Position numbers and translations under genes: made by a program
Shown: one piece after another, positions 1-64,000 of the stretch
How the letters are laid out: each line of letters opens with the position of its first letter
How positions within the stretch are numbered: position 1 is the stretch's first letter
Notes under the pieces: model-generated
The model's database searches: none
What the model was told of the DNA's origin: nothing
What the model saw: only the letters and a program-made list of their open reading frames with translations
Origin: Alternaria dauci
Taxonomy: Eukaryota > Ascomycota > Dothideomycetes > Pleosporales > Pleosporaceae
Direction of reading: 5' to 3'
Assembly: GCF_042100115.1 (NCBI RefSeq)
Contig: NC_091272.1
Span: forward strand, 5,146,001-5,210,000
Length of the DNA stretch: 64,000 bases

Positions 1-2281
1 GACCCCTCTCCGCCTCCGACTCCATGGCTTCAGTACGTCTGGCAGTTGCCGCACCCGTCTGCCAACATGTGACATCAATATTGACCTCGTCCAGCAAGCA
101 CCCAACCAGCCGCGCCCTTACCCAGGCAACTACCTTCCCAATGGTGGCGCTCCTGGCGGCCCCTCAGGCCCAGCGCCTGGAGCTGTTCCGCTGCTCCCCA
201 ACCAGGGCCGCGTGATCCAGCAGGGAAGCGTACGAGTGCTGTGTATTGCAGACGTCCGAGGTGAGCACGGCAGTCATGGCATCTAGTCAATCACGTCCTC
301 CTAACACGCACTAGGAAACCTGCAATCGCTCAACCAGCTCGCCGCCGACGCCCGCGCAAACTACATCATCCACACTGGCGACTTTGGCTTCTACGATGAT
401 CGTTCGCTTGATCGCATCGCCGAGAAGACCCTCAAGCACGTGGCCCAATACTCCCCGCTGCTGTCAGACGCTGTCAAGCGCTCCATCGCCACAGCCCCTC
501 CCCAACCGCCTATCAAGGAGCGCTTCGCACGGGAGCACCTGCCACTCTCAGAACTGCCCCTCTTCCTTAACAAGACGTACACTCTCAACGTACCAGTATA
601 CACCGTCTGGGGTGCTTGTGAAGATGTGCAGGTGCTGGAGAAGCTGCGGTCGGGCGAGTACAAGGTGGACAACCTGCACATCATCGACGAGGCGCATTCG
701 CGGCTACTCGATGTAGGCGGCGTCAAGCTGCGCTTACTCGGTCTCGGCGGTGCCGTCGTCATGCACAAGCTGTTCGACAACGGTGAGGGCAGGACTACCA
801 TTGCCGGTGGACAGGGCACTATGTGGACTACTCTGCTGCAGATGGGCGAACTTGTCGACACGGCCAACCGCGTATACGATCCGACCGAAACCCGCATATT
901 CGTCACCCACGCATCTCCCGCCCGCGAAGGACTGCTCAATCAGCTGTCCGTCACGCTCAAGGCAGATTTCTCCGTCTCCGCTGGTCTGCATTTCCGCTAC
1001 GGCAGCTCGTACAACGAGTTCAGCGTCAACCCCACTCTCGACCACTACCGTGGAAAGCTCGCTGCGTCCAAGGCCTCGTTCAACGACGTTTGGGATACTG
1101 TCAAGACAGAAGTTGAGCCAGCAGTCGCTGATAGCGAGTCCCAGCAGCGCCTGCTCGCCCTGGCGCTGGAAATTGTGAACAAGATGCCCACCGTCGCCAA
1201 TGGCGGAAACCCCTTCGGCGGCCCTGCTCCTGGGCCTCAGAGCGGTCAGATCGATGAGAGTGCCTTCAAGAACATGTGGAACTTCAACCTTGCGGATGCT
1301 GCTTACGGATGGCTTGTACTGGACATTGACAACGGCAGGATCGGTACCGAGATGAGGGCTCAGGGTTTCAACTTTGCTCACCGAGGTGGAAAGGTTGCGC
1401 CTGGTCAGACTCAGCCCGCAGCCGCCAATACCAGCACTGGTCCCCCAGCTGCAGTGAACCCTAGCCCCTCTGCTCAGCCATCCCCTGCGCCGGGACGTCA
1501 AGCTGGCCCACCAGCGAATGCTCCTCAGCAGCCCCGCCCCGCTGTCGCAACCCCACCGGTTCCTCAACAACAGAAGCAGAATGCTGGCCAGCCCACACGC
1601 ACCGGTCCCTCCCCCGCCCCGGCTGCTACACCCAAGGAGCCTGTCAAGGCCGCTACACCTCAGCCCCCGGCCAGCAACACACCAGCCAACGCCGGTGCTG
1701 AAAAGGCCATTCCTAGCGAGGTCAAGCCCAATGGCACCGCGGCGCCAGAGAAGGGACCTGCGTCTCCAGCACCCCGAGAGCCTGTTGAGCGGAAGGAGAG
1801 CAAGGGCCTCTTCATTGCTGGCGTAAAAGATGAGGAAGAGGCGAAGAGTCTGCTCGCTGAGGAAGACAGGTCCAAGGTGGAGAAGATGGAGAAGATCAAG
1901 CACTTTTTCGTCGCCCACTTCGCTACCTCGCAAGACATGCACGGTGCGCTCCGTCGCGTCGCGGACGATGTTAGGAACGCTAGGGGTGGTCCGGACAACA
2001 AGACCGTCAAGGTCTACAACGAGCGCGGTCCCGGTAGCAACCAGCCCAGGTACGGAGCCGGCAGCTGGCAAGCTAGCAACCGCGGCGGCGTTCAGGGTGG
2101 TGGTTACCGAAGTGGAGGTGCCTCAGACAGCGAGGGCGGTCGTGGCGGTCGCGGAGGCCGTGGCGGTGCTTCCCGCGGTGGACGAGGTGGCGAGCGAGGT
2201 GCTCGCGGAGGCCGTGGTGGAAGGGGATCATTCCGGGGTGGTGAGGGTGCTGCTGCGGCGTCGACTGGAGGCGAGTCATAA
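1..2281 (+). CDS. DUF2433 metallophosphoesterase-like protein with C-terminal RGG tail (5' end outside window)
   Basis: Two exons are visible: one from the window edge to 260, and 315-2281, separated by a 54-nt intron (GTGAGC...CTAG). The frame joins as DVR-GNLQ. The frame is open to the left edge, so the true start or an upstream exon is missing. The N-terminal part resembles a calcineurin-like phosphoesterase fold (CIADVRGN, IIHTGDFGFYDD, VWGACED, FVTHASP) with the fungal DUF2433 domain around the HKLFDNGEGRTT and THASPAREG segments. Several usual metal-ligand positions are changed: DxR instead of DxH, and GACE instead of GNHE. Activity is therefore doubtful. The middle is a long Pro/Ala/Gln-rich linker. 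The last 60 or so residues are GGR/RGG repeats typical of RNA-binding, arginine-methylated tails. A link to RNA metabolism is inference. Family assignment is fairly confident; biochemical role is unknown. Confidence 0.85.
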
Positions 2282-3469
2282 AAGCTCACCGACTGCACCT
2301 CTACAGCCCTACCGACCCTGATACCCCTTCTTTCTTCTTCGGTTCCGTGCTAATGGCTTTGATTGTAGTCATGCCACGGTCTCCCATAAGTGAATACGCT
2401 TCTGGCGACGTCCGCAATCATGTGCTCTAGCTTTTATCATGTTTTCTGGGAGCGATTTCCAATACCTTTCTCATAGCGGGCGTGGGTTGTGCGGGTTCCT
2501 TTTCGGTCTTTGTAGATGGGACCCGGACAGGTGATCGGCGCAATGTGGTGCTTGTCTTCCGTATTTGGATCGCTGAGGAGGCTTACGATGATGAAGGACG
2601 AAGTATGGTGTATGTATTGTAATCACAAAACATTGAGAAACATGTCGTGACCAAGGCTCTTCTGACTCGTCTTCTCTGATTGTTTGACATATCTCATGAC
2701 ATTATCGTCATAGTTCGCTTCGCTTGATGTCTATCCTGGTTTCAGTTATATAAAAACCAATAAGCAACTCAAACAAACGCATTCTTTTCACGCGCGATGC
2801 AGATTTACTGTGTACACACGTCAAGAGGACAAAGATATGTGACTGTACAGTTTTTGAACAGCTTCAAAGCCCTGCCCAAGCCACTTTGACGTGTCGTCAG
2901 ATACGCAAAGACCAAGTACTCAGTGTGCATTACGTTTTATATTGAATGAGTAGTACAGAAAATACCGTCATCCTTCGACAAAATGAATGCAATACTGTTT
3001 GATTGAGAGCTCTACTATTTCGACCTGCAGAAACACTCGGGCGAGAAAGAAGAGGTGGAGGTGTACGTTAAGCGGGACATTCGAATATGTGCCAGTGACC
3101 AAAAAGAATGGATTATGGAAGCTGAAACTTAGATTTGAAATGTAGAGGAAGGCATGAATGTTGTAGATATTGCGAATCACTTTTTGTAAGATTCACCCTA
3201 TCAGAAGTTCCGTGTTTCCATAATATATGCCTCGGACTTGGAATGAACCATGAGATGTACACAAGTCTCCGTGTTGTAGTACGTTCATGTAGACTAATAT
3301 GCACAACTCCATGGTGCCTTCTACGCTGTGCTTAAGACATCACCACCCTAAGCATGTCAACGCATTCTGAAGTACAACTTCACAAAGCACCAAGTACACT
3401 ACAGAACTGAGATGAGCGCAGTGATCTTATCAAAGTCTCAAGTATCTAGTCGTACAACAAAGCTTCACC
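2282..3469. other. Intergenic region, convergent 3' ends
   Basis: About 1.2 kb between the 3' end of the DUF2433 gene and the 3' end of the next minus-strand gene. It presumably holds both 3' UTRs. I see no convincing coding exon, tRNA or repeat. Confidence 0.6.
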
Positions 3470-5200
3470 TCAACAGGTAAATAACGCCTCACAACAACAC
3501 CATCTAAAAAAGTCCCACCAGCTTTCATCCGGATAACCATACGGGATCCTGGCGCGGCCATAAGTACCATCGCGCCGCAGACGGAGCCGAGGAGGACCCA
3601 TGGGAGGTGTGTAGATTCCTGGAATACGCGCTTCCATGGCCGGCACTGAGATTGGCTGGAGCAGTGGTTCCAATTCTTCCTGGAGTGACATGACTAGTAT
3701 TGGTGGTGGTCGCGGTGGCAATCGCCCTCGGACTGGGGGTACATTCGTTTGCGAAACGCTGTCCTCTAGGCCCAATTCGCCATCATCGGATGGCAGAGAG
3801 GGCTGTTCTGAAGGTTCTGGTTGCAGCGGAGAAGCTTCGTGTTGATCTGATGATGGTTCAGACACAACTGGAGGAAGACTTTGCGCACGATCTCGGCGAA
3901 ATCTCTGACTCAATCGCCACAAGGACGCTCCAATGTTCCATCTTCCCGGACGCCTCAGAGCGTCCTGATATCTAGCAAACGTTAGCCATAATGCCTAGAT
4001 GGGATTAACAGCACAGGGTAGGATGTACGATTCGGGTCCGTCGATTTCTATTCGCTCGGTAAATCGCGAACCGACGCTCGAACGATGCAAAGGACGATAC
4101 GGGCTTGGTCGTGGGTACACTCGCTCCAGACGCTCCAATGTAGGCTCTATTCCTTCTCTGGTATTGCTCAGAGATGGCTCGACCCCTGTAAGTGGCACAT
4201 CATCCCATGCAGAGGTTCCGGCAGGATCTGTCGGAGAATTAGAAGGGCCCTGATGTAAGCCTCTAGATGGTGACGATGTCACTTCATTCGCGTCCGCTGG
4301 TCGAGCATCAGATATTGTAGTATACTAGTCGCTACTGGATCGAGCCCGCTGGCGAGTATCAGAAACACTTCGAGTCAAATGGGATAATGGGAAAGGAGTT
4401 GACGACCTCCTGCCCCTGCCGGACAGTAATCTCATCTGCTCGGCTGGCAACGCATCACTATCACTGTCGTCATTGTCGTCATCATCTGAGCCAGCTCCGC
4501 CTCGCATGAATACGGTTTGCTCCATCTCAAGTCGTCCCATCTGTGGGCGTCCGGGTGTGATGATCCATGCTCTTCTCTGACCATGTTTGGCGTTTGCTAT
4601 AGTCGAGCGCTCCGGATTCCGTGGCGGCATACCGTCTCCGAAGTGACAGTCGTCCGACTCGCTCTCGGACTCGTGACTGCTGGTATCGTTGACGATGGAG
4701 CCTGAACGGCTTCGCGGGTGTTGTGCTTCAGTGATATGCGTATACCTACGCGAATCTTGCAACTCCGGAAGCGGCGGTGTAGGAGAAAGAAGTCCAAGAC
4801 GCTGCAGAGTTTGCCGAAGGTTTGATGAAGCGGACACTTGTGAGGCAGATGGTGGTTCAAGGGGCGTTGTTCCCCCACTGTGTACGGCCAGCTGTGATGG
4901 TTCGTCAGAAGCTGTTGCGGGATGAGAGTTCGGCGATGAGGGGAGTGCTTCAACAAGTGTAGTTTCACCACTGTTCAGATCGATTTGCGATGGGTTTTCT
5001 AAGGATGCTATGGATTCTGGGTTTGACCAGATGGTTGATAGAGGACGTGTTGCTGAATGATGTGTACCGCTCGACTTTGGTTCATCAAACGAGCTTGTTC
5101 GGATACTGGACACGACTGTTGGGCGGCGTCTGGTGTTGTAGAGGCTGTTGTGCTCCACCTGCTCCCAGCGCGGCAATGCCGCGAAGTCATGTCCTGACAT
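3470..5200 (-). CDS. Low-complexity Ser/Pro-rich protein with Cys-rich C-terminus, function unknown
   Basis: Proposed exons are 5200-4369, 4296-4029 and 3971-3470, giving 533 residues. All three blocks lie in one frame, interrupted only by TAG codons at 4325-4327 and 3995-3997. The second TAG is removed by a good 57-nt intron (GTACAT...GGCTAACGTTTGCTAG). The first is removed by a 72-nt intron (GTGTTT...GACCAG) whose donor is weak; a 39-nt alternative (GTAGCG) also restores the frame. The start is uncertain. I chose the first in-frame ATG (FMSGHDF), but the frame is open up to the stop codon of the upstream gene at 5309. The protein is disordered, rich in Ser, Pro and acidic residues. It ends in WWDFFRWCCCEALFTC, an aromatic/cysteine tail that might be lipidated or membrane-associated (inference). 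I do not recognise a family. Confidence 0.5.
4289..4363 (-). repeat. Imperfect direct repeat of about 23 nt
   Basis: On the minus strand, a TCTGATACTCGCCAGCGG-like unit (plus 4341-4363) recurs as TCTGATGCTCGACCAGCGG (plus 4289-4312). The repeat brackets the in-frame TAG at 4325-4327. It may be a small local duplication that either created or was captured by the proposed intron. Confidence 0.5.
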
Positions 5201-5308
5201 GAAGGCTGGATGCGAATACTTCTGCGCCTCGTCATCAGTGGCTTGTTTATAAGCCCTTCTGTATCGCTCTTGTACCTCTTTTACCAATTCCTTTTGTTGT
5301 TGCTCATC

Positions 5309-6693
5309 CTACGAGCCGACCTCGTCAGCCCAACTACGTCCTTTCTCCATGGGTGACGGCAAGCCGGTCAGGTCGTCCAAGTCCTTCGCCTCTGTAGTGG
5401 TCTTGGCCTTGGTGGAGGGTAGTTCCGGGAAGTCTGATGCTGAGGGTGGGAGCTCGTCGCGCTTCGCCTGGCCGCCTGTCGGTCTCGAATCAGTCTCTCG
5501 GTAGTCACCACGGCCACCCCTGCCGCCACGGCCTCTTCCTCCACCACGGCCACGTCCACGACTTGATTGTGCGGCAGGCTCACGATAGTCTTCGGCCCCG
5601 TTGGACGCGTTGTCGATTGGTCTAGAGGGTGCGATGCCACCGTGTGCGCCTCGGGCAGCACCACGCCGTTTTTCCTCTCCAGTGCCAGAGAAGCCATCCT
5701 CTTTCTCAAAGTCCCACTCTCTGCCCATCTGAGCATTGAGCTTGCGCTGCCGGTTCTTCTCACGCTCTCCCATCATCTGCTGGCGACTCTGGCGTTCGGC
5801 CTTTTGTTTCTCGGTCAATGCCTTCTGCTCTGCCCTCTGTTTTTCTGCAAGAGCCTTCTTGCGTTGCACATCCTGTTTCTGCATGACGGCCTCTCGAGCC
5901 TCGAAGTTGCCCTTGTCAGCTTCGGCGCGAGCATGCGCGCTCTGACGCGCTTCGTTCTTAATGCGCATGTTGGCAAGCTTCGTGTTCAGCTCCTCTTCCG
6001 TCAGGCGCGTACGCGCTGGGCCACCAGTCAGGCCTCTGTCGCCGCGCACGGCGTGTGTAGGCTTCTCCTTGGGCTCAGTGGGTGCGGACGGAGGAGCTGA
6101 GGACTCGGAAGCATCAGTGCTGGCGGCGTTGGCGGCTGCGGCGGGCGTCGCTTCTTTAGACGCCTCGGGTGCCTTCTTGTCGTTCTGCTCTAAACGAATG
6201 TCGGTGTTGTGCCCGCCTCGACCTCTTCCACGGCCCCGTCCTCTACCGCGGCCGCGGCCTCCTCTCTCTGCGTTCCGTGGCTCTCGGGGCGCATGCGGGG
6301 CCAGGTGTGCCTGAGGCGCTGTCGGCGCATGTACTTTTTCGGGTACAAATTCGGCGGCGGACGGCTGCAGCTCGACGGGGCTCTGCTCGACGACAGGCTC
6401 GGCAATGGGCGTGATATCGTCGTCGAAGAAAAGGTCGTCTGTACTTGCCGTCTGCGCGAAGGGGTCTATTGATGGGTCGTTGTAAGCGGGGTCGTAGGAC
6501 GTCGTGCTGTCGGTCTAATGTCGGGTCAGCGTTGTATATCAGCGGAGCGACTTCAATAGCAGACGAGAGCCCAGGGGTAACAGATCGGTAAACATACCGG
6601 TGCAGGCGCTGGTGTAGCGACGTTGCCCTCTGGCGCTGCGGGTGCTGCCTTCTCCGCCTCATCGGGCTGGGACGCCCATTTAGACTTGAGCAT
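5309..6693 (-). CDS. RGG-box, coiled-coil conserved fungal protein, function unknown
   Basis: Exons are 6693-6598 and 6514-5309, with an 83-nt intron (GTATGT...GACATTAG), giving 433 residues from an ATG in MLKSKWASQ. In order: a short acidic N-terminus; a GRGR repeat near residue 140; an Ala/Ser/Glu linker; a long Lys/Arg/Glu/Gln-rich helix (TEEELNTKLANMRIKNEARQ onward) predicted to be a coiled coil; a second RGG block (SSRGRGRGGG); and a C-terminal ending GRSWADEVGS. The mix of RGG boxes and basic coiled coil suggests RNA or ribosome association, somewhat like the Stm1/SERBP1 group. The hallmark motifs of that family are not clear, so I give no symbol. The next minus-strand gene lies immediately downstream. 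Confidence 0.75.
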
Positions 6694-7301
6694 AGTGTTA
6701 AATAGCGAGTAGTACTGGATTAAGTCTAGAGATAGCCGTCTGGATGCAGTACACGAGTGTTGTGTGTTAGCGATGTGATGTGGGGAGTATTGGCTGCGAC
6801 GGCTGGCTGAATTACGTGCAGGAACCCTGCAGTCCGTGCTGAAGAGCCCCCCGCACTTGCAGTCCAGACCCTGACCACTCTTCCTTCCCCACGCTCATGA
6901 TCAGAAGGACTCGACTTCACCTACGATCGCAGCTTCCCACCGTGATACCGACTGGCTATGGCCCCGGTATCCCCTCCTAATCTCGGACTGCAATGACGTC
7001 GACCACTCTTGTAATCTGTGACTTGCACCCCGCGCCATGAAGTATTCTGTATGTACTTGCTACGTCTTCCATTACGCTAGTTGGCAGGCACAACCTGGAG
7101 GACACCTTGAGGATGGTATACAAGTAATGATCGATGAAAGATTGTAACAAAATGGAATCACTGCCACAGTCACTAGCACCGCGTATGTATAGTATCTTCG
7201 ATATATTCATTATATAGGTTACAAATTTGCTGATTTCTGTATTATACCAGAAACCTTGAAGCTACCTACAACAACTTCAATCAAACCAGTTCTACCAACT
7301 T
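6694..7301. other. Intergenic region
   Basis: About 600 bp containing the promoter of the RGG coiled-coil gene and the 3' flank of the gene ending at 7302. No other coding signal, RNA gene or repeat was seen. Confidence 0.55.
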
Positions 7302-8573
7302 CTACTGGGTATAGGTAGGCGCATAGTACTGTGGAGATATCGGCTGATGATAAGGTCCACCCGTGTATGTATTCATCTGAACTCCAGGGCCGTACCAACC
7401 TCCACTGTATGGGTTGACGTTGCTGGGTATGATGTACGGTATGAACCATACAGGTAGTTGCGGAGGCGGAGAGGCAGAGTAATGTGTGAGCGGCGTATGT
7501 GTCCGCTGAGGCTCAACAGGCGAAGATGTCCGAGACCGACGTGACGATGTTGACGACAAACTCCGCGGAGACATGTTGGAAAACTCCGTCAGCATTGTCA
7601 GCATATCATGGTCATCACTGCGAGCCTCTGCTGATAACCTCGCCATGTGAGCGTGTTCGTCGGCGACAACAAGAGCCTGGCCTTCAGCCTTGTAGCTGAT
7701 GATAGCAGGATCCACAAGCGCAGTTGCGTTGGAAGAGCGTTTGTCGCTCGCGAGACGCATCTCATTCTCAACAGAATCCAGAGTACGAGCCTCGACTGGC
7801 TTCTTGTTGACCCGAGCACCGGAGGCGGAGGACATGTGACCCATAGTGACAGGACCGCGAGGAGGCCTGCCCTCACGTGCAAGATTGACGATTATCGCGT
7901 CGTACTCCACAGCCTCGCTGGAATCAGGTGCAACAGAGGCCGATGAACTCAAGGTACCGACCTTGGTCTGCCCAGCATTCTTAACCAGGTCAAACAAGCG
8001 TTCAAGCGTAAACGAAGAAGTGGTCTTGGTAGGCGCCTTCAAGTTGTCTTCAGTCAGACCAGTGATTATTGGCGTAATCTCGAAGCAGTTGTCGTCCAGG
8101 CATTTGAGAGTTGGTTTGAACCAACCCAGCTCGTGGTCGTATGCGCCATAGGTCCTGTGTGCGACCTCGTATTTATCGCTAGGATAATTCTCCGTGTCGA
8201 CAGATGGAGTGTACTTGCAGCGGACCAACATCTGGCGCGGCGTCTCCATCCCAGCGTACAGAGCGGCTTCCAGAGCCTTGCGGTGCGCGACGATATCTAG
8301 AGGCTGCTCAGGCGCTATCCTCTCGAGCGACTCAAACTCAGCAGCGGTCTTCGTGATTGGAGCGATTTCCATATCGTCAGTGCGTTCTTCTTGCTCGGGC
8401 GCGGTTTTGGCAGCGACGACAGCAACAGGCGCAGGCGGAGTCCTCTTCGCCTTGACCTTCTCAGCGGCGGCGGTACGTTTCGCAAGTGTCTTTTCCTTCT
8501 GCACCTTCTTGTGGTCCTTGAGCACCTTCATCTTCTTGTCCGCGACGTTCGTGGTGCTGTTGGGTGTAGCCAT
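7302..8573 (-). CDS. Conserved-looking protein of unknown function, 423 aa
   Basis: A single open exon from an ATG at 8573 to a stop at 7302. The N-terminus is Lys/Ala-rich (DKKMKVLKDHKKVQKEK), which could be a nuclear or nucleolar signal. A central region of about 150 residues has ordinary globular composition (MLVRCKYTP, YDHELGWFKPTLKCLDDNCFEITPIITG). A Ser/Arg-rich stretch follows (SPRSLSSTSSRRSRTSSP). The C-terminus is rich in Tyr, Pro, Gly and Asn (NPYSGGWYGPG, SPQYYAPTYTQ), resembling a low-complexity aggregation-prone tail. No domain is recognised. The long frame, balanced composition and a clean ATG make it a probable real gene; expression data would settle whether it is complete. Confidence 0.65.
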   Translation of the reverse strand: MATPNSTTNVADKKMKVLKDHKKVQKEKTLAKRTAAAEKVKAKRTPPAPVAVVAAKTAPEQEERTDDMEIAPITKTAAEFESLERIAPEQPLDIVAHRKALEAALYAGMETPRQMLVRCKYTPSVDTENYPSDKYEVAHRTYGAYDHELGWFKPTLKCLDDNCFEITPIITGLTEDNLKAPTKTTSSFTLERLFDLVKNAGQTKVGTLSSSASVAPDSSEAVEYDAIIVNLAREGRPPRGPVTMGHMSSASGARVNKKPVEARTLDSVENEMRLASDKRSSNATALVDPAIISYKAEGQALVVADEHAHMARLSAEARSDDHDMLTMLTEFSNMSPRSLSSTSSRRSRTSSPVEPQRTHTPLTHYSASPPPQLPVWFIPYIIPSNVNPYSGGWYGPGVQMNTYTGGPYHQPISPQYYAPTYTQ

Positions 8574-9798
8574 GTTTGTGGTTCCGGACTAGATGGTTAG
8601 TGAAATCTTGTGAGGCGGCGTGTTGGTTGAGTGGATTTTGGTAATGCAAGCAGGAGTATGATTCACAGTACACGATCGTCAAGATCAATGCGAGGAATTT
8701 AGAGTTGGTATGTGTGTTGGGGTCGGATACAAGTGGTAGTTGGATCCAAGGCAGTTTCAGTGCGTCAAGCGGGCTGGTTGATGGAGGAGTGGACTGAGGC
8801 AAGGTAGAGGGTATAACAGTGTACGAAAAAGAATGGATTATATCGACCCGAGGAGTCTTGGGTCGGGCAGGCACCAGGACCCGGAGAGAAAAGAAGTGAT
8901 GTAATGATTGATGAAACCAGATCCGTGCTTTAAGAACAGGAAGTGAAAGGAGAAAGTACTATGCTGGCCAAACTTGGAATGTTTGTGCGCGTGATGGACG
9001 AGCTCCTCTTCATCACGCCTGAGCCTTTGCAATCATGGCTATACTAGAGAGACACCACTGTGGTCCTGGAAGGCTCTGGCCTATTTACCTAATATCCTTC
9101 ATCAGAATCGGCGAAGCCGAACAATATGTCCCGAGAAGGCTCAGGTATCAGAAAACTCCAAAGAGCGCACCAGGTTGGTGACTCGATCTTGTGGCATAAA
9201 GAGAGGACTGTCCCGAATGTGTGCCACTCGATAGTAGAGTGACAGTTGTTTGCGGTCACATGTTCCTTCAGAGGGGTATCAGAAATAGGTTAAAGCCACC
9301 GGATCTGTTGTCTGGGACGAAAGAATTACCAGTTGCCGTGGTGACCTCTACTCGTTCGGTCGTATTCGCCATGTTAATAGGTAAACGGTGAAGAGACAGA
9401 GCCACTAAGGAGGACAACATGAGACCAGATTTCGCGTACTTGAAAAGATTGGAGAAACACGAGAATACTCAATGCTCATTGGATATGAGAGATTACCAAG
9501 GCATTATGCTAGGGAGTCCACGATAACGCGTAGTACAATGGCGGGAAAAGAATGAAGGCAGCCACTTCAAAGATGCGACAATATGCAATGCACCGATTGC
9601 GATGGCAATGTTGTTGTGTGCGGAGTCCCAGTAGATGATGCCCAAACCTTCCGCGGTTGTAAGTGGCACGAACAGCCAGCCCCCAGCGCTAAACTTCCAT
9701 CGGCGACGAAACGCTGACTAAGCCCATCATAGAGCTCATGATTCATCGCCCTGGCCACCCCTCCGCATTGACCTCCACTCCATCATCGACCTCGAAGC
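8574..9798. other. Intergenic region, divergent promoters
   Basis: About 1.2 kb separating the minus-strand gene starting at 8573 from the plus-strand hydrolase starting at 9799. It must contain both promoters. I found no coding exon, RNA gene or clear repeat. Confidence 0.55.
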
Positions 9799-10756
9799 AT
9801 GCCGACGCTGACGGCAAACGATGGTATTAGTCTGCATTATGAGACATATGGCGACCCGAACGCCGCTCCCTTGATCTTGGTGAGCGACCCGCCATTGAGC
9901 GCTTGTCTTCAGCGTGCCTGACTTCCATCGTTAGCTGCACGGCTTTACAGGTTCAGGGGCGGTCTTCAAGCGCAATGTAGCCACACTATCCCGGAGCTTC
10001 CATGTCGTCGTCCCCGATTTGCGTGGCCATGGCGAGTCTGACAAGCCGAAGGCGGGCTACCATGTTGCACGCCTAGCTATGGATTTGAAGAATTTGATTG
10101 ATTTCTTCGGTTTTAGCGATGGCACGATCAAAGCCATCGGCACAAGTCTAGGTGCCGCTATATTGTGGAGCTACAGCGAGTTGTTCACCACCCGCGCATT
10201 CTCGCACATGGTCTTCGTGGACCAAGCTCCACTACAGAACTACCTCGAAGACTGGGGCCCTGAATTTGGAAACCTAGGATGCAACTCCCTTGAAGCACTT
10301 CAAGGGATGCAGAAGTCGCTTGTCGAGAACCCCAAAGAGGCGCACATTGGTACCATCGCAGCGTGCTTGGGCTATCGATCGCATCCGCAGCCTGGCGGTC
10401 CTACATCAGATTCCGTGGAATGGAAAGAGGATGAAGAGTTCTTTCTCAGAGAGGCTTTGAAGGGAGATGGGTGGTGGTATGGTAAGCTGATGGCTGATCA
10501 TACGGCGAACGACTGGCGGCATCCTATCGCGCAGTCATTCGGGTCGCAAAGCGGTAATCGAACAAGAATACTGGTCGTAGCGAGTAGCCGAAGTGGATGC
10601 TTTCCCGCTGCAGGACCGTTGAAGGTAGTCGAATTAGTAAACGGAAGCGGAAAGGAAGAGCTCGCCAAGGGTGTGACGGTAACATGGGGAGGCCATTGGT
10701 GTTATTGGGAGAAGCCTGACACATTCAATGAGCTTGTTCTCGAATTTCTTGGATAG
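9799..10756 (+). CDS. Alpha/beta-hydrolase fold enzyme
   Basis: Exons are 9799-9879 and 9935-10756, with a 55-nt intron (GTGAGC...CGTTAG), giving 300 residues. Family hallmarks are present: the oxyanion segment LHGFTGSG near residue 28, the strand-turn DLRGHGES near residue 57, the nucleophile elbow GTSLGA (Ser about 98), and a C-terminal GGHW that can supply the catalytic His (about 281). The size is typical of small soluble epoxide-hydrolase- or haloperoxidase-like members. The substrate cannot be read from sequence. It lies 218 bp from the 3' end of the convergent FAD oxidoreductase gene. It lacks the shared palindrome upstream, so I do not count it as a firm member of the neighbouring cluster. 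Confidence 0.85.
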
Positions 10757-10973
10757 AAAGCAGGTTAGTATTGACATACAGCTTATACACTTTCTACCTA
10801 CTCTGATTCTATCACGTAGAACAAAAAAATAAGACCAACAATCATAACGTGGCTGGAAAAGTTGTCCATGAATTTCCAATGTTTGCGCCCCGCGTCGCGA
10901 TGCAGATGGCTATGGTATTTCTATAATGCTTTCGTTCATACTCTCGCCTCTTTCCAAACCACACACATCCACA

Positions 10974-12827
10974 TCATAGCTGGGCCATGACCTGCTGGTG
11001 GCCATCATCCCATGAGGATGGAGCCGTAAGCACAGACATGACCCTCGCCGTATTGCAAAATGGCTTCTTCGCACTCTCTCCACAGCTTTGCTTGTACTCC
11101 TCCGCGAGTGCGCTGACGTTCGTATTTTGTAGTTTTTCAATCCTTTCAGCGGTGGTGCGGAACGGTTGAGGCAATGGAGGAAACGACGCGGCGATGAGGG
11201 GCTGGCTGTATTCGACACCGAGCGACTCCAAAACAAGAGGCGTGACATGAGCTGTTGAACCCAGCACGCGAGGCATACCTTCAAACGTTAGCTTATCTAT
11301 GGTTCTCAGCAAAGGAGTAGGCTTACCGTGTCCAGCGAATCCGGCGGCGATGAAATGGCCCGGCCGCTGTGGTACCGCACCAATAAATGGAAAATCGTCT
11401 GCAGTTTCGGTTTGGACTGCACTTTTGTCAGCCGACTGTACGTCAAAGTCACTCGCATGGCGCTATATTACTTCCAGTCCAGCAGCCGCCTTCGTTGACC
11501 TCCTTGCTGAGTTCCGCTGGAACTGTATCCGGCGAGCCTGTGACATCCGAGGGGCCCCAAGATTCGAAGAATGCAGCTACTCCGGCAATCTGTTGGTCCT
11601 CTTTATCATTAGGAAAGCAGTCTCCTGGCTTGTGAACAAGAAGTTGCCTTGCTCCGCCAATGATGATAGTGTTGTCGGGTGGTGGGAGCTGGAGATGGTA
11701 GTTCTGTCTTCGTCAGCGGGTCACCGATTGTAAAGGGAGCATCTGTAAGCCTTACGTTGACGACTGAATCCCAATGCTGGGCACCAGTATGCTTTATGAA
11801 CCCCGGCGGCGCTTTGATCGCGGCAATTGTCCCTCTGTCGGGCATTATGAGACTACTGAACTCGGGAAGAAGATGAGAAGCCCATCGGTTTGTCGTGTGG
11901 ACGACTGTTTTGGCACGAATGGTTCCGCGCTCAGTCGTGACTGTGATCCAGCCATCGGCGTCTCGCGCTGAAACATCGGTGACTGGGGTATGAGCTTGCA
12001 GATTGAGATTACCTTTCTGCAGAACGATGCGCAAGAGCGCATGCACGAATTTATATGGCCATCTGAGACGATGTTAGTAAGTTTGCGTGGAAGGAGTACA
12101 ATCGGAAGGGACCTACATTTGCCCTGCAGGATGCACCACTGCGGCAAGAGCACCCTTCATCTGCGTAAACTCCTCCGCGTCGTGTGCGTCTTCGATCATT
12201 CTGCATGTTTTAACGATCTCATGATCGTCGCCATGATCTCTCCGCATGTCTTCAAGTGCGCCCTTGAGCCTCGTCCAGGCCTCATCGGTCATGGCAGCAT
12301 CGAATGTTTCTCCGAACTTGAGACAGACCTCTTCCGTGATACCTTCTTCCTCTGTCAGATTCTTGAATGCTGGCAAATGAGCCATCTCATGTGCGATGAG
12401 CTCCATGGCACCATGGGCGCCAAACCGTTTTGACCATTTCGGGTAGCGGGAATAAGCATGCGGCCTTAATTGTCCTCCTGTACGTTGTTAGCTATCTCTT
12501 CAAGTGATGAGATGCAAGTGCCATCACCATTGCGTCCAGTGGCAGCTCCGCAAATATCACGAGCTTCTAGGAGAGTCACGTGAGGCTGCTTTGAAGCATT
12601 CTCTGTGTGCTAATCACTCGTCAGATTTAGTTGAGCGGACAAGTCATTTTGGTGCGGCGACATACTTTGTTGATCCAGTAAGCTGTCGACGCGCCGGCAT
12701 AACCACCGCCGATGATTGCCACATCGGTTTCCTCGGGTAACGTTTCGCTGGAGCGGAAGCTGCGCAACGGTGAGTTCGCAGCTTCAATCCAATAGGATTT
12801 GGTGGGGTTCACAATCGGCAAAACCAT
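10974..12827 (-). CDS. DAO-type FAD-dependent oxidoreductase, copy 1
   Basis: Seven exons: 12827-12666, 12609-12528, 12477-12117, 12062-11756, 11703-11472, 11416-11327 and 11278-10974. They sum to 1539 nt (512 residues), with introns of 48-56 nt. The dinucleotide-binding motif VAIIGGGYAGAST is at about residue 36-48. Other family motifs follow: EARDICGAATGRNGG (FAD contact), PYKFVHALLR, TTNRW, the DFPFIGAVP segment and a C-terminal GHFIAAGFAGHGMP. This is the pattern of glycine/D-amino-acid or amine oxidase-like flavoproteins (DAO fold), which oxidise an amine using FAD and oxygen. The substrate is unknown. There is no signal peptide, so a cytosolic or peroxisomal enzyme is expected. It is transcribed divergently from the HAD gene across a promoter with several CCGG palindromes, which implies shared regulation. 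Confidence 0.88.
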
Positions 12828-12946
12828 GTCGAGGAATTGAGAACAATAAATTACTTTCTACAGCAGAACAGAGAGCACGTTTCGCATGGCAATCCGCATC
12901 GTATACGTGTTCATATCTACAGTCCAACACCGCTCCTTCGAAGACC

Positions 12947-12967
12947 GACCGGGCACCTGGCCCGGTC
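12947..12967. promoter_or_regulatory. Spaced perfect inverted repeat GACCGGGC-N5-GCCCGGTC
   Basis: Two 8-bp arms in perfect inverted symmetry around ACCTG, 120 bp upstream of the FAD oxidoreductase 1 start codon. The arm repeats the GACCGGG half of the palindrome found in the other cluster promoters. Confidence 0.6.
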
Positions 12968-13151
12968 ATCGAGCTTATCACTTCGATCTAGGAAGTCAGA
13001 GCTTGAGAGACGATGACGCCGGTCCGGAGTCTTCTGAAATTATTGCCTATCGTCATCGTGCCAAGGTACCTATGTGTCACTGGCAGAACCGGGTAAGCGA
13101 TCCGGTCGTTATCGATAATGATATGGCCCGAGCGCGGCAGCAGTCACCTCA

Positions 13152-13164
13152 GACCGGGCCGGTC
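13152..13164. promoter_or_regulatory. Palindrome GACCGGGCCGGTC, copy 1
   Basis: Lies 175 bp upstream of the HAD start codon. The same 13-mer occurs at 19057-19069, and its core of 12 bases occurs in reverse at 21418. It is a candidate operator for a zinc-cluster regulator. Confidence 0.6.
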
Positions 13165-13338
13165 TTCTGTCATCCAATAGTACCCCACTCAGTATAGCAA
13201 AAGATCAGAACACCGGGTCTTTATGCAGGGGTCTGTTCTCCAGAGGTCTGTTACTCTTCGTGCCATGTCGACATATCTTGCATCAACCGCTGTCGAGCTC
13301 CTTGATTTTAGTCACCACACACCACCCCGAAAGCCAGG

Positions 13339-14067
13339 ATGACGCAGCCTTCCAAGCATGTTGTTTTCGACGTCGTCGGCACCTGCGTATCGTTCGACGC
13401 CTACTACGAACGCATAGACTCAGTCTTGGGGGCAAAACTTCGCGACCACTGCGTAACCGCGCAACACTTCGGGTACACCTGGCAGACAGCGGCTGAGCTG
13501 GAATTCACCTTCTTGTCCATCTCCGGAAGCTACAAGCCTTACAAGGACGTTCTGCGAGGACTCTTCTACCGTACCCTTAGCCTCTGTGGAATCGCCGACA
13601 CCCGGGCTATAGCCACCGAAGAGGAACGGGAAAAATGCATCGAAGGCTATTCCGCCTTACAACTGCGTCCCGGCTGTCAGGAGACATTCCAGTTGCTGCG
13701 CGACAACGGCTTTACCGTCTGGTGCTTCACCACCGGCGATGTGCAACGAGTAAGAGGCTATTTCGAGCGCGCCGGTGTAGACATGCCGCTGGAGAATTTT
13801 GTTAGTTGCGACAACACAGGTGTGGCCAAACCCGCTCTGCCGGCCTATCAAGCTGTATGGAATCAACTTGGGGCAAAGGATGTGAAATGGTTTGCTGCCG
13901 CACACATGTGGGATGTCGCAGCGGCCACGAAAGTCGGTTTCCGTGGAGCATGGAGCTCTGTGTACGAGAAGGAAGCTTGTCTCGACGTTTTCAGTGACGT
14001 GAAGCTGGAGGTGGTGGCTGGAGGTCTTATGGAAATGGCGCAGCAGATCGTAGAGAAGTCTCAATGA
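13339..14067 (+). CDS. HAD-superfamily hydrolase, haloacid dehalogenase type II-like
   Basis: A single exon of 242 residues starting at an ATG in MTQPSKHVVFD. HAD motifs in order: nucleophile motif FDVVGT (Asp11), motif II FTTGD, the motif III lysine in GVAKPALPAY, and motif IV AHMWDVAAA. The helical cap between motifs I and II (about residues 16-110) matches the length of 2-haloacid dehalogenases. These use the Asp to displace halide or hydrolyse phosphate. The true substrate is unknown, and many fungal members are not dehalogenases. It is divergent from FAD oxidoreductase 1 across a palindrome-rich promoter. It could act on a product of the flavoenzymes (inference). Confidence 0.85.
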   Translation: MTQPSKHVVFDVVGTCVSFDAYYERIDSVLGAKLRDHCVTAQHFGYTWQTAAELEFTFLSISGSYKPYKDVLRGLFYRTLSLCGIADTRAIATEEEREKCIEGYSALQLRPGCQETFQLLRDNGFTVWCFTTGDVQRVRGYFERAGVDMPLENFVSCDNTGVAKPALPAYQAVWNQLGAKDVKWFAAAHMWDVAAATKVGFRGAWSSVYEKEACLDVFSDVKLEVVAGGLMEMAQQIVEKSQ

Positions 14068-14413
14068 CATCAGTAAAGGATATTCATTTCCCACGCCTTT
14101 TCCTGTTTCTTCCCAGGATCTTGCCCGATGCTCGCCATTATCTCTTGTGAGGGCGCGGATTAGCAGATGTATCGCGTGTCCGTGATAAGCCGGGGCTCCT
14201 ACTAACCGGTTACGGGCAAGCTTTGTGCGGAGCCCCTGCAGGAAGCTGGACGGCTCCAACGTCGCTGCATTGCGCGGCATTTAGCTATCTTATCGCTCGC
14301 GCTTCGGTAGGTGGGTGTCTTTGACAGCTGCGAATCTACGACGTATGCTCAGAAGACTTCCGCAAACCCGACCTTTTCAGTTTATACCTAGTCCTGTTTG
14401 TTCAATTCGAGCT
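14068..14413. other. Intergenic region upstream of the zinc-cluster regulator
   Basis: 346 bp between the HAD stop and the regulator start. I see no copy of the GACCGGGCCGGT element here, so the regulator may not autoregulate through it. Nothing else is recognisable. Confidence 0.5.
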
Positions 14414-17053
14414 ATGGATGTCGAGCCTCCAAGACCCACTAAGAGGCGTCATATAGCGGCCGAAGAGCGACAGCGAGCAGTTCGCGCGTAAGACCCACCA
14501 CTGTCTCGCCGAAAAACGCGAGGCAGAGTCTTGGCTGACAAACATCGCATAGGTGTGATGAGTGTCGCCGTCTCAAAGAAAAGTGCGAGGATGGGACACC
14601 ATGCAGGCGCTGTCGCCATCTGCGCCGACCCTGTAGATACAATGTTGCGCCTGCTGCAGTAGACAAGCGTGGACCGGGCCTTCCTGATACGCTCAATGAG
14701 CTCATGGATCGCATGCGATGTATGGAATTCATAGTGAAACACCATCATCCGAATCTCGCCCTGGATATCGTTTCTCTACAACGTATATGCGATTCCTTGT
14801 CTTCGCCCACTCCACCACGCGACCAGAACGAGATAATACCCGAGTCCATTGAGATGTCAGCAAATGCCCAAGTCTCTGACAGCCCTGATATTGGAGATGA
14901 GGATTGTACCATCGACCGCGTAGACGGCACGACAGTGCGTAAGTGCTTGTTAAATCTCTTTGCTATTCCTCAGGCACACTGACGAGACATTTTGTCGTCG
15001 TGCAGATTACTCAGGCGAGTTCTCCCATTGGAACTTTTCCATGCACATCAAACGCAATATAGACGAACTTATGGCCAAAGCCAACGTGCAGGTACGTCAA
15101 TCTAGCCTAGTCTTTTCCTGTTTGCTCACATCCCTATCAGAATCTAGAAAATGTAACGCGAGTACCAGATTTTATTCGCGTCGGCGAAGCAGATCCAGCC
15201 TCGACATCCATTGCTGATATCCTTGCTGTTGTGCCACCCCGTCCGGTTGCTACTTTCTTGACCAATGTCTTCTTCAATCATGCCGCCAGCGTCTACTACT
15301 ATGTGGATCGACGCTGGTTTGACGACACGCTAGACAAAATATACACCCAAACCGTCTCGCTACGCTCCAAAGACGTTACTGCGATATGTGTGGTACTGAT
15401 GGTGCTGGCAGTTGGAACCCAATTCGTCCATTTAGAATCGCCCGACCGTCACAAGACCCACAGTGCGGGCGTTGCAACGGACTCCGAAGTTCAGAGTAGT
15501 TGGGAGCTCGAGATCGGATCCGGCTTTTATCGTCAAGTGGCAAAGCTTCTTTCGGAAGTCATCCACGCTGGCTCACTACTCAGCGTCCAAGTACTCTTGC
15601 TCCTCGGTCTATATTCCTTACCAATTGATGCATCTGGACTAAGCTACATCTACCTAAACTTGGCCATCAAGGTAGCCATACAAAACGGGATGCACCGAAA
15701 AGTCTCGCGTAATGTTCTCGATCCGAGAACCAAAGAGATCAGGCGTCGCATTTGGTGGACAGTGTACTGCATGGAAAGGTTCGTCGATTTCTAACTCTCT
15801 GATACCACATCGTCCTGGTTCTCACAGATGTGACTTATTAGGAAGATCGGTATATACCATGGCCGCCCGATATCCATAATACAGTCCGATATCGATGCAG
15901 ATCTACCTCGGAGTTCTGAAGCAGACTCCATGAATTATGACTCTTTCGATCCTCAAGGTCTCTTAGAATCAATCAAACTCACACGGCAGGCTGAAGCATT
16001 CCTTCACGAGATGTAAGTCCAGATCAAGACTCTCTAGGAACATGGCAATAGGAAACAACCAACTGACTATTTTTGGCCAGCTCATGTCTCCGAACATGTA
16101 CGAAGACTGAAGTCGGGACGATTTTGAACCGTATCAAACATATGAAGGCAGAACTGCGAGGGCCCTGGTCGCCTCCCCGTGGGGGTGCATTATCGCCAAC
16201 CGCGAACCACCAAGCAGAGCTACCGAAATCCCGCGCATTGGTTCATTCGAGACTAGAGTGCTGCTTATTGCACATGTTCATCGGACGACCCTTCATCCTC
16301 GCGCATCGTCATGCGCGGACCAGGGCACATTCCAAGAACGCTAATGCCGCATCCCCAGAAGGACGCCGGAGGAAAGCATCCGAGTCGCACTCACAGTGGG
16401 ACTTCTTGGTCCAGGACTGTGTTGCGGCCGCGAAGGAAGTTATCAGCATATGTCAAATCATGCAGACGGGCGACATGGGCCTTGCAAAGTCGTCCTATGC
16501 TGAGTATAGTTCCTGTCGCGCGTCCCTGCTCGTCTTGATCGCCTATAGCATATGCTACCGTACAAACGAGTTCGCAAACACTCTACAAGTGGGTCTTCAA
16601 GCGATTAGAGAGATGGCCTCGGCGGGCGATTCCGCGCGTTCAGAAGTATCCCTCCTAGAGACACTGGAAGCGGCGCTGCATCGACTACACGTGTTCAACC
16701 CATTACCTAGTCAACCTGCTGGTATGGAAGCCAAAAATCCGGCTGAAGAGGGCTACAACGGCTTTCTAAATTGGTACAAGAAAGCAGAATGGTCCGCGAA
16801 TCCTCGTCCTGCGCCTTTAGCATCTGAACATGCGAGTGTACAAACCGCAACAGCACGAGACCCAAGGATGACACCAAACAGAGCCGATGCAACAGTGGAT
16901 AGTGTGCCAAGCGATGCATCTCTCGATGGCTATCCGTTCGATTTTGATCTACTTAACTCGGATGGAAGCGTGGCATTCTTCACCTCGAACTTTGATGATC
17001 ATGGTAACACAGAGAGGGACTTCTTTGAGAGCCTTTCATGGCTACCGAAATGA
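14414..17053 (+). CDS. Zn2Cys6 fungal-specific transcription factor
   Basis: Six exons: 14414-14487, 14553-14938, 15006-15091, 15141-15778, 15842-16012 and 16081-17053. They sum to 2328 nt (775 residues). The DNA-binding cluster is C26-x2-C29-x6-C36-x5-C42-x2-C45-x6-C52 with a basic linker, preceded by a Lys/Arg-rich stretch. The middle homology region carries the usual landmarks YSGEFSHWNF, the RRIWWTVYCMER segment and GRPISI. These identify a Fungal_trans regulatory domain. The C-terminus is acidic and aromatic (DGYPFDFDLLNSDGSVAFF), as expected for activation. It is nuclear and binds CGG-type repeats. Its position among genes that share CCGG palindromes makes it the likely pathway-specific regulator (inference). 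Confidence 0.9.
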
Positions 17054-17206
17054 TGTTCTGCGTACGCTAAAATCGACAATATATGAGCGATGAAAGGCAT
17101 CGGGTTAACTCTCTTCGCCAACAGAGGGCATGTGAAAGTTGGTGGACGAATCTTCGCATCGCAAAAGTGAGCAATCCAGGTCCACACTTGTCGCTGTATT
17201 TCATGA

Positions 17207-18818
17207 TCACAACCGTGCTTGAGCAGGCTGGCTTTCCGCAATCTGTTGCCACGTCTTGAGAGACACATGTTCTCTTTGCTGGTACCATCTGCTTCTGGTG
17301 ATGCGATATGGTAAAGGGAGGTCCACATCCTCTGCATCGCCCGTAATGACCATAGAAGCGATGGCTTTTGCACAGAAGAAGATCTGCGGCATACCGTGCC
17401 CGCTGAATCCTGCGCACATATACTGGCCGGGCTTCCCGCAAACTGGCCCGACGTAAGGGAAGCCGTCGTTGGAATAGCCCATGACTAACACGGAACAATA
17501 TTAGTCAGTTCTGAAAAATTCAACCAAGGGCGCTGGTGCAGATATGGCACTTACTACCTGTCCAGAGGTCTTCTGTGCGGGCACCACTATTCTCCCACCC
17601 GCGAAAATGCCGTTGCATGTAACCGTCAAAATAATGCCGTGCGCCATCCATTAGTTTGCTGTCGTCGGACACATCAAACCATTCGTCCAAGTCTTTGTAG
17701 TAGTCGCGCCTTCCGCCGCCAACGATAATACTACCGTCCGGTCGAGGAATCATATAGTCGTACTCATAGTCCGAGAACCGCATCATGTAGCTATCCGTCA
17801 TCTTTGGTGCGTTCTCGCCCGCCAAGCGCGCTACTATGCCTCTCACTGGGACGACTTTGTCCTTCATCTCTGGTACGAGAGCAGACGTGTAACCGTTCGT
17901 GGCATAGACGACAGTGCTGGTCTGGACGGAGCCACGAGATGTGTTGACGACCCAGCGATGATCTTTTGCACCTTCATTGACTGCCGAGACTGACGTTACT
18001 GACGTATGTGTTTGCAAGTTAACACCCATAGATACTGCTTTTTCTAGCAAGTGCGCCACAAGTCGGTAGGGCCACAGTCTAGCGGCATGATATGTGTGGC
18101 AAGACTTTGCACCCCAAACGCCAGAAACCTATCCGCTTTGTCAAATCTCTTCGAAGAAATGGTTCAATGAAGCATGTCAACTCCAAACATTACATACCTC
18201 TTCTGCTTTGCTTCCCGAAGTAAATTTGATCTCTTTTGCAGTTGAGATATCCGCTTTAGCGATTTTCGCAATGTCAGCTTGGATCTTATCGCGGCCGGCG
18301 TCGTAAAAGCAAACATCTGTAACCCTTGTCTCCTCAAAGTCGCAGTCACAATGTTCACGCCGAACAAGTTCCTTGATTGCGTCGACCTGGCGGGCTTCGA
18401 ACGTAGCGACGTGCTCCGCGACCGCTTTGCCATGTGTATCTAGTACGCTCGCCGCTCTTGACAAAGGATCTGGTTTCAAATGACCGCCTTCACTCTTATC
18501 ATCAGTACTGACGAGATCTAACTTAAATCTCGAGGGCATATTATACGTACCGTTACGTCCGGTGGCGCCAGAGCAGGCCTCACGTGCCTCAAGGATAAGT
18601 ATTGATGGAATTGGGCGATCACGAAGCACACATTCCTCGGCTATGTGATGCGCAATCGATGCTCCAGCGTATCCCGCCCCAATGATTACGACATCGGCCC
18701 GCGTGGGAAGATGTTCAGTGCTGCGATGGTTGTCGATGGGCCCGACTTGTTTCCTCCAATAAGAGGGAACAGCATCCGCCACTGGGAAAGGTTTGACGGT
18801 GGGACTAGGAAAGGACAT
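17207..18818 (-). CDS. DAO-type FAD-dependent oxidoreductase, copy 2
   Basis: Four exons: 18818-18551, 18487-18198, 18128-17558 and 17484-17207. They sum to 1407 nt (468 residues), with introns of 63-73 nt. The FAD-binding motif VVIIGAGYAGASIA is near residue 43. Other motifs are EAREACSGATGRNGGHLKP, RLWPYRLVAHLLEKA, YATNGYTSALVPEM, MGYSNDGFPYVGPV and GQYMCAGFSGHGMPQ. The enzyme is clearly homologous to copy 1 but has fewer introns and low identity, so the pair is an old duplication or two independent recruitments. Expected chemistry is FAD- and oxygen-dependent amine or amino-acid oxidation; the substrate is unknown. It is convergent with the zinc-cluster regulator (153 bp between stops). 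A GACCGGGCCGGTC palindrome sits 239 bp upstream. Confidence 0.88.
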
Positions 18819-19505
18819 GTTAGAGAATTGAGGTTCGAGTCGATTTCATGTCTTAGCGGTAGTTTTACGAAGATGTTCTAAGCGCAAGGCGGGCTATGTA
18901 GGTACTCACGCTTAGTCATTGAAAGGGCAGGTGGGCTTCTACTGTACCCATCCCGGAAACTCGCGTACTTTGATCGGGTAGATAAAACAAGCAAGCCTGG
19001 AATCTTGGTCCTTGGCTTCAAGTGGCTGCGCAAGGCGGTGATCGTCAGGCAACTACGACCGGGCCGGTCTCCGGACCGGCCCTCGATAAGGATCCAGTTG
19101 ACTTTCCTACCCCGCAAGTAAACACCCGTTTAGTGCAGCAGGGTCCGGCATAGAAGCCTTGCATTTGTGTAACATCATTTGCAGTGTTGGAAAAGCCCTT
19201 CGACCTTATTTTTGGTTGACAAAGCTGAATCTGATGCGAGATGATCGAGCAATTCTATTAGAAAATACCCATAGCAATGGCTGTTCGCGTGCCAAAGAGT
19301 AGTGATGCAAACACGTATAGGAAGAGTGTTAGATTATCAGCATACAATACCACAATGAATGCACAACTTGTGTTACAACAGATGTATTGAACGACTTGAT
19401 AATTGCTACCTACGGCGGGGCCTTGAAGACGCTTTCCCAAATTTCAGCTCGCGACACAAGCGTCGATAATCCTTCTGTTGGAAACCATCGCGCACGACAC
19501 GAACT
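18819..19505. other. Intergenic region upstream of FAD oxidoreductase 2
   Basis: 687 bp holding the FAD oxidoreductase 2 promoter (with the palindrome at 19057) and the 3' flank of the MFS gene. No coding exon was seen. Confidence 0.55.
19057..19069. promoter_or_regulatory. Palindrome GACCGGGCCGGTC, copy 2
   Basis: Identical 13-mer to that at 13152-13164. It is followed two bases later by the related CCGGACCGGCCC (19071-19082), making a double element 239-263 bp upstream of FAD oxidoreductase 2. Confidence 0.6.
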
Positions 19506-21288
19506 TTATTCGGTAACAACATTACTCAACGGCTTCCTGGGCATCCTTGTGATCAACATGACCATGCTAGGCACAGTAAGAACCAGCAAACCACAGTTCA
19601 CGTAGATTGGAACCACAGGACCAATGCCACTCGCGGAGCTCAGACCATAGGAAACTGCCTGCCCCGCCGTCTCAAACGCGCGAAACAAGCCCCCCACGCG
19701 TGCAGAATCGCTCATGTCGTTGGAGAATGTGCCAAGAATCCAGTATAGTGTCAATTGCGTCCAGTAGCCGCTCACGAAGATGATAAGGTACGGCACGTAT
19801 GCCCTTGCCCATCTACCGGTTTCTCTGTTGTTGAAGTCAGTCTCAGTTACATTAGGGCATGCTTCACTGCGGGATAACTCACGATCCGTAATCTAGCGCC
19901 GATGAATCGCCGAGGTAGTGGTACTCAAAAGCGGTCCAGATGAAACAAGCAGTTTGTGGCAAGATCCACAGCAAGAATGCAGCCCATGCCTTGGGCCGTT
20001 GGGACCACCGCTGGCTGTCTAGAAGTTTTCCGAATACAACGACCGAAGGAATGGTGATGGCAGCTGTACTAGTCAGCATGTGGTCTGCGGTGCGCAGGGT
20101 CTATACATACGGATAAGAAAAGATGAAAGAGCGCGTGCGCGGACCGAGAAATGTAGCGAGAGATAGGTACCCATCGTTCCTCCGTAAAAGAAAGAATAGA
20201 ACGAGGGTAGAAAGATTAACCAGATCTGGCAACATGTTAGTGCTTTCCAAAGTTTGAAGACTGATTCATTGCTTACCTTGTTGCTTTGTAGATAACTCCA
20301 TAGAGCCACGAATTCTTGCTTCCAAGTGACCCTTCCCGACATGGCGACCTTGCTGCCATCGCGACGACGCACCCGGCGTGTAGAAGACAATAACAGTGCC
20401 CAAAGAACTCCAGTGCATTCTGTCTTCAGTCAGTAACTGTGCACTCAGAACATATGCCTACGTATCTTTGACGTACCGAATCCAACAAAGACCAGGTATG
20501 TCGACCATGCAATACCTCCAGCAGAAGCTCTGTCCGAATTCGTGGAAAAGTTTATCGCGCCACCGATCAAGCTTCCGGAGCTTCGCATAGCCGACCAGAT
20601 ACCTGTCAAAGGTTATTACAATGATCATCCTGCGAGTTGGACGCATATACTTACCAAGGTATAGCCCCTTTTCTTCTGGCCTTGGGTAGCATAACATGGC
20701 CGTCGTTTCACCGACGTAAAGAAATCCGCCCGCTAGGCCGTTAATAACCTGGCCTCATCAGTATGTTTCCCTTGTATACGGATGAGTGATGATCGTACAC
20801 TGGCAGCTAAGAGGTACCAGTCGACGCTGAACTTAGCGTTTACATAGTACGCAGATCCTTGGAGGGGCATTGTAAGAGCCGCAATGAAGCACGCCCATTT
20901 GATTCCTATCCTGTTGATGATAGGACCTCCAAGGATGGTACTGATGAAGCCCATGGCGTAGCTCAACGAATTTGCAAGATTCGCTAGCCATGGTGTAGAC
21001 AGACCGCCTCCTCCTAGGTTAGATATAGCGTCACCCATAGCAGGGCCAACAAGTGAAAGCCTTGGTCATGTTCAGCATCCTGATGGTAGTCTCTGATGGG
21101 GTTACTTACGCTCCGAACAGCACCATCTGGAACAGCACGCTCCGATATAAAGTCGACCATTTCCAAGATCGCAGAAAGTCGTAATCAGTTACTTCCTCCT
21201 GCGATCCTATCGCAATGTCCTCACCACCGTCATTCTCCGTGTCCTTCACTTTGGCGTCTTTGGTGTCTTTAGTTTGCGAGTAATCCAT
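19506..21288 (-). CDS. Unc93-like major facilitator superfamily transporter
   Basis: Eight exons: 21288-21110, 21060-20799, 20748-20655, 20602-20477, 20419-20277, 20225-20111, 20063-19883 and 19824-19506. They sum to 1419 nt (472 residues). All introns are 47-58 nt. The cytosolic N-terminus is charged. About 11-12 hydrophobic segments follow. Landmarks of the fungal Unc93 (DUF895) family are LSLVGPAMGDAISNLGGGG, GFLYVGETTAML, SSGSLIGGAINF, YGGTMGTYLSLHFSVRARALSS and FETAGQAVSYGL. It is a plasma- or organelle-membrane transporter of unknown substrate. It carries the shared palindrome 130 bp upstream of its start, so it probably imports a substrate or exports a product for the flavoenzyme/HAD cluster (inference). 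Confidence 0.88.
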
Positions 21289-22494
21289 GGCAAAACTTTT
21301 ACTGAACACCGTTCATGAAACGCTTCCATTTTATGCAGGACTCTTGAGTCTCAGAGAATATCGGCCGGCAAGGTGATTGGGAGATGGTGCCCCTTGTTTG
21401 CTCCAGATAAGCATTGCACCGGCCCGGTCTGTAGCGCGACTGATTAGACATGGTGTTAACGGGCGACTCGTGGAGTGCTTATCGAGCATGGATGTAATCG
21501 CGAAAACATGTGGGTTCAACCGGGTGGAGATTCTTATCTATATCCACGAGAAGGGGAGATAAACGATAGATGTCTCAAAGTTCAGCCTCAGCGATCAAAA
21601 GACAGGCTCACTTCCTTGTCCGTCCACGTGTGCGTCTGAAAACCGCATTATGTCGCTGTCTCGGTCTGTCCTATAACTATCGCTTCGAGCGCTAGCCCAT
21701 GAGCTCCGGCAATGTTATCGCTGCCAACCTAGGACGTTGTCCATGCTCCGTTTGTGTCGCTAAGCCTTTCTTGTGAGCATAGGGTAGTAGCCGTGCTCGA
21801 CTGTCGCGCTCTCTTCAAGGTGCTCCGGGCCTTTACAGACCTGGATTCCTGTCGCAATTAGCATGTGGATAGGCACGAGTCCGAACGATGTAACGGTGCT
21901 GTTAAGCTCTAAGAAGGCTAGCCGATGTCTTTGTCCAAGCTGAAAGGTAGCTGCACGCAACACAAGCGTTGTTGGAAGTGACGGGAAGCGCCGGTGTTGG
22001 AGTTGCGGGGTGCGGAGGTGTCTCCACTCTTCTAACCACGCACACCAATCAAACCACTGGTATTACACCCCTTTCTTCCGATGGACGGGAAGGAGAGGCA
22101 TTCAACTTTCTAGCCCACGACCGCGAATATGCGCACATCTGAGTAACAGGTCTCTAGAGGAGAAAATGCCCGTTAAAAGTCCTCTGTGGCTATATTGTTG
22201 GGGTGCCAAAGTGGCAGAGTTGCGTTTTCGGAAGCAGTAAATTGACCTCGGAACGGCACCGCAGCTTCCGAAAGATCGCGAGCAAGGGCTGATATTCAAC
22301 GTCCCAAGGTCGTATATACCTAGCATATCTAATAGTTTTACTGTCGATCAAAAGCATACAAAACCATCAGTTTGAATCAGCTCGGGAAGCGCAAGAGGAC
22401 ATAAGTGGCAGAACTGCATAAGCATATCGACGCGCTCATACCTGGACGCATAGTGTGTCGCGATGAGCTGGCACTTCAAGCTCTTTTCTCCGCG
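21289..22494. other. Intergenic region, MFS promoter and DUF6536 3' flank
   Basis: About 1.2 kb. The only recognisable element is the palindrome at 21418-21430. Nothing coding was seen in the rest. Confidence 0.55.
21418..21430. promoter_or_regulatory. Palindrome ACCGGCCCGGTCT, copy 3 (reverse orientation)
   Basis: Its reverse complement, AGACCGGGCCGGT, matches the copy at 13151-13163 exactly. It lies 130 bp upstream of the MFS transporter start codon. Confidence 0.6.
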
Positions 22495-25400
22495 CTATTT
22501 CCCACCTACATCTTTCTCTCCCCCTCCAACCCCAGCATATAACTCGTTTGGCACAATCTTGCCCACCTCTTCCGCGCTCAGGCCCGCATGCCTAAATCGC
22601 TGTCCCTCACCCAAATCACCCCATTGGATCCCATTATCAGGAAACCCTTCCAATGCCGTCGTCGACGCCATAATCACTCTCACGCTGCCAAACATCTGCG
22701 GAATAAACCCTTCACGCTTGTATGTAAAAGCCCACCAGCACACGGCCGTCATCAACAAGATCAAGACTGTTGCGAACCACAATGGATATGCAGCCCACTT
22801 GAGTATATATTTCGAGTGCTCGACGTGTCTTCCGTCGTTGTATTCGATCCAAATAGCTTCATGCGCCTGCAAAGCCTCTCCAAGCATCCAGTGCGTGAGG
22901 GTGGAGTAGGCCATAATGGGAAAGAGGATCTTCTTGGGCAGTTGCAGCAAGTACGTTTCGTTAAACGAGGTGCCGGAGACGAGGGTTGTGCGGATGCGTT
23001 TGCGGCGGTACTCGAGTTTACCCCAGTCGGATTCTTGAGATATGAGTGTGATATTGTAGATCATCATTAGATAGAGGAGCGAGTATATGAACTGTGCAGC
23101 GTTGGAGCTATAGGACGTGAGCGTGAGCGTGGTATTTGGAGAAGATGATAGGGAGTATGAACTTACATGGCGAATGCGATGAACTCGTGAGACATGTTGT
23201 CTGGAGGCAAGGAGGTGAGTGTCAGAGAGCGGTTGAAGCCTCCAAAGCCGCCGGATATGGTCTCGAAATACTCCGTTGAGCTCATGTCGCATTCTTCGTA
23301 CTTGGGAGCATTTGGTCTCAGCTGTCGACAAAATTTATTCCGAGTGGAAGCGTCCGAGCCCAAGCTGTTTGTGCATCTCAGCAGGGGAAATGTAACTACT
23401 GATGAGGCAACTTACATTACAGCAGCCGTCAGCGAACCGGTGAGAAGTGCAAGGCTACAGAACATCATAATCAACATTTGCGTCAACGCTGTGTTGCCGA
23501 GGTTGCTGATCAAACTCTTTTTGATCTTAGTTGCGATGGTAGGCTGCGGCAGATTTGCAAATTTGTCCTCCGTGTTCCATTTCTTGCATTTCTGGCAGTG
23601 GCCGATCTCATCTATATCCGTGTCAACGGCGGATATTCGCTAGATTAGTGGAGACTTGTCCTTACCACCAGTTTTGGATTCTTCATGGTTGAAGCAATGC
23701 TTGTGGCATGTATGTGAATAAAGTCGGCGGAAGCTGTCATTAGCGTTGACCATACATTCCCTTCTCATCGTTAGTGGAGGAGCCGGCAATGGGTAAGGAT
23801 ATCACAGACCCTTGCAACCTCAGCGCTGGGTCAGCCGCAGACGCAACGATCACATCGCCGAATGTCAGACAATGCTGTTTTACCTTGCCACGAGCTAGCA
23901 AGTTGACGGCACACATATATACCGCTTTTATGACCAAACAGCTCATGAGCACGATGGCAGCACTCATACGGACGTTGAGACGGCATTTCGATGCCATTGG
24001 CTCGTGTAGCGTGCATATGACATCATATCCCATGGAACAATTGCCGGTTTTATAGACCGGATAGGAGGAAAGAGTTGTCGAAAGTTCTGTTGATTCAAGA
24101 GCATCGATCGCTCCAGACTCGACTTTCTGCAGGTGTTGTGTACAATTTTCTTTCACATAGTGAACCCTCATCTTGCGCCAGGACAAGTCGAAAACTTCCT
24201 GGTTTTGACTAAAGACATCATCATTATATGGCGACATGGTAACGAAACGGTGCGGATAATGCGGAGTTCCCGAGCCTACGTTGAGAACGCAATCAGCAAG
24301 TGTCCGAATGTGTGCGCATGCATTCCAATCGTGTAGTGATACTCAGCATGCGTCTAGAGTGTACGAGACGGCTACGAACACTACCTATATAGGCATACGA
24401 CTCGGGAACTGACTTACTGCTACCAGTTAGCATTGGTCACAATTCATGGTTTCGTCGTTAGCTTCATACCGGAATGCGCTCCAACATGGGAAAGATGTAT
24501 CACCGCTCAGATAATTCTTTGCACCCAGAGTGGCGATGAAGTTGGTGCTTATCTCTAGCCTATCCAGCGGGTTGAATTCGATAACTTCGGGCAACTCCTG
24601 GGTATACGAAGGGCCAATGAGGGAATTTGCAAGAAAATGTACTGGCATCGATGTGAAGATTAAAAGAAACCATGCGGCCCATGCGCGCTTTCTGCCTTTT
24701 TCCTTATGCCGAATGTTCAACGGTGAATTTGTTCCGACTCTTGAGTCCCCAAACTTTGACAACGCATATTTCAAGTCGCTGATCTTGAGAGAAGTGACAA
24801 TCTGCTGATATGTGTTGCTCATTCCTAGAACCATGGTCGCGCATACGTTGATAATGAGGAGGCACGCTGTGTTAGTGTACGTGACCTTCTTGCAGGAGTC
24901 TGGGGTTCCGCCCACGGAGGTGGAACCTAAATTCGTGCGGTTGACAACATGCTTGATGTTACAGGCAATCAAAACGATCATACCGAGCGCGAGAACGCTC
25001 ATGGTCGCGGCCATCGTACGGAATGACCGATCGCTCAACAGCTGATCTTTCCAGATGCCGCGACCAACTCGTGCAGGTTCAACATCGGCCGCAGCATGTC
25101 TTCTGATGGAGCCTCGGAGATATTTTGGGAGTGGTCGCCTGCGGAAGAGATCCTTTAATTTTTTCGTGCTGCTTCCAGTCGCGGTCGATTGGAAGCTGTC
25201 GAAACTTTTTCTGCTAGAGTCGTCGGGGCCACTGTGTTGATGAATGGGGTCGTATTGGGAAAAGGGCGGCGGAGGATCAGACAGGGCGTACTGCGAAGAA
25301 GAGAGTCGCCGTAATGGTATCTGCGAATCTTGCACATGGAGTAGCCCAAGTGTATCGCGGAATTCGTCGTTGACAGACAATCTTGGATCGTATCAGCATA

Positions 25401-25506
25401 TCTGCTATGCTCTGGATTAGCCTACCATGACCCACTCGGTTATGTCCTGGTCATGTCTCGATACATGAGGAGCTGATAGCCGATCGTAGCTCCAATTTCC
25501 GGCCAT
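22495..25506 (-). CDS. DUF6536 domain multi-pass membrane protein
   Basis: Nine exons: 25506-25436, 25381-24470, 24419-24385, 24275-23810, 23763-23666, 23611-23416, 23364-23167, 23107-22495 (eight intervals, with the 35-nt exon at 24419-24385 as the smallest). They sum to 2589 nt (862 residues). The first half contains the DUF6536 signature: a hydrophobic segment near residue 135, then NTACLLIINVCATMVLGMSN, QQIVTSLKISDL and TSMPVHFLANS. The second half has further membrane segments, a CLTFGDVIV stretch, a cysteine/histidine-rich loop (HTCHKHCFNHEE and HCQKCKKWNTEDKF) and four C-terminal helices. The first exon and the 35-nt exon are the least certain parts. The family is fungal and uncharacterised; a plasma-membrane location is inferred from topology only. 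Confidence 0.82.
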
Positions 25507-26739
25507 CGTAACTGTTAGTTCCAGACCACGTCCAGGAATTTGGTGTCTTGTCAAAATATCTCTTGATGGCACAGTAGCGACTGAATGTTGTAGTCGCTTT
25601 CCACACAATTGCGGGAAAGAGAAAAGAAGGAATGATACAGGAAACAATCTTAGACCAAGAGCGCGGCAGCAGTCTGAGGCGACCTGAACGCCACCGCCGA
25701 TCCAAAGCTTGAGACAGCGCAGCCAAGGCCAGCCACCTCACAAGACGCGCACGTCTTATTGGGACACAATTTTGGATTGCTGTGCAACCCTGAGTAGTGT
25801 TCGCGTTCTCTAAGTCGCCCTTCTCGCAGCACGGAGAGCCGGGTGTATCATGGTACTCTTGATTGACATGGGAATCTGCCGGTCTGAGCCAAATAACGAT
25901 TGAGAATCGCTCACTATGCGCAAAGAAATGACACAGGTATGGCTTTCAAGGGTGAACGGCCAATGTTGTGTACACACCCAGTTAGCTTGCGCGGGGCCTG
26001 GCGCTGTGGCGCCTGCACGACGCCATGAAACCCGTCTCAACCCCTCTGATCGAATCGGAGGGGTGCAGACACGGCCTAGAACATGATATAACTAACTGGG
26101 GGCCAAAATTCTCCAAGATAAGGTCAGTTACACTTCAGCCTCTCTCGCTGTACCATTGTAATGTCGGTCAATGACATGATGTTGTGGTGGAGAGATTTTG
26201 AGGACTGTTCAGCCGCACAACGCTACCAGTGCTGGTAACATGCTCCATTCCAAGCCGCCTGCAGCCCCCAAAGCAGAAGCACTTTATGGATCCACTCGAT
26301 CGCAATAGGCGGCGCATCGATGCGATATCGCAATCTCAATGTTCAGCGGTCCTCCGTGGGAGATGTAATGATTCGGTACACTATGTAGTCAGTCAGTAGC
26401 GGTTTAAACTGTCGATGCGAAGCGCACAACAGTACCTACTGTCCTATAATAGTGATGCAACTTCACCTGAGATTTAAATTGTGCGCTTCTACATGAAAGC
26501 TGGTATGGCTCTGCTTGCATGGAGATCGAACTGGGCCATGTCTAACGGGTCGACCTTGACACCATGAATTAATCAATAGTGCTAGTAGATTTAATGAACT
26601 TCGCTTTATGTGATGGATACGTTATAACAGGAAGTATTCAACTGCAGTTACTCAAGGTGGGAGGAATATTCCGATGTTGCGACTCGGCCAATGGAGGGTT
26701 GGTCAGAAAGATTCTCGCAAGAGATGCAATATCACCCCC
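25507..26739. other. Intergenic region
   Basis: About 1.2 kb between the DUF6536 start and the 3' end of the first BBE flavoprotein gene. Moderately AT-rich near 26400-26650. No gene or repeat was recognised. Confidence 0.55.
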
Positions 26740-28430
26740 TCACACCTGAGAAATCTTGAACCCTCCCGGCAGTAGTCTCTGGTAGACGCCAAAGGGATCG
26801 TACTTCTTTGCGACCTTCTGCATGAAGGCCACATTGTCAACACCGTAAGCTGAAAGAGGATCCTGGTCTTTGTCGGCATAGTTCAGGTAGAGATATTCCA
26901 CCGCAGTACCCTTCTCCGTAGCAAACTTCTGAATTCCATCGGTCAACATCTTGCCCAGACTAATGAATAACTCATCATCCTTAGCCTCAGACCAGAGCAG
27001 GTATGACTGATACATGATGAAGTTCTCGCTGTAGCGCTCCATGCCGAGCACATTACCGCCCCTGGCTGTACTGTTCGCGGTATAGCTTGTGGCAAAAATC
27101 TGGTGCAAGCACGAAATGCGCCACTGGCCAGAAGCCTTGGCTTGTAGCTCCGTAATGACGATGTTGTAGAGACGCGCTGTCTCTTGGAGAGTCTCAAGAT
27201 CAATCTTGAATGAGAGAGTGCGAAATTGGACCCTGGCTTCTCGCGTTAGCCACAGCTCTACACTAAATATAGCTGGGAAATGTACCGGCTGGCTGTGTCA
27301 CTGCCAAATTCGGCAGCAACCGCACTCATTGGTTGAGTCTTGGTCGAATCGCTGAGGGTGTTGTTTACGGCAAGGAACTCGCTGTATGCAGCTGGGCGAA
27401 CCACAGGCTTAGTGTAATCGAAGGCGGCTCTTACGACATCCACGGAACTGGCTGTTGAGTATCCTTGGAACAGGATCAAAGCAGCATTTGGGTCTCTGTT
27501 CGGGTCGAGACCAAAATTGACAAGCGACCTAAAATGTCGATTGACTGTGGATGCGGGCCAAGAAACGATGCCGCCCCAAAGGTTTTCGTTCTCGAAGGTC
27601 TCCATGTCGTATCGTGTCACGATACCGAAGTTGTTGTTACCTAGAGATTGTTGTACGAAGTCAGTCCTTTTCTCGCGTACAATTAGTACAAGAATATTAC
27701 GTACCACCTTTGAGAGCGGTGAAAAGATCGGCATTCATCTGCTTATTGGCATCCACGATGCGACCATCGGCCAGGACGACCTGGAAATTGATGACGTTGT
27801 CGCAGGACAGTCCAACGCGAGGCGCGTAGTGAGATATTCCACCACCAAGCAGAAAGCCGCCAACGCCGACAGTACTTCCTCGGCCTCCAGCTACCATACG
27901 TCCCAACGGCTCCAGAGCTGCGTAAACAGAGCCCCATCTCGCAGCTGGCAAAATGCTTGCTATCTTGGAATCAGCATCGTAGGTAGTCCCATTCATGTGC
28001 AGCATGTCGATCGTGACTCCATCGTCGATGTTGTTGGCACCAGGAATTGGAGTATGGCCACCGGATCGTACGGCAAACTGACAGTTCTTCAACAGACTGG
28101 CGGCTGCAAGAACTTTCACTGTCATAGAAACCTCCTCGGCAGTTGTTGGTTGCACAATACAGTTGGGTGTCAGTCTGCTCTTTCCATCGAAATAGGAAGC
28201 AAGACTAGCATTATATGCGTTCTGACCAGGGTAGGTTACGCGCTTAGCTACTGGACTTGAGGTCAGAGCTGTGCACTGGAGAAAGTCAGAATAGCAACAC
28301 AAGATGACTTTGACCTTACACAATAACCAGGAGAGAGGGGATGGACCGTAGGTACGCTCCGAACCTCACTCTGAGCGCACGTTACGCCGAGCAGGGCCGC
28401 AACGAGCAAGGTAGAGCTCAGACAGAACAT
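26740..28430 (-). CDS. Secreted berberine-bridge-type (BBE) FAD oxidoreductase, copy 1
   Basis: Four exons: 28430-28320, 28275-27705, 27640-27286 and 27232-26740. They sum to 1530 nt (509 residues). A signal peptide is evident (MFCLSSTLLVAALLGVTCAQ). The FAD-binding type-4 domain carries both residues used for bicovalent flavin attachment: the His in FAVRSGGH and the Cys in VGLSCDNVI. Also present are AGGRGSTVGVGGFLLGGGIS and GGNNNFGIVT. The C-terminal BBE element is intact (YLNYADKD ... KKYDPFGVYQRLLPGGFKI). Such enzymes oxidise sugars, alcohols or alkaloid/polyketide intermediates with oxygen, often in secondary metabolism or cell-wall sugar oxidation. The substrate is unknown. No biosynthetic core enzyme lies nearby. 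Confidence 0.9.
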
Positions 28431-29207
28431 GCCGGAAGGACAGGCTGTGGTCGGCCTTTACAGGAAGGTCGATTCACCTGCGAATCTTCTTTAATCTGGA
28501 TTATGAGCTTTCTGACATCAATCCCGGGGGTAGGCTAGATGCTCGTCAACGACATGAAAACTCATTGACCGAGGTAGCAGGGTTGCGGACATCATGATCT
28601 CTGCGCTCCTTGCAAGTAGACCATTAAAGGCCTCCATGCCGACAGCACAGACGCGAGAAAAGCGAATCTGGAGTCTGCAGCGGGCTTCGTGGCAAGATTT
28701 ATCATTGTGATCATTGGAAAGAGCGGGGATTATAAGTGATGGACGGGATCTGAGCGGAGGAACTAACTAATTGAGTCTCGAACTAGTCCTAAACAGGTAA
28801 CACTCAGGCCGGGCCTAGCTGCAACGGCTGCGGCGCGGGTCGCGGCGCAGTCTCAACGGAAAAACACACACTAAGACTGCGGTACCGTCTTATCAAGCCA
28901 TGCCAAAGGACACAACTAGCAATTCATTGAGAGCAAGTAGGAGCACAGCTAAGAAGACGGTTGACTCGCAACCCGCTCGCAGGCGTCCTTCGCGCCTACT
29001 CCACCTTTCTGACTCCGCCCAGCAGAAATTGTCTACCTTTCTGTTATGACAATTGAATTCAGCATTGCTGCCATCATCAGAGAGTCGCGGTGTCAACCAC
29101 GATAGTCCTGAATAGGTCTAGACAAAACTAACATTACATCATAGGAATCAACCTTGCATGCCTGGCTGTCACGCGATCAATCCCCTTTGATTCCCGATCT
29201 CTACTTC
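28431..29207. other. Intergenic region
   Basis: 777 bp containing the promoter of BBE copy 1 and the 3' flank of the next gene. Includes a GGCCGGGCC stretch near 28808 that resembles but does not match the cluster palindrome. No coding signal. Confidence 0.5.
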
Positions 29208-30794
29208 TCACGGCGTAGTTCCTACTACGGTTGTCGATGACGGTGATGACTCAAGAGAAGGCGAAGAAGCACCCCAATTTCCATGTTCAAATCCGTGAGG
29301 AAATGACGAAAGGCCCAACAGCTTTGCCGCGTCGTTGTACCACTCGCCATTAAGCAGAGTCCTTTCGCTTTCCCGAATAGCCTGTATGTCCTCATGCGCC
29401 CACCACTTCGGCTCTGGTTTCTCCTTGGCCTTGAGGAGAAGGCCAAGGCAGATGATATCAGGTCGGCAAGGCTTCTCTTTGCTGTCGATTCCTCGACCAG
29501 GTCTGCCTAAGTTTCGAGTGCGCATGTTGTTCAGAGAAATCACCATCGAGACATAGCTGGACTCGTAGTGTGCTTTGAGCTCTTCTGGGGTAGCTTTGAG
29601 CTGCTGAAGCCTCCAATTAATATGGATATCTTGGTGCTCGCAGTTAGCTTCGAGCCATGTCGCAATGGCGTGATCATCCGCGTCCATGAGGATCAAAGAA
29701 AGCTCTACAGCCGCCAGCACGAACTGGTCTGAAATCCCTCCATAAACTCTTTTGAGTTGTTTGGCATAGTAGCTTCTTAACGTTTTGGAAGGTCTTGGGG
29801 CGAAAGCAGAATTGTTCTCAAGGTTTCTCCAGATCGGCTCGGTCATGTTGAAAACCAGGCCTTTAGGGTTGAGTCCCTTGTTCCTCCCTAGAATGCCCAT
29901 TCCTAGGCAAAGACCTTCACCCGCAAAGCCGTCGATAGTAATAGGTTGCGACTTCAAGAGGTTGGCGGGTACTGAGGATATAGCGCGAGATACTCGGGGA
30001 ACAAAGCCAAGTTTTTCTCCCCAAAACAGAGATACGGTGGCTGAATTTGGATATCCGTCTTGATAGATATGTTCGTTTCGCTCGTCAAGTGCTAAGGTCT
30101 CTTTTCGCGCATGCACACTGTTGAGTATATCTGTGGGATCCTCTCTGATACCCTTAACTCTCCAGATATGCCAGCCATAGTCATCGGATGGAGTTCTCTT
30201 TCTATCAGATACTCGGACATTCTTCGAGAGGTTTGCCCAGTCTTTCTTTGACCCACAATAGGCAATGTGATCTCGCTTGATAGCAGTACGGCTTGGCCCC
30301 GCCCATGCTGAATACCGGTTCCGGATGTAGTGACGGCTGCGCCATGAGGGCACAGTGTACCGCACTATTGCCAACAAAGTTGTCGATGAGAGTACAAGTA
30401 TCGAGATGGCTTCGTTGTTGTTTCCGGATGCAAATGAAAGTGTGATGAGAACTAGGGATATGAATAGGAACACTGATATCACCGTCCACCACCAATGCTC
30501 CAGTTTTGCGAGCCGAAACCTGAAAGTCCACGAGTTCGATGATTCAGTCATGGATGCTAGAGTGGTGACAAGGCCTTGGAGAAACGCGGTAAACGTCGCG
30601 AGACCGATGGACGACCAGAGAAAAGCAATCGACGATTCTTCGCTAGGACGAAAGATGGCAAAATCCGTTACTCTGGGCTCAAGCCTCGAATGTTGAGCGA
30701 CTTCGGGCATCTTGTTCAGCGGGATTGCGACAGTACCGAGAAGAAAGGAAGTAAAGCATAACATGAGATTTCTGCAACCACCGCTATGCATCAT
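29208..30794 (-). CDS. Tandem paralogue A: membrane-anchored protein of unknown family
   Basis: A single exon, 528 residues from the first ATG (MMHSGGCRNLML). The frame is open a little further upstream without an ATG. The N-terminus is hydrophobic (LMLCFTSFLLGTVAIPL), likely a signal or anchor. Two or three further hydrophobic segments follow within the first 170 residues (IAFLWSSIGLATFTAFLQGLV, WWWTVISVFLFISLVLI, ISILVLSSTTLLAIV). The rest is a soluble domain. The soluble part is clearly related to the gene at 31783-33120. Shared motifs include GPSRT.I, the DPTDIL/DPTDLL segment, the LFWGE.LGF / LLWGEYLGF segment, RNKG..P and KTLRSYY/KTLRSFY. No catalytic motif is recognised. A role at a membrane is inferred from topology. 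Confidence 0.72.
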   Translation of the reverse strand: MMHSGGCRNLMLCFTSFLLGTVAIPLNKMPEVAQHSRLEPRVTDFAIFRPSEESSIAFLWSSIGLATFTAFLQGLVTTLASMTESSNSWTFRFRLAKLEHWWWTVISVFLFISLVLITLSFASGNNNEAISILVLSSTTLLAIVRYTVPSWRSRHYIRNRYSAWAGPSRTAIKRDHIAYCGSKKDWANLSKNVRVSDRKRTPSDDYGWHIWRVKGIREDPTDILNSVHARKETLALDERNEHIYQDGYPNSATVSLFWGEKLGFVPRVSRAISSVPANLLKSQPITIDGFAGEGLCLGMGILGRNKGLNPKGLVFNMTEPIWRNLENNSAFAPRPSKTLRSYYAKQLKRVYGGISDQFVLAAVELSLILMDADDHAIATWLEANCEHQDIHINWRLQQLKATPEELKAHYESSYVSMVISLNNMRTRNLGRPGRGIDSKEKPCRPDIICLGLLLKAKEKPEPKWWAHEDIQAIRESERTLLNGEWYNDAAKLLGLSSFPHGFEHGNWGASSPSLESSPSSTTVVGTTP

Positions 30795-31782
30795 GTCGAA
30801 ATACGAAGAGCTATGTTGTGGTCTTTTGAACAATACAACGCCGGTAAATGAACGCTGGAAGTTGATCTGTAGGGTTCTGTTCTCTGTTTATCGAACAGCG
30901 AAGCGTCGGCAAGCTCTGATGAGTACAGGGGTCAGTAGCCTTCGGGTCGGAACTCACCTGGGCAATGTTGGGAGTGGCGGCCTCCGGGGCTACATTGCCC
31001 AGGTGAGATTGGATAAATAGCCTTACCCCATGCGTACATCAATATGTGGCTTGTTCGAACCGCGGCGGCGCTCTTGGCTAACCGCATTGCCCTGAAGCTT
31101 ACTCCAATGGTCGTTCATTGGTTGCTGTTTACCGATTTGAGGCATTTCAGCTACTGATGATTCATGCTGTATGGCTTGTGCGCTTCTGTTAGGACTCAGC
31201 TTACCAGCTACTGCATGAATCACATCGCGTAGGGCTAGGCATGGTTACACCAGTCTGACACTGCCCAAAAATGACTGGACGGCCATTGGGTCGCTCGTAT
31301 CTGCAGTGACGTACTGGCACGGGAGATACTCAGCTGCTCCTCTCTACACAGTGGTATTGTAGGCTCCAGGGGAAACTGTCAGGTTGCACACGTCGAACGT
31401 TTCGTCAAGGTATGCTGTACAGGAAGAAACAAATAAGATCCAAGCTGCTCCAACATCTTGGCAAGACTGACGAAGTAGCCTGGGAAAACTCTGACATGTA
31501 ACGATAACTAGACTGCTTGGATGCACTACCTAAATGTTCGGATTTTGAGCTGCGGGAAGCTTGGTTGCCTTCTTATTTGTCAGCGCACCGCTTCTTTCGA
31601 GATGCAAAGATCGTCGCGAAGTGTATGAGGGTTCCTGCACAGAACCTTGGAATCATCGTAGCTTGCTAAGCTGTCCAGAGACGCCCATCTTCCTGCTATG
31701 AAACAGCAAAACTTTGGTTAGAGCATCCTTGCGAGGTACGAACGCCTCTTGTTAGACCATAGGCCAAGAAAACACGGAGCCG
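30795..31782. other. Region between tandem paralogues, containing a perfect inverted repeat
   Basis: 988 bp upstream of paralogue A and downstream of paralogue B. Apart from the inverted repeat at 30953-31007, no gene-like signal was found. Confidence 0.55.
30953..31007. repeat. Perfect 16-bp inverted repeat with 23-nt spacer
   Basis: CTCACCTGGGCAATGT at 30953-30968 is followed by its exact reverse complement, ACATTGCCCAGGTGAG, at 30992-31007. The spacer is GC-rich. The element lies 159 bp upstream of the paralogue A start codon. It could be an operator pair, an RNA hairpin in a 5' leader, or the remnant of a short inverted-repeat transposon. No target-site duplication was obvious. Confidence 0.8.
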
Positions 31783-33120
31783 TTAGACGATAGCGCTTAT
31801 CAGACTTTGTAGAGAGGTACCATATTCGTCTCTCTCCAGTTGCCTTCGGCGCTCAGTTTCTTCCGAATATGCCCAATCTGGAACCTTCACATTGTCCAAC
31901 TTGCATACAGCATCGAACACACTGACTTCTGGACGTATGCTTGCACGTCTGTGCACGAGGCTGAGGCTGATGAGCATAGCTGCATAGTGACCGCGGTAGA
32001 GTCTGAACAGATCTTCTTGCGTTGCTCCAGTAGCGCTTGCTTGAAGATTAAATGCTAGATCTTGATGTTCAAACTGTTTCTCCAACCAAGCATCCACCGT
32101 GTGGAGATCTAGGTCGGCTAGCAATAGGGCCAGTTCCGTCACAGCCGTCACATACGCATCGCCGAGCAAAGAGAATGCCTTTTCAAATTCTGCGTAGTAG
32201 AAGCTTCTCAATGTTTTTGCTGGATGCGGCCAGATTCCCGCCTCTTCCCAAACGCGAAAAGAATTTTTCGCTTTTAGGTTGCAGATTAGTGCGCGCGGGT
32301 CCGGTCCTTTGTTTCGTGCGACAATTGCGAAAGCAAGGCATACGGCCTTTCCGCACAGTCCAGACTTTAGCTTTGGGTTTGTTGCCAGGAGGTAAGTAGG
32401 GATCGAAATAATGCCACGACTGCACCGTTTTTGGAAGCCGAGGTATTCACCCCACAAGAGTGAAGATGAGTCGTTGTCTTGACCATGTTGGTAAACGCCA
32501 TGCTTTTCGGTGCTAGCCGGGACCCATTTCATGCCTTCAGTCCGATCCATTTCAGCTCTTGATCGAAGCAGATCTGTTGGGTCTTGCAGGATTCCTTGGT
32601 CCTTGTAGAGACTCTGCGCAAGTCTTTCTACCGGATGTGGTCGAACTTGAGACACATATCTCGCTAGCCACCTCCAATCTTCTGCGTCTCCTATGTATGT
32701 CGACATCTCTTGAGGGATTCCAGTGCGGCTTGGCCCACACCATGCTTTCTGCCGGATTCGCAGATAGGTACGAGTAGAGAACGTTCGGACTGCAAACTCG
32801 GCAGTGATGAGGGCTATGAGGCTCATGAGTATATACGGGACCGCAATGCGAGGCTCAAATATTGCGTCATGCGGAGATTTTCCATTGTTCAGAGCCATCT
32901 CTTTCACCTGTGTGGCGACCAGGATATCGTAAAGAATGTGGACAACAGTGGTCGAGAAGAAGATGGCCCATAATGGTAGTAGGCAAGGCTGCCAAAGCGA
33001 AAGCCGCAGACGGAGTGTCCACAATTCTTGTTTCTCCGCATACTCTGATACCCTCCAACCAAGGAAAGATATAAGTGATAATATCGTTGAAACGATGTCA
33101 AGTAACTTTAACAGGGTCAT
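31783..33120 (-). CDS. Tandem paralogue B: membrane-anchored protein of unknown family
   Basis: A single exon, 445 residues, from an ATG in MTLLKLLDIVSTI. Three hydrophobic segments are visible in the first 120 residues (IVSTILSLISFLGW, CLLPLWAIFFSTTVVHIL, VPYILMSLIALITAEFAV). A soluble domain follows that is homologous to paralogue A on the same strand 1 kb away. Shared blocks are WCGPSRTGI, DPTDLLRS, SSLLWGEYLGF, the KAVCLAFAIVARNKG stretch, PAKTLRSFYY and LFRLYRGHYAAMLISL. The duplication is diverged and therefore old. Function is not recognised. The pair may form a membrane complex or be lineage-specific effectors of membrane processes; nothing in the sequence decides this. Confidence 0.72.
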   Translation of the reverse strand: MTLLKLLDIVSTILSLISFLGWRVSEYAEKQELWTLRLRLSLWQPCLLPLWAIFFSTTVVHILYDILVATQVKEMALNNGKSPHDAIFEPRIAVPYILMSLIALITAEFAVRTFSTRTYLRIRQKAWCGPSRTGIPQEMSTYIGDAEDWRWLARYVSQVRPHPVERLAQSLYKDQGILQDPTDLLRSRAEMDRTEGMKWVPASTEKHGVYQHGQDNDSSSLLWGEYLGFQKRCSRGIISIPTYLLATNPKLKSGLCGKAVCLAFAIVARNKGPDPRALICNLKAKNSFRVWEEAGIWPHPAKTLRSFYYAEFEKAFSLLGDAYVTAVTELALLLADLDLHTVDAWLEKQFEHQDLAFNLQASATGATQEDLFRLYRGHYAAMLISLSLVHRRASIRPEVSVFDAVCKLDNVKVPDWAYSEETERRRQLERDEYGTSLQSLISAIV

Positions 33121-34031
33121 GATGCCTTCGTGCAGTCTACTACGTTAAAGAGCAATCGTTGGCATCAAATATTGACTTGTTTATCAGGCGCTAGAGGGGA
33201 ACGGAATGACGACGGTGGAGGATGCGCAATCCAGGCTGCGATGCTATTGGTAGTGATTCGGAAGACGCGTTATGACCCCACCTCTGCGCAGTGGTGAGGG
33301 CATCACAACACCATGCACTTGCGCTCCAGCCGAATCTTATGGTGTCGCTCACTGTAGGTTTTCCAGTATGGTACAGAGTAGATATCCCTGATCGCATTAT
33401 CGAGGCTTCTTCTTACAGCGTCTGAAGTATCATGGATCAATGTGATTGACTTGTATCGTAATCGCATTGACCCCTAGGTATGAGTATGTCATGTTCCTCC
33501 ATGCCGAAAGCTGAGCGGCCCGCCAAAGTATGTCGCATTCAAAAACGCCCGCATAGGCCGTGATTGTGGTGATGGGCTCGGCATAAGCACTAAACTTCTG
33601 GGTCGCTTAGAGCAGCGTTCTCATTCGCGCTTGAGGCACTTCAGCTGAAGTCCCGAAAGTAACTCTGTATCTCATTAACGACCTTGCACTTCCAAGACTC
33701 GCAATCCTGGCATGGCACCAAATGGGCTTATCTGGACGCGCTCTTGATCGATCGCTGTTTGGCCACCGATACCCAAGCAAAAGCAAACAGAGAGCTGAGT
33801 ACCTATTTTGAGCCGCATAGTAATGAAGTCATAGGCCAAAGACCATCGATTGGCATTGGCAGAAAGCTCTCGAAGCATCCTCGAACTGCTTGTTACAACG
33901 TCACTTCACTGGCGGTATCGCCTACAAGCAGCTGGAAAATTGCAATGAATTGCCATGGTTTGAATCGTAACTGATGCAGCGAGGGCACTTGCATCAAGAT
34001 AATTGATGCGAATCAGGTATCTCTTCCCTCG
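33121..34031. other. Intergenic region
   Basis: 911 bp between paralogue B and the 3' end of the esterase gene. No convincing exon, RNA gene or repeat. Confidence 0.5.
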
Positions 34032-35209
34032 TCATCTCCTCTGCTCTTTCAACCAATCGCCTGCCCGCTTAGCCATATTTACAGCCGCTTGCTCGAACCC
34101 CAAGATGTGACTCGTCAGGATGAGATCGTGTGGAACATGCTCTTCGATATCAAGCTGTACATCGTTACCCGCTTCCTTCATCTTCGCAGCCCACTCGACT
34201 ATGTCAAAGTATAGTATTTCGCCGCCACCTCCATTCACCCAGATGGGCACCTCGGTCTTGAACGTCCGGTTCTTGTGCGAAACGTATGGCTGCGACAGGG
34301 CCTGCTCGCCAGCTTCACCAGCATATGCCTGGGTACCCCAAGTCGTGAAGGGAGGACAGAGGTAGTCGGTGGCATAGTTCCTGTTGTCATGGACGTAGGA
34401 TCCAGAGGTATCGGCGGGGTTGATCCAGGGCGACCAGAGAAGTGCTGACGAGGGAGCAGGCAGACCAATGTCGGAACCGTACTCGGTGATGTAGCGAAGA
34501 AGCCCCATGGAGAGATTACCGCCCGCCGAGTCGCCGGAAAGTATAATGTTCTTGGGCGATATCTTGAGGGCGTTTAGGAGGTATAGGTACGATGTGAGGG
34601 TGTCTTGGAGCGCGGCTGGGAACGGGTTCGATGTCTTGGAGGCGGGCAGTGTGGAGAGGCGATACTGTGGACAGAAGACGTGTGTGGCTGGGGTGTGCTT
34701 GAGGAGCTTCTTTGCAGGAGACCCGCATTGTCCCGTCCTTCCATCTCCTGGTAAAGTTAGTCCTGGAGACGGGTATAATAAAAGCTAATCGACTGACCTG
34801 TAACGAAAGCGCCGCCGTGTATATGGAGGATGACCCTGACATTGCTCTTATCGCTGCCCGCGGTCAATGGCGCAGGAAACCACGTCGCACCGATTTCGGC
34901 CGGCACAACGTTCTTGTTGCTGCGCAATGGCCCTTTGTATACATCGTCTTTTGCCGGCTTGATAACGACGAAACGCTCCTTCTCTGCGTCCGGTATGAGA
35001 GGAAGTGGTGTCTTGACTTGCACACTAGCCACGTGCCATATTGCGGAGAAGAGGACGTGTACAGAGATGGCCTGTCGAAAGGTCCAGGTAGGGTGCTGCC
35101 GACCGAAGACGAGGAATTTGGCGAGGAATAGGGGGAAGCGCACGAGCTCAAAGCCCAGCGCAGCGAGCACATACACGCCCTTTACAGGATGTTGCGTGAG
35201 GTCCACCAT
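34032..35209 (-). CDS. HSL-type alpha/beta-hydrolase (lipase/esterase)
   Basis: Two exons, 35209-34798 and 34747-34032, with a 50-nt intron (GTCAGT...ACTAACTTTACCAG), giving 375 residues. The hormone-sensitive-lipase oxyanion motif HGGAF starts at about residue 131. The nucleophile motif GDSAGG has its Ser at about 211. The catalytic Asp/His region near the C-terminus is consistent with VPIWVNGGGGEILYFD and EEHVPHDLI. A hydrophobic stretch at residues 10-35 (GVYVLAALGFELVRFPLFLAKFLVF) suggests an N-terminal membrane anchor. The enzyme probably hydrolyses short-chain or lipid esters, perhaps acetylated intermediates. No pathway partner is evident beside it. Confidence 0.88.
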
Positions 35210-35620
35210 CGTGCTGATAGCGTTGTCGATGGACGCGGTGACGAGGCCATTGGTACCTCTAGGAGTAGATGGCTTATGTTATGGCGGAGGTGGGGTCGGG
35301 GCGGCCTCGATCTGATCTGTACCGAACCGAGGGCCTTGGCGCGGTTGGCTCCACCTTGTCCAGATCTACCCCACATAGCTCTTCATCCACTAATCTCCGA
35401 CACTGTTTTGCGACACTGTTCGCACGACTTGAGTTTGTCTGCAGAATGGGCTGGCGGGTCTGGCGCACCTTTATCCGAATTGATTTCACCGCAATGCTGA
35501 ACACGCACTACGTTGCCTTGTCTCACAAGATGGTTTGCTCTATCCTACATCTAATCCCATTATTCATATCCTAAAGACGTTGACCACGTTATTGCTAGAA
35601 CTACTGATTATACAAGATAC
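35210..35620. other. Intergenic region
   Basis: 411 bp containing the esterase promoter and the 3' flank of the gene ending at 35621. No other feature was seen. Confidence 0.5.
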
Positions 35621-36574
35621 CTATGCATCCCCCGCACCGCTCTGCCGTGAGCGTTTGACCTCTTCCAATCGAATCCGAAAGTCGAACTCAGCGTCCTTCA
35701 TGAGGCGTAGATTACGCCCCTTCAAGATGTGCAATAGCTCCATCTTCTGTTCCGGCGTGAACTCCGGTGGAATTTCAAGCCCTTGTTCGACGTCCATCAT
35801 TCCTAGGCTATCTAATATTGGAGCGAGGGACGGTGGTGCCCTTGGAGCTAAAGCCGTTGGGACAGCCTCCCGCCAGGATTCGATATCGTCCCGTACCTGC
35901 AGTGCTCTGCTGGTGAGTTCTTGCTCATCAGCGTCTTGGTCATAGATCATCGGCTCAGCGCCTGTGATGACATTTACTGGTGCCGAAGACGTAGGAATAC
36001 GCTCGTCTGCCTTGCGCTTCCCATCGTTGGTAAGCGCAGTGGAGATTGCAGTATGAGACGAATTGTCATAAGATGATGGTGTATATTCTCCATCTTGATC
36101 ATCGTTCGCCCCTGCATTCCCTCCGACCTCACGCTCGTCGTCTGCCATCTCTCCATCCAGCTGTTCCACATTGTCTTGTCCTACTTCACTTCCGACGTTC
36201 CTTTTTGGTCTTCCATTGGCGGAATCAGGAGTTTCCAGTTCCGTGGGTCCATAGAGTTGAACCAGCGCCTTGAGATCATCTGGCATGGCCCAGGAGTGGC
36301 GGCCTTTCGTCTTTCGACCGTAATTGATCAGCTCTCGAAGACGTTCCTGTACTTCTTCCAGTCTTCCAGGTGTAAGACTTGCAAGATCCGAAAGAAGAAT
36401 CAAGAATGGCTGGCCCCATGCCATGGCGTACGGAGCGTGGTTGTAGCTCAGACCATTGGGAAGTGCTTGCCACGCATCGTCGATGTTCCATTGTTGGCAG
36501 ATGTTGTCAATAACCTCTCCCATCACCGAGTCAGGAGTCGGCGATATTGGTGTATTGAAATTGATCGGTGCCAT
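35621..36574 (-). CDS. Acidic protein of unknown function, 317 aa
   Basis: A single exon from an ATG in MAPINFNTP at 36574 (the frame is open a few codons further without an ATG). The N-terminal 110 residues look folded and helical (VIDNICQQWNIDDAW, LEEVQERLRELINYGRKTKG). A central acidic, Asn/Asp/Glu-rich disordered part follows (DGEMADDEREVGGNAGANDDQDGEY), with a small basic patch (DGKRKADER). The C-terminal 60 residues form a charged helix (EFTPEQKMELLHILKGRNLRLMKDAEFDFRIRLEEVKRS), probably a coiled coil. No family is recognised. The composition would fit a nuclear scaffold or adaptor (weak inference). Confidence 0.6.
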   Translation of the reverse strand: MAPINFNTPISPTPDSVMGEVIDNICQQWNIDDAWQALPNGLSYNHAPYAMAWGQPFLILLSDLASLTPGRLEEVQERLRELINYGRKTKGRHSWAMPDDLKALVQLYGPTELETPDSANGRPKRNVGSEVGQDNVEQLDGEMADDEREVGGNAGANDDQDGEYTPSSYDNSSHTAISTALTNDGKRKADERIPTSSAPVNVITGAEPMIYDQDADEQELTSRALQVRDDIESWREAVPTALAPRAPPSLAPILDSLGMMDVEQGLEIPPEFTPEQKMELLHILKGRNLRLMKDAEFDFRIRLEEVKRSRQSGAGDA

Positions 36575-38335
36575 GACGGAGGTTTTCACGAAAGCTGTTC
36601 AAGCGTGTCGTTTGCTCTTGAATATGGGTTGACCTAGGTCTCGATTACGGGGTGGAGTTGTCAACAGAAGATTGCGTTGGCTGTAAGTTCGCCGGAAGGA
36701 TTTTATCATCCCATGCGGAAGACTGTGAACGAATAGCGGTTCCATACATTGCTTCATCTGACAAGTCACCGTCCTGTGACTCACATTGTCGACTTTCACT
36801 CCAACATCATCGCTGTGCTCTCGCTCTCGGCTCCGCGTAAGCAAAACAACCGATAGTATGGGGGCCACATTCGGTATCCAGTATAATTCACCTCTGTTCT
36901 TTATCTGGTTTCTTGAGCCTGTGTATATATCGCGCTTGCAGTGGGCATCGTGAGTGGGCGGTTCTTAGGTTTATAAAAGCCCAGATCTAGTGTAAGGGGC
37001 ATATAACGTCAGATTTCATTGTGGAGGAGCGTAATCGGTTCATAACATAGGACTTATCTGAAAATTGTTTGCGCCTTGTTGTTTGCACAGGTATCCAATT
37101 TGTTCTTTCTTTGAAAGACGACTTTCCTGTGCCTTGTCTCACTTCGGGACAGTCACGAGACGCTGAGGACCTGAGAATCCTAGGAAAATCGCGATACGTT
37201 GTCGTGAACATGCAGGCCGTTTGTAGCGTTAGAGGTTGTTGTAGAGTTTGTTCCTGTTGTTCTCAAGACCATGCCATAGGAAGGTGAAAGGTCACGCAAG
37301 CTTACTAAGTGAGATGAAACCCTACGCCAGGTTTCCACTTCCGGCAACTTCATTTACGACGTACCGCACCTCGATGGCTAACACCATAACCGTCGAAAAA
37401 AAAGTCGCCAGAACTATCTGCGCTGCGTCTCCCTTTGTTGCCTACTTTGCAACCTACAAGCGACTGGCATGTCGGGCTTATACCATCGTCTTTGGGACAG
37501 AACGGCGCGGTCAGAGCGGGAGACGCCGGATGGAACACATGCAAGCACGCTGCCACCCGACCACGACGACGAATTACCCCTGAGCAAATTGAATGAGAAC
37601 ACGGCCAAATATGATGTTCGCATCAGATGTATAACCTTGCAAGCTCTTACATCTCGGTTTAACATGTTGCCCCTTTTCGCACCCTCGGCGTGCTCTGTGC
37701 TCAATACCTATGTATCAAGTACGTGACCGACACATCCAGTCTAATCACTGACGAGATCGTGGACTGCTGCACATTATTCAGGAGGGAAGTACGAACATTG
37801 GAGACCATTAATAGCATTTATAGCGTTGGATCCACCGTAGGTCATAGAGACTAGAAGCTTCGCCAAGCTCTTGCCGATTCTGGTCCGCCGGCATCTACGC
37901 TGCAAGAAGGTGAACTCGGATCACCTTTTGTCGCGTGCAGCACTCGGAAATTTTCAGGACCAATCAGTCTCGACGCAAACCCAATCACGACCAGGGTCGT
38001 GTTTCTAATGTTAGATGCTAGTGCCTAGAGACCGTTTTCCAGACGAGGTCCTCGGCGGGAATCATCTTAACCCTCCTTTTCTGAGTCTCCATACAACATC
38101 GTACCCGAACACGATACTAGTCGCTGCAACATGCACCACGGAAGGCGAATTTCGCATGTGCATTGATCATGCGCCGTTTAATCTGCTCCACAAAAGATAC
38201 TACATTAGCATGGGGTAGGTATCTATCTCTAAAGACGTATATTATGAGTGCATATCCAGCCCTGTTTACCATCATCGACAAAAGCCTAGCGATAACCTAC
38301 CACAGGACACTCAAAGGTACTACCATCTAGGCATC
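36575..38335. other. Intergenic region, divergent promoters
   Basis: About 1.8 kb between the acidic-protein gene and the peroxidase gene. Only short overlapping frames occur, with no splice-consistent gene. I see no repeat or RNA gene. Confidence 0.5.
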
Positions 38336-39980
38336 ATGAAAAGGAATCAGTTGATCAGCCTCGCGCTTCTTGCGCCGAGCTGTCAAGCATACGTCTGGCC
38401 CAGCCAGTACGACCAGCTGGACGACCTCTTGTATATGCAATCTGGTTACATCAAAGACGGGTCACTATCAGATCGTACGTATCCTATACTCTTGATCCGT
38501 TTTTCCCAGAACTCACAAAGTAACAGAAGTCTTGACCTGCGCGTTCGGCGCTAATCAACCCGGTATTCAGAAAGCCGCAGAATGGGTGCGCACTGCCTTC
38601 CACGATTCCGTCACACACGATGCCAAAACTAAGGTCGGCGGTTTGGATGCTTCGATACAATACGAGCTTGACAGACCAGAGAACCTTGGTGCTGCACTGA
38701 ACAATACCTTGGCCGACATTTCGAGTTTGGTCAACATCAGGAGTTCCGCAGCCGATCTCTTGGCCTTATCACTGGTCATGTCCGTGGCTCGTTGCGCTGA
38801 TATGCGCGTGCCGTTGAGACTGGGCCGCAAGGATGCGACGGAGGCTGGTATCAAAGGCGTACCGGAAGCCAATACAGACCTCAACACCACCAGAAGCAGA
38901 TTTGAGACTGCCGGCCTAAGTGAAACCGACATGATCACTTTGATTGCTTGTGGTCACAGCATTGGTGGCGTCCACTCTGTTGATCATCCCGAAATTGTTT
39001 CCGGTCCAGTCAGCGCTTTGAACAAGGCGACTTTTGATACTACTTCGGGTGTAATGGACAACAACGTAGTACTGGAATACCTCGACAACTCGACATCTAA
39101 TCCATTAGTCATCAATACTCGCGACGACTTGAACTCCGACAAGCGAGTTTTTGCTGCCGACGGCAACAAAACCATGCGCAAGCTTGCCGACAAGGCTTAC
39201 TTCAAGTCCCAGTGCGAGGCTGCATTCGAGAAAATGCTTGGTCTTGTACCAGGCGATGTCGCTCTAACAGAGCCCCTCGAGCCAGCGGATATCCGACCTT
39301 ACATTACATCCTATCAACTCAAAGATGGCTCGGTCGAGTTTTCTGGACGCATTCGTGTTCGGGTTACACCATTGACTGGTCGCAACAAAGACACTCTCAC
39401 TGCTTCCATCATCCCGAAGTCGCGTGGCAACACCACAATCGCCGAAATCGCTGCTCGCCGTGCCACCTTCCGTGGAGGAACCTCTTTTGGATACCTAGAC
39501 GAGAACTTACAATGGTTCGAATTTGCCCAGACGCTCAACGCTAGCGAGGTGTTTGACTCGTTTACCATTCGTCTCAATGACGAAACTTACGACAATGGCG
39601 GCACAGGCGGTTACCCTGTGCATGGTGACATTCTCTACCAAGAAGCGCAGTCGTGCATCGTCTGGGATGCGGCCAAGTGGGAAGGCACATTGACCGTCAC
39701 TGCGGCTGTATCCAAAGCACTTCTCCAGGGTGGCGCCACTCCACAGATCAATGTTGTAAAAAGGAACAGGATTCAGGGCAACTTCATTCCTCGCTTGCAA
39801 CCAGAGATCATCCCTATGACCCGCTCAAGCAAGGAGACAGCAGAGTACGTCTACTTTACTGCTTCAACAATCTTGTCCGGTAATGGACTAGACACTACGT
39901 TTGACATTGAAGTTGGTGACTCCAAGAATGAGTTCATCAAGACGAATGGTCTTGCTAGTCAAGAGTGCGCTCCGTTATAG
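38336..39980 (+). CDS. Secreted fungal heme peroxidase (class II-like)
   Basis: Two exons, 38336-38474 and 38527-39980, with a 52-nt intron (GTACGT...GTAACAG), giving 530 residues. A signal peptide is evident (MKRNQLISLALLAPSCQA). The peroxidase domain has the distal site WVRTAFHD (His about 72) and GGLDASIQYE, and the proximal heme-ligand motif LIACGHSIGG (His about 190), followed by VDHPEIVSGP and FDTTSGVMDNNVV. The domain ends near residue 300. A C-terminal half of about 220 residues, rich in Thr/Ser/Val (RIRVRVTPLTGRNKDTLTA), has beta-sandwich-like composition and no recognised domain. The usual class II AFHDC cysteine is Ser here. It is an extracellular oxidoreductase using H2O2; lignin-degrading activity is not implied. 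Confidence 0.85.
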
Positions 39981-40679
39981 ATACCCAACGTTTTATACAT
40001 AGATCTCCTTAATCAATATCTACAAACGCTTCATCGAAAGCACTGCTACACTAGTCTTCTTTAATACCCACTTTGAGCCAACCAAGCATGCATGTATTGC
40101 TGAAGGCTGGAGAAGGTTCCACACTCGTTCGGCCTGGATCTAGGATGTATCGTCCACTTTGCGAGGCTCGAAATCAATCCAAACTATGTGCCACGCATTA
40201 TGCCCATGCTGTCCGAGGTGCACGCATCTCGTTTCATCCCTTATTCGAGTAGTATATTTAAGCTGAGAACAGTGCGCAGCGCCAGGAGTATGACCGGTTC
40301 CAGAATACAGTTTCGTACAATACAAGTAGCCTCGTATATCAAGAGGGTACACTAGCAGGTGGTACTTCGCCCGCTCGAACAGACTTGACACGCACGTGGC
40401 TTGAATCGAAGGAATTTCTCAATTGAAGTAAACTATCCATGCTACACGTCCTTTCTCATGCAACGTACTCATTCTGGCTGCCAAAGAAGGTTAGCGCGCG
40501 ATCACGGTGCTCAGTGGTGTACAATATAATGGCACATGTCCCACACTAGTCAGTCTTCCAGGTGCATGAATCTCTTGAATGTCTATAAGACCAATCCAAG
40601 CTCTATGCCATTCTTTGTCATCTAATGATACATCCACCACATCAACCACACCCAGAACGCCGGGCTATGCAACACAATC
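39981..40679. other. Intergenic region, convergent 3' ends
   Basis: About 700 bp between the peroxidase stop and the GFA-protein stop. Probably 3' UTRs; nothing else recognised. Confidence 0.5.
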
Positions 40680-41252
40680 CTACAACTTGGATGAAAGCTT
40701 TCCGCTCTTTTGCGCTGTATGCGTGGCGATGAGATCCATCAACGTGGGATTTAGAACATCGTATGTCTGGAGTCCCTCCTTCCTGAACTTCTCTCTTACA
40801 GCATCAATCTCCTTTGGGTTGAATCCTTGCTCGATGATGCTGCTGACGAACGCCGCGAACTGGGGCTCCTGCCATCCTTTCTTATCACTAAGTTCGGTGT
40901 GCACAAAGTCCAGGCCCTTGAAAGCATGGTCGACGTGGATGCGGCCGAAGAGGTGAACTCCGCACTCCTTGCAGGCATTGCGTTGGATGACCGCCGACTC
41001 GTCGACTACATGCAGCTTATGACTGTTGGCGGTCACGGAGACGGCATCTACGGGAACGACACCAACGACTGAGAAGAGAGCGCCTTTGGGCTTCCAGCAT
41101 TTCGAGCAGCCGCAAGCGTGGTTGTGCGCGACGTTGCTGGAAAGGGTGACTTCGACCTTGTTAGAGGGGCAATGGCAGTAAAGCTTGCCGCCGGGGAAGT
41201 TAGGGTCGCCCTTCTGGATACCGTTATCGATGGCGGGATGGATAGAAGGCAT
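40680..41252 (-). CDS. GFA/CENP-V-domain protein, glutathione-dependent formaldehyde-activating type, with PTS1
   Basis: A single exon of 190 residues from an ATG in [11 protein letters not shown]. Zinc ligands of the GFA fold are visible: [26 protein letters not shown] and the [13 protein letters not shown] motif. This matches S-(hydroxymethyl)glutathione synthase-like proteins, which are proposed to condense formaldehyde with glutathione, although many members have other or unknown roles. The C-terminus ends GKLSSKL, a canonical peroxisomal targeting signal type 1. A peroxisomal location would fit methylotrophy-like or amine-oxidase-derived formaldehyde detoxification (inference). Confidence in the fold is high, in the exact reaction moderate. 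Confidence 0.85.
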
Positions 41253-42126
41253 TATGGGCAGAGATATGAACTTGGTTTGTTTGTTGAAAGAGATGGTTGT
41301 GTAAGATGGTTTGAAAGATGGCAGGTCCGCAGATACTCAGGTACATGGCCACACTATATACGGATTTCTGTTCCACATCGAGACTACCACCCCCTCACCG
41401 AAATGCGCAACCGATCAAGAAAGGACCGCAGCGAACATGGTGCGATCGCATGCAAATTGATGGTATTGTGGACATGGTGTGCGGAACCGCATAGTGTTAC
41501 CGCTTTAGGTCACTCGGCCCTTCCCCGCGTCGCGTTAGAGATTACCACAATCGAGGAGCTTCAGCGTACGGATAGAGACGCTCCGGTGGCGAGGAACCGT
41601 GTGAATATAAATGGTATATACCGTCGCAGGAGCGTGAGGCTGAGAAAAGGACCGCAAAATGTACAGATGCAGGTTTGTTGGCGACGAAGCTTAAAGTTCG
41701 TGGCAGACCCGAACCCTGGGGCGCGTCAGATGCGATACCGGAAAACCCAGGATTTGCTGCCTCTTCCTATTTCGCCCGAAACCAGCAACTCCAGCGAGAG
41801 CCTCCCGCGCATCGTCCGCGAAACACATTTGTCGCCGTGGTCAAAACCTCACGACACATTGACATCCAACGAGTGCATTCGTTCTCAAGCTCCAGACGCG
41901 CAAAACGAACAACCCAGCAACCTAGAAGCGCCGCACAATGTCAGACCACCCTTCCACGCCCATGAACTCTATCAGATCAACTCCAGGGTCTCTCAAACCC
42001 TCTTTACAATAGATCCAGTCATTAAATCCTATATCAAGGGAGATTCGGTTTCGCGTTGGCTGCAAAAGCTCCCTTATTTGAGCTCTTTCGAGACTCAACA
42101 TTCATCATGAGTTGGGCAGTCATCAT
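41253..42126. other. Region without a supported gene
   Basis: 874 bp between the GFA gene promoter and the tentative small gene. A long plus-strand frame crosses it but begins antisense to the GFA gene and lacks any recognisable motif, so I do not call it. Confidence 0.4.
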
Positions 42127-42839
42127 TCAGCCCTGGAACAATACCTCGGCTTCTTCAGCGGCGCGACGTCCAGCTATGAGTTTTAGGTTTCTCCGATGCA
42201 ACGGCGATATCTGAATATCCGCACGATACTTCATGAGCCGCTCCTGCGGTGTTATCGAATTCTCGTCGGATCCGAGACCCGGGGAATCAATGCGCGTTCG
42301 GATATCCCATACCTTTTCCTTGTGCTTGGCGTCAGTCTGCGGATCCGGACTTTGCTTTTGACCTCTTGGCTTCAAACGCGATCGAACGCGGACGGCGTCT
42401 TTGAACGCGCGTTTCGGGTCGCGGGGGCCTTTGCAAAACGCACATATTCCTTGGGCCCTCGCTGATAGTGATCCAGATAATGTGGCCGTTGCGCACTTAG
42501 TTTCCAGACATATATACGATTGCATCGATCTTCCGAGGGTCGCTGGAGATGCGTCAGTTTAGTACGATATCCTTCGATCGCGCTTGAGCTGTGCCGCGGG
42601 CCGCCCGAAGACGTCTGATGTCGTTGTCATTATCAACAACAATCGTATCTCCAAAGCGCCTCCGTGGTCGTTGCGCCGGAAGAAGAGGCAAGCTGATTGT
42701 CCGCCGTGAAGTTTCTGAAACCTGACCGACTTCGAACCGATATCGGTGTCCAGTCGCCGTCTCCGTGGCTATGTGGCTCAGAGTCCTCCTCCGTTGCAGC
42801 TAGCAAATATGCAGAGCGACCGTGACGCACAAGCGCCAT
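42127..42839 (-). CDS. Tentative small protein of unknown function
   Basis: Proposed exons are 42839-42641 and 42542-42127, giving 204 residues. The acceptor is convincing (ACTAAACTGACGCATCTCCAG), but the donor (GTTGTT) is weak. The lengths sum to a multiple of three. The C-terminal half is basic and charged (ICAFCKGPRDPKRAFKDAVRVRSR, RRNLKLIAGRRAAEEAE). A single CxxC could bind metal. No family is recognised. It could be a spurious join. Confidence 0.35.
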
Positions 42840-45800
42840 GGGATATCAAGCGGATCGATAGATACCTGACGAGTGGTGGACGTAATACGATATATTGACA
42901 ATGAAAGCCGATATCGAACGCGTGCGATGAAAGATTGTTGGTTCCAGACTAGTAGTATTGGTCTATCATAATTTCGAGACCGGCGAAGTTGAAATTCACT
43001 ATCGAAAGAAAAGTACACCACTAATAGGACTGCCAAGAGGAGCTGTTTTGTTGGTGTACCTAGTAACAAAGGTTGCTCTGTCACACTTGAACATATCTGG
43101 CAGCATTGCGTCAAATACACATTCATGGCCAGAAGAATGATGTTTCTTCGCATGCTGAAAGTATGGTCCTCGAACCACTGATAGAAATGATATTGTTAGA
43201 CACTCGTTGGCGCTTTTCTGGTGTGGTAACATACTGTTTACAGCAGTTAGGGCGTTCATTGACCGGCTTATGAGATCTTGAAAGTTCTCAGTTCCATGCA
43301 TCAGCTTGAACCTGCTTTTAAGATGTGCATGATCATCGCACGTTACGTGTATTAATGTTGCGCTGCTCTTTCCTGTCTCGCTCTCCTTCTGATCCCATCC
43401 TCTCTCTCTCTCTCTTTCTCTCTTTCTCTTCACGGCATTCTCCATAAAATTTCAAGTGCGGTCTTGCTGTGCGAAGGCCCGGTGGGCAAGTTGGAAAAGC
43501 AACTCTTCGCGCGCAACTTGTAGATGAGCCTTGGTCACTTCAGCTGACGAATGGAGAGCGTCGATGAAACTCGCCATCGCAGTCAAGATGAGCAAGATAG
43601 TCCATACAATGAGACATCAGCATCTTATGGCATAAAGCTGACGCTCACATATATAAGCGGAGCTCCTGAAGTGTGAATGGTTAGTGAAAATAGTGGGATG
43701 CCTGAGCAACACCTTCCGATCCATGTGTATCGAGGACACACTCTTAGCACGGTACCAAAGTCAGCATACGCGTCACGGAGCAGTTACTGGTATGCGACTG
43801 TCATCCTGGGGGCTACTCATCAAGTATCACGCGCCTATCTCTTCATGCCTCAAGATCGAACATGAAGATGCGTCACGCTACAAAGCGACAGATACAGGCC
43901 TGCCTGCTTGCCAAGGACATGCCATCTCGGAATCTCTGAGACATACCACTCCGCGTATTCTATCGTCGCATCTCCATGTCCATTATCTCCCCTTGTCTCA
44001 ATGTCCAACACTCACAGCCCCATCTTCATACCGTTCACGCATGCTGCGATATCGCCAGGGCGATTGCAACCCAGTGAAGCAGACATGATGACGCATAACT
44101 GAAGCAAACAGCATCCTACGATGTGAACCCATGTATGGCAGAAAAGGACGTTGCGGTTGGCTGTGGCCATGTTTGATGTCGAAACAGACATGGAGGCGGC
44201 GCAGCATGTCGCGCATGAACCCTAGGGGCTATTTTTGACATGAGGGGAGGGTGGAGCGATGGAAGGAATGGGGGCCGTAAGGCTGGCGCTGGCATGGCGG
44301 TTCCTGAAATTCGGCCCCCAGTGAGGTCTTGGGGAGATGGTCAGTCGCATTTGCCGCTTTGTGTTGCGAGCGAGCGCGTCGTCCGTCTTACATCTTACAA
44401 ACGCATGGCGGCGGCTGCCGATGTCGTATCCTCGATATTGAATTCATCAGCCACATGATCAGGTGCGATACTACTTACACCGATGAGCACTTGTTGGACC
44501 TGTGGCTTGATAGCTTGAACCAAGTACTGATGGCTCAGCCCTGTGAACGCGGTGCTGCGCCTCACCCGCGACACCACCCACCGAACGATGGCTTCCCGTG
44601 AGCATGTCACAAACCGCGACGCATCGACCACCGAACACCTACCTCGTCCACATAGCCAGTGCCCAATCACTCGCCCTTTTTCTGCCAGTACCTGAGGCCG
44701 GCACAGCCCTGTTTTTGTGATCTTATCGCAGCAATGTGTCCATTGCGACTCGGCTACCGGCCCGTACAAGGAGAAGATTTTCTTGGGTTGGGCAGGGCCG
44801 CTACGACTCCACAGAACAGGGACCCCGACAAGCGAGCGCGACACGTTGACATTTGCACCGGACTGCACGAAGATATGCTAAGGAAAACCAAAGTATTGGA
44901 CTGTGGGGAAGGGCAGGTCGGGTGGTTGGGACGAGGTTGGGTTCGGACGGGTGTGCAGACGGTGATTTGGCGATGAGTCGATGGACACGTTGACGTGCGA
45001 GCAGCCTCGCCAGACGGAAGGGGCACGTCCTGGTAAATGCGGGGAGATGTGAGCTGGCAATACAGCTTGCGCAATGCTTTTGTCTGTTTCAGAGGCCCGG
45101 GCAGGTCCGACGATGCAGGACAGTGACTATATGAGTGATTCGAGACCGCGCACGCTGGTGGGTATCGTGCAGGTACTCGATCAGGTTGACCGGTGAGGCT
45201 GCAATGCATGCACGCTGCACCTTTTTGGACGCGGACTAGAGGGTTAGCTGCATCTTGACCGGTGACAATGGAGCTGATGCAAGCTCCACAGGAGAATAAG
45301 AATATGCATATCATATGCATCGATCCATGATGGACTTGCTTTCGTTGAACTCTTGTCGTTCAGCGGGTATGGCCAGTCGTGACGGAATTCTGCGGTTAAT
45401 AGAGTGGGGTGGGGGCTGGCATTTGACCGACAGCTGGCATCACCCACGGTGGTTGACGATTGTCAGTCAGGAACCTCCTTGTTGAGGGTGGGATGGCTGC
45501 CGGAACAAAAGGGAACAGCTGTCAATGCGCGATTAAGATGGGGAAGTGTTCTGGAATGTAGATGTCGCTGTTGCGCATTCTGGCTAGAATCTCATGTGGA
45601 GAGGTTTGGCAGGGCTTTTTCGGGCTGGACAGTGCGAAGGGCAGCAGCTCTGAGCTCCCGTCTCCTGATGTTTGCAGTCTTTCCTCCACCTCAGGCTGAT
45701 GGCCAAGTTGTGTCTGTAATACGTGACGTCTCGTAATAGTAACTCGGTGGTTCTGCGGCGGCCGCGCAATAACCTGTATGTGTTTCTCGTTCGATCTTCG

Positions 45801-47465
45801 TATCGCGGGTTGAAGCGAGACAATTGCTATTATCGTGAGGCTTCTATTGTAGATCACCAAACTTCAAGCAACATCACCGTGGCAGTATTTTTGGCAGTGG
45901 CAACAACATCTACTGCGACCTTGTTTGTGGTGAGGGTTGTGAAGATGGCAGATGGTAGATGGCGACGATCGAGCACTGTCCGCCAGTGCGCAGCGCACCT
46001 GCCATCCAGCGCCAGTGCCCCGCAACACCACCAAAACACCATCACCACCGTCCACCCTTAGTAATCGTCTATCCAGACTCTACCACACTGCGCACACTTT
46101 CGGACATGGCAGAAAACGATCCTCTCGTTTCTCGCCACCAACCTGGCGGACCCTGACCTCCATATGCCGTGCAAGATTCCAAGGTTCTCAGCCGGACCCT
46201 GACGTCTGCCATGCCCCGCATCGCAATCCTCCCCGGACGATAAACAGAATTCTGCCGTCAAGAACCTTGGTGATAAGACGTCATGAGTATCAAGGCAAGC
46301 ACCCTGAATGTCCAAAAACACTTGACCAGGGCCCCGGCCCAGCTGACGATGATGTCGTCCTGGTTTTGTCGTGGGGCCAAAGGCCATGTATGTCAGACAG
46401 TGGCTTTGTGGCTCAGTATTGCACTTTGGCCTCGAAGCAGAAAGTGGCATGACAAGTCTGCGCAACTGCAAAATGCACTAGCAAGTGCGCAATGCAAGTC
46501 TCACCTTTGATACCGCGGGAGGGTGTATCAAACCCACAATTTGTCTTCGCCGGGCGAGCGTGAGGGTGCAGTGCGCGCCAGGCAGACATCAGGGTCCAGT
46601 CGCACACCTGCAAAATCTTGGAAACGAGGGTGTTCACGCACTCGTATCCCGCGCCGGCGATCAATATATTCCTGGCCACATGATGGGAAACTTGGCTAGC
46701 GATAAGACAAGGTGTTGCCAGGTGCCCTGGGTCGTGATTGGTCATGTTTAGGGCGTAGCAAAGGGAAGAGCCTTGAGGGAGCAGCCGAGGTGTGTGTCGT
46801 GTGGGAGTCATGGTTGAATCAAGAGCGTCGTGTGTGTGTGACTGTTTCAGTGTAATCTGGCTTGGTGGTTTCCAAGTGTGTGTGGAGTTAGACTTGCGCT
46901 ATCGGCAGAGCATCTTCCAGTTCGTTAGTTCCAAGTGCAAGAATACTGTGGAACTGATGTTAGGGTTCTTTTCAGGTAATGAGGCGAAGGCTCTTCATGA
47001 TGGCACAGTGATGTTAGGTGATTAGGAATTAGTTCCATTATTAGCTATCTAGCCAGATCCTAGTCTCCATCCAGCAACGTCATTCCAAGTTTCCTCCGCA
47101 TCACCAGGGTCCATTACCCTGGCGTGCATCATCCATTCCCCCCTCAACACCGCAAAGGTGGAGGCATGCAACTGTCTGATCCTCTCAAAGTATCATTCCA
47201 CCATTAACCTGCACGAACCTATAGCAAGTACAAGCAACGCAGAAGCAAAGCGTGCAATAGAGCATATATGAATGTGTTTGGTGGTGATGGTGGTGGCGCG
47301 CACCGGTGCGGAGCTTTTGCAGCGTCTGCCCGCGGATGTCGTGGTGGGATCGGAGCGTTTGGCCGCGCGGCCGCTCGGCCTCGTAGCCGTAGATGGTAGT
47401 GTGGGTATCGTATTATTTAATAGATCGTAGTTCGTAAGGGGCAAAGAAAGTCTCCAAGTCATCAT
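42840..47465. other. Gene-poor region of about 4.6 kb
   Basis: No frame with credible splicing or motif was found on either strand. Overlapping antisense frames and repeated in-frame stops suggest non-coding DNA. A CT-rich microsatellite lies at 43399-43430. Parts near 44200-46700 are GC-rich and might be long UTRs or non-coding transcripts; sequence alone cannot tell. Confidence 0.45.
43399..43430. repeat. CT/pyrimidine microsatellite
   Basis: A tract of CT dinucleotides interrupted by TTTC, 32 nt long. Confidence 0.85.
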
Positions 47466-48212
47466 TCATCGGTAGTAGCCAGAGGACCGGTGCTCGCGGA
47501 GGTCCCGTGTCGATGGCTCGCGAACCTCGACAGCGTAGTGCTTCGCAGCCCTGCGCTGCTTAGCAAGGTCCTCCTCGTAGAGGGAGCCGCGCTTGGAGCT
47601 GGGAGTGTTGCTGATCTCGGCGAGTGGTCGCTTTGGCCGGCTGGTGGTGTGCTGTGGCCAGTCGACGATCTCACCGTTGCGTGATCGTGATGATGACTTG
47701 GTCTTGGTCTTTGACTCCTGGTCAACCTTGACCGAGTGGCTTCGTCGGGGAGAGGCGGGTGCTGTGCGGGGAGCAACGTAGTAGCTGCGGTCCATGGAGA
47801 CGAATGGCTTGCGAGATCGGTGACGGATGCTGCGCTCAATGGCCTTGAGGAGGCTGCAGACTTCAACGTAACCGGCTGGGATCTCGACACGGACGAGCTT
47901 GTTGTCTTCCTCGACAGTTGAGTAGGTGGCTCCATCCGACTTTTGGTAGATGTAGCGGGCCACTTGCTGGGCGAGGCCGTGGCCGACCTCGCAGAGCTGC
48001 TCGTGGTTGCGGTGGACTTCGTAGGGGTTGTGGCAGTAAGCACACTTCCTGGCGTGCATCTCGAAGTGGTAGGCGGCCCAGCTCTCAGCGGTGTTGACAG
48101 GACGGGAGAAGGAGTCGACGGGGTCCTCGTAGAAGCCGACCACACGCTCCTTCTTGGCCTGGGAAGGCCGTGAGTGAACGATGGTCGGTTGGTTTGTGCG
48201 TGCGGAAGGCAT
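47466..48212 (-). CDS. Putative zinc-binding orphan protein, 248 aa
   Basis: A single exon from the first in-frame ATG (MPSARTNQPTIV) at 48212; the frame stays open further upstream without an ATG. The core, about residues 40-145, looks conserved and folded: WAAYHFEMHARKCAYCHNPY, then HEQLCEVGHGLAQQVARYIYQ and VRVEIPAGYVEVCSLLKAIERS. Its C-x2-C with nearby His/Cys suggests one zinc site. The C-terminus is basic and Ser/Arg-rich (TKTKSSSRSRNGEI, RPKRPLAEISN), including a possible nuclear signal. No named family is recognised. It sits alone in a gene-poor stretch, which could mean long regulatory flanks. Confidence 0.65.
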   Translation of the reverse strand: MPSARTNQPTIVHSRPSQAKKERVVGFYEDPVDSFSRPVNTAESWAAYHFEMHARKCAYCHNPYEVHRNHEQLCEVGHGLAQQVARYIYQKSDGATYSTVEEDNKLVRVEIPAGYVEVCSLLKAIERSIRHRSRKPFVSMDRSYYVAPRTAPASPRRSHSVKVDQESKTKTKSSSRSRNGEIVDWPQHTTSRPKRPLAEISNTPSSKRGSLYEEDLAKQRRAAKHYAVEVREPSTRDLREHRSSGYYR

Positions 48213-51200
48213 CTTGGGAGACGATGTGGGTGAGTTCTTCAGGATGGACTTTGGGTAAGCCGTCGTGACGTTGTTGCCAAGATACGGAATGGTGTTGGTC
48301 AAGTCACTCCCAGTGTGGGAGGGCTGCTGTGGTGTGGTGGTGATGTTGGTGTTGTGTTTTTGCTCAACGTGGTAGATGGTAGACTGGTGGTCGTGTGGAC
48401 AGCAGGTCGTAGTGGTTTCGAGCGTGTTGGTTTAGATGGAGGGTCCATGGTGGGCGCGGATGGCATGGAATATATGTCTCGATCCTGTACAGCGGCCGCA
48501 TGCCCAGGGTGTGGGTGGAAGCCTGAGCTAGGCCGGGGTTGCCTGTGACCATCAGCAGGGGCTAGGTTAGCACCTCCTAGCCTCCAAGACCAGGGGGGCC
48601 ATGGCCTGCTAGCGAGGGCGGTGACTGCAAATGCTCCTCTCCATCCGTGCATGACGACAATGTCTTGGGAACCGCCGCTAGAGGGCATGTTTCGTCAGTC
48701 AGAGGGCCGTCAACGGCCGCTGGTCGACGGCGCTGCCATTGGCGATGATGAGCTGTCGCTTCGCCAGAGAATGGGCCCACGAGTGCCAGCAACCGCCGCC
48801 CCGACTCCTGCCGCGCGTGTCAACGTGTTCAGTCGGGCAGGAGAACCCCTATGCTGTCTCTCCAACGACGCTGCTCGCTCGCTGTGCATGGCGTCTGGTT
48901 ATTCGACGCTGCGCCTCATGTCGCTGTCCGCGTTCGCAGCATCGTGGTGAAGGGCGTGGGCGGATGCCGTCGCTGCCTGTTTTCTCGAGGCATCAGCCAC
49001 GGCAGCCACACCCAATATGGACTAGCCCTGTTTTCTCCCCACCATCGCACCTGTCATTTGCGCAGCACTCGTACAATCTCACCGCTACACAAGTTCGCGC
49101 ATAGCCACACCCCTCCGCAGCCAATCCCTCAACTAATGCACACGATACAGTGGCTGTTGAGGGCTGGTGAAGGCCATGTGCAAGTTTGCGTGTCGCTGCG
49201 AAATTGCATCCTTGGTCGCTGCCATGGTTCAGACCGGCGGCTGCAACGCACAGCGGGACCCGCAACACCTCACCTAGGGCTGTGCTAAAGCGCATAGCTC
49301 CGTCTGCGCCCTTGAACGCACACCAGTCGAGGGCGCCGAAAGTGCAAAATGTTTGCGTGTCGCTCAAAGACTCATCAGACACGCTGCTACTCGACGCTTG
49401 CCGAGCAACGTGCATGGCGCTATTCACCCTTCGCTCGACCCGCCTGTCTCTTTCTGGCTGACCGGACTTTGGGCCCTCGTCATTCGTCAATTCGGCCCTC
49501 TGGTGACTCTTTTTCTCTACCGGCGCATTGGCACAGCAGTTCGCCCACTCTGTCAACGTGAACAGGCCCTATGTACCAATGTTTTCTCCGGTATACAGCA
49601 TGGCGTTTCATCACAGGAAACACGTTGACAAGCACCCGAATAGCATGTTTCAGGTCCAGCTGTCACTGTATTCTGCCCACGATGACTCAATTGCGCCCAA
49701 TTTGGGACTCTCGTGGTGTTTCTTTTTGGCGCCGTCTTATGACTCCCACCCTGACACGACGGTCGCCACTACCCGTACGTCGGAGCAAGGAATTCCAACT
49801 GCCAATTGCGCTCGCAACGGGTTTCAGGCACGGCTAAGTGGCACATGACCCGATCTCTGTTCTTGGCGAGAGTTTTCACGGCTTTCTAGCGCAATGCCGC
49901 TCATCATGACAGCCGCAAACACGAGTTCGGCTCTGCACCGCCACACAATCCCACTAGTTACACGATAGAAAATTCCATCGTCATTCTGCCCCTCTTGCGT
50001 CTGCATGCCCCCGTACTGAGACCCTCTTCCAAGTCTTGGGTGCATGAAGATTGGGGGGCGCCAACACCCGGTATCCAGAGTGAACCTACACTGTGGCGTC
50101 GCAGTCAGGGTCTACTGTAGCCTAGGATCCTACGCAGTCTTGGTCTCTGGTGATCGTGCTTCGGAGTGTACAATGTTCCGTCGCTCCTCGCGAGTTGTCT
50201 CAGCTGCCTTGCGGAAACCAAGCCTCGACGCACATGGTGCCGATAGACCCTTTGGCAACGTAATTTCCATGACCGGTTCATGATATCATTCGTTCCTCAT
50301 GGTCTGCTGATTTGACATCCGGTATATCGCGATCCGGATCGGACCATTGGCCTATCACCTTTGATGATGTCTAGGCAGCAAGTCCCCGCTCAGGCTGAGA
50401 ACGACGTATCGAGCGATGAAGCTCGGTGGGGCATATCAGAACAATCTGGCACCTCAAGTTTGGGTCAACTAGCGCTTCTGTTGCTTACTCAATGTTCTTG
50501 GAGAAGACCTTCAGCATGTGACTTCTTCGCGATCCATGCATGTGTCGCTGTACCTTTGACAAAATTAGCAATATACGCTACCGCCTGCAAGACTACTGAC
50601 CATGTTCGGTGTTCGTTGAGCCAATGCCCTTCGCGTTCGACCATCTAGCCATTTCTATACTGACAGTGCGTCAGGGTCCAGACAAGGTTGCGGGGCTATG
50701 TGGAGCGAGTTGGTCACGTGCAGTCCCTTTCATCCTCCAAAAACAACTAGCATCCGCCTCTTGAACATGGCGCTTACTAAAGCCATCGGAAACGAGCGAC
50801 AGAAGCAATCAGCGTTGCCTTGTTTCTAAATTTCCATATCGAGTCCGAAGTGAACCTGATCTGTTGCAGTAGTAAGCGACAAAGCTGACCAAGTTGACCG
50901 GTTGCTGGGCCTTTCATCAGCACAAACCTGTTCTTCACAAGACCGACCACCGCTGGGGGTTATCTTTCGGTCAGCTTGGGCTATGCGCCATCTGCTTGTC
51001 GCGCATTGTCTTTGGAAAAACTAAGCAGTGGCAAATACGCGTTTCGAGGCTCTCCACCTCAAGTGCGTCCGACGACGTCTTTACACTTAGCAACATGATC
51101 GCGTTTGGGATGTATTGATAGCTGATGAGCAGCGAAGAAGCGGTGCATGATCAGCTCACTGCTTACCTGTACACGCAAAGTCGCCATGAGGACCGTAAGC

Positions 51201-51700
51201 CGCTGACTACCCCACAATCTGGCGGTCGCGCCGTTTCCATTTATCGAGAGGTGCGTTACGCTCCTTGCTTTTCAAACTCAATCGCGCTCTAGACGATCGG
51301 AGATTTGTTTTGCAGATCCTCCGATCACCGCGAGAACTCGCGCAACTTGAGTTGCGGACAACGCCCGAAAGCTTCAAAGTACCACAACAACCACAAAATG
51401 CATAGAAGACGCAAGAGAAGGTCGACTTCTCCAAGATGATACGGTGAATTGACGACCAAGGCTGAGACACATGACCGCGCGTTTCAGCGGAACGGTAAGC
51501 CTTAGCCTGTTCCTGGGCTAGTTTGCGATCTGTGCTTCCACACCTCACACCGCTTTTCAGCGAAACTTTCAGCGAAGCGACAGATTTTGCTTGAAATACC
51601 TGCAGCCCCTTCGATTCTTGCAATTCTTTCTTTTCTAAAAACTTCGCCTTGACCGGTTACAGAAAGGAAACGACGCCGCAAAACAGAAAGAGAAGAGGAA
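48213..51700. other. Gene-poor region of about 3.5 kb, divergent promoters
   Basis: Lies between the divergent orphan zinc-binding gene and the MYND gene. Only short overlapping frames are present and no splice-consistent gene was found. It may contain long 5' leaders of both flanking genes. Confidence 0.45.
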
Positions 51701-52438
51701 ATGCCACCCCGAAGCGTGTGTTTGAATGTGTTTACGTCCAGTCTTGGCGATGGCAATGGAGCGGTGAACAATGGTCGACATTCGATTATGGACAGGAGGG
51801 ACAGCGCGCAGAGTGGTATGTTCGGATTCTTCAGAGTTGCAATTATACAGCTCGAAATCAGCGTTGCGATGCATACTGACCTGGCGATTAGACATTCCGA
51901 GACGGTCCTCTGACGGCTCTGTCGCATCGCAAGCCACACCGCCAACATCCACATCTCCTCTCTCGGCTTTCAACCGTCCCGAACTATTCCATTCTCTGCG
52001 TCCTATGGCCAGCACCGAGAGTTTGAACGGTTCTTTCACCAGCAAATGTAGGTTTGACCTCCTATCTTCAATTCCCATGTGGCGCGATGCAGGAACCCGA
52101 CATGATTCGCCACGCTACATTAGCGCGCACGCGTCGCTCCACTTTATCCCACAATTATCGCGGCCGCTTTCATGGCCTGGCACTTTACCAGCACTACACC
52201 CACTTCAAACATCATGATAACAACGTCGTACTAACATGCAACAGCCTGCACAACATGCTCTGGTGAACCCGCACGCCGCCGCTGCTCTCGCTGCAAGGCC
52301 GCTTACTACTGCGACCGCAACTGCCAAAAGTCGGACTGGAAGACCCACCGCAACGTCTGCGAGCCCATCACGCAGACCTACTCTGCACCTGCTACTCCCA
52401 ACTTCTCCAACCCTGCCAGCCCAACCAACGAGTCTTGA
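51701..52438 (+). CDS. Small MYND-type zinc-finger protein
   Basis: Three exons: 51701-51815, 51892-52047 and 52245-52438. They sum to 465 nt (154 residues). Introns are 76 nt (GTATGT...ACTGACCTGGCGATTAG) and 197 nt (GTAGGT...GTACTAACATGCAACAG). The MYND finger at residues 92-129 has all ligands: C92-x2-C95-x8-C104-x2-C107-x5-C113-x3-C117-x7-H125-x3-C129, with the typical YYC and CQ..DW..H features. The N-terminus is a Ser/Thr/Pro-rich disordered region. An alternative start at 51788 (MDRRDSAQS) is possible. MYND fingers bind proline-rich partners in regulators and methyltransferases. This one has no SET or other domain, so it is probably an adaptor (inference). Confidence 0.75.
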
Positions 52439-53148
52439 AGATGCGACGCTGGACGTGTAAGTTATCGCATAGCTACACCACCGCACATGTAAATCAGCCA
52501 ACGAAGTGGAGAACGAGGAAGGGGGCGTCCAGGATGGATTAACGGAAGTGATATCAAGAGCAGGACTTTGCTACGAACTAATGATACGAAACTCGACTGG
52601 AGATATAGGGAAAACTCGGGCGTTTGTGCTTTATCGGGTGTTTGGGGTTTACCATTTAGAAAGAGCGAAAGCATTCAATTGCACTGCATAGCGAAACTAG
52701 CGAAATCATACTCATTCTTAGCTTTCTTTTTTGGGGAGAAGTAACTCTTTCATGCGCCTTTGCGAAATGTGAGGTCGTAGGAAAGTAACGCGCGATGCTA
52801 GTTTCGGCAAGCGCGATTATGTGTGGACTACTTGCATATGTGGAGAGGTGCATCATTTTGGGAACGGGCGCTTAGATCATCATAATGCGGTTCTGTAATA
52901 TCGCCGTCGGGATGCGTCGCTGTTTACTGACTCGTTGCCGTACATATACGCTCACCGCTCCTCTCCTCAAAGCTTCCACAAGCCTACGTGTCATATTCCT
53001 TCGCGCGCTGATTGTTGAGTACCGTTGCGATGGTATGCTGTACGTGCGCCTTTCAGACTGCAATGATAGCGCACAGCATACCAGTTCTGCACATCTCTTT
53101 GCAGACAACTGGCTTGCATCGTTCATTCAGATAACGTAGGCTTGATCG
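52439..53148. other. Intergenic region, convergent 3' ends
   Basis: 710 bp between the MYND gene stop and the HET gene stop. Nothing else supported. Confidence 0.5.
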
Positions 53149-55358
53149 CTACACGATCGTGATCTCTTGGTCGATAGTGTCTTTCACCTCATCGGGATGG
53201 AGGTTTTCGAAGGAACCGATTCTCCGTACCGTATCTGGGCCAGCTGGGACTAGGATAAGGCCAGCGTACATCGATAACGAGTAGTGATCTCCAGGTTCTG
53301 ATTTATATCGGTCATAGCTTTTGGGCAGGCGACTCCTCAAAGGAGAACGTTTGCACAGCACTAATAGTACTGAATCACATGTGTTAGTCATCGATACTGT
53401 TCAACAAGCACAATGGAGCAGCGAGGAGAGCTTACAAACATATTTGTGGAAATGGTGATGATGTGTGTCCTCGATAAACAATTGTATCGGGGCTTCTGAG
53501 ACCTCGTTTGACCGTCCATGTGTAGTTGCTCCCTGGAAATAGGATGCGTAGAACCTTTCCAATGGCAGATCCTTACAAAGGCTCTTGGCATAGGTAAGTG
53601 TACAGTGAGTTTTTCCATTCTCATGCCTGGGGATGGAGCCGATAAGTATCTTCCCGTAGAGCGTGGTTATTGCTCGGGTTACTTCTCCGTATGGAACGTG
53701 TGCATTCTTGAACACAGATTCCACCAACACCAAAGTGCAGCAAGTTTCGCGTGGTCTCCAAAAGCGAACTTGATCATCCAAGGAAGCCCAGGACCATGAT
53801 GGTGCTCTGTAAATGTCACTGCGTCTACTTAGTTTCTTGTTGGATCCATACAATGCCGCCCATCCCAACTGTTTGATGAAACCATACTGCCAGATACCCG
53901 CATAGTACTCTCCAAGAACCGGGGCAAATCTTTCTGCTAAGGCTGCGATGGCAGGCAGTTTGTCGGTTTGTATGGACATAGCTCTTCTTGAATAATCACA
54001 GATTATTCTAGTCCATTGGATTAGGGCATCTTCTTGATTCTCTCCGAGTTGAGAGACTAACTTGAGCGTCTGTTCGTCCTGCCAACACATGCTCAACGGC
54101 TGACCCAGACCCACCACGCCTGCTGCACACTGCCATTCCAACGTGGCAGATGTGTACATGAGCAGTCGATTGGCCATCACTAGTTCTTGTAAAGCCCATG
54201 CTCGCTGGCCCAGTGGGTTTTGCAGCCTCGCAATATCCCTATGACGAGTATCAATCCTAGCACTGGCACTTCCAAATCGATTCAGCGAGACTCGAAATGG
54301 TATTTGAATGCTTGGAGATGTATCAGGTGAGCGTCGTTGGAGGAATCCATCTGCTGCATCCGCTGCGCTTGAAGCTAGGATTGTGACATGGGCCATACTG
54401 TATATTTTTGCCATAGACCCAATTTCACGGGGTTTGTCTTCCGGATCATCTTGGATAATGCACAGTGCGTCCACCTAAAAATAGTTAAATCACATTCGAA
54501 TCAAGAGTAGATGGATGTTGCGTGGAATGACGTGCTCCACATACCCATAGATATGGTATTGAAAGTGAACGTGTAACACTAATAGCGTCTTTGGTCGTCT
54601 GGGGGAGATCGTTGAGTTCCAAGTGTTGGGTTAGTGCCTCGATGTTATGTGACCGGAGTTGAGTTTGCGAGCCAGTTCCCCAACAATATGACAGTGCTGC
54701 GAACTTTCCAAAGGCTCCGGTGGTACGAATTATCTTGGGTGTGGCCACCTCAATGACACGTGTTGGGAGAGGTGAGTCAAGTTGCTCCGGACAGCACCTA
54801 TGGAGAGCACATTCTTTGAACCATCTTGAAATCTGTGCAGACGTCTTTGACGGAGTCAAATCTGTCTCAACCTCTCGGGCAGTGACTAGATGTGCTGCAA
54901 AGTTGTCGACTTCAGTAATGAAGTGAAAAAAAATATATAGCTGATATCATCGAAATCCGATTTGAGTTTGACAACGTAGAGAGTGCTTCCGGATGAGGTG
55001 AAATCATTTTCGACATCTGTACCCAACGTGATTGTGTAACTCTTGATAGGTAGTGAGCATGAATTTACAATCAGAAACTGTAAGTATGAGCACCATTGGC
55101 ATCCACTATCAGTGTTCACTTGTAGGTCGTCTTTTGCGATCTAAATCAGCCGTTGCGTTAGCGTATGTCTGGACAACGCAATTGACATGTTACAAGTCCC
55201 GAGAAAAGGACCCACGATAAGGTACTGACTTCGTATACCAATTCCATTCCCCCAAAGCGACCCAGCCTTTCAAAAGTTTCCGTATCGAAGACGTTCACCC
55301 AACAGAACTCGCAGACCATCGCCCGCACACGCTCGAGCGGCTCTGGTACGCGCATCAT
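53149..55358 (-). pseudogene. HET-domain (heterokaryon incompatibility-type) gene with a single-base frameshift
   Basis: Exons are 55358-55230, 55140-54545, 54474-53436 and 53369-53149. Splice sites are good (for example, GTATGTGG...ATTTTTAG joins PYLW to VDALCIIQDD). The HET motifs are clear: FAALSYCWG, PYLWVDALCIIQDD, MAKIYSMAHVTILAS, RAWALQELV and APSWSWASL. A zinc-like N-terminus (MVCEFCW, GCQWCSYL) and the C-terminal YAGLILVPAGPDTVRRIGSF segment complete it. The exons sum to 1985 nt, one base short of a multiple of three. The frame changes at an 8-base A run (plus strand 54926-54933). HET proteins trigger regulated cell death on non-self recognition. Either the gene is inactivated, or the run length is a sequencing error. 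Start codon 55358 directly follows an in-frame stop. Confidence 0.75.
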
Positions 55359-55665
55359 CGGCACTGACTATCGCAAAGGGATGTCGCTTAGCAGTATCAA
55401 CAGCGGCGGAATCAGCAAGGTATTGAGGTCGGGAAGGTTGGCACAAAGAAGGTGGGGTGGGCTGAAGAGGAAGGCTGAACCGTCTGAAGGCCGAAGTTGC
55501 GGGCGCTTGCCACGTGTGGAACGCCATCAATCTGGCGTATGACAAGGCTGCGGCAAGTCACGTTGTGTAAGATTACGACATGAAATCTGCACCAGATGTT
55601 CTGCGAGCTGCAAACACATGTACAACGGATTACTTAGTATCCATCGAAAATATGCCCAGAGGCTT

Positions 55666-57358
55666 TTACACGACTTGGCCGTAAGGCGCCGTTCCGCTAA
55701 GCTTGAAGTATCCCGGCTGCAGTGTCTGAAATACACCCGCAGGATCGTATTTTCTTGATACCTTATTCAGCTTGGCCACATTCTCCGCGCCATATCCTGA
55801 GATCACGGGCTGGTAAGGGCTACTATACGGCATGTACATGTAGTCATTGTACGCGCCCAGCTCTTTTGCCATGGCAACTGATGCACTCATAAAATCTTGT
55901 GCCGCTTTCAAAATAACTTTGTCGTCCTTCTCGTCACTCCACGACAGGTAAAAGAGAGCGTGAAATAGCGGACCATCGTCGGGATGGAGGCCAAGAGCAT
56001 TTCCGCCCTTTTTCTGCATGGCCCTAAGAGCGGGCTTGCTGAATGCCTGGAACGAGACACTGGGTGTACCGGCAGGAATGCCGGGCGCAATCTCGAAAAG
56101 ATGCTCGGTCATGCGCTTCATCAAGTCTGTGTTCAGCTTGAAGGACTGTGACCACATAGTCGTCCGAAAGCCATCTGGCATACTCTGGCTCAGACCAGGT
56201 GTCGTTTCAGCTAGACTGCAATTACGCGTGGTATCCGTGAGTGGAGAAAGCGAGAGGTACTCCTTCAGTATAGCGGGTGGGTTCGCTGGGTCGATTAGGT
56301 CAAAGTACTCGTACTCAGTGGATGCAATCTTGACGCCGCGAGAGTATGCGACGGCAACGAAGTGCGCAAGTTTGGTGTCGGTCTCGGCAGCCTCCACTGC
56401 GCTTCCAAATGCGTCGAACAGAGCGGGTGCGTACGTCGCATTGTACTGGCGTTTGCTCGAAAACATAAGGCCTTGAGGCAGGGTCTCGTAGTTAAAGATT
56501 GTGATGATGCCGAAGTTGTTTCCCCCGCCGCGAAGAGCCCAGTAGAGGTCTGGAAAAGTCTTTTGATTGACTGTGAGGATGATGCCTGATGCGGTAACGA
56601 TTTCGAACGAGGCAATGTTATCACACGCCAAGCCATACTCGTTAGTATGATGGCTGATACCTCCGCCCAGTGTAAGACCGCCTACTCCTACATATGCTGC
56701 CTATCCAGTATCAGTTATGGACGCGGAAGATACGTAGTTCAATATTTGACTTACTCGTCCACCAACGACGGCAAGATTGTAGGGTGTCAGGTAGTCGTAC
56801 ACCTCCTTCCATCGGTTGCCAGGGCCGACAGCAACAGATGTCCTGTCCGCAGAGAGCCGTTTTTGGTTCATATTGACCATATCGACAGTGATGCCACCCT
56901 CAATGCTAGAAGCACCAGAAAAGGCTGCATGACCTCCGCTCTTGACGGCAAAAGGGCATTGTGTAAGACGTGCGATCAAGACTAGGCTCGAGACTTCAAG
57001 AGCGGCGGTTGGGGTAAACGTGCAATAGGGCTCTACTTCGAGTTGCTGTATCGACCAGTACGTTGTTGGAGCAGTGTCGGATGTCTTTCCGGCTCCAAAG
57101 ACGAGCTTGAGAGAATCACACTTTCCGATGGTCAGTCAGTTGTAGACAAGAAAGGAAGTGCGAACTTACGGCTATCGAACAGCCCTTCGATGAAGACCTC
57201 GCCACGAGGCCAGCTAGCTCGGGTATGGCGGATATGTTCACGCCATTATCAATAAGAGCCTTCGTTACGTTGAAGTCGGCCGGCTCGAAGACAGCCTGGG
57301 CTGATGCTGTGGCAGCTACGGCAAGAGCGCCAAGAGACAATCTTTGAATGAATCCCAT
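55666..57358 (-). CDS. Secreted berberine-bridge-type (BBE) FAD oxidoreductase, copy 2
   Basis: Three exons: 57358-57170, 57120-56755 and 56700-55666. They sum to 1590 nt (529 residues), with introns of 49 and 54 nt. A signal peptide is evident (MGFIQRLSLGALAVAATASAQ). Both flavin-attachment residues are present: the His in FAVKSGGH and the Cys in YGLACDNIA. GVGGLTLGGGISHHT and the GGGNNFGIIT motif complete the FAD domain. The BBE tail is RKYDPAGVFQTLQPGYFKL. Compared with copy 1 at 26740, the intron positions and sequence are quite different, so it is not a recent duplicate. It is expected to be an extracellular oxidase of a carbohydrate or metabolite; the substrate is unknown. Confidence 0.9.
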
Positions 57359-58920
57359 GGCAATCAAAGTAGACGACAGCAGGCCCACAGAATTTTGCAC
57401 GGAAATTTCGCAGCACAAACATGAAGAGACAGGCTTCAACTGCAGAAGACAAGCCTTTTGTAGACGCGACCAAGCCCGCGGAGCCTGCACGCGAGTAGTA
57501 GAAACAGTATCCACAGGCCGGGAAACGCCATCGCGAGTTTACCGACCTGTCGTTGCTGCATTTTGAACGCAGGCTTTCGCTGGCCGGGCGCCCTCTTCTG
57601 CGTCTACTAAGCCGTTTACAGCGCGTGGATGTTGGATTGTCTGAGCTGTCCAATCGCGCGTTACCAGAGTATTACTTGCATGAGTGACAAGAGCTGCAGG
57701 GCGCAAATAGAGCTGCCGAAATGTGCAAGCGACACGAATATCCTCCATGGATTGCGTTCCTGGTTGAACGTCTTGAACTCGATCGACGTCATGATAGGCG
57801 CGCGGAACTTGAGTTTGTCTGCATCTTGTCGCCCCGTCATATGGCAGACATGGGAATACTGTAGAGACTGTTCTACGTGATGTCCGATGAAGAGAGAAGT
57901 ATGGCGTGGATAAAGTCGATTGAAAAAGAGGAGAGATTTCTAAGGTCGGGTCGCAACGACTCTCTGCCGCTGGCGCCGTCTTGGCTGCGGCGCTGTTTGC
58001 GGGCGAACCTACCCGCCGGTTCCCCTCGGATCTTTCTCCTCTCCACCACCAACACAAGTTTCTTACACACAACATACGCCCCATGCCCTCGCATCAACAA
58101 CTGGTACTTGAAGAAGTGACTAGGGAGCATGTGTGGGTGCAAGGCATCCAGTGTTCTCATGGCCGACAACCTCCGAGAGGCTTCGCACTGATGAGCCTCG
58201 TGATCACCTTAACCCTGTAATTGCGGAGCGCGTTCACTCGAGCAGGATGTGGCGCATACTAGAAGGTCAGGCAGGCGCGCCTGTTCTAACTGACTATCCT
58301 TGAATCAGCGGAGAACTGGAGATGTAAATCACGGTCCAGCATGCTGGCACGCCGCGATCCGCTGTACCGCTAACTTGCCCAGTCTACCTCGGCGTGGTCG
58401 CACGAACTATGCTACGCATTCACCTGCGTGAGTGCCTTGCCCTCGCCATCTCATCCTGTTATTTCCTCGGCATCGAAAGCCAAAACTGACGTCGCAGCCT
58501 TTGCTGTCTTTGTTCTCCGTCTAAAGGCTCCATATCACGATCTTGCAACGCGCGACATGAAAGGTGTTCATCCAAGCCCTGTGGTAAAAATGAAAGTTCA
58601 ACGACAAAGTTCTGGACGTTATGGCAGTACAGTTCTCTTCGGAGTCTTTAGTTTGACAGTAGTGCGGACTGTCTTTCACTTGTCTTTTTCACATCTACGC
58701 TGTTTTTCTCTATTGTGTTACAAGCCCGAGCTCATTTTACGAGCTGAAAAAGACCCTCATTGTACTTCAGTGTGGGCTAAATTCCCATTGTCCTCGATAC
58801 AACTCAACCTCTTTGTCAAGAAGTCACGATCATTCATTCTGCGCACCAACGAATCGATACCTACCCCAGCGTTTCCACGATTTGGGTTGTCCATCCGATA
58901 AACATTCCACAGCCGGAAGG
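57359..58920. other. Intergenic region, divergent promoters
   Basis: About 1.56 kb between BBE copy 2 and the nuclease-like gene. A 181-codon minus-strand frame (57539-58084) shows no motif and is not called. Confidence 0.5.
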
Positions 58921-59946
58921 ATGAGCAATAATCAGGGTGACTCGACATTAAACTCGCCTCTCCAGCAGATACTCCGAGACAAATCCGCAATCGATATCTT
59001 GGGTCACTTTCTTGGTACGCCAGCCGTGGAAGATCGCAGCAGACTCGATGAAGCTGCGATCGTATGTCTGGATGCAGAGTGGTGGATGAAAGAGCCCAAG
59101 CCCACTACTGAACTAGGCATCGCTGAGCTCATGGGAAAGGGCCTGAATCCGACAGTCCATGCCGAGAACATACTCTCTAGCATCCGAGTTGCTCATGCGC
59201 GCGTTATCCCGTACGCCCATCTCAAGAATACGTTTTCGGGCGCTGGAGATCCAGAGAACTTCTACTTTGGCAAAACTAAGTTCGTCACGTTGGAAGAGGC
59301 TAAACAGATTATTATCAACACCTTCGTTCGACCGCGCAAGTCCGGCAACGGGATCGACCTGCAGCCAATCATCCTGATCGGCCACGCGATAGAGAATGAA
59401 TTTGACCATATCCAGCGCGCATTTGGCGTCGATCTACTGAGCTACGGCACTATTGTCAAAGTTATTGACACGCAAATCATGGCTCGAGAACTAGATATCA
59501 AAGGTCCACGAGGGCCGGCAATTGGACTCAAAGATCTGCTCGCGCACTTCAACATCCAGATTTCTAATCTCCACACTGCTGGCAACGACGGGGCTGCTAC
59601 TCTCATGGCTGCTGTTCTCCTCGCCTTGAAACACCATATCTACCCGAACACTTTCGGTCCACCGCCCGCGATTGTACAAGGCCGCAGCATGTCAGACGTG
59701 GTAAAAAACATTAGCCAGCTTTGTAAGTCGTTGCCCGCACCTTCTTGGGGAAAGCTTAGATATTGCACGCGATGCGATCGAGAGAACCACGTTCGTCGGG
59801 ACTGCACCGCATATGTCAGCTGCGACATCTGCAGGACTGCGGGGGTCAAGAAGCTCTTCGCTACTAAACATACACACAAGACTAGTAGGTGTTTGTATCA
59901 GTTTCTGGAGAAACCACCAGTGGACTACGATGTTTCTGAGCGGTAG
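58921..59946 (+). CDS. Gfd2/YDR514C-like RNase H-fold protein with intact DEDD-type residues
   Basis: A single exon, 341 residues from the ATG in MSNNQGDST; the frame is open upstream but that part looks untranslated. An exonuclease-like fold is indicated by VCLDAEWW (D51, E53), TELGIAEL, LIGHAIENEFDHIQ, VIDTQIMA and HTAGNDGAATLMAAVLLAL. These are the usual acidic positions of DEDDh nucleases as found in the Gfd2/YDR514C-like C-terminal domain. A small cysteine/histidine knuckle follows (CTRCDRENHVRRDC and CDICRTAG). RNA or DNA 3' exonuclease activity is plausible but not shown. It is arranged tail-to-tail with a degenerate paralogue at 60206-61195. Confidence 0.8.
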   Translation: MSNNQGDSTLNSPLQQILRDKSAIDILGHFLGTPAVEDRSRLDEAAIVCLDAEWWMKEPKPTTELGIAELMGKGLNPTVHAENILSSIRVAHARVIPYAHLKNTFSGAGDPENFYFGKTKFVTLEEAKQIIINTFVRPRKSGNGIDLQPIILIGHAIENEFDHIQRAFGVDLLSYGTIVKVIDTQIMARELDIKGPRGPAIGLKDLLAHFNIQISNLHTAGNDGAATLMAAVLLALKHHIYPNTFGPPPAIVQGRSMSDVVKNISQLCKSLPAPSWGKLRYCTRCDRENHVRRDCTAYVSCDICRTAGVKKLFATKHTHKTSRCLYQFLEKPPVDYDVSER

Positions 59947-60205
59947 ATCAAGTATACCGTAGGCGAAAGATATACATAAGGCAGACACACGATACGGAAA
60001 TTGCTCCTAGGCACTATCACAATGGCGCCAAGGTAGTTTCTAATGGAACCATGTCATTGGCGGGCAAGGCAACCAACTATCCTCTCTTGTCTCTAGTATT
60101 GTAACCATTATGTGACTTAACAATGAACAGAGACCAGCGAAAGCTACAAAAGTGCTGCGATCAGAAGCATACTCTCATCTCTAACCCAATCTCCTCCTTC
60201 CATCT

Positions 60206-61195
60206 TCATCGAAACGTGCATGACCCATCAACATGTGTCCCAGCATTCTCCTTTCTCCATGGCTGTATCGCACCTTCACACTTACTACACCTCAGATCTG
60301 CGTTCGGACAATCGACAAACCCATGCGACTCACTACCACACCTCCAACAATACACCCCCACCCCAATCGGCAGCGGCGGCGTCGGCCAGTTCATCAACCC
60401 CTGCACCACAGACTCGGCCGACTTGGATCTGGAATCCCCTGTCTGTCCTGGCTTCGCAGCCTTGTTTTCCGGGCTCGAGTATATCTCGAAACGAAGAGCT
60501 GAGAGGACGGCGATCATGGTAGCGTACATGGCAGCGTTGCCACTGTTCTGAGGGTGGTGAACACGAATCTTGAACTGCTCGAGGAGATACGTGAACGATG
60601 CATCGGCATGGCGCGTTATCCTTGCTTGCTGAGGTATAATTTGCGCGTCTAGAACTGCTACCGTAGTATCTATATTGGAAGGGTCGAAGTCAAAAGCTGT
60701 CTTGCGCATCTTGCTTATACTGTCGTTGGCGCCGAAGGACATGGAAACGATCGGTCGAAATCCCGACGCTGCTCTCTTCTCGTCCATGGGCTGGTGCCAG
60801 ATTTGGTGGAGAAAGTCGAGAGCTTCTTCTTGGGAGACGTAGACTGTGGTGCCAAAGTGGAAAGGATCTAGGCCGGTGGGTGTTGAGTCGAGGTGTATAG
60901 TGGAGCGGATGACGAGGTGAAGAGACCATACTTTGCGGAATAGGTCTTCGGCGTGTGGGCCGGCTATAACAGGCTGTCCTCGATTGATGCTGACTCTGTT
61001 GTAGGTGGTGATTCCGAGCTCTGTGAGGCGGTGCGGTGGGGTTGCGGACCATTTGCGGTGGAGCGTAACCAAAACGGCGTGTCTAAGGAGACCAGTGGTG
61101 GATCTTTGGAGGCATCTGTGAAGGACATCTCGGTCTGAGGTTTTGGAAAGGGTGTCGCGCAGATGCTCAAGTCTTGAAGACGTGGACACGGGCAT
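60206..61195 (-). CDS. Gfd2/YDR514C-like paralogue with degenerate active site
   Basis: A single exon, 329 residues from the ATG in MPVSTSSRLEH. The layout follows the neighbour at 58921: a first strand (LLRHAVLVTLHRKWS), TELGITTYN, a VSMSFGANDSISKM segment, AVLDAQIIP, an HHPQNSGNAAMYATMIAVLSAL helix, and a terminal zinc knuckle (CWRCGSESHGFVDCP, CSKCEG). The D-x-E of the first motif is replaced by HRK, and the H-x4-D of the last is altered (NSGNAA). Only the DAQ position is kept. The protein is therefore probably not catalytic and may bind nucleic acid or its partner. The open frame of this length shows it is maintained rather than a decaying pseudogene. Confidence 0.75.
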   Translation of the reverse strand: MPVSTSSRLEHLRDTLSKTSDRDVLHRCLQRSTTGLLRHAVLVTLHRKWSATPPHRLTELGITTYNRVSINRGQPVIAGPHAEDLFRKVWSLHLVIRSTIHLDSTPTGLDPFHFGTTVYVSQEEALDFLHQIWHQPMDEKRAASGFRPIVSMSFGANDSISKMRKTAFDFDPSNIDTTVAVLDAQIIPQQARITRHADASFTYLLEQFKIRVHHPQNSGNAAMYATMIAVLSALRFEIYSSPENKAAKPGQTGDSRSKSAESVVQGLMNWPTPPLPIGVGVYCWRCGSESHGFVDCPNADLRCSKCEGAIQPWRKENAGTHVDGSCTFR

Positions 61196-62005
61196 GGTTT
61201 CTGAGCTACTTGTTGAAGATGGTCAGGAGCAGAGAAATGACAAAGTCGTAGTGAGACTAAACCCCGCTCGACTAGAGCGGAGCCTAAAAAGAAGCTTACG
61301 GTCATCACAGTGAAAGTGAGAGTGAAGACGAAGGTGAAGATGAACTACTTGAATTAAATCTCTTGGTACAATGACCTTTAATGTGAAGTGGGTTTCACGA
61401 TGCTTTTAATGGATGCAATAGCATCCCATATCCATGGCAGGCTCCGAGTCCAAATCTCCTCCACAGTCTACAGTCTACAGTCTAGAGCGGCAAAACACAG
61501 AGAGGTTGCGACATACATCTCTAGCGTAATCCAATCGTGTATTCTATGGTCCTTTGAAGCGTGCAGCGGGACTTGTTCTAGAACCTTCTCCTTCATGCGC
61601 TTTGACGATTTGAGAGACTCTTCCAATTGAACGACCATTCCCAGCTCTTGAGATATCAATGGGTCAGATCGGCTAGATAGCTAGGATGCTTTCTTCCGTG
61701 AAAGTCTCCTTGGTCTACGCTATCCTCATGCAGAAGAACGAGCTCGGTTGCATGCTAGCGCAGTCGCTAAGAACCTAGCTCAAGGCATCCTCGAATGGAC
61801 CAGCTGGCCTTATTCTCCCGCCACACTCTTAATTGCCTCAATACCATCCCGAGTCAACCTCGCAGTGAAAAGGGTTCTTTAAAAGTCAAAATTGTGCCAT
61901 CTCGGAGGACCAGCTGTTGAGGTGACGCCGACAAAGTATCTGTGAGTTTGTTTTGAGCAAAAGCAGTGTCTACACCCTGTCTGATGCTAAAGCAGTGTCA
62001 TTACA
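61196..62005. other. Intergenic region, divergent promoters
   Basis: 810 bp between the degenerate nuclease paralogue and the F-box-like gene. No further feature was recognised. Confidence 0.5.
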
Positions 62006-63419
62006 ATGACCAGAAATCCCCTCCGCGCGTTGAGAAAGCTCATTCGCGCTAAGATGCCACGGACTAAACGTCGAACCCTGATTGACCTTCCGGCCAAGCT
62101 GATTGAGATGATCGGAATGAAGCTCATCGATCATCCGACTCATGACCAGCTAATTATACCGCAATCAACGCCGGACGGACGACAGGCAGTCTACAACACT
62201 CGGTTATCATGTCGATTCTTGCGTGACGCCTTCGTCAAGGTCTTCATGGAGATCGTCCATGACATACCGTATCACTGCACAGAAGAAGGATTTCGCCCAT
62301 TGATGCGGTTGTTACAAGTCTCCGAGGTGTCGAAGAATATCAAACAAATCACTATTGGCGGGGCGAATATACTCAATCTGGAAGAACAAGAGAGACAGGT
62401 GGCCTGGATAGAACAAAACTTGACGAATACGCTCAAGACCATACTGAAACTTTTACCTCAACTGGCTAGTATCAGGTGCATTCCAGTGAATACGTACGTA
62501 TCCGAAGGAGAAGATGTCGAGATAAGGCGCATGGTAGCCGATCGCGCTAATGGAAAGGGATACCATGTCTCAATGGTAATCTTGACAGTATGTTGAACCA
62601 TTCCAACATGTGATTCAGAAGGATATTAACAAGTCAATGTAGAGCATTCAGAGTGCATTAAAGATGACTACTTACGCAGCAGCCGTGACATCTTTCACTT
62701 TGAGGTGCAGCCATGGCAATGACGTTGATTTAAAAGAATCTATACATGGCACAAACCGCAGCCGTGTAACTATTATTCCTCTCCTTGAGACCCCTCACTA
62801 TGATCTCCAGCACCTCACCGTCGATATGGAATGCCTCCAGACATTCGGCGTCAACGCAAATGGCCATGTTTCACTTTCCAACCTCGCAACCCTGACGATC
62901 ATTTTGACACGGGCCGAGATTGATGACGAAGAGATGGTGGGACTAGATATCCTGGCAAGTACGCAGGCTCGGCAACTCACAATCACCGGTCGCGTAAGCA
63001 TCTCTTTGAATCAAGTTTACTCCCTTGTTTCGCCATTCACCATTCGGCATCAGCCACCATCACACCTAGTCTTACGCGAGACAGCAATAAGATTGGAGCA
63101 TCATAGCCATGACCCCAAACCGCCCCGCCCGGTTGATTTCTACCCTAGCTTCCGGACAGGTATCTTCGAACTCCAAGACGTAACGTGGAATCGATATGTC
63201 GGGCAACATCACAGGCCAGAGAGCCAGGGATGGTGTGAGACAGGTTGGGATGTGTTCCCTTATCTTTGTGAACTAGCGGACATTGTACGTGTACGTATAT
63301 CGCTGGGCGGTTACGAGAAAGACTTTCTCCGGCGACCTGATGGAGTTTTGAGAATCGACGGATGTAGCGATCCCGATGAGGAGGAAGTTGGCAAGGAGGA
63401 GGGGACAGGGACCGGCTAG
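62006..63419 (+). CDS. F-box-like protein of unknown target, 452 aa
   Basis: Two exons, 62006-62587 and 62643-63419, with a 55-nt intron (GTATGT...CAATGTAG). They sum to 1359 nt. The N-terminus is basic (RALRKLIRAKMPRTKRRT). It is followed by an F-box-like segment (LIDLPAKLIEMIGMKLI ... NTRLSCRFLRDAFVKVF), with the usual Leu-Pro and the conserved small-polar turn. The remainder has weak leucine-rich character (LQHLTVDMECLQTF, LSNLATLTIILTRAEI, ARQLTITGRVSISL), compatible with a solenoid. This is the common fungal F-box plus degenerate LRR architecture that recruits substrates to SCF ubiquitin ligases. The family match is moderate, and the acidic C-terminus (DPDEEEVGKEE) is not diagnostic. Confidence 0.65.
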
Positions 63420-63518
63420 ATTGTTGGATATGACGGCAGCACGTGGTCATTAGCGTGGACTCGACACGAAGAAGAATTGTGCGACCCGAACGTCGCTTCA
63501 AACTTGACAACGACTCTT

Positions 63519-64000
63519 TCAGCCACCGCTGGGTTTCTTCAGCGCTCCACCAAGGATACTGGGATCAAGCATCTTGGCTTCCGGTACGTCAACACCGCAT
63601 CGCACCCACATGCTGCTCCAAAGCGCGCCGACGGCTCTCTCCTCAGGCATGAAAACGACCGTGTTCACATACGATCGCGTTGTGTTGTAGCAATCTGGCA
63701 AGTTGAACAGTTGCGCTTCACAGTTATCGCCTTTATTTGAATAGAACACGCCACATCGCGCTTCGCTCGGAAGGGTGATGCAGGTGCCGTTCTTCCACGT
63801 CTCGGTTGGCGGCGGAAAATACGTCTTCTGCAGGAGTTCGCCGCGACAGTGCTTAGGGCCACCCGCACCCGAGTATGTGAGGGCAACGATCGGTATTTGA
63901 GGGGTGGTTGGTGGTCGAGGCGCCGGCGCGGCAGGTGGTGTAGGCGTAACTATGGGTCCCAATACGCCTTCAGCGCCCCAACTGGCACTCTTCTGTGGTT
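63519..64000 (-). CDS. Cysteine-containing, probably secreted protein, truncated by the window edge
   Basis: An open frame from the right edge to a stop at 63519. The 5' part (start codon and any signal peptide) lies beyond 64000. The visible 160 residues begin with a Pro/Ala/Thr-rich linker (TPTPPAAPAPRPPTTPQIP). A small domain follows with five or more cysteines (PKHCRGELL, NGTCITLP, EARCGVFYS, DNCEAQL, PDCYNTT, VRCGVDVP) and potential N-glycosylation sites (NGT, NTT). Such spacing suggests a disulfide-stabilised extracellular or cell-wall protein. No named family is recognised, and the missing part prevents a better call. Confidence 0.55.
   Translation of the reverse strand, partial: PQKSASWGAEGVLGPIVTPTPPAAPAPRPPTTPQIPIVALTYSGAGGPKHCRGELLQKTYFPPPTETWKNGTCITLPSEARCGVFYSNKGDNCEAQLFNLPDCYNTTRSYVNTVVFMPEERAVGALWSSMWVRCGVDVPEAKMLDPSILGGALKKPSGG

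What the first reader, a model, noticed from the sequence alone, without database searches (positions are those of the whole stretch)
12828..21430. A GACCGGGCCGGT palindrome shared by three promoter regions marks a candidate undescribed regulon
The 13-mer GACCGGGCCGGTC occurs exactly at 13152-13164 and 19057-19069. A 12-base core match, in reverse orientation, is at 21418-21430. Each lies 130-240 bp upstream of a start codon: HAD (with FAD oxidoreductase 1 sharing the divergent promoter), FAD oxidoreductase 2 and the MFS transporter. A specific 12-mer is expected well under once in 64 kb, so three copies all placed in promoters of one block is strongly non-random. CGG/CCG inverted repeats are the established target type of Zn2Cys6 factors, and one is encoded at 14414-17053.
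Basis: partly seen in the sequence, partly recalled or inferred. Interest (0 to 1): 0.75.

Follow-up and report, generated by a model that had tools for sequence, protein, structure and literature searches.

The report
PrnA-type operators in a fungal cluster
In an Alternaria-like fungus, a small group of neighbouring metabolic genes shares a DNA tag that matches the known target of PrnA, a proline-sensing switch protein, and the group encodes a relative of that switch, so it is probably a self-contained switch-and-genes unit whose trigger is unknown.

Summary
In the 34.9-Mb Alternaria-like genome GACCGGGCCGGTC occurs exactly twice, both times here. Its core, CCGG-N-CCGG, occurs 193 times genome-wide. 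Five lie here, the densest 9 kb among the 191 mapped places. All five are 135-331 bp from a start codon of FAD1, HAD, FAD2 or MFS. Plain CGG-N-CCG is not enriched.

CCGG-N-CCGG is the published atypical target of Aspergillus PrnA, the proline-pathway activator (passages). The Zn2Cys6 gene between these promoters is this genome's best match to a PrnA-annotated protein. It forms a clade apart from annotated Eurotiales and Sordariomycete PrnA and occurs with HAD and FAD2 orthologues in other fungi. Neither proline dehydrogenase gene has the site within 41 kb.

Best reading: a PrnA-like activator controls a predicted amine or imino-acid catabolism cluster through PrnA-type operators. Binding, activation and inducer are inferred. 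The operator type is described; the regulon was not found in print.

The parts
13152..13164 (+). GACCGGGCCGGTC, PrnA-type operator (CCGG-G-CCGG) in the FAD1-HAD divergent promoter
13019..13027 (.). CCGG-T-CCGG, second operator core in the FAD1-HAD promoter
12947..12967 (.). GACCGG-N9-CCGGTC inverted repeat nearest to the FAD1 start; accessory site, inferred
13088..13107 (.). ACCGG-N9-CCGGTC, second N9 pair in the same promoter; accessory site, inferred
19057..19069 (+). GACCGGGCCGGTC, operator in the FAD2 promoter
19071..19079 (.). CCGG-A-CCGG, adjacent second operator core in the FAD2 promoter
21417..21429 (-). GACCGGGCCGGTG, operator (CCGG-N-CCGG) in the MFS promoter
14414..17053 (+). PrnA-like Zn2Cys6 regulator, 775 aa, 6 exons
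   Evidence: model; Zn_clus and Fungal_trans; relatives; tree
10974..12827 (-). FAD1, DAO-family FAD oxidoreductase, 509 aa, 7 exons; end worked out from the model length
   Evidence: model; Pfam
13339..14067 (+). HAD hydrolase, 242 aa, intronless
   Evidence: model
17207..18818 (-). FAD2, DAO-family FAD oxidoreductase, 469 aa, 4 exons; end worked out from the model length
   Evidence: model
19506..21288 (-). MFS transporter, 472 aa, 8 exons; end worked out from the model length
   Evidence: model; Pfam

Best explanation
The palindromes are operators of the cluster's own PrnA-like Zn2Cys6 activator. A dimer binds CCGG-N-CCGG in the promoters of FAD1, HAD, FAD2 and MFS and switches them on together when a pathway metabolite, probably an amine or imino acid, acts on the regulator. 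Shown here: the sites, their genome-wide concentration, their promoter placement, the regulator's family and its DNA-binding region, and the joint occurrence of regulator, HAD and FAD2 in other fungi. Inferred: binding, activation, the inducer, and the role of the enzymes in breaking down an amine or imino acid.
For: CCGG-N-CCGG, a motif taken from the literature on PrnA (passages), singles out this place: 193 places genome-wide, 5 here; no other 9-kb stretch of the 191 mapped places holds more than 2, and 0 of 5000 random placements put 5 in 9 kb. All 5 window copies are in the three promoter regions; 0 of the 7 sites lie in an open frame of 150 aa or more, against 14 of 22 other near-13-mer places. 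CGGNCCG alone is at chance. The regulator is the genome's best match to PrnA-annotated P0324 (E 1e-43; next locus 1e-10), and its tail plus zinc cluster, the part on which inverted-repeat recognition is said to depend, is 29 of 43 identical to P0324. Regulator, HAD and FAD2 records share a contig length in 7 organisms, and 5 of 120 listed FAD2 relatives are DAO-HAD fusions.
Against: No binding or expression data. Promoters of orthologous clusters could not be read. The PrnA yardsticks are annotated by name only. The zinc cluster is no closer to annotated PrnA than to a third clade whose sites I do not know (F. oxysporum P0279 30 of 38, A. flavus P0274 25 of 37 identical). PrnA's second site type, CCGG-6/7N-CCGG, is absent from the window. 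The regulator's own promoter has no CCGG-N-CCGG. 188 other CCGG-N-CCGG places exist in the genome; most were not examined.
Confidence: 0.72

Rival explanations
1. The sites belong to another DNA-binding protein, for instance a different zinc-cluster factor reading CGG triplets, and the cluster's own regulator binds elsewhere.
For: Many zinc-cluster genes exist in the genome (40 matches listed, most weak). N9 pairs, not described for PrnA in the passages read, are also concentrated in the FAD1-HAD promoter.
Against: CGGNCCG alone is not enriched; the enriched form is the PrnA form, and a PrnA relative lies between the sites.
Confidence: 0.12
2. The regulator is this fungus's working PrnA: it senses proline and governs proline use as well as this cluster.
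For: Best match in the genome to a PrnA-annotated protein; relatives in Pyrenophora are named PrnA (P0262, P0268).
Against: It falls in a clade of 16 (100/100) apart from annotated PrnA of Eurotiales and Sordariomycetes. The two Pro_dh genes lie on other contigs, and the nearest CCGG-N-CCGG is 42 kb away from each. In 1.8 and 1.5 kb taken upstream of them the CCGGs (4 and 3) are not at N1, N6 or N7 spacing.
Confidence: 0.1
3. Chance, base composition or copied promoter DNA.
For: The 13-mer was picked after looking at the window. HAD and FAD2 sites sit in a 25-nt stretch 84% alike. FAD1 and FAD2 are relatives.
Against: CCGG-N-CCGG comes from the literature, not from the window, and still singles out this place. 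Beyond about 25 nt the flanks differ, and the MFS copy is in the other orientation.
Confidence: 0.04

Closest known systems
PrnA and the prn (proline utilisation) regulon of Aspergillus nidulans
   Same: Zn2Cys6 activator family; CCGG-N-CCGG sites in divergent and single promoters of a small catabolic cluster
   Different: Different clade; the cluster holds DAO oxidases, an HAD hydrolase and an MFS protein instead of proline genes; no N6/N7 direct repeats in the window
Gal4/Ppr1/Put3-type Zn2Cys6 regulators
   Same: Same zinc-cluster fold; weak sequence matches to GAL4 and PPR1 chains, E 0.02-0.08
   Different: Their spaced CGG triplets are not what is enriched here; spacings of these proteins are recalled
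AzhA, azetidine-2-carboxylate hydrolase of A. nidulans
   Same: Intronless HAD protein of about 241 aa (PMC8016842 section 5); its regulator was not identified in the parts read
   Different: Orthology not settled: the genome has two more HAD relatives, 49% and 35%; AZC use in A. nidulans does not need prnA

Membership tests
PrnA | Zn2Cys6 domain with fungal-specific TF domain | tested here: met
   PF00172 and PF04082 above cut-off
PrnA | Conserved N-terminal tail plus zinc cluster | tested here: met
   29 of 43 identical to P0324; but a third clade is as close in the zinc cluster
PrnA | CCGG-N-CCGG sites in target promoters | tested here: met
   5 in the three promoter regions; binding not tested
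[quoted passage not shown]
   0 in the window
PrnA | Tree position among annotated PrnA proteins | tested here: not met
   Separate clade, 100/100, 44 rows; filed as PrnA-like, not PrnA
PrnA | Control of proline catabolism genes | tested here: not met
   No CCGG-N-CCGG within 41 kb of either Pro_dh gene; expression not testable
PrnA | Inducer-dependent DNA binding | not testable with these tools
   needs experiment
Gal4-type CGG-triplet regulators | Enrichment of the plain CGG-N-CCG core | tested here: not met
   11 seen, 12.9 expected; only spacer 1 tested in this way
Haloacid dehalogenase type II (enzyme) | NCBIfam equivalog cut-off and active-site residues of 2-haloacid dehalogenases | tested here: not met
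   80.6 bits against a cut-off of 125.4. In the alignment to 2no4 the WRQ arginine is Q, SNG is TTG and SSN is AAH; that these residues matter is recalled
AzhA (AZC hydrolase) | Orthology to A. nidulans AN12472 | tested here: inconclusive
   Sequence of AzhA not at hand; three HAD relatives in the genome

The most novel reading that the evidence does not exclude
A paralogue of the proline activator PrnA has kept PrnA's unusual DNA code but moved to another signal: a toxic or unusual plant imino acid such as azetidine-2-carboxylate. It drives a detoxification and assimilation cluster in which the HAD enzyme opens the ring, the two flavoenzymes oxidise the amine product and the MFS protein moves substrate or product. 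It could point to the kind of regulator that is still missing for AZC induction.
Probability: 0.13. Interest if true: 0.65.

Novelty: new member of a known kind. Interest (0 to 1): 0.47.

Why it matters
PrnA's recognition of CCGG-N-CCGG was described as unlike that of its relatives. Here a sister subfamily sits among dense CCGG-N-CCGG sites in a different cluster, which suggests that this recognition mode is wider than PrnA's proline role. It gives a compact testable unit (one regulator, three promoter regions, five to seven sites), and a way to find the substrate of a conserved DAO-HAD cluster of fungi by asking what induces it.

Tried and rejected
Plain CGG-N-CCG as the motif: at chance in the window. 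Proline catabolism as the regulon: no CCGG-N-CCGG near either Pro_dh gene. FAD2 paralogues elsewhere as further targets: of five paralogue places checked the nearest site is 3.9 kb away, the others 8 to 53 kb. Extra regulon members among the 22 other near-13-mer places: 14 of 22 lie inside open frames of 150 aa or more; of 10 open frames scanned at 5 of the 22 places, 6 had Pfam matches (PHP, AIG2-like, PH-like, cellulase, MFS, PNRC motif), with no clear link to this cluster. Relatives of HAD in viral contigs and in prokaryote genomes: none (the second scan used strict patterns). AzhA orthology: not resolvable here. A structure model of FAD2 was not obtained. Paper searches: searches gave 0 papers; one search gave 2, 1, 1, 2, 13 (10 listed), 1, 19 (12 listed); none of the listed titles is on such a regulon. 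PMC4267943 was searched for prnA passages and not used.

Full report
What was checked. The 13-mer GACCGGGCCGGTC is at 13152-13164 and 19057-19069, and a one-mismatch copy lies on the minus strand at 21417-21429; 14 nt around the third copy (21418-21431) are an exact inverted copy of 13150-13163. The window is part of a 34.9-Mb genome in 10 contigs. The nearest listed FAD2 homologue is from Alternaria rosae, 93%, so the host is Alternaria or close to it. Genome-wide the exact 13-mer occurs only at these two places; the reversed control pattern has 2 forward and 2 reverse matches. Allowing one mismatch to GACCGGSCCGGTC there are 25 places (control 36), three of them here. GACCGGN{0,20}CCGGTC occurs at 18 places (control 108), three of them here.

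Genes. Spliced models without internal stops could be written for all five genes: FAD1 (DAO family, minus), HAD (plus, intronless), a Zn2Cys6 protein with Fungal_trans domain (plus), FAD2 (DAO family, minus) and an MFS transporter (minus). An alpha/beta hydrolase frame (9935-10753) lies beyond FAD1; none of the five CCGG-N-CCGG copies of the window lies near it.

The regulator's family. Homologues of the Zn2Cys6 protein include several named PrnA or L-proline catabolism regulator (P0262, P0268, P0304, P0324, P0330, 120 of 297 listed). The passage read in PMC5983819 says that PrnA of A. [quoted passage not shown] A table row in PMC12941744 (passage) lists CCGG-N-CCGG for PrnA. The primary paper (Gomez 2002) was seen only as a citation. 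GACCGGGCCGGTC contains exactly CCGG-G-CCGG. The window's regulator is the best match in its genome to P0324 (E 1e-43, next locus 1e-10), and its tail plus zinc cluster is 29 of 43 identical to P0324. Against a specific PrnA link, members of a third clade are as close in the zinc cluster (P0279 30 of 38, P0274 25 of 37). In a 44-row tree it falls in a clade of 16 (Dothideomycetes plus Apiospora and Geosmithia), 100/100, apart from the clade of 19 that holds P0304, P0324 and P0330; A. niger has one member in that clade and one in the third clade. The root is a midpoint for drawing only. I therefore call it PrnA-like, not PrnA.

Test with a motif not taken from the window. CCGGNCCGG occurs at 193 places genome-wide (reversed control 404). 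Five are in the window (0.84 expected by shuffling, 0 of 100 shuffles reach five). They start at 13019, 13154, 19059, 19071 and 21419, all in the FAD1-HAD, FAD2 and MFS promoters, 135-331 bp from a start codon. With 191 of 193 places mapped (two on contig C10 were not listed), no other 9-kb stretch holds more than two; 5000 random uniform placements of 193 sites never put more than four in 9 kb. CGGNCCG, the Gal4-type core alone, is at chance (11 seen, 12.9 expected). CCGG itself is 19 in 1517 bp of these promoters against 4.4 expected at the window rate. Two CCGG-N9-CCGG pairs (222 in the genome, control 423) share the FAD1-HAD promoter. The 40 comparison loci (248 kb) were mostly fetched because they carry related sites, so they are not a random background; they hold 9 CCGG-N-CCGG. 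N6 and N7 spacings, PrnA's second site type, are absent from the window, and the regulator's own promoter holds no CCGG-N-CCGG.

Conservation. Regulator plus one partner is seen in A. rosae (J4E91_010739/010740), Paraphoma chrysanthemicola, Parastagonospora nodorum (HBI56_071880/071890), Curvularia clavata (yc1106_04110/04112), Apiospora saccharicola (PG988_007685/007686) and Apiospora marii. HAD and FAD2 relatives share a contig length without a listed regulator in Didymosphaeria variabile, Phaeosphaeriaceae sp. PMI808, Bipolaris maydis, Pyrenophora teres, Aspergillus cavernicola and A. varians. For Bipolaris, Pyrenophora teres, Exserohilum turcicum and Apiospora arundinis the listed regulator and partner records differ in contig length; representatives may come from different assemblies, so these say nothing either way. 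Only 120 rows of each list were visible (of 2694, 490 and 297). Five of 120 FAD2 relatives are DAO-HAD fusions, which ties the two enzymes to one pathway.

What the cluster does. DAO-type flavoenzymes oxidise amines and amino acids (established knowledge). The best sequence match in the PDB for both FAD1 and FAD2 is 1y56_B, labelled sarcosine oxidase there; a passage of PMC1949818 refers to entry 1Y56 as an L-proline dehydrogenase-type oxidoreductase. These are weak, general matches; FAD1 also matches glycine oxidases and dimethylglycine dehydrogenases. The HAD scores below the type-II dehalogenase cut-off, and residues around the dehalogenase active site differ in the alignment, so dehalogenation is doubtful. 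A. nidulans AzhA, an azetidine-2-carboxylate hydrolase, is also an intronless HAD of 241 aa (PMC8016842: abstract, sections 5 and 9, part 1 of 2 of section 10, and passages read). But AZC use in A. nidulans does not need prnA, and the genome here has two further HAD relatives (49% and 35%). The substrate stays open; an amine or imino acid is the likeliest class, AZC one candidate.

Limits. Nothing here shows binding or expression. The PrnA yardsticks are names given by annotation. The two Pro_dh genes carry no CCGG-N-CCGG within 41 kb, and N6/N7 pairs are absent from the 1.8 and 1.5 kb read beside them, so the regulator probably does not control proline oxidation through these sites; control through other sites was not examined. 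Further targets among the 188 other genome sites are not excluded.

Verdict. The pattern is real and far from chance. It is best explained as a set of PrnA-type operators for the cluster's own PrnA-like regulator. The operator kind is known; the regulon, its inducer and its pathway were not found described in the ten paper searches made.

Noticed in passing
genome contig C1: 4960, 6972833, 6997843, 7023118, 7048034: The 17-mer CCGGGGTAGATGACCGG (either strand) recurs near both ends of contig C1, four times at the right end about 25 kb apart, which suggests long subtelomeric repeats.
   Followed up: no
L028 around 3001 (genome C6:2519450-2519462): A perfect spacer-1 palindrome GACCGGACCGGTC lies outside long open frames, between an MFS gene frame and a cellulase (GH5) frame; a possible further target.
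   Followed up: partly
relatives P0069, P0092, P0097, P0099, P0110: DAO and HAD domains are fused in one protein in Thozetella and several Aspergillus species.
   Followed up: partly
whole genome: CCGG pairs are rarer than their reversed control patterns (193 against 404; 222 against 423), which suggests a general shortage of CCGG or of CG-rich words of this kind.
   Followed up: no
window 27700-28365 minus; 305-2278 plus; 24430-25392 minus: Neighbouring frames carry FAD_binding_4, DUF2433 with a fungal RRM, and DUF6536.
   Followed up: no
genome C10:1364991-1365581 and C5:2264458-2265141: Two further HAD relatives, 49% and 35% identical to the cluster's HAD; either could be the AzhA counterpart.
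   Followed up: no
genome contig C9:1887436-1888080: A weak PrnA-like regulator match (29%) lies about 5.5 kb from the Pro_dh gene of C9, perhaps the local proline regulator.
   Followed up: no
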